64,000 bases of DNA. It comes from a virus. The stretch covers positions 1 to 64,000 of IMG/VR virus record IMGVR_UViG_3300047562_004403; one strand, given 5' to 3'. A program made the position numbers and the translations under genes. The notes below the pieces were generated by a model that was given only the letters and a program-made list of their open reading frames with translations, had not been told where the DNA came from and did no database searches. Below are positions 1 through 64,000 of this stretch, one piece after another (position 1 is the stretch's first letter; the number at the start of each line of letters is the position of its first letter).

Positions 1-1873
1 GAATTTTTACTAAACAATCTTGATTGGCTAACGCCATATCAGAAAAATACGGAATATTTTCTGGTTTTATAATTTCATCACAATCCGATACAAAGAACAC
101 AGTTTTGTCATCAAATTGATTTGTAATCGTTAAAAGACTGTTTAGTAGTAGTCTTTCTCTAGTTCTAGCATTTAAAGAATTTTTATAACTATCATTTGAT
201 CGTCCAGATAACGATCTAAATGCAATATCATCTTCGATATTTTCTATATCTTCATCATTGCCCGGTAACTCAACTTCAAGAACAATAAACTTATCCTCCG
301 GCAATCCCAATTCTTTAATATATTTTTTCGCTAATAACTCCTCTCGTAAAAGACCGCTTTGCGTTCTTGTCCCCTCAAGAATCACAAATTTATCCACGTA
401 ATCCTTTAACATATTAAATCGTAATTCTAGTAATTCTTTTTCATTAAAGAATCTAAAACAATCAATAATTTTTTTACGTTCAGTAGATGATTCCTCCTCT
501 ACTGAGTAAAATTTTTTAATGCTATTTTGTAGATCCTCAGGGAAATTATTAAAATCATACGTTTGAAGTTCCATTTCACCTCTTTCAAAAAGATCTTTTT
601 TATTTTTAATATTGTTCAAAATATTGTCCGTATACTTTATTTTATTATATTCTTGATGAGCATATGCTTCTATTTTTGATTTAATTGTATCTACGCCACC
701 AAAATAAGAAAAATGCCATCCAGCAGATGATATTATGGGAAAATGAATTCTTTGTTCTCTAAGAGTTTGTCCACCTTTTTCAATAGCATTATTAATCGTG
801 GTGATACAAGGGCATGGAATAATATAATTTGATAATATAGTATTAAAATCATAGTAAAAAGTTTTAACTTCTAACGCAGTTTCTAAATTACCACCCGAGT
901 AATTATCTACAATATTTTTAATAATATGTTTATCTGGTATTTCATCGCAATCGCTCAATATAAATATATCATTTTTTGAAAAATTACCCAGATTATCAGT
1001 AATATAATCCCTCTGTTTAAATTCAAGTTTCCAGGTATCATTACTTCTATCAAAGGTATCTACATTTTTGGGAAAATTAAATTCATTTATATTAGGTTCA
1101 TATTTTATACGAATAATTTTATTTCTAATTTCTTCGGGTATTTGTTCCCAAATTTCATCTAGATGATAGGGTTTAGGCTTTCCAGAAAAAGTATAATTAG
1201 ATTCACAAATAATAAAATTATCTACAATATCATTTAAGTAGTCTAAACGAAGTTTCAATATATCAAGTTCATTGAAAAATATAAACGCATCAATAACTTT
1301 TCTATTTGTAGTAGTTGGTTGAAGTCCAAATTTTTCCATGTTTTCATTAATACGGGTTTTATGTTGATCATCCATAAGATGATAATACTTGTCGCGAAGT
1401 AATTGAGATAGTTCTCTGGTCTCTTTTCCTTTACCCCATGGCCAAGACGCTATCATCTTCTGATATATTAATAAATGTTTTCCGGAATACTCTGAAATGT
1501 CTATGTCTTCAATGCTATTACGTTCATAGCACTGTAGTCCCAGATCGGCGTAGATATAACAATTTTGCCAATCTCCGTATTTTTCGTATCTTTGCGAAAG
1601 AAAATAATACGCCTCGGGTCTTTCTGGAAGGGTGATTAACGCGCTCTCCATCAGCACTTTTTCTGTTCCCTCTCTAGAACCTTGTTTTTTATAACAAAAT
1701 GAGGCTCTAATAAGAGCCTTATATGCCAAAACCTTATTCTGAGAACGTTCGGATGCCCTTAGATAGTATGTATGAGCCGCTGCTGTATGGCCTTGTTTTT
1801 CATACCATAAAGCAAGATTATAATTTTTCTGATCATTTTCTGTATCTAGACAAAAATCATTTAATTCATTCAT
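1..1873 (-). CDS. TPR plus tandem GT17-like glycosyltransferase (partial, 3' end outside window)
   Basis: I translated this minus-strand frame from the ATG at 1873; it stays open to the window edge (about 624 residues, C-terminus missing). Residues 15-170 look like tetratricopeptide-type helix pairs (for example LALWYEKQGH and YYFLSQRYEKYGDW). At about residue 192 (KVIDAFIFFNELDILKLRL) and again at about 463 (KIIDCFRFFNEKELLELRF) begin two copies of a domain resembling glycosyltransferase family 17 (beta-1,4-N-acetylglucosaminyltransferase type); both carry an SDCDEI acidic motif, at about residues 305 and 590, suited to metal/nucleotide-sugar binding. The start overlaps the stop of the upstream gene by 8 nt, so they are translationally coupled. 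Likely role (inference): glycosylation of virion proteins or host surface glycans. The family call is by eye. Confidence 0.8.
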   Translation of the reverse strand, partial: MNELNDFCLDTENDQKNYNLALWYEKQGHTAAAHTYYLRASERSQNKVLAYKALIRASFCYKKQGSREGTEKVLMESALITLPERPEAYYFLSQRYEKYGDWQNCYIYADLGLQCYERNSIEDIDISEYSGKHLLIYQKMIASWPWGKGKETRELSQLLRDKYYHLMDDQHKTRINENMEKFGLQPTTTNRKVIDAFIFFNELDILKLRLDYLNDIVDNFIICESNYTFSGKPKPYHLDEIWEQIPEEIRNKIIRIKYEPNINEFNFPKNVDTFDRSNDTWKLEFKQRDYITDNLGNFSKNDIFILSDCDEIPDKHIIKNIVDNYSGGNLETALEVKTFYYDFNTILSNYIIPCPCITTINNAIEKGGQTLREQRIHFPIISSAGWHFSYFGGVDTIKSKIEAYAHQEYNKIKYTDNILNNIKNKKDLFERGEMELQTYDFNNFPEDLQNSIKKFYSVEEESSTERKKIIDCFRFFNEKELLELRFNMLKDYVDKFVILEGTRTQSGLLREELLAKKYIKELGLPEDKFIVLEVELPGNDEDIENIEDDIAFRSLSGRSNDSYKNSLNARTRERLLLNSLLTITNQFDDKTVFFVSDCDEIIKPENIPYFSDMALANQDCLVKI

Positions 1874-2843
1874 TGATAAAATCCTCGATGCATTGCTTAG
1901 AAATTCTTAGGATATAAGCCGTATTATCCGTCAGACCAAAGGTTATCAAATAACTATTCTCGTATTCAGTCATTCCACAACAGAACTCGATTCTTGCGTT
2001 TAAAAATGAAAATAACTTTGAAAATTTTTGATTTTTAAAATCTTTATCCCATGTGACAAATCTATGCAAATAAGTAGCATCTTTTCTATCTTGTTCAGAT
2101 CTATATAAGTTTGTCTCATGAACTAAGGTCAAGTATCCGTCATTAAATCTTATAACTTGCGATCCACCTCGCATATCATTATAGCCATGAACATACTCCG
2201 TAGTCACAAACACCTCAGTATCTTCTTCCTGCGTCGGATCAAATTTCATCAGTGCGGTTGGATTTGTCCATTTTAACAGATGAAATGGTTTATCTTGTAT
2301 AGGGGTGCAATTTTTCATGCAATATTCATTATCCGGGGGAGGACCAGGAATTCTAAACCTAGAAACCTCTTTTACATTTGTTCCATCAAATTGAAGTTCC
2401 GAAAGTTCCATTCTTCCGGTCCCCTTTGTATCTAAGTCTCTTCGTACTCCTATGCCATATACTTTTCCATACCATTCTACTAAACGAACATCCTCTAACC
2501 CCACAAAATCCCACTGTGGTTGGTATGTATCAAAGTCAGATGTATCGATCCTAGAATGATAGATATTATTTAAATCTCCATCTAACTCTACGATGTGATT
2601 TGTAGTTCTTAAGTGAAGGTCGTGCTCCGGATGAATATATACTAGAGGTCCCCATATATGCTCATTAATACCCAACTCTGAGTGATATAAAGTATAGTTT
2701 ACATTTCTTATGTTTACTATAATTCGACCATCTTTTACTAGGACCGACGGATTTGTCAAGGATGGCCCATTTAAATCTTGAGCAGGAATTAATAACGGTT
2801 TAATACTTCCCCCGCGCTCCAATGCATACTTAACTAGAGTCAT
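1866..2843 (-). CDS. Beta-propeller glycosidase/phosphorylase-like protein
   Basis: 325 residues with repeated blade-like strands: LTNPSVLVKDGRIIVNIRN near the N-terminus, FVGLEDVRLVEWYGKVYGIG in the middle, and GGSQVIRFNDGYLTLVHET late. The GLEDVRLV segment and the overall layout resemble five-bladed propellers of the GH130/GH43-like superfamily, also seen beside glycosyltransferases in giant viruses and phages. I see no signal peptide. The gene is coupled to the downstream GT17 gene by overlapping stop and start. A role in glycan handling is inferred from fold resemblance and neighbourhood; the substrate is unknown, and enzymatic activity cannot be judged from sequence alone. Confidence 0.6.
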   Translation of the reverse strand: MTLVKYALERGGSIKPLLIPAQDLNGPSLTNPSVLVKDGRIIVNIRNVNYTLYHSELGINEHIWGPLVYIHPEHDLHLRTTNHIVELDGDLNNIYHSRIDTSDFDTYQPQWDFVGLEDVRLVEWYGKVYGIGVRRDLDTKGTGRMELSELQFDGTNVKEVSRFRIPGPPPDNEYCMKNCTPIQDKPFHLLKWTNPTALMKFDPTQEEDTEVFVTTEYVHGYNDMRGGSQVIRFNDGYLTLVHETNLYRSEQDRKDATYLHRFVTWDKDFKNQKFSKLFSFLNARIEFCCGMTEYENSYLITFGLTDNTAYILRISKQCIEDFINE

Positions 2844-2874
2844 AAATAATTTCTTAAGAAGATTAAACGTTTTC

Positions 2875-3222
2875 CTAATTTATTTTTTCAAATTTTCCAG
2901 AGATTTCTACCACTCTTTCAATAAATTTTTTTATAAATTTTGGATCTGCCGGTATTATATCATGTGAATCATAATCAGTAAACACAGACAAATCCAATAA
3001 AAGCGGAAGGTCAAATTTTGCGCTTTCAGTATCAGGCCAACCACTTTTTACATATGTTAAAAATAATTCCCTCATCCCACGAGGGATAAATCTGCCACCG
3101 ATAAGTTGCCACATCAACCCATCCCAACAAAAAATGTCTCCCTGGGAGATGATGACTATATCCCCCAGGTTTTTATCCTCAGGAAATTGAGCATTACCAC
3201 CACGTAACCGCGTGATATTCAT
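2875..3222 (-). CDS. Hypothetical protein, 115 residues
   Basis: A short soluble protein that I do not recognise. The N-terminal part (DIVIISQGDIFCWDGLMWQLIGG) reads like the short beta hairpins used in phage fibre and trimming proteins that display a dressed-up Trp-rich loop; the C-terminal half is helical and charged. It sits in a minus-strand string with the glycosyltransferase genes, 31 nt upstream of the propeller gene. Function is not assigned; a small virion or fibre accessory role would fit but is a guess. Confidence 0.5.
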   Translation of the reverse strand: MNITRLRGGNAQFPEDKNLGDIVIISQGDIFCWDGLMWQLIGGRFIPRGMRELFLTYVKSGWPDTESAKFDLPLLLDLSVFTDYDSHDIIPADPKFIKKFIERVVEISGKFEKIN

Positions 3223-3236
3223 TATGAATCAATCAA

Positions 3237-3428
3237 TCAATCCGAAACTACTTCAGTTTCTGAGATAGGAGTCTCTTCATTTCCGAAAAGTTCTGTAAGA
3301 GTCACTTCCATTTCCTGAATCATCTTTTTCACAAGATATTTATTACCCGAGGATTTTGCGTCGGCATACGCATCGATTTTCATCGCGAGTTCTTCTTTTG
3401 TCATAATAGTATGTTTAAAGTTTTTCAT
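3237..3428 (-). CDS. Hypothetical protein, 63 residues
   Basis: A small acidic, helical protein with no recognised domain. Two starts are possible: the ATG at 3428 (preceded by AGG at a short distance) or an in-frame ATG at 3404 that would give 55 residues. The 5' end lies over a plus-strand late-promoter-like motif at 3413-3432, so the shorter form is credible. It is the first gene of the minus-strand glycosylation string and is divergent from the structural gene at 3465. Confidence 0.4.
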   Translation of the reverse strand: MKNFKHTIMTKEELAMKIDAYADAKSSGNKYLVKKMIQEMEVTLTELFGNEETPISETEVVSD

Positions 3429-3432
3429 AGAC
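3413..3432 (+). promoter_or_regulatory. Candidate late promoter
   Basis: GTTTAAAG (3413-3420), then 5 nt, then CATAGAC. It matches the motif found in front of other late genes in this window, but lies 52 nt before the ATG at 3465, a larger gap than most copies show. Confidence 0.45.
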
Positions 3433-3464
3433 CTATAAACTAAAAAACCGGAGTTTATTACCCC

Positions 3465-3755
3465 ATGGCCTCGAATATCAAAAATTTCGAGATCTCGAAA
3501 ACGTTCTCAAATGTCCTTCTTTCAAATATCGATGGGCAACCAGATGAGGATGGTATTCCTTTCGATCTAAGTACAGAAGCACGACAGGCGCAGGCCCGTA
3601 TTCAAGACGGAGAGGGTAACCCATCACCTCTGCATATTTCTAGAACTTCTATATGGTCAACTGCTATTCCTGGCGCGCCATTAGCCTTAGTACGTAAACA
3701 AGAAATTCTTGAGGGGATTACGTATTTTCAAACTGCTTCGCTTATCTACGGTTAA
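3465..3755 (+). CDS. Small virion-like protein, 96 residues
   Basis: First gene of a plus-strand structural string. The composition (Ser/Thr/Asn-rich beta, few charges) resembles small head or tail accessory proteins, but no family is recognised. CCGGAG lies upstream as a loose Shine-Dalgarno site, and the gene is followed after 3 nt by the next coding region, so the two are surely co-transcribed. The C-terminal half (ALVRKQEILEGITYFQTASLIYG) ends in aromatic and hydrophobic residues. A virion or fibre-chaperone role is inferred from position only. Confidence 0.5.
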   Translation: MASNIKNFEISKTFSNVLLSNIDGQPDEDGIPFDLSTEARQAQARIQDGEGNPSPLHISRTSIWSTAIPGAPLALVRKQEILEGITYFQTASLIYG

Positions 3756-3758
3756 ATT

Positions 3759-4139
3759 ATGACCTATCCAACAAATAATTTTTATTCGTCTACGTATAAA
3801 AACATTTCTGCCAACTCTGGTTCTCCAACGACAATTTTTGATAATAATGATAGTAATTTTATTCCTGATAATGGATACGCAATGATTTTATCGATTATCA
3901 TTGCTAATAAATCACAAACTACAAGGGGGATTTATGCCACTCTTCAAAAATCCGGAATGGTAGAATCGGCATATATACTATATGACGTAGCTCTTCCATC
4001 ACAAACTTCATTTGAAATGATCCAAGGAAATAAACTTGTTCTTAAGCGGGGGGATTCACTAAAAGCTTGGGTTGATTCAGATGGAACTGATCTTTGTGAT
4101 GCGGTTGTTTCCTACGTTATTTATACACCAGCTCTTTGA
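3759..4139 (+). CDS. Small virion-like protein, 126 residues
   Basis: A beta-rich protein with a pattern common in small tail and head decoration proteins: YAMILSIIIANKS, a VESAYILYDVALP strand, and NKLVLKRGDSLKAWVDSDG near the end, the last resembling a receptor-binding or tail-completion beta sandwich. It starts 3 nt after the previous gene and ends 6 nt before the tailspike gene. No catalytic motif is visible. I call it structural from composition and operon context; no exact family can be named. Confidence 0.5.
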   Translation: MTYPTNNFYSSTYKNISANSGSPTTIFDNNDSNFIPDNGYAMILSIIIANKSQTTRGIYATLQKSGMVESAYILYDVALPSQTSFEMIQGNKLVLKRGDSLKAWVDSDGTDLCDAVVSYVIYTPAL

Positions 4140-4145
4140 TAAATC

Positions 4146-6491
4146 ATGAGATATATCGGCCGCACGCAAACATCAACTCTTGTACAAGTTGATCCTGATA
4201 AAAATTCGTATGTAAATATTAAATCATTCGGCGCTGCTGGATTGGATCGTTATTTTGAGGGCCGGGTAGGAGGAGTTGGGGGTAATGGTAATATTATTAG
4301 TATAGGCGATATCGCCGGTTACCCTTCTTTTGAAAAAGAATATTTAAAACTAGATCAAGAGCTTTATGCTTTTTTCTATTTAGAAAATTCTGCGCCTCCG
4401 TTAAGTGATTATGAAAACATTTTTACCAATATAGGTGATCCTTATCCAGTGGGAGATGTCAGAAAAGCGGGCACTCTTACTAGTAAAAGTTTAGTATATT
4501 ACGTTTACGCTTTTAATCCGGTTACAGGTAAATTTTCTCCCTACGCTAAAACATTTACTTTATCAAACGTATATAAAGACCCTCTTACTCAATTTGATGA
4601 AGAGAATTATGTAAGAATCACTTTTACTCGCAAAAATTCACAGTGGTTACCCGTAATCTATAGGCAATGGGGAGCAGGATCTATTAAATTTTTAGGTATA
4701 CCTGGAAATAATATTTTAGGAAATAATACTTCTATATCTTTTAATGATCGAGGAACTGCTCAGATTCCTTCATGGGATGAACAAATATTAAACGAGGGAG
4801 GAGGTAACCCAGAATTATTAGAAAACATTATTATAAATTCCGGAAATTTACTTTCTGCTAAAACAATTATTCTTAAAAGAAGGCTTCGTATTCAAGCAAG
4901 AAGTCAATCTGGGGTTCTAGAATGCGTTGATGCTGATTCCTCCTCGGGTGTATTTACCGATTTAGATAATGCATCTATTAGAGTTAAATTTAAAATAGAC
5001 GATACTCGTCCGATTCAAAAGGCTTTAGAATTTGCGGCTAAAAATAATATAAAAGATATATTTATTCCGTCTGGTACTTATTCTGTAACAAACTTACGTC
5101 TTTACGGATCTGAAATTCAGGCAAAAGAATTTAGCGATATTATAATCAGGGGTTCTGGAGAATCTTCAATTTTGAAAAAGATGCCAACTCATGTAAATCC
5201 TCAAAATCAATATGGATTTATTGGACTTTTAGGATCGGGTATCACAAACAGACCACAAAGAATTACGATTAGAAATTTATCATTTGATGGTAATAAGTCT
5301 GAAGTTTTTTCCATAAATGTCCCAGAAGGTGATACATATGGAATTGGGGATAAATATTCAGATTTTCTGGCGATGGAATATGCCGATGAGGTTCGTATTA
5401 CCGACTGTTCATTTTATGATAATGGAGGTTCTGCCGTATACGCATTAAATTCTGATAAAATTAATTTCACTAATAATCGTGTATTTAGACTATCTAAACC
5501 ATATGAGTTAAATATTTCTCCATTAAAAATTCGTGAATCGAGTAGATTTATTGCTCAGGGGAATCTATTTCAAAATTGTTCTGGTGCTATAGATCTTACA
5601 GGTCTTGATACATCGGTAATTAATAATAATATTATTGAAAATTGTGGTGAAACAGGACTTCAGTTAAATGCGTCTGATACTTGGAATGCTCAAGGTAATT
5701 TAACATTTAATGAGAATGGTTCAATTATAAGATCCATAGATCTGTATCAAAATGACTACAGCCGAGTAAATTTAGATGTTAAGAGAGGCGTTGCAATGAC
5801 CCCGGTCTTTTTTACAGTGACTGATGGGGGATTGCCTGTAGCTATTTCTTCGGGGACGATAAACGCTCAAGTATGGCCTCTTAACTCGTCATATACTAGA
5901 AATACGGGAGCAACTGCAGCCCACTTGCAAGTAATAGAAAGTGGGCCTCAATTAAATGTCGGTATTTTTGGAATTACGGCTCCAATCTCATCATTTACAG
6001 GGTCGGGTACATCCAACCAGGGTAAAAATATCAAAGGTACTAATGACTACGATCTTCTTAAACCAGATGGCAGTTCCTCTGCAAACTATGGATACGGATA
6101 TCGTATCACAGCTAAAGTAACTCTTGGACGGTTTCCTGTAAGAAAAATTGAAAGAGCAGCCGTTAACACGGTAAAAATCTTTTTTAAAAATACTTCTGAC
6201 TATCTTTCATTGGTATATTTTGCAGGCGGAGATATTGATGAAAGCGATGCAATTAAAACTTTTGGAATAGGAGGTATTCCAGGGTCGGCAATTGAAAATT
6301 GGCCTGATGGTAATGAATTTCAAATTCAAGGAACTGATCCTGATAACGCTGCGATTATAATTACTACTCCCAGCCAAGTTTCTTCAGAATTTGTAAATAC
6401 TGGAAGTTTTTATAATACCCCGACAGGGTATATGGGAATTATCAGAGATAATTACTTTGTCTCTGACGGAAATATTTACGTTTCAGATTAA
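4146..6491 (+). CDS. Right-handed beta-helix tailspike/fibre protein
   Basis: 781 residues. The N-terminal 230 residues form a fibronectin-like attachment region. From about residue 279 (DDTRPIQKALEFAAKNN) a pectate-lyase-3 type beta-helix begins: IFIPSGTYSV near 304, IRNLSFDGN near 374, DCSFYDNGGSAVYAL near 419 and rungs continuing to about 520. This is the usual layout of phage tailspikes that bind or cut surface polysaccharide. The C-terminal 260 residues are a separate beta domain. I cannot identify catalytic acids with confidence. It is the last gene of a three-gene string and is followed by a stem-loop terminator and a fresh late promoter. Confidence 0.75.
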   Translation: MRYIGRTQTSTLVQVDPDKNSYVNIKSFGAAGLDRYFEGRVGGVGGNGNIISIGDIAGYPSFEKEYLKLDQELYAFFYLENSAPPLSDYENIFTNIGDPYPVGDVRKAGTLTSKSLVYYVYAFNPVTGKFSPYAKTFTLSNVYKDPLTQFDEENYVRITFTRKNSQWLPVIYRQWGAGSIKFLGIPGNNILGNNTSISFNDRGTAQIPSWDEQILNEGGGNPELLENIIINSGNLLSAKTIILKRRLRIQARSQSGVLECVDADSSSGVFTDLDNASIRVKFKIDDTRPIQKALEFAAKNNIKDIFIPSGTYSVTNLRLYGSEIQAKEFSDIIIRGSGESSILKKMPTHVNPQNQYGFIGLLGSGITNRPQRITIRNLSFDGNKSEVFSINVPEGDTYGIGDKYSDFLAMEYADEVRITDCSFYDNGGSAVYALNSDKINFTNNRVFRLSKPYELNISPLKIRESSRFIAQGNLFQNCSGAIDLTGLDTSVINNNIIENCGETGLQLNASDTWNAQGNLTFNENGSIIRSIDLYQNDYSRVNLDVKRGVAMTPVFFTVTDGGLPVAISSGTINAQVWPLNSSYTRNTGATAAHLQVIESGPQLNVGIFGITAPISSFTGSGTSNQGKNIKGTNDYDLLKPDGSSSANYGYGYRITAKVTLGRFPVRKIERAAVNTVKIFFKNTSDYLSLVYFAGGDIDESDAIKTFGIGGIPGSAIENWPDGNEFQIQGTDPDNAAIIITTPSQVSSEFVNTGSFYNTPTGYMGIIRDNYFVSDGNIYVSD

Positions 6492-6513
6492 TTTTTTAAA
6501 TTATTATTTACCG

Positions 6514-6545
6514 TCCTCCTTAGGAAAATCTAAGGGGGGATTTAT
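6514..6545 (+). terminator. Probable intrinsic terminator
   Basis: Ten-base-pair stem: TCCTCCTTAG (6514-6523) pairs with CTAAGGGGGG (6530-6539, two G-U pairs) around a GAAAAT loop, followed by ATTTATTAT. The U-tract is interrupted, so efficiency is uncertain. It separates the tailspike gene from the next late transcript. Confidence 0.55.
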
Positions 6546-6560
6546 TATGTACGTAACAAT

Positions 6561-6580
6561 GTTTAAAGTAGTTTATATAG
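6561..6580 (+). promoter_or_regulatory. Candidate late promoter
   Basis: GTTTAAAG (6561-6568), 5 nt, TATATAG (6574-6580); the ATG follows 35 nt after the first G. One of the best copies of the late motif, placed just after a terminator and before the giant virion-protein operon. Confidence 0.6.
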
Positions 6581-6595
6581 AGTTTTCTGTTTAAC

Positions 6596-9500
6596 ATGGC
6601 AGCAAAAGTTAGCGTCGGAAAAACGGCCCCAGTACCTCTAGGTCAACAATCTGCAGCAAATTCGCTCCCGGTGGTATTCGCCGAGGATCAGGCTCCAATT
6701 CCTGTAGAGGAACAAAATAAAATTCAATCAGAAGTGGCTTTAAGCCTTCTTGGTATTCCTCGTTCTGAAGTAGCGCTTGGTATTTTTGCCGACGTCAATA
6801 CATATGACGTTAACCCATCCGAGTGGGCACAATTTCCGTTAAGTAACACTCCCTTGAGTGCCGGGGAAGGCATCTCATCAGGCGTAGAACACATTCCTGA
6901 CGAGGCGGGTGCTAGGTTAGTTGCTCCTGACGTTTCCACCACTGTGTTGACATCTAAGAGATTTTTCAGATATCAGCCTGGACGCGTTTCGGCTTCTACC
7001 ATGGGTGTGAAGATGAACGTCACTAAAGATCCAGAAACAGACCCAACATTAACAGCAGCTGATAGAGCTAGGATGAAAGGAGCCCCATCCATTAAAAAAT
7101 GGGGCATTTTTGATAAGTTTGATGGTTATTATTTTGAGATTGTTAATGGAGGTAAAAAGAATGATTTTCGTTGCGTTCGTCGCACTCAGGCTATAATTCC
7201 TTCAGAGCCTTCGGGATATTCCGGCGCATTAAGTTGGTTTGCAAATGGCGGATCGGAAGATTATAATCCAGAATTTAATACCTCTACTAACTTTGGCGTA
7301 GCGGGTGTTGACCCAGTAATCATCAGAGACGGTTTAGTGTACACCGCGGCTGCGATTTATGACCCCTCCTTAGTATATAAGCCCGGTGATGTTGCTGCTA
7401 TTGATTCTGCAACTGACCCCTCTGGGCGTCTTAAGGATTTTACTCCGGACCCGGGTTATGCTGTAAGACTTGCAACCTATAATGGTTCTGCATTTACAGA
7501 GTTAATGGCCAACCGTAAATTCCAGTTCCCATTCGATCAATCTACAACAGTTGAACTTGATGATGATAAAGATTCGCTCATAGATGGCTATATTCGTCTT
7601 GACGCTCACTGTAACTTCTACCAGATCATCTCGAATCTGAACCGCAAGGCCGACTACACTGGGTTTCCGTCGGCAAAAGACTCTCTTGCCTCTTCGGAGT
7701 GGGGTGTGGACGGATCTTCTATTACATCCTATGACTCCAATATTGTTGCTAACACCTGGGACACCGCTCCTTCCACATCTAACAGCGATAAAAAGGTATG
7801 GCACCTTATGGTGAATACTCAGGGCACCAACTCCAGTTACAGAATTACCGACGGCCAGCATAGTGCCGCTCCTGGCATCCCATCAGCAGTTAAAGCGCGC
7901 TCTGTTACCAACGGTAACGTAACCCTGAAAGAGTGGTTCAATATCTGTGTTCCTGAACCTTATCGTAAGGTGTATGAATGGAGGCCTGTAAGAGCAATGT
8001 TCTCTGGCGACAAACTCGACGGAGAACAAACTGATCTTAGATGGAGTGATGTCAATACTGCTGCTGAGGATAATACGGCTTCGGCGGGTGGGGATCTTAT
8101 AAATAGACCCGGTGAAAAGATCAGAGATGCTAATAATGAAGTAATTCAAATACAATCTGCTTATAGCATTGACTTCACAAAGGTAACTATGTGGAAGATC
8201 GAATTCTCCTGGTACGGTGCTGTTGGTGCTATCTTCCTCTGTTACGTTCCTGTTGGTAATAATGAAGCTCGCTGGGTGCGCGTTCATCACATTCGCGCCT
8301 CAAACCAGCACGCTGTAGCCTCTCTAGGTAACGCCACCCTACCTATCACCTATCTCACCCACGGAGGAGTAGATAGCGGACTTGAAGATACTGATATTGG
8401 TAACACTCTTGTTAAGTACGGTGCCTCTTATTATATTGATGGCGGAGACAAGGGTACTGTTCGGCTTCTTTCTAAAGCTTCAGATTTTCAGCGCGAAGTA
8501 CCCAGAGGATTTTATGATTTTGCCGCTGGTAGTGGATGGGCTCTAGGATCATCATCAAGAGCCAGACTTGAATACTCTGTAACAACCCATCCTAATCTTT
8601 CTGGAGAAGTTGCCGTGGGACTTATGGGCGCTTATTTGGAAGGCGATTCTACAGCAAAAGTTAAGTGGATTACTCAAGATGGTGATAATATTACTCTCCA
8701 TCTAACCACTCCTTCTCTTCCGGTTAGTAATGCTTCCCCTGTTCGACTAATTATCCCTAGAGCTCAACGCTCTCTACTCACCGTCCGTGCAAAAGATTTC
8801 ATCGTTAACCGAGACGGTAAATCAGTTAGAAATCGTTTACAGATTTATCCAATTAAATACGGAGCGGGTATTACTGGCGGAACTTCAGGTGAACTTATAA
8901 GCTTGAGAGCAATTAAAAATCCACTATTTATTGTTACTAATACAGACACTAACCTAGGATCCTCTGTTTCTTACACCGGAGTAGGAAACGTACAAACTAA
9001 TTCCGATATTCCCTACGTTAATACGGGTAATTCAACTCTTCCGGTAGAAGTACAGTTTGATTCTGGTACACCATTTACCGGGAATAATCAATACAGATAT
9101 GGTTACTTTTTAGGCACCACTAATTCTAGCGTAGCTGAAACTGGTTGGACCGCAGGAACAAGTGATCCCAATCTATATGAACCAATTCTTGGTAAACTTT
9201 ATAGGGAGAATGGAATCTTAAAATTTGAGAAATTTTTCTCCTATCCTGATCCTATTTATATTGTTGGATTGTTTATTCCTGAGAGACATCTTCTAGTTAA
9301 TTCAGAAGGTGTTCCGGATGAATTTAAACTTCTTAATGCCTCAGGAGTTAGAGACACCGAAGACTCTACGGATCAAACAAAATGGGATAAACTTAAAGAA
9401 GACGGACTAGCAAATTGGGAAGATATTACGCGTCTTTCTGGTGTTCAAATTGCTCAGGATTTTCAACTTACTCCTGTTCCTGATACGGGAATTGAAATTC

Positions 9501-9721
9501 TTAATTATTATGCTAACGCCGGCGGATATCAATTTGATCTACAAGATTATTTTGCCTATAATAAAGAATATCTTTCTTTCCCCCTTACAGATGAGGTAGA
9601 TATTATTAATTTCCAAGCACATTACGATATTTCAATAACAACTCCAGCCTCATCTCAAGCTAATGAAACTATTAATAATCCATTCAAAGTTAACAACGCA
9701 CTAACCTGGGAGGAGCAGTGA
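6596..9721 (+). CDS. Giant virion structural protein, paralogue A
   Basis: 1041 residues with no enzymatic motif. It shares several blocks with the next gene: an N-terminal EEQ...SEVALSLLGIPRSEV...GIFADV block, FFRYQPGRVSASTMGVK, WKIEFSWYGAVGAIF, and KYGASYYIDGGDKGTV. Proteins with the RYQPGR...GV and YIDGGD blocks occur as virion proteins in large cyanophages, so I assign it to the tail or fibre apparatus. It heads an operon running to 19503 behind a terminator and late promoter. The middle section (roughly 7500-8350) uses more C-ending codons than either flank, which may reflect recombination or expression selection. Confidence 0.65.
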   Translation: MAAKVSVGKTAPVPLGQQSAANSLPVVFAEDQAPIPVEEQNKIQSEVALSLLGIPRSEVALGIFADVNTYDVNPSEWAQFPLSNTPLSAGEGISSGVEHIPDEAGARLVAPDVSTTVLTSKRFFRYQPGRVSASTMGVKMNVTKDPETDPTLTAADRARMKGAPSIKKWGIFDKFDGYYFEIVNGGKKNDFRCVRRTQAIIPSEPSGYSGALSWFANGGSEDYNPEFNTSTNFGVAGVDPVIIRDGLVYTAAAIYDPSLVYKPGDVAAIDSATDPSGRLKDFTPDPGYAVRLATYNGSAFTELMANRKFQFPFDQSTTVELDDDKDSLIDGYIRLDAHCNFYQIISNLNRKADYTGFPSAKDSLASSEWGVDGSSITSYDSNIVANTWDTAPSTSNSDKKVWHLMVNTQGTNSSYRITDGQHSAAPGIPSAVKARSVTNGNVTLKEWFNICVPEPYRKVYEWRPVRAMFSGDKLDGEQTDLRWSDVNTAAEDNTASAGGDLINRPGEKIRDANNEVIQIQSAYSIDFTKVTMWKIEFSWYGAVGAIFLCYVPVGNNEARWVRVHHIRASNQHAVASLGNATLPITYLTHGGVDSGLEDTDIGNTLVKYGASYYIDGGDKGTVRLLSKASDFQREVPRGFYDFAAGSGWALGSSSRARLEYSVTTHPNLSGEVAVGLMGAYLEGDSTAKVKWITQDGDNITLHLTTPSLPVSNASPVRLIIPRAQRSLLTVRAKDFIVNRDGKSVRNRLQIYPIKYGAGITGGTSGELISLRAIKNPLFIVTNTDTNLGSSVSYTGVGNVQTNSDIPYVNTGNSTLPVEVQFDSGTPFTGNNQYRYGYFLGTTNSSVAETGWTAGTSDPNLYEPILGKLYRENGILKFEKFFSYPDPIYIVGLFIPERHLLVNSEGVPDEFKLLNASGVRDTEDSTDQTKWDKLKEDGLANWEDITRLSGVQIAQDFQLTPVPDTGIEILNYYANAGGYQFDLQDYFAYNKEYLSFPLTDEVDIINFQAHYDISITTPASSQANETINNPFKVNNALTWEEQ

Positions 9722-9727
9722 TCTTCC

Positions 9728-12700
9728 ATGGCTAAATATCGTATTAAAGCTCAAAAAACCGGACCAAGAACTTACGAAAAAGAATTACAAATGATTAGTT
9801 ATCGGGGAAGTTCCCTCTTCTCCGATGAAGGAAATACGCTTATCTCTTCTAAAAAAGTATACTATCCACCGGATTATTTATCAAAGGGCGGCGTTTCTGT
9901 GGTAATGGATTCGGAATCTTATAATAAAGATGGTTTGTCTGTTGCCAATAAATTTAGCCGCGGAAGGCCTGCGGCTCTTCCCATCGAGGAGCAATTTAGA
10001 GAAGAAAGTGAAGTAAGTAGAACTCTTCTTGGAATTGATAGAGCGGAAGTTCAACAAGGTATTTTTGATGACGTTAGTTCCTATGGTCTCGATCGTAAAG
10101 ACTGGGTGGTTTACGCTGGATGGACAGAAGATGGCCAAGCAGAACATTGGGATAGAAAAAACTCCCCAGCGGGTCGATATAGAGCAGCAACTGATTTTGA
10201 CTATGCAGAAGGCTCTTCGATTGTCATTACAACATATCCCACTCCGTACGTAAATCCAGGAAATGAACCTGTAAACAGGAGATTACGAGGTCTTTCTGGT
10301 CGTCCTGGCGTAAACTGGGGAAAATATCTTCAGTCTATTATCGCCATGTATATTATCGAATACATGGTTAATAATTTTAATCCAGAACAAAAAGCAGAAT
10401 TTAAACTAAATTTTCTGGAACGTAAATATCCTAAAACGTCTGATGGAAAATTTGATAGACTTTATTGGGATCAAATTTGGCTGGATATTGATCAAGGTAG
10501 GTTTGAAGTATCGTCTAATATTCCCATTATACCGCAAGGTAAACTCGTAAATATGGGGTTTGATGAAGAAGAGGATAACACAATTAATCTTGCAGAGCTT
10601 CTCGGACTTAATGAAATTGATAATCCTACATTAATAAATTTAAATGTAGACTACGAAAACATTTTCTTTGCTACTACGCGATACGTATGGAAAGAGCCTG
10701 ATAAGGGTCATTATGTGATTGCTACAAATAATAATCCTGATTTGTGGTTAGAATATTGGGGAATTAATTATGATGATGATCTTCCTGATGAGATTAAAAA
10801 TTGGGAATTTCAAGTATATGCATCAGAAACTGAAATCCCTCAATTTGTAATTGATTATAAACTTCCATATTTTCTTATTACATCTTTGATTCCTTCTGAA
10901 TCTTTAATTTTTGGGGAAAGTTGGCCGCAACGTTTTTCTGATATATCAATTCCTCAAATCTCTAACGCCATAGCAGATGGGAACATAATAGGTGCCAGAG
11001 AATCACGATGGGCTGTTATTAATCTAACTTCTATAAGAGCATTCAGATATCAACCCGGTAGAATTTCTGCATTTACATATGGTGTTAGAATTTCTGAAGA
11101 AGGAGCCGGGCCGGGCGCAACTCTTGAATGGGGTGTTGAGAATTTCACAGATGGTTATTTTTTCCGTTTGCAAGATGGAACAGACTTTTCTATTGTACGA
11201 AGATCAACAATACCATTAGGACTAACCCCGCTCTTTATAGAAGCAGGATATGAGGAACGGGAAGGATATATATCTCAGTTGACTGGAGTTGTATCTTATT
11301 CCGATTTAATTACAGACTCAGAACGAATATCTCTTGAGGAAAAAGTCCAAGCTGGAGAAATAACAAAAATTTATGAGACTGTAATTCAACAAAATCAAAT
11401 GAATGGAGACGGATTAAATAGCCAAGGAGATAGTGGTTATATCTTTAATCCAGATACTGTGACAATGTACAAAATCGAGTTCGGATGGTATGGTGCCATT
11501 GGGGCCCGGTTTTACATGTACATCCCGCAATCCAGCGGAGAGTCCCGTTGGGTAACAGTTCATACGTTAGTGATTGAAAATCAACTTGGTCAACCTTGTT
11601 TAGAGGATCCGTTCTTTTTCTTTAAGTACAGAAATTATGTCGATAGTCCAAGCAGGATCCGACTTCCTCAGTTTGTAGAAAAATACGGCGCGTCATATTA
11701 CATCGATGGAGGGGACGAAGGAACGGTTAGCATTTCTACAGGTAAAGCTACAAATAGAAAAATTTTTTCTATAGATTCGGACTCTATAACAGTTCCAATT
11801 CGTAGATGGTCTACTGTGTTAGGTTTAAAACCAAAGCAATTTATCATAAATAATGACGGAAATGTTTTTCAAAGTAAAAAAGAAATTTTTCCCGTATCCG
11901 CTTCAATAACTTCTACTCAACCCATAGAAATTAAATTAATTAATCAGTATGCTTGTCAGGAAAATGCCTATACCTTCCAAGAAGGTTATGTATGTAGTCT
12001 TCCAGAAAAACAAAGACTACGTGGGATTTTTACTATTAAGCCTATTGAGCAAAATGCAGATGCACTAGCAGCGCTTGGCAGAGACGAAAATAATCCGGTT
12101 CCTACATTAACATACGTAGAAGATGACACGTCTTATCCAGAATCTATAGGAAATCTTAAACCCGATGGAACATTTAGCTGGACTGCGTATAATAACGCTT
12201 TACTTGGAGCGCATATTATTGGAGATAAAACGTACGGTGCTTATGTTAATCCAACGCAACAATATTCCTCCTCGGCCGGTGGCATAAGTAGTTTGACAAC
12301 GATCTTATCAAGATCGACTAGAGATAATGTATTTACTGGCCCTAGTAGAAATAGGCCTTGGGTTGATGCCGAATTATTATTCAGATATAAAGATAATATT
12401 CCATTAAAACTTTCTCCCTATAGAAAAGATACTACTCTCCTTTCTACAATCGAGATTAATTCAGATGAGTTTTATCTACTTTTTACAAATAGAACTCGTG
12501 GCGGTGATGATGATTATACTGCAAAATGCGATGGTTCAGCGATTTTTGGATGTGATGGTTCACATGTAGGTGATTTTCAAATTGGAATTGTATGGCCTAC
12601 TGCTACTCCATCTACTAATTTTCCTCTATCACAAATTTCTCCTTCTAGGAGTTCAAATAAATTTGGAATTATTGATCCTAATGATACTAATGACCGATCA

Positions 12701-13966
12701 TTAAATAACAATGAAGTTGAAGTATTAGAAGATAGCGATTTAGGAGTTTATTATGTTAAAGATAAAAAAATTCCTGACTCTGATAACTATCGTTATTATG
12801 AGGGATTACCCATTGATTTTGAAAGCCCTCAATTAAATGGTAATATTCTTGTGACAAATCAAGTAGGAGAAGTAATTTACGACCCGTCTGGTTTTGAAGT
12901 TTATGAAGGAGTGCGGTATAATTTTCTTGGAGAGGTGGATGATCAATTTCCTAATGTGCCCGGGCTTGATGCGGGACAATGTCATGCTATTTATGGAAGA
13001 GTTGGAGAGGTAAGTAGATTAGCTACTTGGACCACAACAAATTCTTTAGGTGAACCAACGACCGGAATATATTATCTATCAAGTTCTACTAGTTGGCCTT
13101 CAGATTTATGGAATGGCAGTAATCAACTATCGGTAGAAAGTGATGATGGAACCGTGGTAAATGTTGCTACTATAGATGGTGGAGAACAAGAACAATACAC
13201 TCCTCCTGGATCGTCTGTTAGAAGATTTCTTTTACCTGTAACCATGGTACCTGGAAACTCCCCTCTATTAGATGGTGTTTCTGTTATTGCTAAGTATCGT
13301 GGAATTGCTCTTTATCAGCCAAATTTACTACGCCCTGATGCTGCAATATTGGCACAAAGAGTGGCCGTGGGAATTAATATTTTTCCACTTAGATTTTTTA
13401 TAAGGATGAGGGAAGGAGCAAAAATTGGAGCAGTTAGCGTTGGCCAAGTAACAGCAAATGGTATTATTCAGTCGCCATTTACGCCCCATGGATCAGTACT
13501 TAGCGTAAATAATATCGATGGCGAGCCCGATCTTCATAATGGTGGATCTAATGATGAAGAAAAAGCTGCTACTAAATCTCTTATTGCCTTTAGTGAACCT
13601 AATACGATAACTTCTAATGAATATTCATATTTTGACGTTCAACTTGGGACTAATAATGGAGTAGATCGACGTAAAAAATGTCCTAGTTTTATAAGTAATA
13701 ATATTTTATCTGGCGCTGGATTTTCTGGGGTTGGAGACTATCCTCTTCGTTGGTTGAAGTTTAAAGAATCAGGAGAACCATTAGCTTCATTTTTTATCTC
13801 TGAAAATAAACCGACAGAACTTAATCTTTCTAGTATATTTGGGATTAATACTGAATCAATTGGTCCTAGTTTTTGGGGTAATAAATCGCTCTTTATGATA
13901 GCAAGAAATCTCTCCTCTGGAGCAGAAGGCAAAATGTCTGTAACTCTTAACTACAAAGAACAATAA
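9728..13966 (+). CDS. Giant virion structural protein, paralogue B
   Basis: 1412 residues, the second copy of the family described for the preceding gene. Shared blocks in the same order: PIEEQFREESEVSRTLLGID near residue 85, AFRYQPGRISAFTYGVRIS, TMYKIEFGWYGAIGARFYMY, and KYGASYYIDGGDEGTV. It differs by a long insertion after the N-terminal block (about residues 150-420) and a longer C-terminal half with Cys-containing strands. Starts 6 nt after its paralogue and ends in a TAATG overlap with the next gene. Likely part of the adsorption apparatus; no enzymatic residues recognised. Confidence 0.65.
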   Translation: MAKYRIKAQKTGPRTYEKELQMISYRGSSLFSDEGNTLISSKKVYYPPDYLSKGGVSVVMDSESYNKDGLSVANKFSRGRPAALPIEEQFREESEVSRTLLGIDRAEVQQGIFDDVSSYGLDRKDWVVYAGWTEDGQAEHWDRKNSPAGRYRAATDFDYAEGSSIVITTYPTPYVNPGNEPVNRRLRGLSGRPGVNWGKYLQSIIAMYIIEYMVNNFNPEQKAEFKLNFLERKYPKTSDGKFDRLYWDQIWLDIDQGRFEVSSNIPIIPQGKLVNMGFDEEEDNTINLAELLGLNEIDNPTLINLNVDYENIFFATTRYVWKEPDKGHYVIATNNNPDLWLEYWGINYDDDLPDEIKNWEFQVYASETEIPQFVIDYKLPYFLITSLIPSESLIFGESWPQRFSDISIPQISNAIADGNIIGARESRWAVINLTSIRAFRYQPGRISAFTYGVRISEEGAGPGATLEWGVENFTDGYFFRLQDGTDFSIVRRSTIPLGLTPLFIEAGYEEREGYISQLTGVVSYSDLITDSERISLEEKVQAGEITKIYETVIQQNQMNGDGLNSQGDSGYIFNPDTVTMYKIEFGWYGAIGARFYMYIPQSSGESRWVTVHTLVIENQLGQPCLEDPFFFFKYRNYVDSPSRIRLPQFVEKYGASYYIDGGDEGTVSISTGKATNRKIFSIDSDSITVPIRRWSTVLGLKPKQFIINNDGNVFQSKKEIFPVSASITSTQPIEIKLINQYACQENAYTFQEGYVCSLPEKQRLRGIFTIKPIEQNADALAALGRDENNPVPTLTYVEDDTSYPESIGNLKPDGTFSWTAYNNALLGAHIIGDKTYGAYVNPTQQYSSSAGGISSLTTILSRSTRDNVFTGPSRNRPWVDAELLFRYKDNIPLKLSPYRKDTTLLSTIEINSDEFYLLFTNRTRGGDDDYTAKCDGSAIFGCDGSHVGDFQIGIVWPTATPSTNFPLSQISPSRSSNKFGIIDPNDTNDRSLNNNEVEVLEDSDLGVYYVKDKKIPDSDNYRYYEGLPIDFESPQLNGNILVTNQVGEVIYDPSGFEVYEGVRYNFLGEVDDQFPNVPGLDAGQCHAIYGRVGEVSRLATWTTTNSLGEPTTGIYYLSSSTSWPSDLWNGSNQLSVESDDGTVVNVATIDGGEQEQYTPPGSSVRRFLLPVTMVPGNSPLLDGVSVIAKYRGIALYQPNLLRPDAAILAQRVAVGINIFPLRFFIRMREGAKIGAVSVGQVTANGIIQSPFTPHGSVLSVNNIDGEPDLHNGGSNDEEKAATKSLIAFSEPNTITSNEYSYFDVQLGTNNGVDRRKKCPSFISNNILSGAGFSGVGDYPLRWLKFKESGEPLASFFISENKPTELNLSSIFGINTESIGPSFWGNKSLFMIARNLSSGAEGKMSVTLNYKEQ

Positions 13967-16900
13967 TGGCGGAATTTTTTAAATTTATTAAACAAAATCG
14001 ACCGGATATTGGTCTAGTAGATAATTACGATCTCAGTGAAATATATGATAGAGACGAGAGATTTGCCCTTTCCAATCTTCTTTTAGACCCAGATGGTTTA
14101 GATCAAATTTATGGTTTATCAGAAGATGTATCCGCAGAAGATATCAGAACTGTCGGTGGTTTAGATAAACCGGTTATATATTCTCTTGCTATCTCTGAAT
14201 CAACACTCAATAGCGTATCTTTTGATTTATCCAAGCATATAACCACGGATAAAGCAGTCGGGGATCCCGGTAGACATTCTTATGACTCTAATAATCAATC
14301 AGATAATATCATTGTTTTTCATGGGGGAATAGCAGCCAACAAAATTGAGTATCAATTTCTTGACGAAAAAGGAGAACTCAAAAGAACCACTGTTTCTACC
14401 TCCAGGGAAAGTCTCTTTTCTTCTGAAGCAAATAACTCCGGTCAATATACATCGGCATCCTTTTCTGGTTTATTTAGAATCAGAAGAAGGTCTCATGTTA
14501 ATGAGATTAGATTAAGTCCTAATTTACTTGCTTCAAAGTCTAATGTAATTACCGAAAGTCCTACTCATTTACTCACAATTCCTGTGTATATGAGTACGCA
14601 ATTAAATTCTAATCCTTCTGTTACAAACCTTGAATGTTATGTAACTAAAAACTCACCGCTTATACTTCCGGTCAGAATCGGAAATAGTGCTAACGTAGTA
14701 ATTACTAGAGACAGTGCTACTTCTGATTCCCCGGCATTTGTATATGGTTGGGAATTAAAACTATATAGTGATAATTCTGTAATAAGATCTTCTTCTATTA
14801 ATTCAAATGGTGCAGTGACAGAAGTCTCTATTAATATCAATGTTGCTGGAACAGCAGCAAATAATACTGATTGCTTATTATATATTTATCTAGATCCGTC
14901 CGTTGTAAAAACAATTTCTCTTAGTGGTTTAGGAATGCAAGAAATTGCCGGACAAGATATAGGTTTAATTGGATTTGATAGTTTAGAAGAACTAAATATA
15001 AGTAATAATAGACTGTCTACTGTTCCAGTATGGATTAAAACACTTGATAATAAGCTTAAAAAACTTAATATTGATGGCAATCCGTACTGGAACGATGGAA
15101 TTATACAATATTTTGATTGGCAATCGCCTCCTGACGGGGTGACCGGTGCGAGTTCTTCAGGAGACGGAGACTTTACTAAAACATTTATGCAAGTAATGAG
15201 TTATAGTGGTAATAATAATTCTGGGATTATTAACGGATATGATGGAGAATATGCCACAGTACAAGATACATCAGGAAACCTTTATAAAAATCTTAGAAAA
15301 GACAAAACTATTACAGTAAATGCTATTAACGGGTTTAGAGTATTTGATTCTATAACTGAGCTTATTATAGGTTATATACGAATGGTTAATCCCGATTTCA
15401 CTAAAATTTTTCCAAAACTTAGTACTCTTGTTGCTAATGCTGATGGTGGTAGGCCTGCAATGATGTTCGGATTAATTCCAAAACTTAATAACGCCGAACA
15501 ACTTATGTCAATTTCTCTACCAGAGCAGGTAAGTGGTGGCGGATCTTTACGATATATGGGAGATACTATTACTTATACAGGAGCTTTATCATCAGATCAG
15601 AAAAAACAATTCATCGGTCAATTTAAAATTACCAATTTTAATATTAGATTAAATTATGACGGAGGTAGTAAGTGGTTTGGTGGAATTTGTACAACAAACG
15701 ATGATATTACATCCGGAGAAGTGAATAGTAGTCAGGTAGATGGCCTATATAAATACAGCTTTGTAGAGAGCGGATCAGCTTCTGATGCCTGGGCGGGTTG
15801 GTTAGAAAATTTAGGATCTTATGATGGGCAATCGCGAGATGTAGCCTTTAGAATTGCTTCAGGCGAAAATTTGGAATGGAAAAAACTACAAAATATAAAT
15901 CTTACTTGGGCTGGAATACCTGGGTCTGATAATAAAATTTTTTACAATAATAATGTTACTGGCGAAAATGCTGCGGACATTCTTAATGCTAAATCATTAA
16001 CAACGATAAACGCTTGGCGTAGTGGTTGGGCCGGAAAAATATTTTCTATTAAAAGTGCTCCAGAACTAAATTATCTTCAAATAGGGTATAATACCTGGGA
16101 AGGATATTCCGGTACTACCGGAGAACAATACATACTTCCCTCAAATTTTGTAGAACCAATTTCGGGAAATTCTAGTTCAAAATTACGTTCATTACTATTA
16201 CATAGTATTATTGGAGCATCATCAAAAAAACTAGAATTTAGATCCGATGATTTACAAAATCTTCCTAAACTATCCTATCTAGAACTCCGAGATTCTTACT
16301 TTGTTGGAAAATTCCCGACGGTCTATAACACTCCTAATAACCTTGTTTCTGGGGTTACATTAGGAATATACTTTAGAAATTGTAGATTTAGAAATCTTGA
16401 TGCTATGGGAAGTTCTACTAATAGAATAGGAGTAATTTGGGGTCCGGGTAATGGAACCGGAGTGGGTGGTAGTTTATTACCTAATTTTACTATTAGCGGT
16501 TCTGGTAATAATAACACTCTCGATTATATTAATTTAACTTCAAATCTTAGTTCTAATTACCCCTCAAGTTGGGGTGTTTCTAGTAAAAGAAATCGTCCTA
16601 TAGCTGCTCTTATAACCGGTTCGACAGAAACCACATCAGTCACCGAAGCAACTTGGACATCCAGAAATAATAATAATACAGCGAACGCAATATCAGATAA
16701 ATTATATCAAAGTGCTTCAGGTAGTTTTTCTATTAATACAAAAGTACTTGTAGGAGATATTGTTCTAAATGGTGGTAATGAATTGGGCGTAGTAACTCAA
16801 ATAGATAGCAATAATGAGTTTATTTATATTTCTGATAATGTTTCTATTTCTGGGGCAACTCTTTCATTCAAAAGAGCCGGGCAACAAATTGGTAAAGCCT

Positions 16901-17370
16901 ATTTAGATAATTATACTAATCTATCATCTGTTTATCTAAGAGGTAATAGAATTACAGGAGATTTACCTAGTTTTGTAAATTGTTATGATTTAGTTTGGAT
17001 GGACTTTTCGTATAATTTAATTAATAATTATAGCGTTGGAACACTTCAAAATATCACCGGGGCAGCTACAGGAAGAAATTCAACCCCCAGGCTTAGAAGT
17101 CTAAATCTGAGATTTAATCCGTTATCTGTAAATGCTATTCAAAGAATAATAGAAGACGCGTATGCTGTGGCTACATATTATTTTAATTTAAATTTAACAC
17201 CAAATTTTACTATCTATCTTTTTAATACTAAATATGATTCTAGTACAGATTCTTATATCAACTGGACTAGAGAAGAAATATTAAATACGTCCGAATTAGA
17301 AATAATTTTTAATCAGCTAGGTAGTGGTAACGCTTATTCTGGCGTAAATATTCAAATATTCGATAACTAA
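13966..17370 (+). CDS. Leucine-rich-repeat virion protein
   Basis: 1134 residues. After an N-terminal beta region, LRR units appear: LEELNISNNRLSTVPVWI and KKLNIDGNPYWND (about residues 340-375), then weaker units through the middle, and clear units again near the C-terminus (LSSVYLRGNRITGDLPSF, LVWMDFSYNLINN, LRSLNLRFNPLSVNAIQ). This is the bacterial/plant-like LRR pattern LxxLxLxxNxL. LRR proteins usually make protein or glycan contacts, so a host-recognition role in the tail is plausible (inference). The start codon overlaps the preceding stop (TAATG). Confidence 0.7.
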   Translation: MAEFFKFIKQNRPDIGLVDNYDLSEIYDRDERFALSNLLLDPDGLDQIYGLSEDVSAEDIRTVGGLDKPVIYSLAISESTLNSVSFDLSKHITTDKAVGDPGRHSYDSNNQSDNIIVFHGGIAANKIEYQFLDEKGELKRTTVSTSRESLFSSEANNSGQYTSASFSGLFRIRRRSHVNEIRLSPNLLASKSNVITESPTHLLTIPVYMSTQLNSNPSVTNLECYVTKNSPLILPVRIGNSANVVITRDSATSDSPAFVYGWELKLYSDNSVIRSSSINSNGAVTEVSININVAGTAANNTDCLLYIYLDPSVVKTISLSGLGMQEIAGQDIGLIGFDSLEELNISNNRLSTVPVWIKTLDNKLKKLNIDGNPYWNDGIIQYFDWQSPPDGVTGASSSGDGDFTKTFMQVMSYSGNNNSGIINGYDGEYATVQDTSGNLYKNLRKDKTITVNAINGFRVFDSITELIIGYIRMVNPDFTKIFPKLSTLVANADGGRPAMMFGLIPKLNNAEQLMSISLPEQVSGGGSLRYMGDTITYTGALSSDQKKQFIGQFKITNFNIRLNYDGGSKWFGGICTTNDDITSGEVNSSQVDGLYKYSFVESGSASDAWAGWLENLGSYDGQSRDVAFRIASGENLEWKKLQNINLTWAGIPGSDNKIFYNNNVTGENAADILNAKSLTTINAWRSGWAGKIFSIKSAPELNYLQIGYNTWEGYSGTTGEQYILPSNFVEPISGNSSSKLRSLLLHSIIGASSKKLEFRSDDLQNLPKLSYLELRDSYFVGKFPTVYNTPNNLVSGVTLGIYFRNCRFRNLDAMGSSTNRIGVIWGPGNGTGVGGSLLPNFTISGSGNNNTLDYINLTSNLSSNYPSSWGVSSKRNRPIAALITGSTETTSVTEATWTSRNNNNTANAISDKLYQSASGSFSINTKVLVGDIVLNGGNELGVVTQIDSNNEFIYISDNVSISGATLSFKRAGQQIGKAYLDNYTNLSSVYLRGNRITGDLPSFVNCYDLVWMDFSYNLINNYSVGTLQNITGAATGRNSTPRLRSLNLRFNPLSVNAIQRIIEDAYAVATYYFNLNLTPNFTIYLFNTKYDSSTDSYINWTREEILNTSELEIIFNQLGSGNAYSGVNIQIFDN

Positions 17371-17388
17371 TAGGAGTAAAAACACGCC

Positions 17389-19503
17389 ATGGCAATTGGA
17401 TTATCGACCCGTAAAAATTTATCAGAATCAAATCTAAATCTAAAAACTGCTCTTCAGAAGTTATATGCTCCTGGAATAGAAGATGATCTTACTTTGTTTT
17501 CTTTATCATCCTCTATTGAATCAATATGTTTTTCAGGATTAGTAGATGACGAAAATGTTCAAATTACACGTGTAACTAAAGAAAAACTTCTCGCGTCCAG
17601 CGGACAAGTTTTAAATAGAACAAAATTCAATACAAAATATTTTACTTTTACCGACGACAACGAGGTATATTTTAAAGAATATACTATTCCAATCGGAACT
17701 AGTAGCGACGCCGAAGAGCCAATTTTCTCGAATTCTGGATCAATTCCTAACGTAAAAACATTGTCAGGAGGAGAAGGATTTTATTTTCTTGATTTTAATG
17801 ATGTTTCCTCTGATCTATGTAAAAAAATTGCTACTTGGACGGCTAGTTCATCAAATCAAATAACTATTACACTACAGAACCACGGATTTGTTGCTGGGCA
17901 ATCTTTGGAGCTTAGATTTAATAACACTGGTGGCGGTACAATTGCGAATTATGGTACATATGTGATAACGAGTGTCCCCACAGCAAATACATTCACCGTA
18001 ACGCATTCTACTGCTATAACTGGTAGTGGTAATGTTTTAGTCAAATTTTTAACATTTAAAATAGAAAATGTTGGTCTTAAAGGTACTAAGAGCGGAGCTA
18101 CAAACGCTAAAGCAACCGTCGAATTTATCTTAAAAGACCCTACAAACTTAAAAGGAACTTTAGCAACCTATACTAATACTGAAATAGGTACAGATCTGGG
18201 TAACGATCTTAATGATCTAGACTCAGAACTCCCCTTTGTGACAATTTCTTACGCAAATCATGGATTTGTAACAGGGGAGAGTATATATATTCAAATTCTT
18301 GAGGGGAGCGCAAAAAGCGCATATGTAAGTGTTACTAGAATTAATAATAATTCTTTTAAAGCAAAATTAATTTGCCCTTCTATAAATACGTCTCTCAGTT
18401 GCAAATTTTTTAAAGTACAAGAATTAACAAATTGGACCCCCAACACAGTAGAAAGATTTTCTGTATCATCAGTGACTATTACAGATGGCGGGACAAATTA
18501 CGTTATTCCAGAAAGTCTAACACTAATAGAAAGTAACGTTATCTTACAGTCAAATTTGCAAACATTAAAATTAAAAAAGCAGCCAGGTAAGTTTTTTTCA
18601 GAAAAGCCAGAATTTATCGTAACAGATTACTATAGATATCTTGTAAGGGGCTCGAGTAACACCGGATTTTATTTATATGACACGATAAAAGCAAAATATC
18701 TTTTCCTAGATCGCAATACGGCATCGGCTGGACTAACTAATGAACAAAAAATAGAGTTAAGAAGGGCGGATAATATCTATGTTGAAAATTTTCTTCAGTT
18801 TAAATATGCTCAATCTACAATATATCTAAATAACTATGAACCCACTCTTGGATCTATGGAGTCACTATTGGGTCAGCTTTCGCAAACGTCAATTACTGCT
18901 AGTTTTATAAAACAACGTTCCGCCGAAGCAATTCAAAACACACGCAGACCCATAGACGTAACATCTTCCGAAAATATTTTTGGATATAATTATAACATTT
19001 TTGAAGGGGGAGATGTTATTATTAAACAACGTGTGGTCCTAAGAGATCAGGACTATATTCTTAATCCCACAAACCCCGCTATTACAGGAGATAAATTACG
19101 TGATGAAGTAGATAGGTTTGTTTTAGCATCATCAGAAATTCGTGTTCCCGGATTATTTATTAAAGTTGGTAATGTTTATAAAAGAGCATTTTCTACATCA
19201 GATAAACCTTTTTACCAATCAACTAATTCCGGAATAGCTAATCCCCAACTTATTTCTGGTCAACCTGACTACGGTGCTTTGAGCGCTGAGAATACCGCAT
19301 CTGCCGATCCTACAACTTCAGATTGGTATTCATATAATGTTACCGTCTCAGAATTAGCGCAACGAATTCATACAAATGGTAAAGATGGTGCATTCTACTA
19401 CCATAGAACCACTAAACCAACTGTAACGTCAATTACTACAAAAAAAGGTACGGATCCTTCAGCGACTATTTATTCAGTTCCTCTATTTACTTTAGGTTCT
19501 TAA
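17389..19503 (+). CDS. Fibre-like virion protein, 704 residues
   Basis: Begins behind TAGGAG with 10 nt spacing. Contains two similar beta modules with the phrase NHGF.xGxS: QNHGFVAGQSLELRFNN (about residue 165) and ANHGFVTGESIYIQILEG (about residue 285), a pattern common in phage fibre and head-fibre proteins. The final third (residues 470-700) is richer in charged residues and less repetitive. It is the last gene of the plus-strand operon; its TAA overlaps the stop of the converging gene within a TTAA palindrome. No enzymatic motif seen. Confidence 0.55.
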   Translation: MAIGLSTRKNLSESNLNLKTALQKLYAPGIEDDLTLFSLSSSIESICFSGLVDDENVQITRVTKEKLLASSGQVLNRTKFNTKYFTFTDDNEVYFKEYTIPIGTSSDAEEPIFSNSGSIPNVKTLSGGEGFYFLDFNDVSSDLCKKIATWTASSSNQITITLQNHGFVAGQSLELRFNNTGGGTIANYGTYVITSVPTANTFTVTHSTAITGSGNVLVKFLTFKIENVGLKGTKSGATNAKATVEFILKDPTNLKGTLATYTNTEIGTDLGNDLNDLDSELPFVTISYANHGFVTGESIYIQILEGSAKSAYVSVTRINNNSFKAKLICPSINTSLSCKFFKVQELTNWTPNTVERFSVSSVTITDGGTNYVIPESLTLIESNVILQSNLQTLKLKKQPGKFFSEKPEFIVTDYYRYLVRGSSNTGFYLYDTIKAKYLFLDRNTASAGLTNEQKIELRRADNIYVENFLQFKYAQSTIYLNNYEPTLGSMESLLGQLSQTSITASFIKQRSAEAIQNTRRPIDVTSSENIFGYNYNIFEGGDVIIKQRVVLRDQDYILNPTNPAITGDKLRDEVDRFVLASSEIRVPGLFIKVGNVYKRAFSTSDKPFYQSTNSGIANPQLISGQPDYGALSAENTASADPTTSDWYSYNVTVSELAQRIHTNGKDGAFYYHRTTKPTVTSITTKKGTDPSATIYSVPLFTLGS

Positions 19504-22500
19504 GTCCAAGCAGGATTACTTGGAGTAAGTACATTTAAATCACTACCTTGCTGATGAATAAATAAGAAATATTTATCAGTTACGTCTCTATTATTAGAAT
19601 GTTTAGAAGCGTCTTTATAAAGATTAGAATTAACTGCTAAATCTGCGTGCGTTGAACTAGAGGAAGGAAGTTCTACTCTTAGTTCTAGGGGCAATTTATG
19701 TGTATATTCTGTTCCTGAAAAAGTAACTTTATCTGCAGCATTGGGTATTTTTATCAGTTCGGGTCTTTGGCTCGAAGTAAAATCAAAGACTAACTTATCT
19801 GTGATATAAACATACCGGCCTCCTAAATTTTGTCCTCCATTTATTCTTCCTCCCCACCACATATCGTATTCTCCGGTACTGGACGCGTAAAGATCGGTAT
19901 CAGATTTAGCAATAGGACTTAATAATAAATTTTGAACGGAATATGGAGGATAGCATAGGCCACCAAGACCCGGATTAGTGGGATCAGAAGAACCATTATC
20001 GTATCCGAAGGGAGTTACAATCTCCGCTGGCGGAGCAGGAAGTTCTGTATCGCTACTAAACGGAGTTAATGTTGTAGGAGAATCACCTTCTTTTACAAAT
20101 AGAACTTCTCCGAAGCTTAAACCGGCTCCGTTATCTACTCTGAGGTATTGATATGACCCGTTAAAAACATATTTAATCTGAGAGGGATTAGTAAATGCTG
20201 CGGAGAGCGATATTCCAGCCCCCGAGGAATCCACCACTCTTGTGGGTAATGTTGCTCCTAGTTGGAAAAAATTATAATAAATTTCTGCAGTAAAAGTTCC
20301 CGTTGATTTTGCTGGGGCAAATGTGACTACACTATTTGTATGATTAAAATTTGTAACTAAATACGTAGTATTATCTCCAGTAAACTTAATTTCTGTTCCA
20401 TCGTATTGATCTGCATCTTCTCCAAATTTTTCAAAAGTTCCTGACGGTGCGGTAAAGGTAGTTGCGGTTGTTAATGTAATTGATACAGAAGACACTGAAG
20501 GCCTTAAAACTCCTATTAAACCGTAAAAACTAAAATCTTGACTCGAAGAATTTTTAAAAGAATGTATAAAAGCTTCTTTATTGGTATGATTTCTTGACGT
20601 AGCACCCATTGCTAATTTAGCAATAATCCCAGTTTCATCTTTAGCGCCACTAATAGTAAAATATAAACGTGCTAAGCCATCTACTTCAAAGTATGAAATT
20701 CCTGACGTAGAGGAGTGAGTCGATGGAAGAACCTGAGTTGTTATTTGAGAGATATTTTGACGTGATGGATTGGAAAACGTGGTGGTATTATCTACCATGT
20801 GAAGATTTTTTCCATATGTGGGTGTTGCAGTCGTCTCTATTGCGCCCATATCATTACTAGGGTACGCATCAATAATAACCGAACCACCACGCCCTGCTTG
20901 ATTTTTAATTACTTCGATAAAAGTATAGTTTTCCCCATCATTTCTTACTTCTCCGGGCTGTAAATTTTTCCCCGCGTAAGGCGGTGTAGTGCCGATTTCC
21001 CCTTCCGTACCTTTTTTCTGACGTCCCACCATTAATAGGGTGGGGTGGTTATAATCGTAGTCTCTTCCCCCCGCGTTTTCGGTTAAAGAATTAACTATAA
21101 ATCCGTCATACCTTGAAGGTCCATATGTAAGAGTGATTGGTAATTCAGCATATTTTGCTTGGTAATATGAAAGATTTTCCTCAAATGGGACTTTTTTAGG
21201 ATCCGGGTTAGCGTAATTTGGACCGGTGGAGAAAAGATCCGCAATTGTCTCATATTTTTCATTAGGAGATGGATTAAAAATATATCCTTGCCACAATTCT
21301 TCTCTAGATCTACTAGAGTTACCTGGAAATACATTAAAAACTCTATTCGAAGCTATAATCCAAACTTTATGTCCATTTGCTGGAGTAGAACCAGGAAGCG
21401 AAAATGTAGCTCTAATTGTTCCAGCATCATCCTGTGTATCTGCTGTAATTAAACTGTCAGGGACTAAATAGTCATCAATTGTGCTTGGCTTTGTAACAGT
21501 TGACGAAGGAAATGTATACCCTAAAATTTCAAAAGGGTTATTAAAATTAGCAAAATTAGCTTCATTGCTATCACTACCCCCCGAAGAAGTATCTACTGTC
21601 CATGAGGTAGTGGCAGAATCATAAACCAAACGAAGTTGGGCCGAATAGTCATTCCATTTTGCCAAATCAGTAGGCGCTAAATCAGTAGTTAATAGATCAA
21701 GGGCAAATGAAGCCGGGCCTGGTGGTTGCCTTGTAAGTGTATTGGAGTCGGTTGAGTCTGGTTGACCATACCAAAATCTAATGACTACTGGAACATATTC
21801 ATTGTCAAAAGTTCCTATATCTTCCCCTTCTTCATCTTCGTAAGTCGATCCTAAATCCCAGGCTCCTCCGTCACTGGTTGTTCTCTGAGAAGGAAGGGTT
21901 CCGGATCCAGTCCCTGTAGGAGTTGTTGGGCCTCCCTGAACGTAATACACATTATATCCGATATTTGAATTAGGGGCTGGTTGTTCTTTAGAGAGTTGTT
22001 CGTAATAGTTTGAGGGATTAGAAGTATCTAAAGCAGTTTTCCATCCTCCGGCTACAGGTGTTCCATTTGAATCTTCTCCTGCTTTTTCATAATAATCTAT
22101 TCTTAAATGCCCATTAACTTGAGCCGCAAATCTTTGCAAAGTTAACCCTGAACCAGTGAAACCCTTCTTAAACCACGTGTCAATTCTAATTCCCCAATTA
22201 TCGCGTGCTTCTATACCGCTAAGAGGCGAATTTTCAAATTGTATATTTCCGTCTTTTACAATTGGTAGTTTAGGATCTTCATTAGTTGTAGTTACGTTTC
22301 CGTACTCGTCTCTGTCTCTAAAATCAAAATTATATTCACCATTCCACCACCACTCTGTTTCTTTTATGGGTATAAAAGAAGAACCTAAAACATACCCCAC
22401 TCTATGAGTACGAGAAATTTCTTCTTCGCTTACAGGAATAAAATCCGGAGCGTTTTCTATCGTAGAATCAATTGCTTCTGTGTAAAATGGTGGGGGGTTT

Positions 22501-22982
22501 TTATGGGTATATTTTTTATTATTACTATCTAATTCGTCAATCGGAACAACATATTTAAATAATACACCACCTTGGCCTTGGTACACCGTACCTCGTCCCG
22601 CAAAACCTTCAAACTGTTTAATTCTATCCTGAATTCTTTGTCTAGGGTTTACTAGAGGAACCTGTAAACTACCGTCTTCTGAGTTGATAGAAACGTTCTG
22701 CAACGTTTGAAAATCTTCATTTTTTAAATCGTATCTGACAATTCCGTCAATAATTTGTAAGTCTGTAGCTGTAAATAAACCCAAGACTTTAGCTTCAGCC
22801 GGATCTTGTAAATCTGTAAGAACCTCTGTTAGTGCTTTATCCGAAGCTGTTAAATCGGATAAAGCTTTATCTCTAGAGAGACCATAGTATTTAACCTCGG
22901 TCTCTATAGTATTTTCTTGGGAGAAGAGGGATGGTTGAGTAGTAGAAACCCTTAATCTTCCGCTGCTTCTAATCTTGGGCAT
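19500..22982 (-). CDS. Large virion structural protein, 1160 residues
   Basis: Unrecognised at family level. The N-terminal 130 residues are helical and charged (SRDKALSDLTASDKALTEVL...), the rest is mostly beta, Gly/Ser/Thr-rich, as in tail fibres or tail sheath-associated proteins; a segment around residues 95-145 (GFAGRGTVYQGQGGVLFKY) may be an assembly motif. It is monocistronic between phoH and the converging fibre gene, behind its own late-type promoter, which supports a virion role. No signal peptide, membrane segment or catalytic motif was found. Confidence 0.55.
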   Translation of the reverse strand: MPKIRSSGRLRVSTTQPSLFSQENTIETEVKYYGLSRDKALSDLTASDKALTEVLTDLQDPAEAKVLGLFTATDLQIIDGIVRYDLKNEDFQTLQNVSINSEDGSLQVPLVNPRQRIQDRIKQFEGFAGRGTVYQGQGGVLFKYVVPIDELDSNNKKYTHKNPPPFYTEAIDSTIENAPDFIPVSEEEISRTHRVGYVLGSSFIPIKETEWWWNGEYNFDFRDRDEYGNVTTTNEDPKLPIVKDGNIQFENSPLSGIEARDNWGIRIDTWFKKGFTGSGLTLQRFAAQVNGHLRIDYYEKAGEDSNGTPVAGGWKTALDTSNPSNYYEQLSKEQPAPNSNIGYNVYYVQGGPTTPTGTGSGTLPSQRTTSDGGAWDLGSTYEDEEGEDIGTFDNEYVPVVIRFWYGQPDSTDSNTLTRQPPGPASFALDLLTTDLAPTDLAKWNDYSAQLRLVYDSATTSWTVDTSSGGSDSNEANFANFNNPFEILGYTFPSSTVTKPSTIDDYLVPDSLITADTQDDAGTIRATFSLPGSTPANGHKVWIIASNRVFNVFPGNSSRSREELWQGYIFNPSPNEKYETIADLFSTGPNYANPDPKKVPFEENLSYYQAKYAELPITLTYGPSRYDGFIVNSLTENAGGRDYDYNHPTLLMVGRQKKGTEGEIGTTPPYAGKNLQPGEVRNDGENYTFIEVIKNQAGRGGSVIIDAYPSNDMGAIETTATPTYGKNLHMVDNTTTFSNPSRQNISQITTQVLPSTHSSTSGISYFEVDGLARLYFTISGAKDETGIIAKLAMGATSRNHTNKEAFIHSFKNSSSQDFSFYGLIGVLRPSVSSVSITLTTATTFTAPSGTFEKFGEDADQYDGTEIKFTGDNTTYLVTNFNHTNSVVTFAPAKSTGTFTAEIYYNFFQLGATLPTRVVDSSGAGISLSAAFTNPSQIKYVFNGSYQYLRVDNGAGLSFGEVLFVKEGDSPTTLTPFSSDTELPAPPAEIVTPFGYDNGSSDPTNPGLGGLCYPPYSVQNLLLSPIAKSDTDLYASSTGEYDMWWGGRINGGQNLGGRYVYITDKLVFDFTSSQRPELIKIPNAADKVTFSGTEYTHKLPLELRVELPSSSSTHADLAVNSNLYKDASKHSNNRDVTDKYFLFIHQQGSDLNVLTPSNPAWT

Positions 22983-22995
22983 TTTAAGACACTAT

Positions 22996-23013
22996 GTATA
23001 TATAACCTTAAAC
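22996..23013 (-). promoter_or_regulatory. Candidate late promoter (minus strand)
   Basis: Read on the minus strand: GTTTAAGG (23013-23006) followed by TTATATATAC. The ATG at 22982 lies 31 nt after the first G, the same spacing as the copies at 49500 and 58625. It sits in the 40-nt gap between phoH and the 1160-residue virion gene. Confidence 0.55.
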
Positions 23014-23022
23014 CTCCTTTAA

Positions 23023-23766
23023 CTACTTAGAGGAGGAATATAGGTCTGCATATGCTCTAATTACAGATTGAACAAATTCGGAACGTTCAATGTCTCCAAA
23101 TCCAAACTCAACATAACCCACATCAGGTAGATAGCGAAGGCGCTTAAGTGCATCAGATAATCCGTCATTTCCGAATCGATTAGCCAAGTCTCGTTGAACA
23201 ATATCTCCAAGAATAGCGACATTAGACCCGTCTCCAAGACGGGTTAGAATAGTCATTACACTGTGCGTCGTGGCATTTTGCATCTCATCAGCGACAATCA
23301 TGCAACGGTGCAATGACCTCCCTCTGAGGTGCTCAATCGGGAGGAACTCAATGTGCTTTTTGGCAAGGAGGTATTCGGCTTTGCCTTTAGGCATAAATAC
23401 CTCTAACGAATCACGAACTGGGGCAAGATGTGGAGCAATTTTTTCATCGAGGTTTCCGGGCAAAAATCCAAAACCCTGCTCTCCGGGTATATTGACAACG
23501 GGTTTTACATAATAAATCTTATCAATTTCACGTTTATAGAGTTTCTCATGGGCCACATACATGGCTAATAAAGTTTTTGCTGTTCCTGGAGGTCCGGAGA
23601 GAAGCGTAAGAGTTCTAGTTCTTAGGTATCTCATCGCATCCACCTGGTTAGGATTTCGAGGCATCAGGGGCTTATGTTCGTTAAATTTTGACTGGATAAT
23701 TTCCTGATCGTTTAGAGTATCAACTTTTAAAGACAAATGTTGCTTGCGTAAAGATTTTCTAGCCAT
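23023..23766 (-). CDS. phoH: PhoH-like P-loop ATPase
   Basis: 247 residues, complete for the single-domain phage PhoH family. Walker A is GPPGTAKT (58-65); the family signature KPVVNIPGEQGFGFLPG follows (about 88-104); Walker B is MIVADEMQN (156-164); the sensor-like strand is VAILGDIVQRD (about 183-193). Phage PhoH proteins are common in marine and freshwater phages; the biochemical role (RNA helicase/nuclease-linked or phosphate-starvation response) is unsettled. It lies between an upstream intrinsic terminator and the downstream late promoter, so it probably has its own transcript; TAGTATAGTAAG upstream may be its promoter. Confidence 0.93.
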   Translation of the reverse strand: MARKSLRKQHLSLKVDTLNDQEIIQSKFNEHKPLMPRNPNQVDAMRYLRTRTLTLLSGPPGTAKTLLAMYVAHEKLYKREIDKIYYVKPVVNIPGEQGFGFLPGNLDEKIAPHLAPVRDSLEVFMPKGKAEYLLAKKHIEFLPIEHLRGRSLHRCMIVADEMQNATTHSVMTILTRLGDGSNVAILGDIVQRDLANRFGNDGLSDALKRLRYLPDVGYVEFGFGDIERSEFVQSVIRAYADLYSSSK

Positions 23767-23799
23767 GAGACTTACTATACTACGTTAACAAATAGATGC

Positions 23800-23832
23800 A
23801 AAAAAAGACCCAAAAGTAATAACTTCGGGGTC
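23800..23832 (-). terminator. Intrinsic terminator (minus strand)
   Basis: On the minus strand GACCC (23832-23828) pairs with GGGTC (23811-23807), with an inner AAGT/ACTT extension, followed by seven T residues (23806-23800). It ends the transcript of the gene at 24235 before phoH. Confidence 0.75.
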
Positions 23833-23893
23833 TCTGGGTCACTTGATTTATGCTTATGGGACATGTAGAAGTGTTTTCACATCCTAACAATCC

Positions 23894-24235
23894 TTAAACC
23901 ACTCTAATTTTAAGTGTACTTCCAGTACGATACATTCCGCCCACCGGTACTGCCGGAGTAGCCGCGGAAGCAGCGGCATCATCATCAAACTCACGGAGAC
24001 CAGTAAAATCAATTAGGGAAAAAGGAACAAGATCTCTGCCACCAAGTTTTCTAACAGTGCCCGTGCCATCGACATAATACGCGTGGTCTAATGCCTCGTT
24101 GAGAAATAATTCTCCTCTATAGGCAAAATTTTCATCCTCGTCATGCTCTGTTTGTAAATAAGACAGATTATGTGTAGGATCATCGGTAAATCTTATTCCC
24201 CAACGATGAAAAGGAGGTTCTGGAGTAGCGGGCAT
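23894..24235 (-). CDS. Small tail/fibre-type protein, 113 residues
   Basis: The C-terminus, VPVGGMYRTGSTLKIRVV, is the ending seen on many short phage tail and head-fibre proteins (G-x-hydrophobic-YR-x-G-x-hhKhR-hh). The middle has FLNEALDHAYYVDGTGTVRKLGG, a strand-turn motif frequent in collar or fibre attachment domains. It is expressed alone: a late-type promoter lies upstream on the minus strand and an intrinsic terminator downstream. No enzymatic motif. Virion location is inferred from these features. Confidence 0.6.
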   Translation of the reverse strand: MPATPEPPFHRWGIRFTDDPTHNLSYLQTEHDEDENFAYRGELFLNEALDHAYYVDGTGTVRKLGGRDLVPFSLIDFTGLREFDDDAAASAATPAVPVGGMYRTGSTLKIRVV

Positions 24236-24251
24236 AGTCCTGCTCTAATAT

Positions 24252-24272
24252 GTTTATATCTGTACTTTAAAC
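24252..24272 (-). promoter_or_regulatory. Candidate late promoter (minus strand)
   Basis: Minus-strand GTTTAAAG (24272-24265), 6 nt, TATAAAC (24258-24252), then the ATG at 24235, 37 nt from the first G. Half of the divergent control region at 24236-24399. Confidence 0.6.
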
Positions 24273-24355
24273 TTTGATAAGTTAGTACGTTAGTAAAAGT
24301 AAAAGTAAAAAACTACTATGCACTAAACTACGGGGCGTATATATACGTATGTATA

Positions 24356-24375
24356 TTGCTATTTTATAATAGCAA
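24356..24375. promoter_or_regulatory. Perfect inverted repeat, possible operator
   Basis: TTGCTATT-TTAT-AATAGCAA, 8-bp arms with a 4-nt centre, ending 6 nt upstream of the extended -10 element of the kinase gene. No U-tract follows in either direction, so it does not look like a terminator; a repressor or activator site is the simplest reading. Confidence 0.4.
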
Positions 24376-24381
24376 AAAATT

Positions 24382-24390
24382 TGATATAAT
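24382..24390 (+). promoter_or_regulatory. Extended -10 promoter
   Basis: TGATATAAT, a perfect TGn-TATAAT. The start codon begins only 10 nt after the box, so the transcript would be leaderless or almost so; no Shine-Dalgarno sequence is present. No good -35 is seen. Confidence 0.6.
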
Positions 24391-24399
24391 ATTGTCATT

Positions 24400-24987
24400 A
24401 TGATTTCTCTTCCAGTGTCAAAACCAACCACAGTTGTTCTTTTAGGAGCAGATCGAGTCGGTAAATCTACCATTATTGAAAATACAGCCGAACGATTTAA
24501 ACGTAAAGATATTGATTTTTTGTCATTGCATTTTGATGGTCCTAAACCCTATCACTCTTCTCCTATAGAACAATATACCATCCCGTTTGATTTGGCAATT
24601 GATTCAATGCCAGAATTTATCCTATGCGATAGGGGATTTTCAGAGGTATGTTTTTATGACGAATTTAGGAGACATATTTCTATTTCGCATGAATGGGCCC
24701 AAGTAGCCGAATCATATTTCCTTGAGAAGAGCCGAAATGTAAAAGTTTTTCTATTGGAGAGGGACTGGGATTGGGCCCAACCTCATCACTTTGAGGAGGT
24801 AAAAAAAGAAGAGCCTAACGCCACTGCTTGGTGGATTAAAAATCGGATGAAAGCCAGAGAGGCAGAGCACTATGCCTATTACGATTATATGCATAATTAT
24901 CTCAATAACCATTCTCTTCTTCCACACACGGTTCTCAGAGATGTTGAATATGATTTCAGTCTGTTTGATTTGATTACCGATGTTTAA
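24400..24987 (+). CDS. P-loop deoxynucleotide/nucleoside kinase-like protein
   Basis: 195 residues. Walker A is GADRVGKS (16-23) in a VVLLGADRVGKSTI strand-loop-helix; LCDRGFSEV (about residues 73-81) matches the DR(Y/H/G) motif of thymidylate and deoxynucleoside kinases; an Arg-rich LID-like helix NRMKAREAEHYAYY lies at about 148-162. The expected reaction is ATP-dependent phosphorylation of a deoxynucleoside or dNMP, supplying phage DNA synthesis together with RNR and the TS-fold enzyme in this window. It lies alone behind an extended -10 promoter with an adjacent inverted repeat. Substrate not determinable. Confidence 0.75.
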   Translation: MISLPVSKPTTVVLLGADRVGKSTIIENTAERFKRKDIDFLSLHFDGPKPYHSSPIEQYTIPFDLAIDSMPEFILCDRGFSEVCFYDEFRRHISISHEWAQVAESYFLEKSRNVKVFLLERDWDWAQPHHFEEVKKEEPNATAWWIKNRMKAREAEHYAYYDYMHNYLNNHSLLPHTVLRDVEYDFSLFDLITDV

Positions 24988-25000
24988 AGATATATTGATT
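24982..25000 (+). promoter_or_regulatory. Candidate late promoter
   Basis: GTTTAAAG (24982-24989) followed by ATATATTGATT. It overlaps the stop codon of the kinase gene and lies 56 nt before the ATG at 25038; spacing to the second box is poor, so this copy is weaker evidence than the others. Confidence 0.4.
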
Positions 25001-25037
25001 ACACCCTGTTTAGGGTATTTAGAAGTATTACTTCATC

Positions 25038-25766
25038 ATGGCTACCATTCTTAACCAAGGTCTTTACCGTACTCTTGGAATTCAGTTTGAATATAAAATT
25101 AAACTTCAGGAGTTCTTAAGTGAAGCTCATACAGACGCTCTTGTTTCTTCATATAGTAGTGGGTCAAATACACCGGCTAATCGTATTGCTCTTTATAACT
25201 CATTTGTTAAAGCCGGTCCGACCATGGGATTTGAGGCAAAAAAAGCTGCCTACGGTCTCCTCGAGTATGTTTGCCAAGCATTAGTAGCAAATGCTGATGT
25301 CCCTGCTGCCGATAAAACAGCCATTAACGATTTGCTTGTTAACGTAACTCGTTATGTCGGCATGGAAGGCGAGGAAGATTTTCACTTCATGGTTGCAACG
25401 TTCGATCTTGCTGAAGTCATCTCCGGGATCGTAGGTGAGGTTGTTCCGGCTCCTCAGGCTCCTGTGGGTGCCATTGATACCCTAACCATTGCTGATGGAG
25501 GTAGTGGTTATACTACTGACGGAGCGACTGACACCGGCGCCGTAGCAATCTTGATCGAATCCACAGAAACTAACAATCCGGCTGGATATACTGCTGCTGA
25601 AGGAACTGCAACTCTTACGGGTGGCGAAGTTACTGGCATTTCTGTTTCTGATGGTGGAGTTGGCTTCAAGGTTGGTCAAATTGTTACTATTACAGTTGAC
25701 AATGTTACTTCGCCCGGCGCTACTCAAGAAACTGAGGCTCTTGCCGAAATCACTGCTGTTTCCTAA
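25038..25766 (+). CDS. Virion-like protein with C-terminal DGG beta repeats, 242 residues
   Basis: Residues 1-140 are helical (GLYRTLGIQFEYKIKLQEFL..., VNVTRYVGMEGEEDFHFMV). From about 143 there is a beta region with two related phrases, LTIADGGSGYTTDG and ISVSDGGVGFKVGQIVTI, a motif that recurs in cyanophage virion proteins. Good, C-rich codons suggest strong expression. It immediately precedes the tail hub/lysin gene (17 nt gap) and follows a late-type motif, so a tail structural role is likely. Exact identity unknown. Confidence 0.6.
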   Translation: MATILNQGLYRTLGIQFEYKIKLQEFLSEAHTDALVSSYSSGSNTPANRIALYNSFVKAGPTMGFEAKKAAYGLLEYVCQALVANADVPAADKTAINDLLVNVTRYVGMEGEEDFHFMVATFDLAEVISGIVGEVVPAPQAPVGAIDTLTIADGGSGYTTDGATDTGAVAILIESTETNNPAGYTAAEGTATLTGGEVTGISVSDGGVGFKVGQIVTITVDNVTSPGATQETEALAEITAVS

Positions 25767-25783
25767 TAAACCCATAATAAGAT

Positions 25784-28700
25784 GTGTCGAGTCTGTATCG
25801 TTGTAGAGCACGCGTAGGTTATCGTCCGTTTACAACGGATCAAATAATTCTTTTTGACGAAAAACAGATTCAGGAATTAAGTGTTAAACTTAAATGGCAA
25901 CCTAATCTTGCATTTTCAAATGCCGATGCATCAACCCCGGCGTCAGTCGCAACTAACGCCCTATCTCAGTCAACTTGCTCAGTAACAGTATCCGATCCGT
26001 ATCTAACGGGATTGGCGTGGCCAGCCTTGTTTGATGCGGCATCGTTATATACGCAATCCAACGTAGCCGCTGCTAATGGGATTTTATTGCCCCCGTGTAC
26101 CGATGAGCAGGATCCGAATGTAGATAAATGTTATAAATATGTAGATTTAGATACAAATTCTGATTCAAGTTTGCTTGATAATTCGGCCTATCTTCTAATA
26201 TCTCTATGGTATGATGTTAAGGGAACGTCATTCGGTACTGATTTCTATTTCAGAGTAAATGGATTTTCTATATCTCACGGAACAAAGTATCCTAGCGTAA
26301 CTATCCGAGGCGTAGAATCCAGATCTATTATTTTCAATCAATCTCTTGTTAATCTAACATTAGATGAAGGCACAGAAATTGAAAAAGTTCTCAAAGATTT
26401 AGCAGAAAAGCAAGGATTTACAACATCATTTTGTGCAAATACAAACTCCGAACCCGATAAAAAAAGAGTACTTCCGCGTAGTGTTAGATACAAAGGAGTG
26501 ACTTTAGACGAAGTAATTAAAAAAGTACTTAATTCTGTTAATGGTCAATCCTTATCCTTACCAATCAAAGAATATGCTAATCGCATATCAATGTGTACGC
26601 GCGGTGAAGTTAACCAAGGTTGTTCTGTATTTTATCTCGGACGAGGCCTTTACGAGGGGTATGAAATATCCGGTCAGCCCGATTTTACTTTAAAGGGGCT
26701 TAATGCCGAAGTTTCCTCTAATAAGCAAAATAAAGACCCATACGTATCTGAACCCTTTAAAGCCGATACTTACTTCATCGGAGATGTTCTTCCTGAAAAA
26801 AGAAAAGAAGCGATGAAAAAAGTTAAAAAGGTAACTTTTCCCAATCTTTTTGAAAAAGTCCCCAAGAATATTAGTAAAACTCCTGCAGCAACCGGATATG
26901 TTTGGAAAGATATATCGCCAATATCCTCGAATAAATCTAAAGGCATCCAAGTTACTAATCAAGAGGCCTCTAAACTCGAAAAAGATGGGCTAAATCTTTT
27001 TGGCATAGCTCCAAATGGCACAACTGCTATCTCGTTTCTTACCGGAGATGTTGTGGAAGCCGATGAAAAAAATGGTCGCGTATTAATCAAAACAAAGTTT
27101 GCTTTGCATATTTGCGAAAAAGAAGGAAGCCAAAAGTGTTTCTATAGGCCTATATTGCAAGAGTCTACAGGTCTATCATCAATAAAGGTAAAAACAAAAG
27201 ACAAAGTAGAAATCTCCCAGGAGATAGGCACGTCAACACAAGAAAAACCTGAATTTACGCGGTTTTTTATCATTGGCCACGGTACCAAGGAAGTAACTCT
27301 GAATCCTAAGATCGTATGGGACTGGGCATTTCCTGAGGCTGAAATTCCTAAAACGGAAGAATCTGCACCAGCTTCTGGTAAACCAGAGTCTCAAGCCCCT
27401 GCACAACAACCATCCGGCGGAAGTCAGGGAACAGTAGTTGGTCGTGTGGGATCGACTGGAAAGTCAACAGGTCCCCATCTTCATGCAGAATTAGGACCTT
27501 TTACCAATGCCAACGGACGAGGACAGCCTATAACTACTGCAGATGTTGATCCATATGTTCTTATTGCAGGAAAACCAGCAAGTATTTGGAAAGTATACTC
27601 CCCATATGGTCCTAGAACCGGTGGATTTCATTATGGTTTAGATATTGCAGGACCAGGGCCCGGAGGAGAAAATATAAATGGCCAGCCGGTCAGTGTTACC
27701 GGAGGAGCAACTATTGTAGAAACGAAGAAAAACTGGATAGGATACGGAAACGCGGTTATTATAAAACGGCCGGATGGTAGAGAAATGATCCTTGCGCACC
27801 TACAGGATGATTCTATACCCCCAAATATATCCGGCACTTCTACTTCCTCTGGTGGAGGTAAAAGTAATTCGACTATTCAGGGTTCACCAACAACCTCTGG
27901 GCTTACAGTCGAAACAAGCTTTAAAGGCGTTCCTAGGTCCCTTCGTATTATCCCCGGCCGCACAATTTTGTCTTTTATCACGGACTATGATGCTTGGGTA
28001 GAAGACAACAGGTCGGTAGACATTGATCCTGGAATTTGGATTCCTAATCGATATAAAAATTGGTTTATTAATGAATGCGAATATAGATGGCGAGAAGGAG
28101 ATATGAGAGTTCAGATTGAAGGCGTAACGGCGTGGGGACCGGTGAGCACAAGAGTGCCAACTTTTACAAATTATTTGGAGTCAATGCGTAAAAGCGGAGA
28201 TATGAAACAATCTAAAGATTACTATGATTATATACGGTCCTTGGGCGGATTGAATTGGAAAACAGAGGATGGCAAAGATTCTACCGAAGTAGGATGTCCA
28301 GAGGCCCAGGAATTAAGTGAGTTTTTAAGTCAAGGAAGCGACTCCACGTCTCCTGCAAATTCTAATACATCATTTCCCCCAGCAAATTGTCAGTATACCG
28401 GAACGAAGTATCCGGCCTCTAGAGTAAACGCAATTATCAACGCCGCAAAGTCAGCCGGAATCAACACGAAAGCAGGATTTGCCGGAGTAGTAGGAAATGC
28501 TCTTGTAGAATCTGGAGTTGCTCTTAGTCCCACTGCGGAGAATCCGAAATCTAAAGCATTTGGAGTTTTTCAGTGGTTGGGTGGTAGAAGACAGGGATTA
28601 GAAAACTACGCTTCTAAAGCTGGTAAATCAGCTTCTAATTTTGGAGTACAAATGGAAAGGTTCGTTCAAGAGTTAAAAGGAGCAGATTTTCAAGGCCCGG

Positions 28701-28846
28701 CTACAGTGCAAGCATTGAATTCTACTAATGATCCTGCAAGAGCAGCAACTGAGTTCAACAGGCTTTTTGAAAGAGCCCCTGGACAAAAAGAAATGGAAAG
28801 GCAAAGATATGCTCAGGAGATATTCTCCCAACTTAATTGTAAATAA
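25784..28846 (+). CDS. Tail/baseplate hub with permuted M23 peptidase and C-terminal tail lysozyme
   Basis: 1020 residues, GTG start (the overlapping ATG at 25782 is in a closed frame). Residues 1-300 and 705-790 (ending YRWREGDMRVQIEGVTAWGP) look like a gpD/gp27-type hub fold. Inserted between them is an M23 (LytM) endopeptidase whose halves are in reversed order: GRVGSTGKSTGPHLHAEL (553-570, HxH) comes before SPYGPRTGGFHYGLDIAG (606-623, HxxxD) and GNAVIIKRPDGREMILAHL (655-673). All zinc/catalytic residues (H565, H567, H616, D620, H672) are present. Residues 868-1020 resemble the phage tail lysozyme family (GFAGVVGNALVESGV, FGVFQWLGGRRQGLENY). Expected function: local peptidoglycan digestion during DNA entry. 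Confidence 0.85.
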   Translation: MSSLYRCRARVGYRPFTTDQIILFDEKQIQELSVKLKWQPNLAFSNADASTPASVATNALSQSTCSVTVSDPYLTGLAWPALFDAASLYTQSNVAAANGILLPPCTDEQDPNVDKCYKYVDLDTNSDSSLLDNSAYLLISLWYDVKGTSFGTDFYFRVNGFSISHGTKYPSVTIRGVESRSIIFNQSLVNLTLDEGTEIEKVLKDLAEKQGFTTSFCANTNSEPDKKRVLPRSVRYKGVTLDEVIKKVLNSVNGQSLSLPIKEYANRISMCTRGEVNQGCSVFYLGRGLYEGYEISGQPDFTLKGLNAEVSSNKQNKDPYVSEPFKADTYFIGDVLPEKRKEAMKKVKKVTFPNLFEKVPKNISKTPAATGYVWKDISPISSNKSKGIQVTNQEASKLEKDGLNLFGIAPNGTTAISFLTGDVVEADEKNGRVLIKTKFALHICEKEGSQKCFYRPILQESTGLSSIKVKTKDKVEISQEIGTSTQEKPEFTRFFIIGHGTKEVTLNPKIVWDWAFPEAEIPKTEESAPASGKPESQAPAQQPSGGSQGTVVGRVGSTGKSTGPHLHAELGPFTNANGRGQPITTADVDPYVLIAGKPASIWKVYSPYGPRTGGFHYGLDIAGPGPGGENINGQPVSVTGGATIVETKKNWIGYGNAVIIKRPDGREMILAHLQDDSIPPNISGTSTSSGGGKSNSTIQGSPTTSGLTVETSFKGVPRSLRIIPGRTILSFITDYDAWVEDNRSVDIDPGIWIPNRYKNWFINECEYRWREGDMRVQIEGVTAWGPVSTRVPTFTNYLESMRKSGDMKQSKDYYDYIRSLGGLNWKTEDGKDSTEVGCPEAQELSEFLSQGSDSTSPANSNTSFPPANCQYTGTKYPASRVNAIINAAKSAGINTKAGFAGVVGNALVESGVALSPTAENPKSKAFGVFQWLGGRRQGLENYASKAGKSASNFGVQMERFVQELKGADFQGPATVQALNSTNDPARAATEFNRLFERAPGQKEMERQRYAQEIFSQLNCK

Positions 28847-28851
28847 CAAAT

Positions 28852-29481
28852 ATGATCTACAAGGCCCTAGCTAGCACCATTATGGGAGCGGTGCTTTCCA
28901 GCTCTAAGAAACAAATCCTGGAAACTGCTAAGTCTCAAGTCCTTCAGGCCCAAATGAAAGGCGTAAGAAAGGCTATGCTCGCGCACGTTGCCGAAAAATA
29001 CACCGAAGAGATGGCATATAACGTCTCGCAATACATCAGAGCTCTTAGCGAAGCAAACGTTGAAATTGAATATAAAGGTGAGCCTGGAAAAGCATTTATA
29101 ATGCGGGCCGAAAATGCCATTGAGGAACTCGAGGGGTATTTAGAAGCGCAAAATCCAGACGGGGCTGTTATTCAATACTTAAAGAAAAGATATAAGGAAG
29201 AGGGAGTAAAGATAATCACCGGGCGTTTATATGGCGCTCATCTAGTCAATCGCAAAACCCAAGGAGTCTATGAAGTTCTTAATAGAATGGGTTATGCCGC
29301 GGCAGTCGATAAGAGAAAACCCTGGTTAACCGGAGCTAAAACCATCGAAGGCCTCGAAAATATGATAGCAGATGCAGCATTAGAAATATTTAATATAATG
29401 TTCGAAGATGTTGATTTAAGTTCGGAGATCGCCGGGTTTAAGTTTACTGGTGAGGGAAGTAAACTTGCTAAGAAAACATAA
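28852..29481 (+). CDS. Hypothetical protein, 209 residues
   Basis: Helical, charged protein that I do not recognise. It begins with a short apolar stretch (IYKALASTIMGAVLSS) that is too short and polar-flanked to be called a transmembrane segment, then long helices. It starts 5 nt after the tail hub/lysin stop and is surely co-transcribed; it ends 3 nt from the converging DUF3223 gene with no terminator visible between them. A tail assembly or hub chaperone role is possible from position alone. Confidence 0.5.
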   Translation: MIYKALASTIMGAVLSSSKKQILETAKSQVLQAQMKGVRKAMLAHVAEKYTEEMAYNVSQYIRALSEANVEIEYKGEPGKAFIMRAENAIEELEGYLEAQNPDGAVIQYLKKRYKEEGVKIITGRLYGAHLVNRKTQGVYEVLNRMGYAAAVDKRKPWLTGAKTIEGLENMIADAALEIFNIMFEDVDLSSEIAGFKFTGEGSKLAKKT

Positions 29482-29484
29482 TTA

Positions 29485-30183
29485 CTAGCCGTAGTACTTA
29501 GAGCCTTTTTCCAGATTGGCTTTAGCGCTTAGGACTTGAAGTTGAGCATTTATCATATGATAATCAAACCAACGCTCCGCTAAATCTGTATCTTTAAAAT
29601 AACACTTTGTTCCTCGGCAATATACATCTATTCTTTCCAAATCCACCCTTTCGTCTCTGCACCATTCCTCTACAAGGTTTTTAAATGGATAACGATGATC
29701 GATATGAAACATCGCCGCTTCAATAAAGTCCCCACTCATAGGGCATTTTAAAGGCTTCTTTTTGAGTTGGCGAAGAACACTTGTTCTGAAAGTTTTGATT
29801 TGTGGCTCGATGATTTGTCTCATCGCCACTAGAGCATCTTTTTTATTTTGTTTGTATTCTGGCACAGCAATTGTTCTCGGGAAAAGAGCGCTGACCACTT
29901 GACCTTTTCCTAACCACACCTCTCTTTTTGACCTCGATGTGATCATAACAATGCCCTTCACCGCTCTACCCTGAAATTTTTTATTACGTATTTTATAACG
30001 TACTACTCCGCGATCCTTTATACTCTTCCACTTCGGAACAAGATCAATTACACAATTTAAAAATTCTTCGTCGGATCCTTTTACAAAATAATTACATTCA
30101 GTTCCTAGGACAATTTCACTCCACTTTTTTTCGAATCCGCTTTTTGTGTAGGTAGCGTTTTGGACGGATATTGAGTATCGCAT
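29485..30183 (-). CDS. DUF3223/DCL-like protein with HNH-like C-terminus
   Basis: 232 residues. The N-terminal 95 residues (SISVQNATYTKSGFEKKWSEI..., DEEFLNCVIDLVPKWKSI) fit the DUF3223 (plant DCL-like) pattern; the C-terminal half has CPMSGDFI...FHIDHRYPFKNLVEEW (about residues 150-175), the HxDH..PF arrangement of an HNH-like nuclease fold, an architecture known in phages and bacteria. The start overlaps the end of the sigma-factor gene by 79 nt in another frame; the conserved domain begins right at the start codon, so the overlap is probably real. Co-transcribed with thioredoxin and sigma factor. Function uncertain: nucleic-acid binding or cleavage. Confidence 0.7.
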   Translation of the reverse strand: MRYSISVQNATYTKSGFEKKWSEIVLGTECNYFVKGSDEEFLNCVIDLVPKWKSIKDRGVVRYKIRNKKFQGRAVKGIVMITSRSKREVWLGKGQVVSALFPRTIAVPEYKQNKKDALVAMRQIIEPQIKTFRTSVLRQLKKKPLKCPMSGDFIEAAMFHIDHRYPFKNLVEEWCRDERVDLERIDVYCRGTKCYFKDTDLAERWFDYHMINAQLQVLSAKANLEKGSKYYG

Positions 30184-30863
30184 AGTATGTACTCTATTAA
30201 TTGCTCTGAGTAGTTTTTTATGTCTTTAGCATTACGTAAATGCGGATTTTTACGTAACAAAGTAGAAATACTTCTTTTTTTGACTAAGTAATCAGTAAGA
30301 AATGTTTCATCTTCTGGTTGTAGATCAGTTATCTTATGTAGCAAAACTTTATGAGAAGACATAAGATCTTCCATTGTTAACTCGTCGTTACATTCCGACT
30401 CAATAACATTGGAATATTCAGTTATTTGCGAAAAACTCATGGAAAAAGCCTGGCGCACAGCCCTTATTTTTTTAACCGATACTTGAATTTTTTCTGAGAT
30501 TTCTTCGTCAGTAACATCTGGGTTACTAATTATATATTTTCTAATTTTTAAATACAAATCAGAATAAGAACGCGGTATTTTTACGAGACGCGAATTATCT
30601 CGTAGATAATTTAACATATGAAACTGTAAACATCTATTAACCCAGGTAGAAAAATTGGCACCTTTGCTTTGATCCCAAGTATCATAGATACGAACAATAT
30701 ACTCAAGAGCGGCATCTCTGAGTTCTTCATAAGGCAACCCGGTAAAACTAGAAATTTTTCTAGCCACCTGATTTGCCTTCCACATTTGTGATATGATTTG
30801 CTCGTCTCTTTCCGAGTTTCTTCGGCGAATTTTCCTAGAATTATTAGTTGAGTTATCTATCAT
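30105..30863 (-). CDS. Sigma-70 family factor, probable phage late sigma (gp55-like)
   Basis: 252 residues. Region 2 is visible as ARKISSFTGLPYEELRDAALEYIVRIYDTWDQSKGANFSTWVNRCLQF (the A...G...EL.D.A....Y....D..KGA.FSTW signature, about residues 33-80), followed by NYLRDNSRLVKIPRS and a region-3-like helix pair (DVTDEEISEKIQVSVKKIRAV). There is no clear region 4, as in T4 gp55. It would redirect host RNA polymerase to late promoters; the GTTTAAAG motif in this window is the natural candidate target. Its ATG overlaps the thioredoxin stop (ATGA). Confidence 0.85.
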   Translation of the reverse strand: MIDNSTNNSRKIRRRNSERDEQIISQMWKANQVARKISSFTGLPYEELRDAALEYIVRIYDTWDQSKGANFSTWVNRCLQFHMLNYLRDNSRLVKIPRSYSDLYLKIRKYIISNPDVTDEEISEKIQVSVKKIRAVRQAFSMSFSQITEYSNVIESECNDELTMEDLMSSHKVLLHKITDLQPEDETFLTDYLVKKRSISTLLRKNPHLRNAKDIKNYSEQLIEYILCDTQYPSKTLPTQKADSKKSGVKLS

Positions 30864-31180
30864 TTTTTGGATTTTTCTATTGAATTAAGAATAAAATCTT
30901 TGAGCTGAGTTTTTGCTAAAATACCATCAGTATTTATACCTAGAAGTTCCGCTTCCTCGTCAAAAACTGCAAAGTTTGGTGTACCATCACATTCAATCTG
31001 ATCGCAAAAAGCCCACTCATCTGAAGTAACGTCCCACTCCCCGAATCCGATTGAGTAGTGCGGATATTCCTCTGATAGTTCATTTGCTGTTTCTACCCAG
31101 ACGGGTTTCATTGCGTTACATGCAACACACCCCGGCTGTTGAAAGAAAACAACTCTATACTTGAATTGTTGGTCTGTCAT
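30860..31180 (-). CDS. Thioredoxin-like protein
   Basis: 106 residues with the thioredoxin active site FFQQPGCVACNAMKPVW (C18 and C21, CVAC instead of CGPC) and the cis-proline loop CDGTPNFAVFD (about residues 64-74). Expected role: reduction of disulfides, for example regenerating ribonucleotide reductase, or a redox switch. It is the first gene of a minus-strand operon (thioredoxin, sigma factor, DUF3223-HNH) with overlapping stop/start codons, transcribed from an extended -10 promoter at 31218-31226. The VA dipeptide between the cysteines is unusual and would alter redox potential. Confidence 0.88.
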   Translation of the reverse strand: MTDQQFKYRVVFFQQPGCVACNAMKPVWVETANELSEEYPHYSIGFGEWDVTSDEWAFCDQIECDGTPNFAVFDEEAELLGINTDGILAKTQLKDFILNSIEKSKK

Positions 31181-31215
31181 AAGTAATTATGATTAAATTA
31201 TTTAAAATACATTAC

Positions 31216-31234
31216 GTATTATATCATATAATAC
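31216..31234. repeat. Perfect 19-bp palindrome over the thioredoxin-sigma promoter
   Basis: GTATTATAT-C-ATATAATAC, 9-bp arms around one base. It contains the -10 box on the minus strand and a mirror TATAAT on the plus strand, so a dimeric regulator bound here would cover the promoter. Confidence 0.5.
31218..31226 (-). promoter_or_regulatory. Extended -10 promoter (minus strand)
   Basis: TGATATAAT on the minus strand, identical to the box before the kinase gene at 24382. It lies about 38 nt upstream of the thioredoxin ATG (31180) and drives the thioredoxin-sigma-DUF3223 operon separately from the terminase operon upstream. Confidence 0.6.
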
Positions 31235-31238
31235 ATAT

Positions 31239-32861
31239 TTATAAGTATTTAGTAGCAGTTGATTTTGTATAAGGGGACGATGATTTAACCCCTATAAGTC
31301 CAACATCGCTAGAAACACGTTTGCTATTCCCTTTGAAAAATGGATCATGAACTATTCTTGGTAAACGTTCTCTATTACCACCGTGAACAGTTTTACCTCC
31401 CATTATCTCATCTCTATAAACTGTAATTCCATAAACGAAAGCATCTACAAAATCATCATTTTTAATAAATGGAAAAGAACACAATTCAGAAACTCTTTCA
31501 GCAAGATTGGGTAAATTTTCATATATAGATACTGCTCCGCTTTCAATAATAGGGGCAATTGCATTAGCTCTTAATACTTTGTCCTTATTTGGCACCAACT
31601 CTTTAATTGAGATATTAACCGTGCGTTTTAAAGTTTGTATGAGAGGTACGCCTTGGGCCCTGCCTTCAATGTATATGCATCTAATCTTCCATTGTTTGAT
31701 AAGCTGGGGAAAGATTTTTTCTAAATCAGGAAATTCTAAACGATCTAGAATGTAATGTATGAGATGTAGTTTGAGATGCGCGCGGTCGTATCCCCATATA
31801 CAAATTGCTGTGTAGTCGTTCATCCTGTCGGCCTTGTATGCTGTGTCTATAGTAGCATAAATAAATCCGTACTTGTTCAAGTTTTTAGAGTGAAAATCTA
31901 ACCAAACCTCCTTTATAATAGCACCTTGTTCACCAGCAGGCCGGCCTTGATAAAGTGAATTGAAATCTTTTTCACCAATAGATTTTCTAATAGCCTGAAG
32001 ATTTTGAACTGGAAAAAACTCTGGCCAATGCGATTCGCCAAGTTTTCTTCCTAATACGTCTGTTTCTTCATCAACGCATAGAGCGGGTACATTGAGTTCC
32101 CTCCAGCCATCGGGATCGGCTTTAAGCAATTGGCCAATAACATCATCAACATGAAACCTCGTGCCCATAGAAATAATAGCATGGTTGGGTAATCCACGGG
32201 TAAGGAACTGGGTTTGAGTCCAAGCAAAAGTCGACTCCATAATTGTAACAGAATTTCCATCAGCTAAAAGGTCATCTAAAATTCCAACTCCTGGCAAATC
32301 ATCGTCGCTGATTACGCCAAAACCAAATCCGGTAACATTACCACCGGCCGAGGCAATCTTAATAAGCCCTCCGTTATTACTACGTATAGCGCCTAAATTG
32401 CATTTTTCTCTATCTATTTCGCACTCCGGAAAAATCCATTTAAACTGCTCATGAGAAATGTATTCTATAACTGCCCGCGAGTTTTCATTGGTGAGTTGAA
32501 GAGCGTAAGAACTCATAATAAATTGAGCCGTAGGACTTCTTCCTATTTGCCACGAAGGGAATATTTTTGATATGAGTAAAGATTTACCAGTTCTGGGGGG
32601 CAAAGAAATTGCTGATTGCTTATAGTCTTCTTTTCCATCTCCGATGTTTTGAAGAAACTCACCGATCACATTATGAACTTTGAATGGTGTAAATTTACCA
32701 GCTATTGGAACTTCAGAAGTTATATACCTTGCAAAGGTTAAAAAATCTGTTCTGCACTTGAGTCTTAAAAGTTCTTGTTTATCTGACGCAGAAAGAGTCT
32801 TTAACTCCTTCTCCATCTCCTTCACTTGTTTTTTCTCTTGCTTTAATTCTTTTTTATTCAT
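31239..32861 (-). CDS. terL: Terminase large subunit
   Basis: 540 residues from the ATG at 32861, chosen because it lies 4 nt after the spike stop; an in-frame ATG at 32912 would overlap that gene by 47 nt. ATPase domain: Walker A LPPRTGKS (87-94), Walker B VGILDD (192-197). RNase-H-like nuclease domain: ATIDTAYKADRMNDYT (about 336-351, D339) and the late acidic pair in NDDFVDAFVYG. It packages DNA into the prohead by ATP hydrolysis and cuts concatemers. It is the last gene of a minus-strand virion operon; no small subunit is recognisable nearby. Confidence 0.93.
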   Translation of the reverse strand: MNKKELKQEKKQVKEMEKELKTLSASDKQELLRLKCRTDFLTFARYITSEVPIAGKFTPFKVHNVIGEFLQNIGDGKEDYKQSAISLPPRTGKSLLISKIFPSWQIGRSPTAQFIMSSYALQLTNENSRAVIEYISHEQFKWIFPECEIDREKCNLGAIRSNNGGLIKIASAGGNVTGFGFGVISDDDLPGVGILDDLLADGNSVTIMESTFAWTQTQFLTRGLPNHAIISMGTRFHVDDVIGQLLKADPDGWRELNVPALCVDEETDVLGRKLGESHWPEFFPVQNLQAIRKSIGEKDFNSLYQGRPAGEQGAIIKEVWLDFHSKNLNKYGFIYATIDTAYKADRMNDYTAICIWGYDRAHLKLHLIHYILDRLEFPDLEKIFPQLIKQWKIRCIYIEGRAQGVPLIQTLKRTVNISIKELVPNKDKVLRANAIAPIIESGAVSIYENLPNLAERVSELCSFPFIKNDDFVDAFVYGITVYRDEIMGGKTVHGGNRERLPRIVHDPFFKGNSKRVSSDVGLIGVKSSSPYTKSTATKYL

Positions 32862-32865
32862 TATA

Positions 32866-35775
32866 TTAGCATTCGGCCTCACCGGTCTGAGCACGGTTTT
32901 GCTGATAATCAATCTGATCGAGTAGTGAATTTATATCAGGATTGTCACTAGATGCAATATTTGCTGGAAGTTTACCACTAAATAGCGATTCTGGCTCCGG
33001 AGGCAATGGAGAATTAATTTTTGAAGAAATAGAATCATTCAGAGCTCTATTCTTATCTCGTACAGTTAAGCATTTATCAAATGCCAAAGGAACATCGACA
33101 GGAATTAAGCCTAAAATAAACTTTGTTATATCAACTAGTCCCCCTCCCGGTTCCATAGACTTCCATTCTTTATCAGCTGTATTTAAAAAATTAGAGGTTA
33201 TAAAGTTTGCCTCGGCTTTAGATGTAGAGTTTAATGCAGCAATTCTAGTTATATTTTTAAAGACAGTGGATAGACTATCTGTAACAGTTACTCCTACACC
33301 GGCTCCATGCTTAGTGGCATCTAATCTTTTTACATAATTATATGTATCTTGAATAGCTTTAGAAGTATCTACAATACTTAATAGTGTTTTAGAAAAAAAT
33401 GATCCGTTTCCTACCATTAACTTATTTATTAGTCGATACTGAGCATCAATTAATTTTCTTTCCACAGACTCAACTCTTGTAATATTATTATCTGTTTGTT
33501 TGAATGCTTTTTCTATTGTCTCAAATGTATACATCATCTCTGTCCAAAGTTCTGGCCAATCAGCATTTTTAGCACTATCAAGTCTATCGGCCATCTCACC
33601 GAGCCTTTTTACATTTTGAATAAGTTGTGTAAGATCGCTAACATTAGGAATACATAAATCTTCGCCTATTTTTGTCGGAATAAGATCTAAAATTTTTGCA
33701 ACGGTATTTTCATTGTTGGTGGTGGGATCACCATCAGGAGCATAAGAACTATGACTATTAGCTACAACATTTCCGCACTTCTCCAGAAGAACGTTACCAT
33801 CGGAGTCTTCTGAGTGTTCTGTTTTTCTGCATTTAGGATCGCAAGGGCATTCACCTCCACCTGCACCTAAACCAGAAAAAATTGAACCTAAACCGGGAAT
33901 CGCCCCAAGAATTGAAGATATGCCATTCAACCCTGCTAGATCTAAAAGGCCATCCAATCCTAATCCGCCATTGCCTAACAAGGCAAATAAATTTTTTCCT
34001 TCGCCTAAAAGCTCAAGCGCAGTTGTAGCTAATTGAGGTATGCCACTCAATCCGCCCAAATTAGGCATCCCTGGCAAGTTAGAAAAATTAGAAATTGCTC
34101 CAGCGATTAAACCTAAGTCCCCCGAGGAAAGTGCTTGAGATACTGATTCAGTTAAACTCTGAGGTAAATTACCTATTCCGCCCGCAGTTGAGATAAGATT
34201 GTTAATAACGCTTGTGAGTGGGGTATTAACTAGCCCCAGAGCCGAAGTAAAAATTTTGTTAATAGCATCAGATTTACCCGCAATAGTGTCTTTTCCAGCT
34301 TCCCAAACGGGTAAAATATACTTAGATACTTCATCAGGAAGTTTAGACATACCATATAATGCGGCTGTATCAATGGCTGCTAATGCTCCGCCGCTTATAT
34401 ATGCTGAATATACTCCTCTAGTTTGCGGGGCAAGAGATCTTATAGAAGAATTAATAGCATTTTTTCCTACGGTTTTATATGAGTTCTCAAGAGAATTAGT
34501 TGTTATTCCTTGAGCAATTATTTCTCCTGTAGTTCCGGCAGCATCGAGAGTTTTTTGAAGCTCACTATCTATCACTCCGCCATTGCTTATTGCTAAAGCT
34601 AATTTTAGTGCTATAGAATCGGATTCTGCACCTATAGAATTGGCAATCATCAAAATAGAAATATTTCTATATATCTCTGAAGAATTAAATGTTGGTGGTA
34701 GTATATTTGCAGCGGTGAGGGCTTGTTTGAGTTTGGGATCTGTTCCTGTTGGAGAAGTTGCGGATGCTATTAGGTCTAAAACTGGCTTTACTGGAATATT
34801 TGAAGATGAATCTTCAAAAGCAGGTACGTCTGTCTTACTATCTAGAAAATCTTTCTTACTTAATGGTGGATCTTCTCTATGAAATTGTATGGGTTCTCTT
34901 TTTCCTGCATTAATCCACTTCATCTCCCCTTGATATCTTAGACAGCAAATTCGCTGAGAATTTAATCCTTCGTCTAAAATAGCATCCATTCCATGAAATT
35001 TCTCGGTACAATCCGGAAGAGTTGTTTTAAAAAATACAGGTGTAGCACTGAGAGGTTTCCAGTTCCAGTCACCATTCTCATCTCTTCCGCACTTAATCTG
35101 AAAGTCCCTAAACTTACGATCTTCGGCAAAATTACGAACGTCTCCGTCCATTGCCTCATTACACTCAGGCACTCCTTTCTTTTCGGAAAGATTAGAAGCT
35201 ATTTTACCTTTTAATCCTGGGTCAAATCCTTTCTCTATCCATTTAGAGTTGGTAAGAGATTTCCAATTCCAAACTTCTTCTCCGCCTTCTTGGGGGTTAT
35301 TACGTCTTACGCATATTACTAAGTCTTGGTTACTTTCATTTTGAAGAAGATAAAGTCTACCGGCGTTTCCTTTATTGCATTTTGTCCCTTTATCACCAGA
35401 AGCTTCATATGCTCCTAATTGTTCATCTAAAATAGGAATTTGTAAAGGCGCTCCCCCGGAACCTATGTTAGGATTCTTATTAAAAAATCCTAAAACAAAT
35501 GTATCATTGGAATTTCCGTGCGCTTTGCCAATTAAGCAAGAAGATCCAATTACCTGGGCACTAAGTACTCCTTTACCACTATTTAGTACATATGTCCAAT
35601 CACTAGTCGTACCATCTTGATATTCTACTTTTACTCTGCTTAAATTTTTGGGGTCTGAAACAGAAATCACAGTGGCAACTTCATTAAAAGGATCCCCATA
35701 AACCCCACCAACCGATTCTGAAATTCGAGCTACTTGCTCTTTTATCTGTTGGAGTTCAGTAAAAAATGAAGACAT
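32866..35775 (-). CDS. Baseplate spike/central protein with gp5/gpV-type OB domain
   Basis: 969 residues. Residues 28-100 (EVATVISVSDPKNLSRVKV, TSDWTYVL, GSSCLIGKAHG, DTFVLGFFN) fit the OB-fold of gp5/gpV baseplate spikes. Residues 133-290 hold three related Cys/Trp modules (Cys at 133/155, 205/229, 256/277, each ending in W-x-W or W-I-N). Residues 553-641 are rich in Gly and Leu (GLGLDGLLDLAGLNG) and lead into ECPCDPKC (642-649), a possible metal site. The C-terminal part is helical. The centre of the baseplate is the likely location; the apolar Gly/Leu stretch could be membrane-active (inference). Precedes terL by 4 nt. Confidence 0.72.
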   Translation of the reverse strand: MSSFFTELQQIKEQVARISESVGGVYGDPFNEVATVISVSDPKNLSRVKVEYQDGTTSDWTYVLNSGKGVLSAQVIGSSCLIGKAHGNSNDTFVLGFFNKNPNIGSGGAPLQIPILDEQLGAYEASGDKGTKCNKGNAGRLYLLQNESNQDLVICVRRNNPQEGGEEVWNWKSLTNSKWIEKGFDPGLKGKIASNLSEKKGVPECNEAMDGDVRNFAEDRKFRDFQIKCGRDENGDWNWKPLSATPVFFKTTLPDCTEKFHGMDAILDEGLNSQRICCLRYQGEMKWINAGKREPIQFHREDPPLSKKDFLDSKTDVPAFEDSSSNIPVKPVLDLIASATSPTGTDPKLKQALTAANILPPTFNSSEIYRNISILMIANSIGAESDSIALKLALAISNGGVIDSELQKTLDAAGTTGEIIAQGITTNSLENSYKTVGKNAINSSIRSLAPQTRGVYSAYISGGALAAIDTAALYGMSKLPDEVSKYILPVWEAGKDTIAGKSDAINKIFTSALGLVNTPLTSVINNLISTAGGIGNLPQSLTESVSQALSSGDLGLIAGAISNFSNLPGMPNLGGLSGIPQLATTALELLGEGKNLFALLGNGGLGLDGLLDLAGLNGISSILGAIPGLGSIFSGLGAGGGECPCDPKCRKTEHSEDSDGNVLLEKCGNVVANSHSSYAPDGDPTTNNENTVAKILDLIPTKIGEDLCIPNVSDLTQLIQNVKRLGEMADRLDSAKNADWPELWTEMMYTFETIEKAFKQTDNNITRVESVERKLIDAQYRLINKLMVGNGSFFSKTLLSIVDTSKAIQDTYNYVKRLDATKHGAGVGVTVTDSLSTVFKNITRIAALNSTSKAEANFITSNFLNTADKEWKSMEPGGGLVDITKFILGLIPVDVPLAFDKCLTVRDKNRALNDSISSKINSPLPPEPESLFSGKLPANIASSDNPDINSLLDQIDYQQNRAQTGEAEC

Positions 35776-35796
35776 TTTAACAAATTAAAAACCAAT

Positions 35797-36729
35797 TTAA
35801 TTTCCGAGGGCTATATAAGTTATAGTAATTTGAGTATTAACAGAAACAGGAGCTCTATTTACAGCCTTAATATAAATCGTAGAGTTATCTGTCCATCCTA
35901 TAGCCCCTGGTGTAATTTTTTTCGTCTCACCATTTAATTGAGCAGTTACAATATCAACAATTACACCAGATCCTTCCGCAGGAGGATCACCTTGTAATCT
36001 ACTCGCATCATCAGTCCTACTAGCGTCATCAGTATATAAGGTCACCCACGTTGGTTGGTTAGTTTCTACTTTGAGAAGGGCAAATGATTCTGGCATATCA
36101 TCAAAAAATCTAAGAATAGTTTCACCAACTTCTACACTACTGCCAGCACTAATCGTCTTTGTTGTTTTTGTAAAACTTGGGGCATTTCTTGGCACCCAAT
36201 TAGTTCCGTTCCAACTAAGTACTTGATTATTGCTAAGACTAACGTCACTTATGGATACATCCGTATGATTATCAATAGATCCTAAAGAAGTTAAATAGCC
36301 CTCGTTGGCATGGTTACCCCAGGAATAGGCTGTGTTCCAATCGGCTGTTGACTCAGATGTTACACCAGGAAGTAAATCGGATATACTACCCGGTACCCAC
36401 TGTCCTGAGCTTGCGCTCCATCGCAAAACATTCTTATCACTAGGAGAAGTAGTGACAGTGTTTACGTCCGTGTGATTATTGATAGATCCAATTGCTGTTA
36501 AGTAATTACTTTCAGCATGATTACCCCAAGAATAAGCCTCATCCCATCCGGAAACTCTTGTAGGTGCAAATAATGAATCTCTTAAGCTAGATAGTGTTGT
36601 TCTTTTAGAAGTACCAGAGATAGAAGAAGTTAGATCGCTTTCATCTATTACTAAAAATACATCACCATCAGACAATGAATTAATCAGTCCTAGGTCTGTA
36701 ATTTTTTTGGGAGTTAAGGTTGTTGACAT
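35797..36729 (-). CDS. Fibre protein with WGNHA/NHTDV repeats
   Basis: 310 residues. Two copies of a roughly 57-residue unit: WDEAYSWGNHAESNYLT..GSINNHTDV and WNTAYSWGNHANEGYLT..GSIDNHTDV (about residues 60-165), each followed by a VLRW/VLSWNG strand. This W-N-AYSWGNHA..YLT motif is widespread in tail fibres of unrelated phages. The N-terminal 45 residues are a likely attachment segment (KKITDLGLINSLSDGDVFLV); the C-terminal 130 residues form a beta domain. It lies in the baseplate operon between the spike and tail protein I, consistent with a short fibre. Confidence 0.7.
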   Translation of the reverse strand: MSTTLTPKKITDLGLINSLSDGDVFLVIDESDLTSSISGTSKRTTLSSLRDSLFAPTRVSGWDEAYSWGNHAESNYLTAIGSINNHTDVNTVTTSPSDKNVLRWSASSGQWVPGSISDLLPGVTSESTADWNTAYSWGNHANEGYLTSLGSIDNHTDVSISDVSLSNNQVLSWNGTNWVPRNAPSFTKTTKTISAGSSVEVGETILRFFDDMPESFALLKVETNQPTWVTLYTDDASRTDDASRLQGDPPAEGSGVIVDIVTAQLNGETKKITPGAIGWTDNSTIYIKAVNRAPVSVNTQITITYIALGN

Positions 36730-36731
36730 GG

Positions 36732-38903
36732 TTAATAGTTATAAATTAATTGTGTTCCGTCTTCTAAAGTCAAGAAATTAGACCCATCTTCTGTGGTTAG
36801 TAATGGCATTCCTTCTTCTATAATACCTTCATCTATTATTTCTAATTCGAAAAAAGCATCGCCTACTGCCCACAAATCTGCAGATAAATACGGATATTGG
36901 ATTCTTACGTTTAAATTAGATGGCATCCAATTAGACGCAATATACGAAACTTTATCCCAAGATCTTCCGTCTCTGTTGTAATAATATGGCATTCTAAAGA
37001 ATACAACTTTGCTTTGTTCTGGGGTACAAACTTTACTCACATCTGCAATAAGTTGATTAGTAAAATTATTTATTTTAGCATCTTCAACTGTACCTACTTG
37101 GATCGTATCAGGCTTATATGGTGTAAGTACGGGGGCATTTATTTCAGCCTCACGAAGGCCTGTTCTTGGTTTAAAAACTTTTTTATTAATATCCGTAACC
37201 TCTAATTCTAGAGGGCTATGTGCTTTAAGCCCTAGAGCAGAAGTTAAAAACATTACGTTTAAAAAACTACCTTTTGATTCTATAAGCCCGTTCCACTTAG
37301 TCTTATCTATTGTAACAGTATCTACATAATCCAAAGAAACCTTATTAGTCTCATCGGAAAAACTTTTAAGTTTAATTGCATCAAAGAAATAATAAATCTT
37401 ATTATCGAATACAACAAATCTTTCTTTTTCGTCAAATTTTACTCTTAGGAAATTTTCTTGTTCAGAGTTTTCTGCCCATTCCTTATTTGTAAATGGAAAT
37501 TTATTAAGAGTTTCGCCTTTTAAAGTTAAAACACTACCTCTACCTGGTAATTCTGTACTTATTGTTCTATCCCACCATCCGAACGCATTATTAATCATCA
37601 ATCGCTTTATTCTTTTATCCCAATCCGGATTCCATAGAGGCCCGAAAAGACCAAGATGTTGCGCTAACCAATCTAGTAATGCCGGGTTACATTTATCCGG
37701 ATCTAAATAATCAAGATAGAATGAAGCAATAGAATCTTTTTTATTGGAAAGAAACTCATCTGCTCCTGATACTAACCATTTAGATGGTGCTTCAGCACTA
37801 GAGAAAGCGGGATCAGTTCGATATCCTTCGGATATACCGGGTAGTCTTGAGTATATTGGACGCGATATAGAATCTTTTTCATACTCAACTTTAGATGCTT
37901 TTAAGAAACTATTTGTTGTTTGAACAACTGACCGAAGAAGACTTTTTATTCGATCGTATACCCTGGCTATAAAATCAAATCCGCTTGTAGAGTTTAAGAA
38001 ACGCGAAGAAAATTCTTGAGTAATTATCTCGGAGCATCTGCTTTTCCACTCTTCATCCAAATCAGAAAAATATTCTGAAAGCGAATCTTTTATCTTCTCA
38101 TTAGTTATTGAATAAAGTCTCTCATTTGTATAACCTTCTGAAGTTTGCGGATAAGTCGATGTAATTATTTTTCTTATAAATTTTTCCTTTCTATCTTCTA
38201 TTCCTCCTGCGCTATTTCTGATATATGAGTCTAAGAAGTCTTCAGAAAAATAAAATACGGGCGGGAGCAAAATTGTGGAGTTTATACTTGCCGGTTTATT
38301 AATTTCAATCTTTATAGGATCTCCTGTTGAAGAATAAGTAGTATATATTCCACGTACCACTGTTGGAAGTTCTACGGACTTTAGACTGGGCAAATAATAC
38401 ACAAGAGGTAAATCTAAATTTCCGTACGTATTTTTAGAAGTATATTTCCATTTTGAGTCGTTAATTTTTTCTAATGTCCCAATTACACACTTTGCTGGAT
38501 TGCATTTAGAATCTGTACCAAAACCTTTAGCGCATTTTAAGCCATACATTGTGCAAGATTCTTTGCCTATACGAGAAGAACCACCCAAAGGATGCCCATG
38601 GGATAAAATTTCATATGAGTAATTATCACCATTCACACGAGGAATAACATTACTACTCGAATAAACATGACCTATGTTTTTATATACAAATCCGCTCGAA
38701 GTTAATTTATTAATATTAACATCAATTACTTTTTGTCTATTAATATTTAAGTCATTGTTACTAACAAAGTCAATAGCCCCGAGCTTATGCGCAAATATCT
38801 TTTGTTGCTTTGTTCTTTCGAACTCTACTACAACATGAGCAGGAGATAGAATCGGATTACGTCTACCAGTCTTTTTTATACTATTCCAACTAGAAAGATT
38901 CAT
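36732..38903 (-). CDS. Baseplate wedge protein with tail protein I-like core
   Basis: 723 residues. DYLDPDKCNPALLDWLAQHLGLFG followed by LWNPDWDKRIKRLMINNAF (about residues 395-440) is the P2 gpI-type signature of baseplate wedge proteins. It is far longer than gpI (about 180 residues), with an N-terminal beta region containing several cysteines (CTMYGLKCAKG, CNPAKCVIG, about 120-145) that may bind metal, and a C-terminal beta region. The stop/start overlap (38900-38903) with the baseplate J gene mirrors the conserved J-I order. Role: connects the wedge to the hub and fibres. Confidence 0.75.
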   Translation of the reverse strand: MNLSSWNSIKKTGRRNPILSPAHVVVEFERTKQQKIFAHKLGAIDFVSNNDLNINRQKVIDVNINKLTSSGFVYKNIGHVYSSSNVIPRVNGDNYSYEILSHGHPLGGSSRIGKESCTMYGLKCAKGFGTDSKCNPAKCVIGTLEKINDSKWKYTSKNTYGNLDLPLVYYLPSLKSVELPTVVRGIYTTYSSTGDPIKIEINKPASINSTILLPPVFYFSEDFLDSYIRNSAGGIEDRKEKFIRKIITSTYPQTSEGYTNERLYSITNEKIKDSLSEYFSDLDEEWKSRCSEIITQEFSSRFLNSTSGFDFIARVYDRIKSLLRSVVQTTNSFLKASKVEYEKDSISRPIYSRLPGISEGYRTDPAFSSAEAPSKWLVSGADEFLSNKKDSIASFYLDYLDPDKCNPALLDWLAQHLGLFGPLWNPDWDKRIKRLMINNAFGWWDRTISTELPGRGSVLTLKGETLNKFPFTNKEWAENSEQENFLRVKFDEKERFVVFDNKIYYFFDAIKLKSFSDETNKVSLDYVDTVTIDKTKWNGLIESKGSFLNVMFLTSALGLKAHSPLELEVTDINKKVFKPRTGLREAEINAPVLTPYKPDTIQVGTVEDAKINNFTNQLIADVSKVCTPEQSKVVFFRMPYYYNRDGRSWDKVSYIASNWMPSNLNVRIQYPYLSADLWAVGDAFFELEIIDEGIIEEGMPLLTTEDGSNFLTLEDGTQLIYNY

Positions 38904-40189
38904 GGGGTATATAGATTTTCATAATAAAATGTTAAAGGAGAAAAATCTCTAATAGATGTAAAACCTATTTGCGCTCTATATAGCTTATAAGACGATATAG
39001 GAGACAGAGCGGATTGCGTTTGATTATTTATATCTACAACTCCTAAATATTCATAGTTGCAAGCTTCTCCTTCTTCATCTTCTTCTCCTTGAAATCCTGC
39101 GCAAAATCCTTCTATTACTGCGGGATTTTTTATCATGCTTTTAATATCTAATCTATTAATAGAATTCACAAAATCAAAAGAATATAAAATTTTAAGCATC
39201 TCCTGGTAAGAAAGTTGTGAACCTAATGGTAAATTAGTGGGATTTATGTAAGACTTTAGTCCTTCAATTATTTGCGACGAAAGAAAATCCACCGATCCCG
39301 AAATAGTAGTAGGATCGTAATATATCTCTATAGTGACATCTACAGGAATTATGTCTGGAGCTATGAAAGAAATATTTGTTCCTATTGTCACTCTAGATTT
39401 AATAGAGTTAATTAAAAAAGATAAATTAGACGAGCTTAATTCCTTACCATTTTCATCTCCTACACAAATTACTATATTTCCGGAAAATGATTCCGATAGA
39501 TTATTTCTTTCCTCGTACGTAAGAACTTTTACAATATTAGTCTCAGGTACAAGAATTCTGACTTCATTTTCAAAATCTACAGAAGTAGTTAAATTTCTCC
39601 TACTTAAAACCTCAAAAGCTCTTTGCTTCATCTGAGATACGGATTCTGTATCAGTACCACCTACCGCTTCTGCCTCGTTTCTTAAAAATTCTAATCCGGC
39701 AAAATTTTTCTCTATTTTATTTATCTCACCAACTCCTACGTTATAAGCTGCTCCCCATCTTTCTGATTGACACGCTACTGTTTTAGAGAATTCAGTTTCT
39801 GGTATTCTAACTTCTTCCAAAGTTGTAAATACTTGTCCTCCATTTGCAACAAGTTTTGTTCCTCTAGGAATTATTAAAACTCTTAAAAATCCTGGCACTT
39901 TATAAAAAGTAACATCAACAAGCGACCTACTTCCTATTTTTCTTTGTACTCCTAATTGTCTAAGCCATTGCAAACTAAAGGCTTCAGGAAGATTATTCAG
40001 ATAATAAAGGAGCTCAGATTGGGCAAAAGCCTGACCTTCACTGATTGCTGATAAAGGAGACGACGGAGTAAAGTCATTAAGATCTCCGCCAGATTCTAGA
40101 TAAATTCTAGTTTGAATAGCCCGTACTAAAGCGTCAGTATTTCTACTATCAAGTTGTAGCGGAAGTATAGGACCGTAAATGTTAGCCAT
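38900..40189 (-). CDS. Baseplate J-like wedge protein (T4 gp6/P2 gpJ family)
   Basis: 429 residues. Hallmarks: DLNDFTPSSPLSAISEGQAFAQ near the N-terminus, the IPRGTKLVANGGQVFTTLEEV strand pair (about 107-128), VGVGEINKIEKNFAGLEFL..EAVGGTDTESVSQMKQRAFEVL (about 155-195), and the wing helix LTTSVDFENEVRILVPE. This matches the baseplate J family that forms the ring of the wedge. It is translationally coupled to the tail protein I-like gene by a 4-nt overlap and starts at the stop of the upstream gene. Confidence 0.88.
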   Translation of the reverse strand: MANIYGPILPLQLDSRNTDALVRAIQTRIYLESGGDLNDFTPSSPLSAISEGQAFAQSELLYYLNNLPEAFSLQWLRQLGVQRKIGSRSLVDVTFYKVPGFLRVLIIPRGTKLVANGGQVFTTLEEVRIPETEFSKTVACQSERWGAAYNVGVGEINKIEKNFAGLEFLRNEAEAVGGTDTESVSQMKQRAFEVLSRRNLTTSVDFENEVRILVPETNIVKVLTYEERNNLSESFSGNIVICVGDENGKELSSSNLSFLINSIKSRVTIGTNISFIAPDIIPVDVTIEIYYDPTTISGSVDFLSSQIIEGLKSYINPTNLPLGSQLSYQEMLKILYSFDFVNSINRLDIKSMIKNPAVIEGFCAGFQGEEDEEGEACNYEYLGVVDINNQTQSALSPISSYKLYRAQIGFTSIRDFSPLTFYYENLYTP

Positions 40190-41220
40190 TAGAATGCTGG
40201 TTGAAAGTTTCTAGTCGAGGGTGTTGATCCGCCTTGAGGATCAGAATTTTCTTCATCAGGGACATTATTTAGATCTATTAGATTTCCATTTGACATAGTA
40301 GCAGGATCGAATGTTGTAAGACCATTAATTAATTCACCGACAAGAGAAATATTATATACTTGGCGTTCTGCATTTGCTACTTCAGGGAATTGACTTAGAT
40401 ACGATGCTGCCGAACCCGCAGGAGAAGAAATCTCTGATTCTATATCTGTATCAGAAATTGATTGAGCACCTATGGGGTTAAATAAATTCTCAAGAGGAGT
40501 TATAGACGGATAGTTAACATAACCCTGGTTAATAATATCTCTAAATCCTATCGGTATTGCAGATGAAGTTAAACCCGGGTACGCGATATCTTTCCAATAA
40601 TCTTGAGGAGTTATGTATCCTTTGGTAAATTCTACTCCTCTAAGATCAGAACCCGTATCCGCAGAATTTTTTAGATTTATTCTAGCATTTACCGGAGGAA
40701 CAGAAAGTTTAGTTTGAGGATTATTAGAAATAATTCTTGTCATAAGCGGAATATCAACCCCCACACCCTTAATATTTTCTAAATTTTTTGCAATATCAAT
40801 AGACAGTTCTTGTAAAGAAGGCGCATTGGGCAAAACTCTAGAAAAAGTTATGTTAAGATAATCCGACATTATTGCCCCGTAATCCTCAACGCTATCAATA
40901 ACAAGGGGTAATTCCGTATTTATTTTTTCCATTATATTATTCTTCCAATTAGGTCCAATGTTTACATCGATATAGTTATTAAACTCCGGATCACTATTAT
41001 ACTTACCTTCAAGTTCTGATACTATAGCAGATGTAAATTGTTCCGGAGAAACAAAAAAATCTGTAAAAATTGCTGATGGCCGATGCATATCCAGAAAACT
41101 TGTCGGAGATTCCGAATAAATTTGATTTTGTACTTCACGAAAATACTCGGGGTCTCCATACGCAACAGAAGCTAAGCCCCCTAACGTACTGAAACTATTA
41201 GTAATATAGCCGGTTTTCAA
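40189..41220 (-). CDS. Baseplate-region protein of unknown family
   Basis: First gene of the minus-strand baseplate/terminase operon. The frame is open from a TTG at 41259, but a late-promoter motif occupies 41235-41254, so translation more likely starts at the TTG at 41220 (343 residues), which restores the usual 34-nt promoter-to-start spacing. No family recognised; helical segments (FTSAIVSELEGKYNSD, LQELSIDIAKNLENIKG) precede a Pro/Asn-rich second half. Position before the J-like gene resembles that of a wedge or tube-completion protein, but this is inference. Confidence 0.5.
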   Translation of the reverse strand: MKTGYITNSFSTLGGLASVAYGDPEYFREVQNQIYSESPTSFLDMHRPSAIFTDFFVSPEQFTSAIVSELEGKYNSDPEFNNYIDVNIGPNWKNNIMEKINTELPLVIDSVEDYGAIMSDYLNITFSRVLPNAPSLQELSIDIAKNLENIKGVGVDIPLMTRIISNNPQTKLSVPPVNARINLKNSADTGSDLRGVEFTKGYITPQDYWKDIAYPGLTSSAIPIGFRDIINQGYVNYPSITPLENLFNPIGAQSISDTDIESEISSPAGSAASYLSQFPEVANAERQVYNISLVGELINGLTTFDPATMSNGNLIDLNNVPDEENSDPQGGSTPSTRNFQPAF

Positions 41221-41234
41221 GATTAAAGATAGTT

Positions 41235-41254
41235 GTATATATCTATATTTAAAC
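41235..41254 (-). promoter_or_regulatory. Candidate late promoter (minus strand)
   Basis: Minus-strand GTTTAAAT (41254-41247), 5 nt, TATATAC (41241-41235), upstream of the baseplate/terminase operon. It lies back-to-back with the plus-strand copy at 41266. Confidence 0.55.
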
Positions 41255-41265
41255 CGCAAAAGGTA

Positions 41266-41285
41266 GGTTAAAGTTTATCAGACGT
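41266..41285 (+). promoter_or_regulatory. Candidate late promoter
   Basis: GGTTAAAG (41266-41273), 5 nt, CAGACGT; ATG 34 nt downstream at 41300. Sequence match is weaker but spacing is typical, and divergent placement from the minus-strand copy makes sense of the gene layout. Confidence 0.4.
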
Positions 41286-41299
41286 ATTATTTGTTATCA

Positions 41300-41860
41300 A
41301 TGGCGGAAGCAACACTGCAGCAAATAACAACATCTTTGCCAGGAGAAGAACCATTTATTGGCGATCTTTCTGAGGGTGAAATTTGTGTTAATGTTGCAGA
41401 TGGAAGAATATGGGCCGGAGATTCTATTTCTACTCCTATAGAAATCGGAGGCGCCGTAAAAAATTGTCCTATTGGCCCGTTGCTTTCTTCTAATTATTTG
41501 GACATAGATATTACTTCCGCAGACAATCTCCCCGTTCCTAATACTAATCCACTAGATGTTCCCCCAGGATTTTATAGAGAACAACGTATTTTTCTTAAAT
41601 TTGTTCAAAATCCTCTACAAAATTTTTCAACATATTTTGACTATCCTGTTGATTGGGGAGTTGATTCTAGTTGGAAATTTGGAACAAATGTAATCACCTG
41701 GGGAGGAGATTCAGATCAACTAAACTTCGCAGCTAATAACCCCATAGACTTTTATAAAGCTCAGGGTAGAAAAATTTTAGTAGAATTAAGTTCTTTTGGC
41801 CCAAGTACAAAATGGATCGGAAGATTACTCTGGGTAAGTTCTATTACCCCGTCAACCTAG
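41300..41860 (+). CDS. Small fibre-type protein, 186 residues
   Basis: Start taken at the ATG at 41300 rather than the in-frame TTG at 41291, as it suits the promoter spacing. The N-terminus (PGEEPFIGDLSEGEICVNVADGRIWAGD) has the L.EGEI.VN..DG.IW.G pattern found at the head of many phage tail-fibre and collar proteins. The rest is beta-rich with aromatic residues (FSTYFDYPVDWGVDSSWKFG). It precedes the 1721-residue fibre by 23 nt, and is likely its connector or a short fibre. Confidence 0.6.
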   Translation: MAEATLQQITTSLPGEEPFIGDLSEGEICVNVADGRIWAGDSISTPIEIGGAVKNCPIGPLLSSNYLDIDITSADNLPVPNTNPLDVPPGFYREQRIFLKFVQNPLQNFSTYFDYPVDWGVDSSWKFGTNVITWGGDSDQLNFAANNPIDFYKAQGRKILVELSSFGPSTKWIGRLLWVSSITPST

Positions 41861-41883
41861 GCATATTCCTTAAAAACTAAAAC

Positions 41884-44800
41884 ATGGAAGAAATTGTAAC
41901 TACATCTCCAAGAAGAACTGTTCTCTCAAAAATAACATTTGAGAATGGTTCAATTGTATCTAAAGAATATCTTAATAAAGTTCAAAGAGGTTCGAGTTTT
42001 TCCACAGAAGTTTCTAGGGAGGATTATTACGCTGAACCTACAGACGCAGAACATGCAGGGTGGAAGATAGGACAACGAGATGGTGTAAAAGACTGGGAAA
42101 TTGCCGATCCTCGCAAAGAACCTGAATCTTCACTAGGACGTTTAGCACATGATGGTATAGTTCTTAAGTCATATGATCCGGACACGGGAATCAAAGTATG
42201 GGGCCCGCCAACTCTAATAGAAACAAGCACCGGTAGCGGGGTATATGGTGTTTGGGTAGAAGCAGGAAAAATTATCAGTAGAGATGGTCAACCCATTTCT
42301 TGGGAGATACAATTTGTCGAACTTCTTAGCGGATTAGAGACAAATTATTTATATATTGATGAAGCAGGAGCTAAAGAAAAAATTTCTAATAATGAAGCTG
42401 TAGAGATTTCTATTGGCTCTTCACTACCATCGGTATCTAATCCTCATATTCCTTTAGCAAAATTAACTCTAAATGCTGATGGTACGGCTCTCAGAGCAGA
42501 TACTAATGGCGAAATAATCGGCACCGGATACGTTGATCTTCGTCCGAACCTATACGTGGGTAATCTTAATACCTATCCGCAGATTTTAAGAAACACAGAA
42601 ATTATCGAGGATTCTTATTTTGCAAAAAGTTGGGAAAGAGTTATTGCAGATACATCCGCAGGATCACTAGTCATATCTTTGCCATCTGCGCCTACGGACT
42701 CAGATAGAGTTGCTATAGTTGATATCTCTGGGACTTTTGATAGATTTCCTATAGTAATTCGCCCAGGTGGCGATACTAAAATTAACAATTCTGTTGATGA
42801 TTGGATTGTTAATATTAAAAACGCAAATATAGAACTGTTTTATCATGCTGCGACTCTGGAGTGGAAGTTTGAAGAAACGCCCGGAGGAGAATGTTCTCCT
42901 GTAACAGGAACATTCTTGAGTTGCGGAGGTAAAGAGTTTATTGGAACACGTACTGCTGGAGAATGCGTTGATGGAAAAGTTATCGAAGTTATATACCCTA
43001 ACAGACCCGAAGGTGTATATCGCTATGAACCATCAACACAAAAATGTTATAAAGAATATTACGATTCAGTAGCGGTATTTGCCGACGGACGTGGCGGACT
43101 TATTAAAGTCCAAGATGCTCCTAGATGCGATCGTCCGGAAAACAACACGATAAATAACACAACAGTACGTAACATTATTTATGTCGATCCTGCTTCTGGA
43201 GACGACTCATTATCAAATACTGGATTCTCAGAAGAAGCACCTTTTCGCTCTATAGAACGCGCACTTATTGAAGCTGTACGTGAAAGTCGCAGAGCCGGGC
43301 AATATAATGATCGTTACGACCGCGTGGTTATTGAACTTGCACCTGGCGATTATTATGTAGATAATTCTCCTGGTGCAGGAAGTATATCCGGATTGACAGC
43401 GGATACGGGTTTAATACAAAGACTTGATACAGGATTTAAAGTATTAGCATCACAAAAAATAGATAGAGCAATAGTTATCCAAGTAGATTCTTTAAGTCCT
43501 ACACTAACTCAGCCACCCCGAACCTTAAATCTTGGCAGAATTTTATATACTAGTTCCGGAGCAGTAGGTAATATTGTTAAAATTCAAAAAGAAAGTCTAA
43601 GTTCATCAATTTGGACCATAACTTTAGAATATGTAAAAGGTAGTTTTGCCGTTAATGACCAACTCTATTACGATGGGTTATCTTCAATTAATCCATCTGG
43701 CGGTGGTTTAATTGTTCCTCGGGGCATTTCTATTAATGGAGTGGATTTAAGAAAAGTTCGTATAAGGCCGATGTATGTGCCAGAACTTAATCCCATAGAA
43801 GAAGAACCTCAACGTCAAAAAACTTCAATTTTTAAAGTGACAGGTGGTAGTTATATTTCTCTAATTACTTTTACTGATAATCCTCAAATCTCAAGAAGCC
43901 ATAACACTGTTACGTCTATCGGTTTTGCATCACAGGCAGAAATATTTGGAAGTTCAACAGAAACATCTTATTATTCCAAGATTAATACTCTCTTCGGGCA
44001 AAATGATGGCTGGGGGTCTGAAGGCCTTGAGGCTATTAATGCAGAAACAACTATTGTTGCTCCAATCTATGATTCTAAAGACCTTCGTCAGACAGACGCC
44101 GAAGAGAACCAAACAGGGATCCCTTTCCCAGACTCTAGACCAGATTCATCTATCTCCTATCCTGGCGCTACTAAGATAACGAGACAAGGCTCTGGAGATG
44201 TAAGAACTTTTGATCTTCCGGATATTAACTCTACAAGGTCCTCATCGCCCTATATCTTTAATTGTTCAGTTAGATCAATTTTTGGCCTAAATGGTCTTCA
44301 TGCTGATGGGTCATTGGTATCTGGATTTAAGTCAATGGTGACTGCCAACTTCACCCAGGTGTCACTACAAACAGACCCAACTTGTTTTACAGACTCAAGT
44401 TACTATCTAGACCCACCTACAAATAAAGATAGTGGCGTTGGTAAGCAATATAGACCTTGTCCTCCTGATCCGTTTAAATATCGCCATTTTGGTTTTAGGG
44501 GTAGTAATGACGCCACCATCCAATTAGTAAGTTGTTTTGTTATTGGTAACGCAGATCACTTTATATCAGATAGTGGAGCAGATTTATCAATCACAAACTC
44601 TTGTTCGGACTTTGGAGATATTTCACTTCATTCAGTTGGTTATAAAACCCGTTCTTTTAGTCAGGATCAAGGCATACCATTTAATACCTATTCTGGAACA
44701 AGAATATTAGAAATTATTCCACCTAAACCCTTAACGTATAATAATCTACCGTCTGGCGCTCCTGCGACACTTGTCGATACCGAAATAAATACTAGTTTAG

Positions 44801-47049
44801 TTATTGATTATGATCTGACTAAAAACTACTATGTAAATAATTCTAGTAATGGAACGCCTCCCAGTAATATTAGACTATATGTTAGAAATACTAATATAAG
44901 CGCTCCATTTACTATTTCAGAACCCCCATCTGCTAGAAAAATGGGATTTGGGCAATTTACTTATACAAGAGAAAAAGCAGATGGAACTTTTGAACTTTCA
45001 GGTGGAACATCTAAGGCAAATAGAAAAAGATTTTTTATAAAGGGGGTCAGTGAAACAGGTGAGTCTATACTTCATGCGGGAGATATTCAATTAGCTTCAT
45101 CAACCTCCCCCGGCTTTGAATATCTTGATTCTTCTTCTAAAATTTTTGTTTGGGACGCTTCAAATAGTTGTTGGTACGTAGATGTAAGAACAAATAATAT
45201 TATCGAAGAAGCAACCGATACAGATAATGATGGATATATTTTAAAGAAAATAGACTATGCTTTTAGATATAAAATTCTTACAAATCCCATAGGGTCAGAA
45301 CTTTTTTATAAAGACTTAGATTTTATTTCTACAAGAACACCCATAACAACAGTAAGGGGTATCGATCGTAGAAAAAATGACGATAGAGTATATAGAGTGG
45401 TATTAGATGGATTTATAAGAGATCAAGGGATAAGAAGGCCACAAAACTTCTATATTCTTGAAAAACAAATAGGTGTAAGAGGATATCCTCTTAACGCTGG
45501 ATCGGTATTGGGTGACGATCCTTTATCTATCTCTTTAATAAGAGAATATGACGAAGTTTTCGATCCAGAATCCTATAGAGATAGATTAGCAAAAAAACTC
45601 CCTGGAGATGGCAGATTTGTAGTATATCTTACTCAGGCTTCTCAGGCAAGAAAGGTTGCTTCTGGGGATCTTTATCCGCCAGTAGATTTTGATGAGCCAG
45701 AATTAACTAATGATCCGCAAGAATCTATTACAAGAGAAGCTATTGTAAAATTTGCTGAAAGGCCGGGAGTTTATTTAAATAGAGCAGTTGAACCTAATGA
45801 AAATACTATTTCTGTAAAAGTAACCGCAAATTCATCTACCTCCGGCATTCTCATCGGGCTTCGCAGACCGTCTATTATCCGTGCTTCAGGCCATACCTGG
45901 GAATGGACAGGATATCTTAACTATGACACAGCCTTCCCTACCTTCCAAGGTGAACCATTAGAGCAAGATTTTGCTCTAGGTAAGATTATTGTCGAATCAA
46001 GGGGTGGTAAAGTTTATGCCACAGGAATGAATGAAGAAGGAAGTTTTTATATTGGAACTACTGTCTTTGATCTTAGAACCGGGCAGCAATTTGCAATTCC
46101 ACTAGAGGCGGATAATGAACCAGGTTCGGTAACAAATCAAGTTTTTGAGAGCGTTGTAATAAAATCTAATCTTTCATTGGGTGATGGAGGTTCGATGTTC
46201 TTTGGTAGCGATACCTCTATATACTTCCATCCGCTTACAACTTTTAATACTATTACCGGCCCAATCACCGCTAGTTCTTCTCCATTGCCCGAAGTTTATG
46301 CAACAAATAGCAAAGCAGGTATAGTACAATTAGCTACTACGCAGGATATAAGAGGAGCGGCTAAAGTAGGAAGTAGAGGCGTAGCGGAAAAAGTAGTAGT
46401 ATCAGCAGCGCAACTTTCTGATGAATTAGCAGTTAGATTTGACAATACTTTAGAGGCAGGAACTGGAATATCAATAACAAAAAGCTCTTTTGAGTTGCCT
46501 GGCGGAGATCCTGCGGATCCTGCTGATAATATCTCGCAGTTCTTAGTAGAAGCAGGTCTACCAAATAATTCTGACATTGTTCCTTTTGCGGGAATAAGAC
46601 TAGGTTCAATCGGTGGGCAATCTGTTACATCAATTGTAAATAGTACTACTGGGATTAGTAAAACCGCCCCATCTGATGAAAAATTAGTTACAGAAAAAGC
46701 TCTTGTTAAGCATATAGAAGCTACGCCACTAGTCTTTATGTTGCCTAGTTCTTCTGCTGAAGGTCTTGCCGATTTACAAACTACAGCCGCTGAATTCCTT
46801 ACTGCTGTAGCTCCTCCTGGATCATATCCGCCAGGTCAGGTGGCTAGAGTAATTACAAGAGCATTATCTATTAGTTATACACCATCGAATGCAGTCGTAA
46901 ATTATGCTGGGGCTATTGGTTGGTATGGTGTTCAATCTGTTAGTTTTACTGCAGGTTCACTATCATACTCATTTAATAACGCCGCAGGTAGTACTGTTCT
47001 AGTATTTAAGACGAGTTCCGATTCGACCGCATGGACCCTTCAGAGTTAA
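41884..47049 (+). CDS. Long tail fibre with beta-helix domain, 1721 residues
   Basis: At about residue 431 begins IIYVDPASGDDSLSNTGFSE..PFRSIERALIEA followed by VIELAPGDYYVDN, the pattern of cyanophage long tail fibres in which a beta-helix (pectate-lyase-like) domain follows an attachment region. Cys-containing strands lie at 335-380 (ECSPVTGTFLSCGG, RYEPSTQKCYKEYY). The C-terminal 250 residues carry fibre-tip phrases (KAGIVQLATTQDIRG, APSDEKLVTEKALVKHI). Role: host receptor binding. It is followed, with a 19-nt overlap, by a 2OG-oxygenase-like gene. Confidence 0.75.
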   Translation: MEEIVTTSPRRTVLSKITFENGSIVSKEYLNKVQRGSSFSTEVSREDYYAEPTDAEHAGWKIGQRDGVKDWEIADPRKEPESSLGRLAHDGIVLKSYDPDTGIKVWGPPTLIETSTGSGVYGVWVEAGKIISRDGQPISWEIQFVELLSGLETNYLYIDEAGAKEKISNNEAVEISIGSSLPSVSNPHIPLAKLTLNADGTALRADTNGEIIGTGYVDLRPNLYVGNLNTYPQILRNTEIIEDSYFAKSWERVIADTSAGSLVISLPSAPTDSDRVAIVDISGTFDRFPIVIRPGGDTKINNSVDDWIVNIKNANIELFYHAATLEWKFEETPGGECSPVTGTFLSCGGKEFIGTRTAGECVDGKVIEVIYPNRPEGVYRYEPSTQKCYKEYYDSVAVFADGRGGLIKVQDAPRCDRPENNTINNTTVRNIIYVDPASGDDSLSNTGFSEEAPFRSIERALIEAVRESRRAGQYNDRYDRVVIELAPGDYYVDNSPGAGSISGLTADTGLIQRLDTGFKVLASQKIDRAIVIQVDSLSPTLTQPPRTLNLGRILYTSSGAVGNIVKIQKESLSSSIWTITLEYVKGSFAVNDQLYYDGLSSINPSGGGLIVPRGISINGVDLRKVRIRPMYVPELNPIEEEPQRQKTSIFKVTGGSYISLITFTDNPQISRSHNTVTSIGFASQAEIFGSSTETSYYSKINTLFGQNDGWGSEGLEAINAETTIVAPIYDSKDLRQTDAEENQTGIPFPDSRPDSSISYPGATKITRQGSGDVRTFDLPDINSTRSSSPYIFNCSVRSIFGLNGLHADGSLVSGFKSMVTANFTQVSLQTDPTCFTDSSYYLDPPTNKDSGVGKQYRPCPPDPFKYRHFGFRGSNDATIQLVSCFVIGNADHFISDSGADLSITNSCSDFGDISLHSVGYKTRSFSQDQGIPFNTYSGTRILEIIPPKPLTYNNLPSGAPATLVDTEINTSLVIDYDLTKNYYVNNSSNGTPPSNIRLYVRNTNISAPFTISEPPSARKMGFGQFTYTREKADGTFELSGGTSKANRKRFFIKGVSETGESILHAGDIQLASSTSPGFEYLDSSSKIFVWDASNSCWYVDVRTNNIIEEATDTDNDGYILKKIDYAFRYKILTNPIGSELFYKDLDFISTRTPITTVRGIDRRKNDDRVYRVVLDGFIRDQGIRRPQNFYILEKQIGVRGYPLNAGSVLGDDPLSISLIREYDEVFDPESYRDRLAKKLPGDGRFVVYLTQASQARKVASGDLYPPVDFDEPELTNDPQESITREAIVKFAERPGVYLNRAVEPNENTISVKVTANSSTSGILIGLRRPSIIRASGHTWEWTGYLNYDTAFPTFQGEPLEQDFALGKIIVESRGGKVYATGMNEEGSFYIGTTVFDLRTGQQFAIPLEADNEPGSVTNQVFESVVIKSNLSLGDGGSMFFGSDTSIYFHPLTTFNTITGPITASSSPLPEVYATNSKAGIVQLATTQDIRGAAKVGSRGVAEKVVVSAAQLSDELAVRFDNTLEAGTGISITKSSFELPGGDPADPADNISQFLVEAGLPNNSDIVPFAGIRLGSIGGQSVTSIVNSTTGISKTAPSDEKLVTEKALVKHIEATPLVFMLPSSSAEGLADLQTTAAEFLTAVAPPGSYPPGQVARVITRALSISYTPSNAVVNYAGAIGWYGVQSVSFTAGSLSYSFNNAAGSTVLVFKTSSDSTAWTLQS

Positions 47050-47558
47050 CAAATTCTTATAACATAAAAATTTTAGAAAATTATGTTACAAATGTAACTG
47101 AAATACTTGAGGAAGTATATAAACATCCAAAAGACTTGTTTAAAAGTAGATCTGAAGGTCCTGGATCATATAAATTTATAACTTTGGATGGTAAAGGGGC
47201 GTCTATGAGTACTATGATGTACCATAATTTTTCTAAAAAATTAAAAAAACTCTGTATAAAAACAGTAAATTTTGGCAAATTTTTTCCCCCCGACCAAATT
47301 GCGATAAATAAATACCCCCCAGGGTCTTATCTTGGTAAACATAAAGACGGAACTGGTAAATATTGGAAATTTCAATTAATTTTTCTTCAATCTACTAAGT
47401 CTCATTTTACGTGGTATGATAGAGAAAATAAACCGCATCTTGTTGAAGAAATACCTGGTCGAGGGTTAGAAATCCCAGTGCATATTATACATGAAAGTAC
47501 CGAAATTGATCAAGATGAAACTACTAAATATAGCATGGTATTTATCTGGGATAATTAA
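47031..47558 (+). CDS. 2-oxoglutarate/Fe(II) oxygenase-like protein
   Basis: 175 residues. A double-stranded beta-helix core is suggested by INKYPPGSYLGKHKDGTG, giving an HxD pair (H104, D106), and by VHIIHEST, supplying the distal histidine (H154). The usual arginine that binds 2-oxoglutarate is not obvious near YSMVFIWDN; a lysine may substitute. Such oxygenases in phages act as prolyl/lysyl hydroxylases or AlkB-like repair enzymes. Overlapping the 3' end of the long fibre gene by 19 nt, it may hydroxylate fibre protein, which is inference. Family assignment rests on motifs read by eye. Confidence 0.6.
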   Translation: MDPSELTNSYNIKILENYVTNVTEILEEVYKHPKDLFKSRSEGPGSYKFITLDGKGASMSTMMYHNFSKKLKKLCIKTVNFGKFFPPDQIAINKYPPGSYLGKHKDGTGKYWKFQLIFLQSTKSHFTWYDRENKPHLVEEIPGRGLEIPVHIIHESTEIDQDETTKYSMVFIWDN

Positions 47559-47585
47559 GTTGAAAGATTTTAATAACGTTATAAA

Positions 47586-48053
47586 ATGAAAAAGTTTTTA
47601 CTTTTTAATAAAGAATCTGGTTCTTTTATTTCTCTTGTAGAACCCGAAGGTTTTAATCCCGAGGCTATTGATTCGAATCTTCTTCTAGTCAAAGAAGTAG
47701 AGATGGGAGAAAATGACTTCTGGTACGGTGATTATGAGACGGGCAGAGTTTATAAAGGAACAGATATTGTTGTAATTTCACAGCAAGAAGTTCGTGATAG
47801 CGCAATTAGAAAAATTTTCTCTAAATATTTCTTCATCGACCAGATTAAAATTATTACAGACCAATTAAAAACCATGGTTGATTCGGAAAATCAAACGCAA
47901 GAATTTAAAGACATGGTGGAATTTATCGATCAAGTGCGTTCTGAATATCATGCAAAGAAAGAAATATATTCTTCTAATCCCGAAATGTATATTTGGGTAA
48001 CTGATGAAGAATCACGACAACAACAAGAAGGACGTTACAAAGGCTTCTTCTAA
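47586..48053 (+). CDS. Fibre-locus protein of unknown family, 155 residues
   Basis: The N-terminal half (FLLFNKESGSFISLVEPEGFNPEAI, NDFWYGDYETGRVYKG) resembles small tail-fibre assembly or baseplate-associated proteins with a D/NxxFWYG turn; the C-terminal half is a charged helical pair (IFSKYFFIDQIKIITDQLKTMV). It lies in a plus-strand run behind the long fibre and oxygenase genes, so a fibre assembly-chaperone role would fit. No decisive motif; the role is inferred. Confidence 0.5.
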   Translation: MKKFLLFNKESGSFISLVEPEGFNPEAIDSNLLLVKEVEMGENDFWYGDYETGRVYKGTDIVVISQQEVRDSAIRKIFSKYFFIDQIKIITDQLKTMVDSENQTQEFKDMVEFIDQVRSEYHAKKEIYSSNPEMYIWVTDEESRQQQEGRYKGFF

Positions 48054-48057
48054 ACGC

Positions 48058-48393
48058 ATGGGATTAAACCTCTCCCGTTCGACTTCTGGTAAAAAAGCCC
48101 GTGCTCCTAAATGGTGGGGGAGAATGGTAGAAAATCTTCCTAAAATTTATATTCAGGCTATTAGACCAAAAACCTGGACCCCGCACCTCGCTCAAAAATG
48201 GATAAAAGCGGTGCCTTCTAAATGCCCCTTTGAAAGACAAATTTGGTGGGGTGATCGGCTATTGCTATATATCCCGCCCCTCTGCCCCCTCAATCCGCTA
48301 TCCTCACAACTTTACGAAATTCGACTAGAGGCTCAAACTTATCTTGCAAACCTACAACCCCGTCAATCGCCCAGTAGTCAGTTTATAGATTGA
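48058..48393 (+). CDS. Mo-dependent-nitrogenase C-terminal family (Mo_nitro_C) homologue
   Basis: 111 residues from the ATG at 48058, 4 nt after the preceding stop (an in-frame ATG at 48004 would overlap that gene). Residues 41-98 carry the signature of the cyanobacterial Mo-dependent nitrogenase C-terminus family: TPHLAQKWIKAVPSKCPFER (CPFER at 56-60), then YIPPLCPLNPL (71-81), then EIRLEAQTYLAN. The name comes from a domain once found fused to nitrogenase; stand-alone members of unknown function are widespread in cyanobacteria. Its presence points to a cyanobacterial host and gene transfer from it. Function in infection unknown. Confidence 0.85.
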   Translation: MGLNLSRSTSGKKARAPKWWGRMVENLPKIYIQAIRPKTWTPHLAQKWIKAVPSKCPFERQIWWGDRLLLYIPPLCPLNPLSSQLYEIRLEAQTYLANLQPRQSPSSQFID

Positions 48394-48425
48394 TATACCA
48401 CCACCCCACGAACCGGGCCAATGTG

Positions 48426-48434
48426 TGGTATAAT
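48426..48434 (+). promoter_or_regulatory. Extended -10 promoter
   Basis: TGGTATAAT, a perfect TGn-TATAAT, preceded by another TG. No -35 match. It drives the 312-residue gene at 48498 with a leader of about 57 nt. Confidence 0.65.
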
Positions 48435-48441
48435 ATATCAA

Positions 48442-48465
48442 GAGTTAAAGAGAGATCTTTTACTC
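48442..48465 (+). promoter_or_regulatory. Leader hairpin of the 48498 gene
   Basis: GAGTTAAAGA-GAGA-TCTTTTACTC: a ten-pair stem with one T-T mismatch and a GAGA tetraloop, directly after the transcription start. It may stabilise the mRNA or serve autoregulation. Confidence 0.4.
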
Positions 48466-48497
48466 CAAAGAGACACCTACTAAGTGAGTTTTAAAAA

Positions 48498-49436
48498 ATG
48501 TCCGCAGCAACTTTTTCCGTTACGACCATTGACCTGAGCACTAACGCTCCGCAACTTGCCCCGCTCAGTGGCCGTGAATATACCTCTGAATACACCTCGC
48601 TTCCTAACGCCAATTTGCCTAAGGGTTTGCGTAGGGACCTCGATACTGTATTTCAGTTTCTAACCAACGAGGAACTTCCACTCGATGAGAACACTTTCCT
48701 CATCAAGTCTCGTGATGGTATTTATTTTCGCCTCTTCGGTCCTGTTCTGAAAGCCGGAGCGACTGGAGTGGAGGGCACAGAAGATGGCCAACTCTACATT
48801 CAATGGGGGCCACGCTATCTGCCCCTCGGTATTACCAAGGGCGGTTTTGTAAAGCCCGATGGTACTGAGATTGAAGCCGAATTTGGTTCATATAACTTCT
48901 CTGGGCGAGGAGAAGATCCCGCGCTGTTTGTCAGTGTTGATACAGAAAATGGTCAACTGGTTCTTCCGGTGGCCGTACGTTTTACCGACTGGGAAAATCC
49001 CACAGAACCTAAGGCTCTTAACGCTCTTCTCAAGAAGAAGCCCGGGGATGTGGTAACTTTGATTCAAAAAGTTACCCCCAAAGGTGCCGGGGCAGGCGGT
49101 CCTCGTATTGAAGCCGATAGCGAAATTGATTTTCGTGAGCTGGAGGTAAATGTCCCCTATGAGGTAATTAATTACTATCCATGTAAAACCACGTATGGTT
49201 TGACATACAGGATCATGATTAATAACTATCCAGAAGAAGGCCAAGTAGCCGGCGCCTGGGCCCATAGCTCCATTCGTCCGCTCCTCTCTACTAAACCCGA
49301 AATCAATAGAGAAAAGCCCGCAGTTTTGACTTTGCGTTCTAAAGAAGAACTGGATAATGGTAAAATTCGCATTCGTTCTACCTTGCTCCTGAGTCGTCAA
49401 GAAGCTTCCGATGAGGACCTCAATCTAGATTTTTAG
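48498..49436 (+). CDS. Unknown, highly expressed protein; single-stranded-DNA-binding candidate
   Basis: 312 residues, not assigned to a family. Clues: it is a single-gene transcript with an extended -10 promoter, a leader hairpin and a strong intrinsic terminator; codon choice is C-rich like other well-expressed genes; its length is close to T4 gp32 (301); and it ends in an acidic tail with an aromatic last residue (ASDEDLNLDF), the hallmark by which phage and bacterial SSBs recruit partners. The body contains beta strands that could form OB folds (GDVVTLIQKV, VPYEVINYYPCKTTYGLTYRIMI). SSB is the best guess; a virion protein is the alternative. Confidence 0.5.
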   Translation: MSAATFSVTTIDLSTNAPQLAPLSGREYTSEYTSLPNANLPKGLRRDLDTVFQFLTNEELPLDENTFLIKSRDGIYFRLFGPVLKAGATGVEGTEDGQLYIQWGPRYLPLGITKGGFVKPDGTEIEAEFGSYNFSGRGEDPALFVSVDTENGQLVLPVAVRFTDWENPTEPKALNALLKKKPGDVVTLIQKVTPKGAGAGGPRIEADSEIDFRELEVNVPYEVINYYPCKTTYGLTYRIMINNYPEEGQVAGAWAHSSIRPLLSTKPEINREKPAVLTLRSKEELDNGKIRIRSTLLLSRQEASDEDLNLDF

Positions 49437-49465
49437 GCTTAAGTCCTGATTTTTAACCTAGAGGT

Positions 49466-49497
49466 AGCTCCGAGAATTTCTCGGGGCTATTTCTTTT
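49466..49497 (+). terminator. Intrinsic terminator
   Basis: Ten-base-pair stem AGCTCCGAGA (49466-49475) with TCTCGGGGCT (49479-49488), short loop, followed by ATTTCTTTT. Ends the SSB-candidate transcript just upstream of a late promoter. Confidence 0.85.
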
Positions 49498-49499
49498 GG

Positions 49500-49519
49500 G
49501 TTTAAAGACTCATACAGAG
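49500..49519 (+). promoter_or_regulatory. Candidate late promoter
   Basis: GTTTAAAG (49500-49507), 5 nt, TACAGAG; ATG at 49530, 30 nt from the first G. Together with the copy at 58625 it shares the longer phrase GGGTTTAAAGACT and a similar AGCG..TA..CTATG end. Confidence 0.55.
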
Positions 49520-49529
49520 CGTATTATCT

Positions 49530-50084
49530 ATGGATCACAAACTAATCATACCAGAGGGCTGGGAGGTTGCCTCCTATGCCGAACCTGGCACCGATACAGG
49601 GAAAACAAAGAAAAACCTAGAATTAGTAAAACCTGGTCCCCAATCCGGTGAAGATGATTATCATTCTCAATACGTAGATCCCGAAGGCGCTTTCGGTGCG
49701 GCTAAAGTTGGCGGCGGAGAGACACCCTCTTACGAAGGACCACACGATAAAGACATGAATCCAGAAGGCAAATCTGGTTATGATGTGGGACAACTTCATG
49801 TCGAGCCGGGTGAGATTGTTGTGGAGCAAGGAGTACAACATAGACGTTCTTATTTTCTTGTTACCCACCCCGATGAAGAATATTTCTATTCGGTGATTCC
49901 TAAGATAAAAAGTACATCTGAAGAGTATAAGAGTCCGAAGAAGCGTACCCGCTCTGAGGCGCTAGAGATGGCCTACAAGGTGCTTAATGCCACGCTTCCT
50001 GAATCGGTTTCTGACCAGATGCATTATACATATCCGGAAACGGAGATTGTAGTTAAATCCACAGCAAGCCAGCAGCATATGTGA
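49530..50084 (+). CDS. Unknown late protein, 184 residues
   Basis: Acidic and Gly/Pro-rich in the N-terminal half (LELVKPGPQSGEDDYHSQYVDPEGAFG), probably disordered, followed by a folded C-terminal part (FLVTHPDEEYFYSVIPKI, RSEALEMAYKVLNATLPESV). The opening IIPEGWEV phrase recalls the PEGWKV near the start of the HNH gene at 52084 but the rest is unrelated. It has its own late promoter after a terminator, so a virion or packaging role is plausible. No family recognised. Confidence 0.5.
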   Translation: MDHKLIIPEGWEVASYAEPGTDTGKTKKNLELVKPGPQSGEDDYHSQYVDPEGAFGAAKVGGGETPSYEGPHDKDMNPEGKSGYDVGQLHVEPGEIVVEQGVQHRRSYFLVTHPDEEYFYSVIPKIKSTSEEYKSPKKRTRSEALEMAYKVLNATLPESVSDQMHYTYPETEIVVKSTASQQHM

Positions 50085-50086
50085 CC

Positions 50087-50102
50087 ACCGCGTAAACGCG
50101 GT
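50087..50102 (+). other. GC-rich hairpin after the 49530 gene
   Basis: ACCGCG-TAAA-CGCGGT, a perfect six-pair stem starting 2 nt after the stop codon. No U-tract follows, so it may be a 3'-end stabiliser or processing site rather than a terminator. Confidence 0.5.
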
Positions 50103-50114
50103 AAAACCAACTCA

Positions 50115-50123
50115 TGGTAGAAT
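50115..50123 (+). promoter_or_regulatory. Extended -10 promoter-like element
   Basis: TGGTAGAAT (one mismatch to TATAAT), 32 nt before the GTG start of the phosphatase gene; AAGGGAG just downstream could act early as a ribosome-binding region. Confidence 0.45.
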
Positions 50124-50154
50124 AAGGGAGATTAAGTCAAATTTTTTTCATTCA

Positions 50155-50892
50155 GTGTCCAATCTCCTACTCATATCTGATGTTCACTCTAGAGACGATG
50201 CGCTCTTCCGCCTAATCGATAAACTCTCTAAGCCAATCAATTCAGGAGCACATATCGTATTTCTCGGGGACTTGTCAGATTGTAGAGATAAATTATATAG
50301 GCCTCAATGTTCTTTTCTTAAAGTATATAATTTGGTAAGACAACTTTGCGATGAAGGGTATGCCACTCTTCTTCACTCAAACCATGGTCAAAATTTAACA
50401 GATTACTTTTTAAATCGTCGAGACGTTCGTAAAAATATTGTAGGATTTAAAGATACAATTAATGAAATCGAGACTCTGGACAAACCTATTCAGAACGAAA
50501 TGATTCTGTGGTTGGATTCAAGACCTCTTATATACACTTATAATTCCGAAAGCGGAAAAACATATAAAATAGCCCACGCTTTTTATCAAAAAGATATTGA
50601 AGCAAAATACTCCGAAGGAGGTATTACTCCGGAGGAGTTAGATTTTACGCTAAGAGGAAGAAAATCGTCCTGGTTTTGGAAAGGACGCAAAATAACTAAA
50701 CGAACAGGATTCTGGAGAAATCCGGATCGTTGGGGAGCCAACGGATCAGACGTTCTCTGCTCGGGGCATTGGGCCACAACATTAGTCGAATCTAACTGCG
50801 TGGTTAATGATCCTGGCGGAGATGCTACTGACGGAACTCTAGGAGTTTTTGATTGTAATAATCACAACTTAACTATTTACGAAAATAAATGA
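50155..50892 (+). CDS. Calcineurin-like metallophosphatase
   Basis: 245 residues, GTG start. Metal-ligand motifs appear in order: SDVHS (D9, H11), GDLSD (G38-D42, replacing GDxxDR), SNHG (75-78, replacing GNHE/D), a later AHAF and GHWATT. This is the PP2A-like phosphoesterase pattern found in many T4-like and jumbo phages; possible substrates are phosphoproteins or nucleotides (for example 2',3'-cyclic or dinucleoside phosphates). The serine in SNHG departs from the usual glycine. Its stop overlaps the nrdB start (ATGA), so the two are translated together. Confidence 0.82.
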   Translation: MSNLLLISDVHSRDDALFRLIDKLSKPINSGAHIVFLGDLSDCRDKLYRPQCSFLKVYNLVRQLCDEGYATLLHSNHGQNLTDYFLNRRDVRKNIVGFKDTINEIETLDKPIQNEMILWLDSRPLIYTYNSESGKTYKIAHAFYQKDIEAKYSEGGITPEELDFTLRGRKSSWFWKGRKITKRTGFWRNPDRWGANGSDVLCSGHWATTLVESNCVVNDPGGDATDGTLGVFDCNNHNLTIYENK

Positions 50893-51896
50893 CTAGCATT
50901 CTTGACCATAATAAGATGGTCTTTAAAAAAGACAATGGATTTGATTTTCCAGAATTTTATGATTATTATGAACGTACTGTAGCTAGCGTATGGCGGCACC
51001 AAGAGGTGGCAATGGAGGGAGATCTTAGAGATTGGCAATTCAACTCAACACCGGACGAAAGAGCCGTTATAGCCGGCATTTTAAAGGGCTTTGTAAGCGC
51101 TGAGTTGGGAATTGGTTGTTACTGGGCCGATGAGGTTTGTCGCATTTTCCCCAAGCCTGAGATCCAGGCAATGGCCCGTGCCTTCTCATTCTTTGAGACA
51201 ATTCACGCTGCTGCCTACTCCTATCTTAATGATGTTCTTGGCCTTAAGGAATACGAGGAGTTCATCAACGATCCTGTTGCCTGTTCCAAGATCGATACTT
51301 TTTTTCAAAAATACCCAGACAAAGTTTCTCTCGCCGTGTTCTCAGGAGCCGGAGAGGGCGTATCACTATTTAGCTCATTCGCTGTATTACTAAGTTTTAA
51401 CAAAGATGGACGTTACAAGGGCCTCGCGCAGATCATCTCGTGGTCGGCGATTGACGAGCAGACGCACTCGGAAGCAGGGTGTAAGTTATTCCGCGAACTT
51501 ATCAACGAGACTGGAATCAGTAAAGAGGAGGAAGAAGCGATCTATGAGGGCTTCCGTCTTGTGGTGGGCAAAGAGTTCGCTTTTATTGACCACATTTTTA
51601 ATGTTGCATATATTGGCTCGATTAACGCTGATGAGTTGAAAGCTTACATAATGAATCGTGCCAATGAACGACTTCTTACGCTTGGATTGCAACAAATCTT
51701 CCACCTATCTACTGAAGAGCTTTCAAAGGCAAAAACTATTAGCGCTTGGTTTGAGCCTATGATTAAAGGGGCTAGTAATTCTGATTTCTTTGCTCAAAGT
51801 AAATCTGGTGATAATTACGTAGCTAAACCTTCTCAGGATTATATGAGCGTAGATCTTACAAGCATAGATCTAGAAAAATGTCTTTCTTATACATAA
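50889..51896 (+). CDS. nrdB: Class I ribonucleotide reductase small (beta) subunit
   Basis: 335 residues. All iron ligands and the radical tyrosine are readable: D45 (EGDLRDW), E103-x-x-H106 and Y110 (FFETIHAAAY), E156 (GAGEGVSLF), E190-x-x-H193 (IDEQTHSE). It therefore looks like a tyrosyl-radical class Ia-type enzyme, generating the radical for NrdA; the product is deoxyribonucleotides for phage replication. The order phosphatase-nrdB-small gene-HNH-nrdA is unusual in placing beta before alpha. Codon use is C-rich between about 51100 and 51560 compared with its ends. The C-terminus (DLTSIDLEKCLSYT) would dock on NrdA. Confidence 0.93.
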   Translation: MTSILDHNKMVFKKDNGFDFPEFYDYYERTVASVWRHQEVAMEGDLRDWQFNSTPDERAVIAGILKGFVSAELGIGCYWADEVCRIFPKPEIQAMARAFSFFETIHAAAYSYLNDVLGLKEYEEFINDPVACSKIDTFFQKYPDKVSLAVFSGAGEGVSLFSSFAVLLSFNKDGRYKGLAQIISWSAIDEQTHSEAGCKLFRELINETGISKEEEEAIYEGFRLVVGKEFAFIDHIFNVAYIGSINADELKAYIMNRANERLLTLGLQQIFHLSTEELSKAKTISAWFEPMIKGASNSDFFAQSKSGDNYVAKPSQDYMSVDLTSIDLEKCLSYT

Positions 51897-51902
51897 AAAT
51901 TT

Positions 51903-52106
51903 ATGGCAATTCAACCTCATCCGGACAGAGTTGAAAAACTCATGGCAACTGACCACGGCACGGTGTGTTTAATTACAGATAACCGAGCCGATTTATACAT
52001 AAAAAAATCTAAAGAAAAACTTAATAAACCCCCGGCAAATAGGCTTTCGAGGCCATGCGGCGGAAAGGGAGGATTTGACGATTATGTCGAGCGATGGTAT
52101 GGATGA
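51903..52106 (+). CDS. Small hypothetical protein, 67 residues
   Basis: Starts 6 nt after nrdB and ends within the HNH gene. Basic and Pro/Lys-rich in the middle (IKKSKEKLNKPPANRLSRP) with a short N-terminal domain (HPDRVEKLMATDHGTVCLITDNRADLY). No family recognised. The end of this gene supplies the strong Shine-Dalgarno (GGGAGGA) of the overlapping HNH endonuclease gene, so its coding sequence and that element are shared. Confidence 0.5.
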   Translation: MAIQPHPDRVEKLMATDHGTVCLITDNRADLYIKKSKEKLNKPPANRLSRPCGGKGGFDDYVERWYG

Positions 52107-52509
52107 TTTTGTAAAACCTGAGGGTTGGAAAGTTAAAGGTCGGGATCAGGGCGGCAGAAACTATTCCGACTCCGGAGAGCAATGGAAGCAATGGAAAGAT
52201 TCCCCATACGAAGTAAGTAGTAGTGGTAAAGTTCGTCGTAAAGGCGATGCCGAACACCGTAAACCTCGCGATGATGATCGTAAACACCAACGTGTTAATC
52301 TTACTTGGAATGGTAAGCGAGAAGAACCGCCTTTACATCAAATGGTGATGGAATTATTTGGCCCACCTAGGCCCAAAGGGAAACATATTGTTATCCTTCA
52401 CAAGGATAATGATGGTACAAATAATGCAATTTCTAATCTGAAATGGGGAACTAGATCTGAGAACGTACAACAAGCCCATGACGATGGCTTAATTAAAAAT
52501 AAAAAGTAA
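52084..52509 (+). CDS. NUMOD4-HNH homing endonuclease
   Basis: 141 residues from the ATG at 52084, which lies 10 nt after AAAGGGAGGA; an upstream TTG at 52075 is less likely. WKQWKDSPYEVSSSGKVRRKG (about residues 33-53) is a NUMOD4 DNA-binding motif; LHQMVMELFGPPRPKGKHIV..HKDNDGTNNAISNLKWGTRSENVQQA (about 88-135) is the HNH nuclease core. It is free-standing between nrdB and nrdA, a well-known target of phage homing endonucleases. No intron is visible: nrdB and nrdA are both intact. A stem-loop follows the stop. Confidence 0.85.
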   Translation: MSSDGMDDFVKPEGWKVKGRDQGGRNYSDSGEQWKQWKDSPYEVSSSGKVRRKGDAEHRKPRDDDRKHQRVNLTWNGKREEPPLHQMVMELFGPPRPKGKHIVILHKDNDGTNNAISNLKWGTRSENVQQAHDDGLIKNKK

Positions 52510-52511
52510 TC

Positions 52512-52560
52512 GCGTAGTTGTTAGTAGATTAGTTACTAACTAACAACTATGCTACTTTAT
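52512..52560 (+). terminator. Probable stem-loop terminator between HNH and nrdA genes
   Basis: A long perfect inverted repeat, TAGTTGTTAGT (52515-52525) with ACTAACAACTA (52539-52549), extended by two further pairs plus a wobble, then CTTTATTTTGTT. U-tract is broken, so it may instead be an operator; the nrdA promoter follows directly. Confidence 0.5.
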
Positions 52561-52562
52561 TT

Positions 52563-52571
52563 TGTTATAAT
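52563..52571 (+). promoter_or_regulatory. Extended -10 promoter of nrdA
   Basis: TGTTATAAT, a perfect TGn-TATAAT, 22 nt before the nrdA ATG; it gives nrdA a promoter independent of nrdB and the HNH gene. Confidence 0.6.
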
Positions 52572-52592
52572 ATAGAACCAATTAAAATTACT

Positions 52593-54506
52593 ATGTCCGA
52601 ACCCCAAGTCCCCTCGTGGATGTCAAAAGAAGCCATCGATACCCTATCGAGAGGATATCTATATCAGGGTGAGACGCCCAGAGGTATGTATGAAAGGGTG
52701 GCTAATCAAGCCGCTAAATTACTCAATTACCCCGAGCTCTCAGAAGATATTTTTGAAGTACTATGGAGGGGATTTCTTGGCTTAGCAACTCCCGTGGCGA
52801 GTAACTTTGGCACTTCGAGGGGGCTCCCCATCAGTTGCTACTCTAATCACGTCTCTGATTCCGTACCCTCTATCTACTCCCACCTGAAGGAGTCAGCAGC
52901 TCTCTCCCAGCATGGTGGCGGAGTGGGTACCTACTTTGGAGACATTCGTCCCGCTGGGGCTCCTATCTCATCAGGGGGAAAGAGTACAGGTATAGTGCCC
53001 TGGATGCGGCAATATGATCAATGCGCGGCCGTTGTCTCCCAGGGTGGAGTAAGACGCGGTAGTTTCGCTCTATACCTACCCATTGACCATCCTGATTTGC
53101 CTGAAGTACTTCGTGCTAAAGACCATTCACAAGGCGATCCACGCGACTTTATTGATAGCAACGTGGCCGTAACAGTAACTGATGAGTGGGTAAAAGAATT
53201 GCTCGCGGGCGATAGAGACAAACAAAAACTCTTTGGCGAGGTACTTAAAGCCCGCCTTGTGTCAGGGTCTCCTTACATCATCTTTATTGACAATGCCAAC
53301 AAGGCCAATCCAGATTGCTACACACAACGTGGCTTAAGTGTTAAACTATCAAATTTGTGTAGCGAAATTTTTCTCCATACTGATGAAAACCATACTTTTG
53401 TATGTGTTTTATCCTCGCTAAATCTTTCTCGATGGGATGAATGGAAAAATTGGACCGCTCCTGTAACAGGCAAAACTGTCCCTGAGTTGGCTGTGTATCT
53501 CCTTGACGCGGTTGTAGAAGAGTTTTGCCATAAGGCCGAACGTCTTACTTCCTTGGGTAGGGCTGTAAGATTCGCTCGCAAATCTAGGGCTTTAGGCCTG
53601 GGTACTATGGGTCTTCATGCTCTTTACCAATCTAAAAATTTGCCCTTCTCATCCGAAGGAGCTCGCGATCTAAACATTGAAGTACATAAATTTATCAAAG
53701 AGAAAGCGCAAAAGGCTTCTCGTGAGATGGCTATTGCCTATGGCGAGCCAGAATGGTGCCAAGGCACCGGCCTCCGTCATACCCATCTCATGGCAATTGC
53801 CCCAACCAAATCTAATTCCGTGATCTGTGGTGCCGGGAGCGAGGGAATTGAGCCTATTGACGCCAACTATTACGTAGCCAAGCAAGCTAAGGGGACATTT
53901 GTTCGTAAGAATAAATACCTAGTAGAACACTTGGAGCGCATCGGACGTAACACCGAAGAGACCTGGGAATCTATTCTAGAGTTTCGTGGATCAGTGCAAC
54001 ATCTAGATTTCCTTGATGCCCACTCTAAAGAGGTATTTAAAACTGCACGTGAAATTGACCAATTTGAGTTGATCCGTCAAGCCTCAGATCGACAAAAGTA
54101 TGTTTGCCAAGGTCAATCTATCAATCTCTTTGTCGATCCCGAATCTACACCTGAGTATCTTTTCAAGCTTCATTTAAGTGCCTGGAAAGGAGGACTTAAA
54201 TCTCTCTATTATTTGAAGAGTTCATCTTTGCTTATTAAGAAAAAACCATCAGGGCAACAAAAAATTGCCAAAATTATCACCAAACAAGAATGCCCTTATT
54301 GCTCCATGGCTAAGTCACTTCTCCGTAGTCAGGGTTGGACAATTAACGAAGTAGATCGGATGAATGTTCCCGATTCTGAATGGCATTGGAAAACCGTTCC
54401 GCAGATTTGGCTCAATGGTCAGCATGTTGGTGGTTATACCGACTTGGCAGAAAAACTCGGTCATAGGGAAAAATCTTATGGTGAATGTGTGGCCTGTGAG
54501 GGTTAA
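52593..54506 (+). CDS. nrdA: Ribonucleotide reductase large subunit fused to glutaredoxin
   Basis: 637 residues. Catalytic residues by position: C82 (ISCYSN), N254/C256/E258 (SNLCSEI), C271 (VCVLSS), radical-path tyrosines Y539-Y540 (SLYYLKSSS). The usual N-terminal ATP-cone is absent, so activity regulation by ATP/dATP is probably lost. After the catalytic barrel, residues 555-625 form a glutaredoxin: CPYC (567-570), TVPQIW (601-606), HVGGYTDL (611-618). The protein then ends with CVAC (632-635), the reductase shuttle cysteines, so the glutaredoxin lies between barrel and tail and could reduce it in cis. It is flanked by homing endonuclease genes. Confidence 0.92.
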   Translation: MSEPQVPSWMSKEAIDTLSRGYLYQGETPRGMYERVANQAAKLLNYPELSEDIFEVLWRGFLGLATPVASNFGTSRGLPISCYSNHVSDSVPSIYSHLKESAALSQHGGGVGTYFGDIRPAGAPISSGGKSTGIVPWMRQYDQCAAVVSQGGVRRGSFALYLPIDHPDLPEVLRAKDHSQGDPRDFIDSNVAVTVTDEWVKELLAGDRDKQKLFGEVLKARLVSGSPYIIFIDNANKANPDCYTQRGLSVKLSNLCSEIFLHTDENHTFVCVLSSLNLSRWDEWKNWTAPVTGKTVPELAVYLLDAVVEEFCHKAERLTSLGRAVRFARKSRALGLGTMGLHALYQSKNLPFSSEGARDLNIEVHKFIKEKAQKASREMAIAYGEPEWCQGTGLRHTHLMAIAPTKSNSVICGAGSEGIEPIDANYYVAKQAKGTFVRKNKYLVEHLERIGRNTEETWESILEFRGSVQHLDFLDAHSKEVFKTAREIDQFELIRQASDRQKYVCQGQSINLFVDPESTPEYLFKLHLSAWKGGLKSLYYLKSSSLLIKKKPSGQQKIAKIITKQECPYCSMAKSLLRSQGWTINEVDRMNVPDSEWHWKTVPQIWLNGQHVGGYTDLAEKLGHREKSYGECVACEG

Positions 54507-54509
54507 TTT

Positions 54510-55076
54510 ATGAAAACTTATACCCATCATAAGATTCCACAAAGCAGAGGAGGGGGCGATGAAGATTGGAATTTAATACAACTTAATGCTTATGAGCATG
54601 CATATGAACATGCTTTGGATTTCGTTCTTTTTGATTCTTCTCCATCATTTGATTGTAGACAACCAGGTTGGAAATTACTTCCAAAGGATCTACAAAAAGC
54701 CGTAAAAGCTGAGATTTCTAATCGCATGAAAGGAAACACATACGCTAAAGGACATGGAGAATCAAAGCGTGGAAATAAAAATGGAATGTGGGGAAAAAGA
54801 GGAGCACTTCATCCTGGTTATGGTAGAGTAAGACCAGAAGAAGAACGTAAAAGGATTTCTAAAGCTAATAAAGGAAAATCAAAACCCCCAGAACACCGTC
54901 AAAAGATTTCAAAAGCTCTTTTAGGAAAAAAGAAGAGTGAAGAGTTTAAAATTAAAAGATCCAGAGACGCAACTGGTCGATTTTGGGTGACAGATCCTGA
55001 TGGATGTGGTAGAATGTTAAAAAGAGGAACTCCTCTACCTCCTGGATACGTTCTCGGAAGACCTAAATTGTATTAA
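54510..55076 (+). CDS. HNH-type homing endonuclease with NUMOD3 repeats
   Basis: 188 residues. The N-terminus (THHKIPQSRGGGDEDWNLIQL) matches the HNH half-site HHxIP.S.GG.D...NL, and residues 85-155 hold NUMOD3-type DNA-binding repeats (NKNGMWGKRGALHPGYGR, EERKRISKANKGKS, HRQKISKALLGKK). It starts 3 nt after nrdA, so with the HNH gene upstream the large subunit gene is bracketed by two endonucleases. The nuclease part is short, so activity is uncertain. Confidence 0.8.
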   Translation: MKTYTHHKIPQSRGGGDEDWNLIQLNAYEHAYEHALDFVLFDSSPSFDCRQPGWKLLPKDLQKAVKAEISNRMKGNTYAKGHGESKRGNKNGMWGKRGALHPGYGRVRPEEERKRISKANKGKSKPPEHRQKISKALLGKKKSEEFKIKRSRDATGRFWVTDPDGCGRMLKRGTPLPPGYVLGRPKLY

Positions 55077-55088
55077 TTTTTTTTAATC

Positions 55089-55571
55089 ATGGATCTTGTT
55101 AAGTTTATCAATGAGGGATTTAATGCCCAACAAAAGTATGCAAATAAAGTAGGAGAACTTGGCCCTAATGATTTGGCTGAGATTGATAAAATGGTAGCCC
55201 TAGGACTTCCCCAGCATGACGCTCTTCCTTTTCGTTATGCCAAAATGATTGAACATTTCGGCCACCTTATAGAGGAATCTATTGAGGCCCGGGTGTATGT
55301 CCCGCGCCGGAGTTGGAAGAATGGTGAGCGTAGTTTCATGGATAGCGATGAACTTCGCCGAGAGTTTATTGCTGAAATGTACGATATTCTTTTATTTTTT
55401 CGTGCTATTCTGGCGTATGCCGGGGTCAGTGGTGAGGAGTTTGCTCAGATCGCCGCTGAAAAACAGGCCTATAATCAAGTAAGACCAGATCATAACGTAA
55501 ATGGAACTGCCTCAGTTATTGCCAATCCATCAGAAGAACTCCAAGGTTTTTGTGAATCTGCTTCGTTTTAA
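55089..55571 (+). CDS. All-alpha NTP pyrophosphohydrolase (MazG/dUTPase-like)
   Basis: 160 residues. Metal-binding motifs E62-E63-xx-E66 (HLIEESIEARVYVPRR) and E96-xx-D99 (EFIAEMYDILLFFRA) in the order expected for the MazG/dimeric dUTPase superfamily. It would hydrolyse dNTPs or NTPs to monophosphates, for example dUTP or, in a phage that modifies cytosine, dCTP. It follows the second homing endonuclease by 12 nt in the nucleotide metabolism run. The exact substrate cannot be read from sequence. Confidence 0.8.
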   Translation: MDLVKFINEGFNAQQKYANKVGELGPNDLAEIDKMVALGLPQHDALPFRYAKMIEHFGHLIEESIEARVYVPRRSWKNGERSFMDSDELRREFIAEMYDILLFFRAILAYAGVSGEEFAQIAAEKQAYNQVRPDHNVNGTASVIANPSEELQGFCESASF

Positions 55572-55582
55572 TTGAATTTATA

Positions 55583-55762
55583 ATGCTTATTCCTCGTCAG
55601 CGACTTATTCAGAGCATAGATCTATGTTTTTGTGATGCATGCGATGGTAGAGGATTTCTTATTCTTGAAAAAAATTCGCCGGATGGGCGTATATTACCCA
55701 ATGAAATAAAGGAGTGTGAAGTTTGCGATGGTACCGGAAAACATAAAAACAATCAGACCTAA
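55583..55762 (+). CDS. Mini zinc-finger protein with two DnaJ-type CxxCxGxG motifs, 59 residues
   Basis: Found by direct translation. Two CxxCxGxG units: CDACDGRG starting at C17 and CEVCDGTG starting at C45, the repeat of the DnaJ/HSP40 zinc-binding domain; together they can hold one zinc. There is no J-domain. Similar mini-proteins occur in bacteria and phages as redox or RNA-binding accessory factors. Its 3' end overlaps the downstream HNH gene by 35 nt. The role is unknown; the motif itself is clear. Confidence 0.7.
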   Translation: MLIPRQRLIQSIDLCFCDACDGRGFLILEKNSPDGRILPNEIKECEVCDGTGKHKNNQT

Positions 55763-56213
55763 TACACAAGTATTAGTTCTTAACGCATCCTATGAACCTC
55801 TTCACATCACAAGCTGGAAAAGAGCTATTATTCTACTTTTAAAGGAAAAAGCTGCTATAATCTCAGCAAAAGTTATCCGACTCGTGGAATATATAAGAAT
55901 TCCTTATATTAAAATCAACTCTGTTAAGCCATCGCGCAATTTAATTTATAAAAGAGACGGGCACAAATGTCAATATTGTGGTTCGACAAGGCGTTTAACA
56001 ATTGATCATATAATTCCAAAAAGTCGCGGAGGACAAGATACTTGGGACAATATGGTCGTAGCATGTTCCTCATGCAATATAAAAAAGGGAGATACATTGC
56101 TCGAGCAGACAGGAATGAGATTAATTAAAAAACCTTTTACCCCTACCAATAAATTTCTTTTGAATCTTATTGATTCAGAGTCCGCGGAATGGACTCAATA
56201 TGCTATAGGTTAA
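55728..56213 (+). CDS. Cyanobacterial-style HNH endonuclease family protein
   Basis: 161 residues from the ATG at 55728; an in-frame GTG at 55716 is the alternative. Matches a conserved bacterial/cyanobacterial family of about 165 residues beginning VLVLNASYEPLHITSWKRAI and carrying RDGHKCQYCG..RRLTIDHIIPKSRGGQDTWDNMVVACSSCNIKKG (two CxxC zinc pairs plus HNH). Unlike the two endonucleases beside nrdA it has no NUMOD motif, so it is not an obvious homing enzyme; host acquisition is likely. It overlaps the mini zinc-finger gene by 35 nt. Confidence 0.85.
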   Translation: MVPENIKTIRPNTQVLVLNASYEPLHITSWKRAIILLLKEKAAIISAKVIRLVEYIRIPYIKINSVKPSRNLIYKRDGHKCQYCGSTRRLTIDHIIPKSRGGQDTWDNMVVACSSCNIKKGDTLLEQTGMRLIKKPFTPTNKFLLNLIDSESAEWTQYAIG

Positions 56214-56223
56214 AGAGTTAATA

Positions 56224-56325
56224 GATCGTTCATCGAGACTTAGTCTCGACGGAAGTAAGCCGACTCGGAACGGATCGTTCAGCCACAATTAATCTGGCCG
56301 CAAAAGCCGACTGAAGGAACGCACC
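56224..56325 (+). promoter_or_regulatory. Glutamine (Downstream-peptide/glnA-type) riboswitch, duplicated form
   Basis: Known core elements of the glutamine riboswitch are present: CGTTCA opening P1, a perfect P2 hairpin TCGAGAC-TTA-GTCTCGA (56233-56249), the conserved CGGAAGTAAG (56250-56259), and the closing CTGAAGGAACGCACC (56311-56325) pairing CGTTC (56227-56231) with GAACG (56317-56321). Uniquely, the region is two 49-nt near-repeats: GATCGTTCA at 56224 and 56273, and AAGCCGACT at 56257 and 56304, each unit ending GGAACG. The second unit has CGCAAAAG in place of CGGAAGTAAG. It lies 30 nt before a small YRG-peptide gene. Confidence 0.8.
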
Positions 56326-56355
56326 AATACCATAATAAGTAATGGAGCAAACCTA

Positions 56356-56508
56356 ATGTCTAAACTAATTTACAGAGGCGTAGCCTACGACCCTCAAGAT
56401 CGTTTCTTTCAAAATCAAGAGCAAATTCAACAACAAGCCCAGCAATTACCACCTCATACTAAAGTATATAGAGGAGTAAAAGTTGTTGAGGAAAATAAAA
56501 ATGAATAA
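56356..56508 (+). CDS. DUF4278-like YRG peptide behind the riboswitch, 50 residues
   Basis: Found by direct translation: starts MSKLIYRGVAYDPQDRFF and ends HTKVYRGVKVVEENKNE. The LxYRGVxY opening and second YRG are the signature of the cyanobacterial DUF4278 family and of the short peptides known downstream of glutamine riboswitches in cyanobacteria and cyanophages. GGAG lies 9 nt upstream. Its role is thought to involve nitrogen metabolism control (for example glutamine synthetase regulation by small peptides in cyanobacteria), but in this phage that is inference. Overlaps the next mini gene by 8 nt. Confidence 0.8.
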   Translation: MSKLIYRGVAYDPQDRFFQNQEQIQQQAQQLPPHTKVYRGVKVVEENKNE

Positions 56509-56617
56509 ATCTATTAACGTTCTTCAGTTAATAAAAGAAAAAAAGCAAAAAGAAGAGCGTCGTAATAAAGCCTCCCTGGCACAAATAACAGGGAAGTTCA
56601 ATGAACAACCAATATAA
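56501..56617 (+). CDS. Mini protein, 38 residues
   Basis: Basic, helical peptide (LIKEKKQKEERRNKASLAQIT) encoded by an ATG that overlaps the stop region of the YRG-peptide gene; the third mini gene in turn starts 17 nt before its end. Chained overlaps suggest translational coupling. No family is known; reality is supported by the unbroken chain of coupled starts. Confidence 0.5.
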   Translation: MNKSINVLQLIKEKKQKEERRNKASLAQITGKFNEQPI

Positions 56618-56759
56618 ATATCATTTTGATGATATGGATAAAGATAGTAGGCCTCCTGCTTGCTATCTTTTGAGGTACCGAGGATGTGTATATTGGTCTT
56701 GCTATAGAATACAACTCAAAGAATGGTTTGAAAAAATATTGTGTATAGAAATCGATTAA
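56601..56759 (+). CDS. Mini protein with YRG motif, 52 residues
   Basis: Begins MNNQYKYHFDDMDKDSRPPA and contains LLRYRGCVYWSCYRIQL, again a YRG followed by an aromatic, as in the first mini gene of the cluster, plus three cysteines. It ends just before a strong terminator. Possibly a divergent member of the same YRG-peptide group (inference). Confidence 0.5.
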   Translation: MNNQYKYHFDDMDKDSRPPACYLLRYRGCVYWSCYRIQLKEWFEKILCIEID

Positions 56760-56766
56760 AGTTCGA

Positions 56767-56797
56767 AAGAGAGGAGTAAGTGCCTCTCTTTTTTTTT
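56767..56797 (+). terminator. Strong intrinsic terminator
   Basis: Stem AAGAGAGG (56767-56774) with CCTCTCTT (56783-56790), loop AGTAAGTG, followed by an uninterrupted T run. Ends the riboswitch-controlled cluster. Confidence 0.9.
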
Positions 56798-56810
56798 GCC
56801 ACGCGCAACA

Positions 56811-57353
56811 ATGACTTTTTATTTTTCCTTTAGTAAAGAAAAAGTATTTGAGATATTCTGGAAATTTTTTAGACTTTTTATAGATCCTGTTCTAGACTTT
56901 TTAAATTCTAAAATTTTAAAAAAATATGGATTTAAAAACTTACAGGTTGTTTTTGATGAGCTGGATATTTTTTGGTTAAGAAATGGTCCTCATAAAAACT
57001 ATTCCGAGTCTCAAGTAAGATTGATTATCTCGATGTTTCTTAAGGCAGCAGAAGATGAGCACATAACCCGGAAAGAACTTATTGCCTTAGTGGATTATGT
57101 TCAAAGAAAATGGACAAAATCTGAAGCTTTAAACAAAGTGCTTATAGCCACGGATGAAGTCATTGAGGCTCGTGTAGAAGCCACTATAGATCAAGCCGTT
57201 GAGCTTTATGAGAAGACCTACGAGGAAAAACCACAAACCCCTGAGGAGTTTATCGCGAATACTGCAGAAATCATCTTCCATGAGCCGGATGGGAGCGAGG
57301 CTCAGGCGCTCCTTGGTGGAATGATGCAAATTCGCAACAAACTAATCCATTAG
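56811..57353 (+). CDS. Unknown helical protein, 180 residues
   Basis: Start taken at ATG 56811 (an in-frame TTG at 56796 lies inside the terminator T-run and is unlikely). The N-terminus is strongly aromatic and amphipathic (FYFSFSKEKVFEIFWKFFRLF, about residues 3-23), possibly peripheral membrane binding; the rest is a charged helical protein (LIISMFLKAAEDEHITRKEL, DEVIEARVEATIDQAVELY). No family recognised. It converges on the methyltransferase gene with a 4-nt gap. Confidence 0.5.
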   Translation: MTFYFSFSKEKVFEIFWKFFRLFIDPVLDFLNSKILKKYGFKNLQVVFDELDIFWLRNGPHKNYSESQVRLIISMFLKAAEDEHITRKELIALVDYVQRKWTKSEALNKVLIATDEVIEARVEATIDQAVELYEKTYEEKPQTPEEFIANTAEIIFHEPDGSEAQALLGGMMQIRNKLIH

Positions 57354-57357
57354 ATTT

Positions 57358-58572
57358 TTATAACGCCCAGACTGGTTCCATAGGGGCTTTAGTGGCCGTG
57401 TTATTTTGGCGAAGAATCTTATAACTCCCATCTTGCTTGGTCTCCGGATCAATCCATTCACGATTGCCCTCTAAAGCTTCAATGATCTCACCCACCCAAT
57501 CTGCAGCAGTTGTGCATGGGACGTTCTGACAGATGACATTACTGTGCTTAGTTGGAATATGGACTTTGGTGGCGTAGTCCGGTGGAAAGCCCATCAGTGC
57601 TAGGCCTTCAGCCACTGTAAGCCAACGATCCTCATAGGGATGCATAAGCATCGGAAGACTCTTCCACATAAGCGCCTGTGTGCGTACCCATGCAAGTTTC
57701 ATGCTTCCGTCCATGATATTTTTTCCGGCACGTTTTTTCTCTAAAGTATAATTAAGCCAACGATTTATCCTCTCATCCCTTACGACTCTGCAGGCCTCCT
57801 CAAGCCAACCGGAGTCATAGATCACATTCCATACACTTACCATGCGCTTAGATGCTACATGGGCGAGAATGTCTTGTTTTGTAGAGCCGGTGTATTTGGA
57901 TTCAATAAATTGCCATAAAGGATCGGAGGAAGGAATGGGTTTATTACTCACGGATTCCGATGGGGCAAAATCACCTTTCTTGAGGAACTGATGGAAAGGC
58001 GTATATGGTTTTTTAATCGGCTTGAGTACGGGGACTTTGCTACCTTGCCACAAGAAAAAGAAACTCCGTGTCCGTTCTTGCGGGATTCCATGGTTAAGAG
58101 ACGTGGTTTTCACCAGACTCATAGTATAACCATGGCGCTGAGCAAGATTATTGATTCGCTCAGCAAATTCTTCCCCCATTTTAGAATATAGAGCCGGAGC
58201 ATTCTCTACAATCATGGCCTTAGGCTTAATTTTGGACATGGCAAACTCAGACCCATTGAGCATGTGCATATTGCTTGGAGCGCTACATCCTCGGGGATTA
58301 TTTACTTTGTCTCCGGACGTGGTATTTCCCATGCTTAATCCTGCGCAGGGCGGAAGACAAGTTACAATATCTACATGCTGAGTAGGATATTGCCCTTCAT
58401 CCAACTCGTAATATGGAACTTTGTCAAAGTACTTCAGGCAATACTGATCATTGGCTCCAAAAGTACTCCCCCAAGATGCAATCCACTCAGGATTTCTATT
58501 TAATGCTCTAGTGGCTCCAAGAACGCTACCCCCAACAAGAGGGATGACATGGCCATGGGTATATTTTGACAT
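57358..58572 (-). CDS. DNA (cytosine-5) methyltransferase
   Basis: 404 residues. C5-MTase motifs are in order: VIPLVGGSVLGATRAL (motif I, about 9-24), CLPPCAG (motif IV, catalytic C76), VENAP (motif VI, 122-126), PQERTRSFFF (motif VIII, 164-173), and LTVAEGLALMGFP...QNVPCTTAADWV (motifs IX/X). It transfers a methyl group from SAM to C5 of cytosine in a short target site. No partner restriction enzyme is nearby, so it is a solitary enzyme, probably anti-restriction. If the genome carries hydroxymethylcytosine, this enzyme would act on remaining sites or on host DNA. TAATTATAC just upstream may be its promoter. Confidence 0.88.
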   Translation of the reverse strand: MSKYTHGHVIPLVGGSVLGATRALNRNPEWIASWGSTFGANDQYCLKYFDKVPYYELDEGQYPTQHVDIVTCLPPCAGLSMGNTTSGDKVNNPRGCSAPSNMHMLNGSEFAMSKIKPKAMIVENAPALYSKMGEEFAERINNLAQRHGYTMSLVKTTSLNHGIPQERTRSFFFLWQGSKVPVLKPIKKPYTPFHQFLKKGDFAPSESVSNKPIPSSDPLWQFIESKYTGSTKQDILAHVASKRMVSVWNVIYDSGWLEEACRVVRDERINRWLNYTLEKKRAGKNIMDGSMKLAWVRTQALMWKSLPMLMHPYEDRWLTVAEGLALMGFPPDYATKVHIPTKHSNVICQNVPCTTAADWVGEIIEALEGNREWIDPETKQDGSYKILRQNNTATKAPMEPVWAL

Positions 58573-58580
58573 GGTATAAT
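58572..58580 (+). promoter_or_regulatory. Extended -10 promoter-like element
   Basis: TGGTATAAT on the plus strand, perfect TGn-TATAAT, overlapping the methyltransferase start on the other strand and 76 nt before the 58656 gene, which also has a late promoter. Could also be read in part as a minus-strand box (TAATTATAC). Confidence 0.45.
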
Positions 58581-58624
58581 TACTTTATGGAGGTCTTTAG
58601 ACTGATTTGATTTAAATTGTTTGG

Positions 58625-58646
58625 GTTTAAAGACTAATTAAATAGC
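58625..58646 (+). promoter_or_regulatory. Candidate late promoter
   Basis: GTTTAAAG (58625-58632), 6 nt, TAAATAGC; ATG 31 nt downstream. It shares the extended phrase GGGTTTAAAGACT with 49498. Confidence 0.6.
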
Positions 58647-58655
58647 GCGTAGACT

Positions 58656-61001
58656 ATGCTCGGGGATTATGCCCCTCAGGATTGGGGAATCGCAGATAAA
58701 ACTGAATGGGTAGCGGAACAGCCACTTGAGGGCGAGGCTAGGATGCCTGCTCTTGAGGGCGTGGATGTTGTTGGGTTTTGTGAAGTAATAAGTTTTGCTG
58801 CTGGGCAATTTATACCTGACAATGTAAAGAAAATGGCTGCGGGACAACCTAACTACACGTTTAGAAATCCTCAAACAGGGCAGACTTATATCAAGAGAAA
58901 TGGGCACTGGACGGTTAGTCAACAAGATGGAAAGAAAATCCAAGAAAAGATGAGCAATGCGATAGATCGTGGTAATATACCAAAAGAACATCTAGACGAA
59001 CCAAGGTCTCGATCAGAAGTTAAACCTAAACTTAAATCTAAACCCAAACAAGAAACGCAACCCGAACCAGCACCTGAACCAAAACCCAAAGTCGAACAAA
59101 AACCAGAGATTCAAGAAAAAGCTCAACCTGATCCGCTCCAGGAGAAAAGCTCTGCTTCCAACATTTACGCAATAGATCAGTCAACTACAGAATCCATTTC
59201 CAGAGTGAAGAGCTTAAGCTCCGCACCGGCCACTGATCCTACTTTCAAATCAGGACAGATCGCTTTCAAGCAAATCGAAGACCACTACTCTAAAGTTTCT
59301 CCTTACGAAGAGGCCCTAACTAAGCTCTCCGGTAAAGGCGGATTCGGGAATAAGATTATGTCCGCGCTTTTAAAGGACTTTGATCTTGATCAACAAGTTG
59401 AGATTAAAAAGAAAACTTTTGTTACTCCAAGAAAGATCCTTGAAGACGCGGGCCTTGACGTGAATAACCCAGAAAAAGTTCAAAAGTTTCGTTCTTTATT
59501 GCAGTCCTTAAATTCTCACCTAGGTCCTGACGGCGGCTGGACAACCTCTCCGACTCACTCTCTGTCGGAAGGCCTTGGATTTTTTGAAGCAGAGCACGTC
59601 CAGCATAGATCTGATATGGCGGATCCAAAAACGTTACCTTCGGATCTAAGAGTTAAGGCTTTTTCAACTGGAGCGGACTTTCAGGATTCTTCAGCTTGGG
59701 CGGATATGACTCCTCAAGAGATCGATTTAGTATTCCATCTTCTACCCACAGCAGCGCAAACGTCATTGAAGAAGAGTGGATCTCCTGATAAGTACTATGA
59801 TCCTTTGTCGCCTGGAGGGCAAAGTAATAACCCTACAGATCTTCGCGGAAGACTAGCTTTGTTTATGTGGGCAAAACAAGGTGGTCGTGATGGTTACTCT
59901 CTGTCAGGAATGCAAAGATCGCCAGGCGAGTTTCAGGTGGAACACGTACAGGATCTATCGTCCGGTGGTAAAGATACCGCGTCTAACTTTGTGATGCTGC
60001 TAAAGAGAGTGAATGAACCACGTTCCAGTCTTCCACTACCTACATTTGTAGAGCAGGCGTCAAGAAGAGCCAAAGAAGTAGAGAAAAACCTGGCTGATCC
60101 AGGTGGAGAGTTTTTACAAACAAGACTTAAAGCTCTGCAGCAAAGAGGAGTGCATGACTCCCTTAGCGACAGTTCTAATCCTTTGCTTGGATCCATTTCT
60201 AACCTGTCTAGTCCAGAATTTTTTAAACTCGTGCAAAAAAATTCGGAGTCTCTTCCAGAAAATCTAAGACCATCCATAGATGAGTTTAATAAGTTCGCGG
60301 ATTCAGTCAATTCTATAACTGATCCAAGTACTAAGATTTCGGATCTAAGCGTTGCTCAAATGAACCAACTTCTTTCCTCACTGGAATCATTTGGCGCTAA
60401 CCCCGACAAAGTTAAAGAGTATCTTGGCAGGTCAGTGTTCAACAACTACCATGATGGTAATAGAATCCAATCTATAAAATCCGATGGAACTATAGTTGCT
60501 GGACGCGGGGGGACTAATTCCGCTCCGGCACCGCTACAGTTTCTTGAGAATAGACTTATGGGCAGACCAGAATCTGTATCTCCAGAGGAGTATGGTTCTG
60601 GGCTAGCGTTAGTATCCAATGCTCATGATAATATAAGAAACGCGAGAAATAAGCTCATCGAGAATGGCGGAGGAGATTTTTCGCAATTCCACGAGGCTTT
60701 AGGGGATTCTTTAATGACAATATGCGGATTAGACGAAGGGTCTCCTGAGTGGATACGTAATAGAAAGATTAGTACCAGAGACCTCTCTAGAACTATCGAA
60801 AATTACGTAGGTACTTTTCCACCAAATAGACCTGTTGGAGGCCAGCTCGCGAGCTTATACGTGTCCGCTGCTCTTGACTACCACGGGTTCAGCAAAGAAC
60901 AACTTGATAATCCCGACGCAATTAAGAAAAAAGCTGATAGAGTAAAAGTCTTAAAAATCAAATCCACCTTGGACCAAATAACTCAAGGTACTAAATCATG
61001 A
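58656..61001 (+). CDS. Late protein with Cas9-like HNH motif, 781 residues
   Basis: Residues 1-110 contain a small beta domain (YTFRNPQTGQTYIKRNGHWTV); 120-165 is a Pro/Lys/Glu-rich linker (EPAPEPKPKVEQKPEIQEK). Near the middle, EFQVEHVQDLSSGGKDTASNF followed by LLKRVNEPRSS (about residues 425-457) fits an HNH core with H430, N444 and N453; another EAEHVQHRSD lies at 311-320. The remaining C-terminus is helical. Transcription from a late promoter suggests a virion or packaging component carrying a nuclease, not a homing endonuclease. Not recognised as a named family. Its stop overlaps the next start (ATGA). Confidence 0.6.
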   Translation: MLGDYAPQDWGIADKTEWVAEQPLEGEARMPALEGVDVVGFCEVISFAAGQFIPDNVKKMAAGQPNYTFRNPQTGQTYIKRNGHWTVSQQDGKKIQEKMSNAIDRGNIPKEHLDEPRSRSEVKPKLKSKPKQETQPEPAPEPKPKVEQKPEIQEKAQPDPLQEKSSASNIYAIDQSTTESISRVKSLSSAPATDPTFKSGQIAFKQIEDHYSKVSPYEEALTKLSGKGGFGNKIMSALLKDFDLDQQVEIKKKTFVTPRKILEDAGLDVNNPEKVQKFRSLLQSLNSHLGPDGGWTTSPTHSLSEGLGFFEAEHVQHRSDMADPKTLPSDLRVKAFSTGADFQDSSAWADMTPQEIDLVFHLLPTAAQTSLKKSGSPDKYYDPLSPGGQSNNPTDLRGRLALFMWAKQGGRDGYSLSGMQRSPGEFQVEHVQDLSSGGKDTASNFVMLLKRVNEPRSSLPLPTFVEQASRRAKEVEKNLADPGGEFLQTRLKALQQRGVHDSLSDSSNPLLGSISNLSSPEFFKLVQKNSESLPENLRPSIDEFNKFADSVNSITDPSTKISDLSVAQMNQLLSSLESFGANPDKVKEYLGRSVFNNYHDGNRIQSIKSDGTIVAGRGGTNSAPAPLQFLENRLMGRPESVSPEEYGSGLALVSNAHDNIRNARNKLIENGGGDFSQFHEALGDSLMTICGLDEGSPEWIRNRKISTRDLSRTIENYVGTFPPNRPVGGQLASLYVSAALDYHGFSKEQLDNPDAIKKKADRVKVLKIKSTLDQITQGTKS

Positions 61002-61477
61002 ATGACAGATTTACAAGCGTTATAGAAAACACGCTCTATAAGTTAAATACAACTTTAGCAGACCTAGGGCTCTCAACAGACGAGCTTTACGCGTACGCCA
61101 AAAAATACAAGTTTAATACCAATGAGCTTGAATCTTTTATTACTGAAAAGCACAACAAAGCAAAAAAACAACCATCTAAAGTAAACCTAACAGAGTCGGA
61201 CTACTTGGAAATACTCAGAAGAAAAAAGCTAAGGGAAGGTGCCAATTACGCCGATTCCATGGTATTCTATAAAGGAAAAGCGCTGGGGCGCTGCCCGGCA
61301 GGAACAACACGCGCTGGTAAAACGTGCGTTCCTGGCGCCTCAGCTACGCCAAATGGCCCCGGGTATAAACAAACTGACCTCGGCGGATTATCGCAGGCTC
61401 AAGTCCAAGCTCTATCCAAAGCCAAATCCACCGAAGATATTATTAAAGCACATAAAAAATTTAACAAAAATGATTGA
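60998..61477 (+). CDS. Unknown protein, 159 residues
   Basis: Helical N-terminal two thirds (FTSVIENTLYKLNTTLADLG, SDYLEILRRKKLREGANY) and a short Cys pair, GRCPAGTTRAGKTCVPG (about 96-112), that may be a metal or disulfide turn. Coupled to the preceding late gene by a 4-nt overlap and to the next small gene by an 8-nt overlap. No family recognised; the operon position suggests it works with the HNH-containing protein. Confidence 0.5.
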   Translation: MNDRFTSVIENTLYKLNTTLADLGLSTDELYAYAKKYKFNTNELESFITEKHNKAKKQPSKVNLTESDYLEILRRKKLREGANYADSMVFYKGKALGRCPAGTTRAGKTCVPGASATPNGPGYKQTDLGGLSQAQVQALSKAKSTEDIIKAHKKFNKND

Positions 61478-61709
61478 AAGAATTGCAAAGCCCGTCCGGT
61501 TTGATAAGGACGTGCCCTGGCTCGTAGTAGCCCATGATGGCGAGAAATTTTTCGTAGCAAAAGAAGATGTAATTGCCGAAGACCCAACAATGGAACTCAT
61601 CGAGATGGGAAGTCGATCCCTGCTCCAATGGGCCATAGAGTATCAGTATCCGCTTCGTAAATTCGTCAAGCTTCAGCGCCTTCTTGTGGAGAAGTATTTC
61701 GGACCCTAG
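61470..61709 (+). CDS. Unknown small protein, 79 residues
   Basis: Start placed at the ATG at 61470, which overlaps the previous stop by 8 nt; the frame is open further upstream (from 61239) but that stretch lies inside the preceding gene. Reads MIERIAKPVRFDKDVPWLVV, then EKFFVAKEDVIAEDP, a compact mixed fold. Last gene of the late string; no family recognised. Confidence 0.55.
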   Translation: MIERIAKPVRFDKDVPWLVVAHDGEKFFVAKEDVIAEDPTMELIEMGSRSLLQWAIEYQYPLRKFVKLQRLLVEKYFGP

Positions 61710-61736
61710 ACAAATTTAACATGGTTGTGGTAAAAT
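61707..61736 (+). promoter_or_regulatory. Sigma-70-type promoter of the TS-fold gene
   Basis: -35-like TAGACA (61707-61712), 18-nt spacer, extended -10 TGG-TAAAAT (61728-61736). A 27-nt leader with AAGAGAG precedes the ATG at 61764. Confidence 0.65.
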
Positions 61737-61763
61737 GGTCTCATAACCCTAACAAGAGAGTCC

Positions 61764-62609
61764 ATGCCACAACCCTGTCTATCCTTCGACCTTCAGTATA
61801 TTAAAATTGCTCGTGAAATCCTTGATAATGGCATCGAGATTGTAGGTCGTAATAATCTCCGTTATAAACAAATTTTCGGACAAACAATCAAAGTTGATTT
61901 ACGAGATGGTTTCCCCGCGCTCACTCTTCGCAAAATGCCCACGCGTAACTTATTTCGCGAGTTTATGTGGGATATCTCGGGAGACTATAGGGTAAGCAAT
62001 CTCGGACCAGCAAAACATTTTTGGGACTTTCTCGCCGATGCCGAAGGCCGACTCGCAGGATCCTATGGACGTTCTTGGCGCTCCTGGCCCAAAGTCTGCC
62101 CAGAAGAAAGCATGGAATGGGAGAATTTTCGCAAAGAACCATTTGACCAGCTTAAGTGGATTTGGGAACAACTTCGCACTAATCCAACTAATCGCCAACT
62201 TGTACTTCAGACCGTAAACCCGGCATATGAGTCTTTGCATTGCCCAGGTTGTCATCCCTGCCTCGTGTTTAGTTCCGATGGCGCTCATCTCGATCTTCTT
62301 GTGACCGCGAGGAGCAATGACATGGCCACAGGAGTGCCCCTAGATATGTTTCGCTATGGCCTTCTCACCACCAAGATGGCTCAGGACGCTAATCTGATTC
62401 CGCGATTTGTGATGTTTGCCTCTGCCAATAACCACGTCTACTCTCAAAACGAACTTGCGATTAAGTCGATCATCACAAACTCCCCTATGACACCTTGTGA
62501 TGTTTGGATCAATAACGAAAAACCCATCTTCGATCTCGATCCAGAAACCGACTTCGAACTCATCGATTACACTTCCCATCCTGCCAAGAAAATGGATCTT
62601 GCCAACTAA
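61764..62609 (+). CDS. Thymidylate-synthase-fold enzyme, probable dCMP hydroxymethylase
   Basis: 281 residues. TS-family landmarks: E66 in REFMW, catalytic C163 in GCHPCLVF, 20 residues before R183 in RSND (183-186), and H224/Y226 in NHVYS. The base-reading Asn of thymidylate synthases (LPFN) is Asp here: GVPLD, D194, as in T4 deoxycytidylate hydroxymethylase, and RSND matches T4 rather than the usual RSCD. Predicted reaction: dCMP plus methylene-tetrahydrofolate to 5-hydroxymethyl-dCMP (or methyl-dCMP). It implies modified cytosine in virion DNA, as protection from host restriction. Overlaps the FEN gene by TAATG. Plain ThyA is the alternative. Confidence 0.75.
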   Translation: MPQPCLSFDLQYIKIAREILDNGIEIVGRNNLRYKQIFGQTIKVDLRDGFPALTLRKMPTRNLFREFMWDISGDYRVSNLGPAKHFWDFLADAEGRLAGSYGRSWRSWPKVCPEESMEWENFRKEPFDQLKWIWEQLRTNPTNRQLVLQTVNPAYESLHCPGCHPCLVFSSDGAHLDLLVTARSNDMATGVPLDMFRYGLLTTKMAQDANLIPRFVMFASANNHVYSQNELAIKSIITNSPMTPCDVWINNEKPIFDLDPETDFELIDYTSHPAKKMDLAN

Positions 62610-63883
62610 TGCCTCTACCTGAATACGATTATACCACTACGCTTCTTGAAGATGTATTTGAGCCCGTCATCGATCCTTATTGTCCGGTTTATGTCATTGA
62701 TTTTAAAGTATGTGCGCATTTTATCAATAATTATTCGGAAACCGCGGTGGATGTGGCAAATGGTTCTGAAGAAAATCTTCGAAAGATAATTCGGGCAATG
62801 TGGGCCTATAGGCTTAACCGCGGGCCTGATATGCTCAAACCCATGCCCTTTATAGGTCTTATTGCTGATGATTTTAAGGGTTCTCTTCCAGCCGATTTTT
62901 CAGAGGCCTCGGCGAGTGGCAAGGGGTACTGGAGACACATTGAAGCTCATAAACTTGACATGGCCGAGTATAAAGGTGGAAGGGGAGAAAAAACCGAATT
63001 TTTTGATCTTATCCAAGACGAGGGATATAAATACATTCAATCGCCCGGCTCCACATTCCATTATTTTGCCAAGGAATTTTTCGAAGCAGACGATATCGCA
63101 GGCCATGTCTGTAGATTAAAGCGTAAAGCTCGTAAGAACTCCAAACTTGCCAAACGTCAGATCCTATTAGGCACTCTTGACGGTGATTGGCAAGGCCTTG
63201 TCTCCGACGACCATGGAATCATTTGGGCAAATACCGGACCTTGGTTGCCTCGTTTACGCTCAGAACGTGAAGTTTGCGACTATTACCTGCGTAAAGAAGG
63301 AATGCATATTACATCGGCCAAAGGCTGCTATGACTTCAAAGTTGAATATGGTGATCTAGGAGATAATCTTTATCCAGGAACTCCATTGAGATTTTTTGAT
63401 CTATACAACGAGGATACCACTTGGCGCTTTACAAGCGATGATACTAAACGCCTACTTAAGGTGCTTGGTAGTACTACACCTTCTAATCGCCCGGATCATA
63501 TGGAATCTGCAAGGACTTTTCTTTTGCGAAAAGGGCTTTTTCTTCCTGAAATCCCTACAACTTGGCATGAAGACAAAACCTCATACTTCTCTAGGGCAAG
63601 AAAAGCCCGCATTGAAAATTCTCATCCGGAACTCACGGGGAGAAATAGAACAATTTGCATGGAGAAAATCTCCGATATGAAAAACTTTGAAAAATGCAAA
63701 GAACTTGCACTAGAGGATGTAAAAATACATTCCGAAATAAAAACCGAAACAGAACACTTACGTCAATGTAAAGAAATAGAGGATAAAAAATGTATCAAAG
63801 AACTTAGAACTATACTTCGTAGTCTTAAAGATTTGCGCTCTTCCATCAAAGAAGAATTATCAAAACTAATAACCAAATCTTGA
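62609..63883 (+). CDS. FEN-type 5'-3' exonuclease (T4 RNase H/T5 D15-like)
   Basis: 424 residues. PIN/FEN active-site acids in order: D31 (VYVIDFKVC), E159-A-D161-D162 (FEADDIAGH), D191-x-D193 (LGTLDGDWQGLV), and the H3TH-type GDLGDNLYPGTP (248-259). The C-terminal 90 residues are a charged coiled-coil-like helix. Role: removal of RNA primers or flaps in replication, or host DNA breakdown. The length exceeds T4 RNase H (305) owing to the C-terminal helix. It starts in a TAATG overlap with the TS-fold gene, an arrangement linking nucleotide supply to replication. Confidence 0.85.
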   Translation: MPLPEYDYTTTLLEDVFEPVIDPYCPVYVIDFKVCAHFINNYSETAVDVANGSEENLRKIIRAMWAYRLNRGPDMLKPMPFIGLIADDFKGSLPADFSEASASGKGYWRHIEAHKLDMAEYKGGRGEKTEFFDLIQDEGYKYIQSPGSTFHYFAKEFFEADDIAGHVCRLKRKARKNSKLAKRQILLGTLDGDWQGLVSDDHGIIWANTGPWLPRLRSEREVCDYYLRKEGMHITSAKGCYDFKVEYGDLGDNLYPGTPLRFFDLYNEDTTWRFTSDDTKRLLKVLGSTTPSNRPDHMESARTFLLRKGLFLPEIPTTWHEDKTSYFSRARKARIENSHPELTGRNRTICMEKISDMKNFEKCKELALEDVKIHSEIKTETEHLRQCKEIEDKKCIKELRTILRSLKDLRSSIKEELSKLITKS

Positions 63884-63909
63884 CTCAAATACCCCATATA
63901 GTCTATAAT
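63880..63909 (+). promoter_or_regulatory. Sigma-70-type promoter, best -35/-10 pair in window
   Basis: TTGACT (63880-63885), 18-nt spacer, TATAAT (63904-63909). It drives the gene starting at 63933, and overlaps the stop of the FEN gene. Confidence 0.8.
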
Positions 63910-63932
63910 AGCTTTATTCGCCAAATTTTTAT

Positions 63933-64000
63933 ATGCCAGAATCTAAAAACCAAGGGCATTCTTCGGCCAAAGAAACTATGGCCTCTGATGCAATTGGTCC
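63933..64000 (+). CDS. Start of a further gene (partial, cut by window edge)
   Basis: ATG at 63933, 24 nt after a strong TATAAT box; only 22 residues are visible (MPESKNQGHSSAKETMASDA), polar and without a recognisable motif. The promoter supports a real gene. No product can be named. Confidence 0.5.
   Translation, partial: MPESKNQGHSSAKETMASDAIG

Follow-up and report, generated by a model that had tools for sequence, protein, structure and literature searches.

A predicted nested glutamine riboswitch assembled from two complementary units in cyanophages

Introduction

When the signature pieces of a glutamine aptamer are divided between two adjacent repeats in a phage leader, do they make up two riboswitches, one, or none? 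Cyanophages depend on the nitrogen of their hosts, which assimilate it via glutamine synthetase. The original prediction for this locus left two options, an aptamer that had been duplicated with different parts lost from each copy or a lone aptamer carrying an additional inserted stem, and it proposed that the element would let the phage sense host nitrogen status.

Both glnA riboswitches in phages and tandem glutamine riboswitches are already known (PMC9964418, PMC9004378, PMC9481103, PMC2864571). Cyanobacterial glutamine aptamers lie mainly before DUF4278 genes (the domain spans the N-terminal portion of IF17, a factor that inactivates glutamine synthetase), and in cyanobacterial type 1 and type 2 elements associated with DUF4278 genes, glutamine activates expression (PMC6316151).

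Two complementary units in one leader

The window analysed here, 64,000 nucleotides in length, comprises bases 1–64000 of a virus record of 79,816 bases (IMGVR_UViG_3300047562_004403), in which no further glutamine elements were found. The record was correctly assigned to a phage: it lies near S-TIM5, and the neighbourhood of the element (HNH endonuclease, small ORFs, and cytosine methylase) shares approximately 69% DNA identity with S-TIM5, S-TIM54, S-TIM61, and S-TIM66. Two other ORFs in the window deserve mention: one (52593–54506) combines a ribonucleotide reductase large-subunit barrel domain with a glutaredoxin domain, and another (55583–55762; 59 aa), with a weak match to the DnaJ-type zinc finger, overlaps the HNH endonuclease ORF.

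The signature pieces do lie in two adjacent 49-nt repeats, the second of which contains CTGAAGGAACGCACC, ending at 56325, and both units share AGCCGACT and GGAACG (Table 1). The losses are likewise complementary, as had been described: GAAG is missing from unit 1, and where unit 1 has CGGAAGTA, unit 2 reads CGCAAA. Covariance-model searches bore out the glutamine-aptamer assignment, with RF01739 (glnA, type 1) matching both units. Unit 2 (56274–56325) scored 35.3 bits (E 0.00064, 64 kb window searched), just above the gathering score of 35 bits, and unit 1 (56225–56272) scored 26.0 bits (E 0.0031, 801-b search), below it; RF01704 (Downstream-peptide, type 2) reached 15.8 bits against a gathering score of 33 bits. 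RF01739 thus gives two unit matches in the window and no single nested match. Unit 1 brings CGTTC, P2, and CGGAAGTA, unit 2 brings GAAGGAACG, and every piece of the RF01739 layout (P1 CGUUC:GAACG, J2/3 CGGAAGUA, J3/1 GAAG, and one P3) is present in the window. Judged from sequence, the pieces of both units combined would form one complete glnA-type aptamer.

Table 1. Features of the element and of the putative operon downstream (window coordinates)
Feature	Position	Strand	Basis
Two 49-nt units	56225–56325	+	Pieces located by sequence
P1 5' strand (CGTTC, copy 1)	56227–56231	+	Partner in nested model 56317–56321; sequence, RNAalifold, RNAfold
P2a hairpin TCGAGACTTAGTCTCGA	56233–56249	+	Both-side changes at 5/5 base-proximal pairs
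J2/3, conserved glnA core CGGAAGTA	56250–56257	+	RF01739 consensus match
P3 5' strand AGCCGACT, unit 1	56258–56265	+	Covariation with 56305–56312 in relatives
Inner hairpin P1b, GGAACG-GAT-CGTTC, P3 tip	56267–56280	+	RNAalifold prediction; linker length
P2b hairpin GCCACAATTAATCTGGC	56282–56298	+	Both-side changes at 5/5 base-proximal pairs
Inner junction strand CGCAAA	56299–56304	+	CGCAA/CGCAG counts in relatives
P3 3' strand AGCCGACT, unit 2, partner of unit 1	56305–56312	+	Closing-pair covariation
J3/1 GAAG and P1 3' strand GAACG	56313–56321	+	RF01739 consensus match
Putative expression platform, Shine-Dalgarno GGAG 56344–56347	56322–56355	+	Predicted hairpin; weaker evidence
50-aa DUF4278/YRG protein gene, likely target	56356–56508	+	PF14105, phrog_5049
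38-aa lysine-rich ORF LQLIKEKKQKEERR	56501–56617	+	ORF list; overlaps DUF4278 gene stop
52-aa ORF, end of putative operon	56601–56759	+	ORF list
Intrinsic terminator-like hairpin closing putative operon	56765–56792	+	10-bp stem and T run

Recurrence in cyanophages

Two degenerate DNA patterns derived from the units were scanned across 2.9 million viral contigs, with at least 120 matches each. When annotated phage records were added to the pattern matches listed, the complementary arrangement had been found again in at least 155 distinct composites, and it is therefore not a product of chance. The 155 listed composites share one anatomy, CGTTCA-P2a-CG[G/C]AAGTA-AGCCGACX-C-GGAACG-linker-CGTTCA-P2b-CGCAA-n-YGCCGACT-GAAGGAACG, in which the J2/3 core is CGGAAGTA in 139 and CGCAAGTA in 16, and the inner junction is CGCAA in 153 and CGCAG in two, the search pattern having demanded CGCA[AG]. 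Since the patterns fixed these parts, the invariance of the P1 strands and cores is partly built in. Records with the composite include S-PM2, S-CREM1, Bellamy, P-TIM68, P-TIM40, P-RSM6, P-HM1, and P-HM2, as well as P-SSM2, P-SSM4, P-SSM7, S-SSM7, DSL-LC02, DSL-LC03, S-SRM01, and S-TIM5/54.

A covariance model built from these relatives scored 88.6 bits at 56227–56322, the window copy being among its training sequences, and 74–111 bits over the full length of six ORF-free phage elements, all of them also training sequences. Among 390 cyanobacterial genomes, the composite design was not found, the same model giving nothing above 40.4 bits (with strict filters, and with ORF-interrupted composites scoring low), and the listed matches were approximately 50–60 bases long, the length expected of a single aptamer. 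In a separate search of genomes drawn in the same way, RF01704 was carried by 54 of 390. Across 84,980 species genomes, the unit-2 pattern matched 103 times, an estimated chance level, nearly always in unrelated organisms and never with unit 1 upstream. The composite is a new and widespread variant of a known riboswitch class, apparently phage-specific within the genomes searched. Ordinary, complete glnA-glnA tandem aptamers were also encountered before unrelated genes at seven loci in viral contigs (L012, L017, L035, L055, L078, L094, and L107).

Covariation between the units

The P3 strands covary between the units, which makes the first option of the original prediction, a duplicated aptamer, unlikely. 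The closing pair of P3 (X:Y) is standard in all 145 equal-length listed composites (U-A 86, G-C 54, A-U 3, and U-G 2) and in 22/22 distinct strand combinations, a result equalled by none of 20000 permutations. The inter-unit paired fraction of P3 is 0.795, relative to a permuted maximum of 0.761 and to 0.35 and 0.26 in slid registers; because the sequences are related, these permutation figures are not probabilities. The first P3 pair changes on both sides as well (A-U, C-G, G-U). The P3 strands of S-TIM5, Bellamy, P-TIM40, and the viral locus L137 are shorter but pair perfectly (AGUCG with CGACU), and at another locus, L052, P3 consists of AAACGAC with GUUGUUU. Two of the eight P3 pairs, at inner positions, are usually A-C mismatches. 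Over a 41-sequence alignment, which misplaces P1 and P2a in one row (L095), 92.6% of cells were paired versus 82.7% after shuffling, with 100 both-side changes versus 27.7. It is the repeated, differing two-sided changes that carry the argument for an inter-unit P3.

The same observations bear on two further readings. A decayed or merely sequence-level repeat, devoid of present riboswitch function, would accommodate the score of unit 1 below the Rfam cut-off; it is opposed by compensatory changes in P2a, P2b, and P3, by the invariant P1 strands, and by the conserved association with YRG genes, and it is scarcely credible. Two independent tandem glutamine aptamers, each partly degenerate, would resemble the pseudo-cooperative doublets, of which 157 are known together with 4 triplets (PMC9481103). 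Both units are at or near the RF01739 threshold, and complete glnA-glnA tandems do exist in other viral contigs (for example, L012, L017, and L055), but these differ in having longer linkers and a full core in each unit. Strict covariation between the units and complementary losses fixed in 155 listed sequences also weigh against independence. Rather than two or more complete, independent aptamers, the units are complementary, incomplete, and joined by an inter-unit P3, and this arrangement of independent aptamers was rejected as very improbable on the strength of that covariation.

A probable single nested fold

It is likely that 56227–56322 folds as one nested riboswitch belonging to the glnA (type 1) class of glutamine aptamers, with the fold predicted and ligand binding presumed. 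The outer aptamer would comprise P1 (the first CGTTC with the second GAACG), P2a, CGGAAGTA, P3, and GAAG, and the P3 helix, built from both units, would bear at its far end an aptamer-like junction made up of the P1b hairpin, P2b, and CGCAA. Pairing of the first CGTTC with the second GAACG would complete the outer aptamer, thereby leaving the first GGAACG, the linker, and the second CGTTC as a hairpin that caps P3. The shared P3 places CGGAAGTA of unit 1 and GAAG of unit 2 at one helix end, like the glnA consensus. Of the second option, a lone aptamer with an added stem, the single aptamer is favoured by inter-unit covariation and by RNAalifold, but the insert is not one stem; sequence and modelling support a second, circularly permuted three-way junction that shares P3.

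P3 of the RF01739 layout is backed by covariation, and the evidence for the nested P1 consists of folding programs and linker length. Unconstrained, RNAalifold predicted outer P1, the inner hairpin, P2a, and P2b; P3 itself was not drawn, which is probably explained by the A-C mismatches usual at two of its eight pairs. RNAfold, which like RNAalifold represents no pseudoknots, favoured outer P1 over a local P1a in 80/80 short composites, with mean probabilities of 0.87 and 0.01, respectively. In the minimum free energy structure of the full window leader, the inner hairpin was present and outer P1 absent. The inner helix was invariant in 41/41 aligned sequences, and the few departures in outer P1 all came from the one misaligned row. 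No base changes were found in the first GGAACG, at three bases tested in three scans of viral contigs, and for this reason no compensation that might discriminate between nested and tandem P1 is visible. At one viral locus (L066), RF01739 itself gives a single nested match of 103 nt (47.6 bits), and the deposited annotation of S-CREM1 is one glnA riboswitch of 99 nt.

The two P1 helices could also be local, each unit forming its own, with the inter-unit P3 as a pseudoknot or kissing helix and unit 1 resembling the pseudoknot of the host type 2 element. This arrangement of cross-paired tandem units relies on the very same covarying P3, and it would explain why RF01739 scores the window as two matches; furthermore, the host type 2 topology runs P1, P3 5' strand, GGAACG, P3 3' strand, and the CGCAA of the inner core is similar to CGCAG, the core of type 2. 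It is nonetheless unlikely, as it would leave unit 1 without GAAG and unit 2 without CGGAAGTA at their own junctions, and secondary-structure energies give local P1a a probability of only about 0.01, albeit in pseudoknot-free models. Likewise, the P1b linker is never shorter than the hairpin-loop minimum of 3 nt throughout the 155 listed composites (3 nt in 130 and 4 nt in 20), as the nested fold would require.

ORFs inside the aptamer loops

In 74 of the 155 listed composites, a hairpin tip contains an entire ORF: 56 in P2b, 34 in P2a (18 composites having both), and 2 in the inner hairpin. The window element has no ORF in any hairpin tip. Phages with ORF-bearing loops include P-SSM2, P-SSM4, P-HM1, and S-TIM5, the last with ORFs in both P2a and P2b; loci with such ORFs include L123:2484–2930 (S-TIM5), L124, L127, L128, and L345–L352. 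The start codon of the P2b ORF lies in or adjoins the P2 5' strand, as in UCCUAUG pairing with CAUGGGA, and its stop is the UGA of GAC-UGA-AGG in the aptamer P3/J3-1 strand in 51 of 56 cases. The P2b ends covary (182 pairs versus 150 permuted, 0/5000), and in the same permutation comparison, the P2a ends were nearly invariant, with no excess of covariation. Differences at codon positions 1, 2, and 3 number 5323, 2997, and 7809, a skew that supports coding by the embedded ORFs, and the peptides correspond in PHROG to phrog_504 and phrog_6471, families of unknown function.

The inner hairpin can be interrupted as well. At L136 (reverse strand), an ORF of approximately 190 codons sits at the inner-hairpin tip, between GGAACGGA and TCGTTC, and L135:3300–3560 retains a short remnant of this insert with the same ends. 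By eye, the L136 ORF resembles a GIY-YIG homing endonuclease; in Pfam, it gave no GIY-YIG match and a weak helix-turn-helix match only. Long inserts upstream of CGGAAGTA at L013, L111, and similar loci were considered as group I introns and rejected, with no Rfam match at E 0.01 in ten loci; these inserts are ORFs inside P2a.

Downstream genes and a putative switch

The product of the first gene after the element scored 21.8 bits against PF14105 (E 0.00024), below the curated cut-off of 25.3, with the YRG motif present, and matched phrog_5049 at E 7.5e-9. A direct protein search with this short, divergent ORF found no phage or viral relatives, and YRG is present in 145 of 154 ORFs that follow the element in the listed composites. 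The 38-aa ORF is likely part of the same operon; the final, 52-aa ORF has no Pfam or PHROG match. Proteins similar to the 38-aa product are encoded by the first gene after the riboswitch at L029, L049, L052, L088, and L096.

Given the riboswitch class and gene context, a glutamine-on translational switch is most likely. L-glutamine would stabilise the junction or junctions and thereby keep the 3' strand GACTGAAGGAACG within the aptamer, where it would be unable to pair with the Shine-Dalgarno/start region; at high host glutamine, the DUF4278 gene and the two small genes that accompany it would then be translated more. In the hairpin predicted for the aptamer-free state, which encloses the Shine-Dalgarno sequence, GUC and CCU, located around the start codon, pair with GAC and AGG from the aptamer 3' strand, and in several marine phages, CUGAAG/CUAAAG pairs with CUUUAG/CUUCAG beside the Shine-Dalgarno sequence, with two-sided changes. 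Engagement of the aptamer strand costs the platform hairpin approximately 6 kcal/mol on average (−11.7 to −5.6). When two folding states were compared, with the strand free or engaged, the increase in Shine-Dalgarno accessibility upon engagement was at most 0.3 in every leader, and in most modelled leaders, the Shine-Dalgarno sequence was still paired in a residual local hairpin. The simple model of a Shine-Dalgarno sequence freed on aptamer folding was thus unsupported, and both the ligand response and the last step of the proposed switch are putative. We infer that the ligand binds, that it does so at two sites, and that it switches expression in this direction; sensing of host nitrogen status by the phage, as originally suggested, is plausible from the class of riboswitch and from the DUF4278 gene.

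A bolder and decidedly tentative reading holds that phages invented a riboswitch with two back-to-back ligand junctions sharing P3, the hairpin tips of which are cassettes that hold entire genes. The gene embedded in P2b, the usual form, would have its start codon within or at an aptamer helix and its UGA stop in the P3/J3-1 strand. With ligand bound, the fold would shut this gene and open the DUF4278 gene downstream, and translation of the embedded one would in turn unfold the sensor, giving a reciprocal and possibly cooperative switch.

Relation to known glutamine riboswitches

Like glnA/type 1 (RF01739), the composite has P1 CGTTC:GAACG, P2, J2/3 CGGAAGTA, and J3/1 GAAG, and precedes DUF4278-type genes. 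Unlike it, the window's P3 strands lie approximately 40 nt apart with a second three-way junction on P3, the P3 of many phage relatives encloses complete ORFs, and the design was phage-only in the searches made. With Downstream-peptide/type 2 (RF01704), it shares a CGCA-type inner core, short downstream ORFs including DUF4278/YRG, and the cyanobacterial world. In the host type 2 element, by contrast, P3 is a hairpin with GGAACG in its loop, which pairs with CGUUC, and both a second P2 and a GAAGGAACG 3' end are absent; host sequences read CUCAGG...GGAACG...CCUGAG, and the window, having no such short hairpin, lacks the RF01704 topology. A type 2 identity was rejected on this topology and on the 15.8-bit score. 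The two CGTTC...GGAACG units per leader recall tandem glutamine riboswitches (PMC9481103; L012), but each unit of a tandem doublet is complete, whereas the phage units are complementary and have one common P3.

The annotated glnA riboswitches of S-CREM1 and S-PM2 are the same element, and the S-PM2 record served as an Rfam homologue in RNA-Puzzle modelling (PMC9964418, PMC6806525). Neither the nested inter-unit architecture nor the presence of ORFs in aptamer loops was found described in the literature searched, outside of which lie Klahn 2018 and Ames 2011.

Conclusions

The element is present in well-studied phages, including S-PM2, P-SSM2, P-SSM4, P-HM1, S-TIM5, and Bellamy, where it precedes genes similar to the DUF4278 portion of IF17, the glutamine synthetase inactivating factor of the host, and it bears on how cyanophages read or steer the nitrogen status of their hosts. 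For RNA biology, it would represent an aptamer architecture with two junctions on one common arm, and the insertion of protein-coding genes in aptamer loops would make coding and folding constrain one another.
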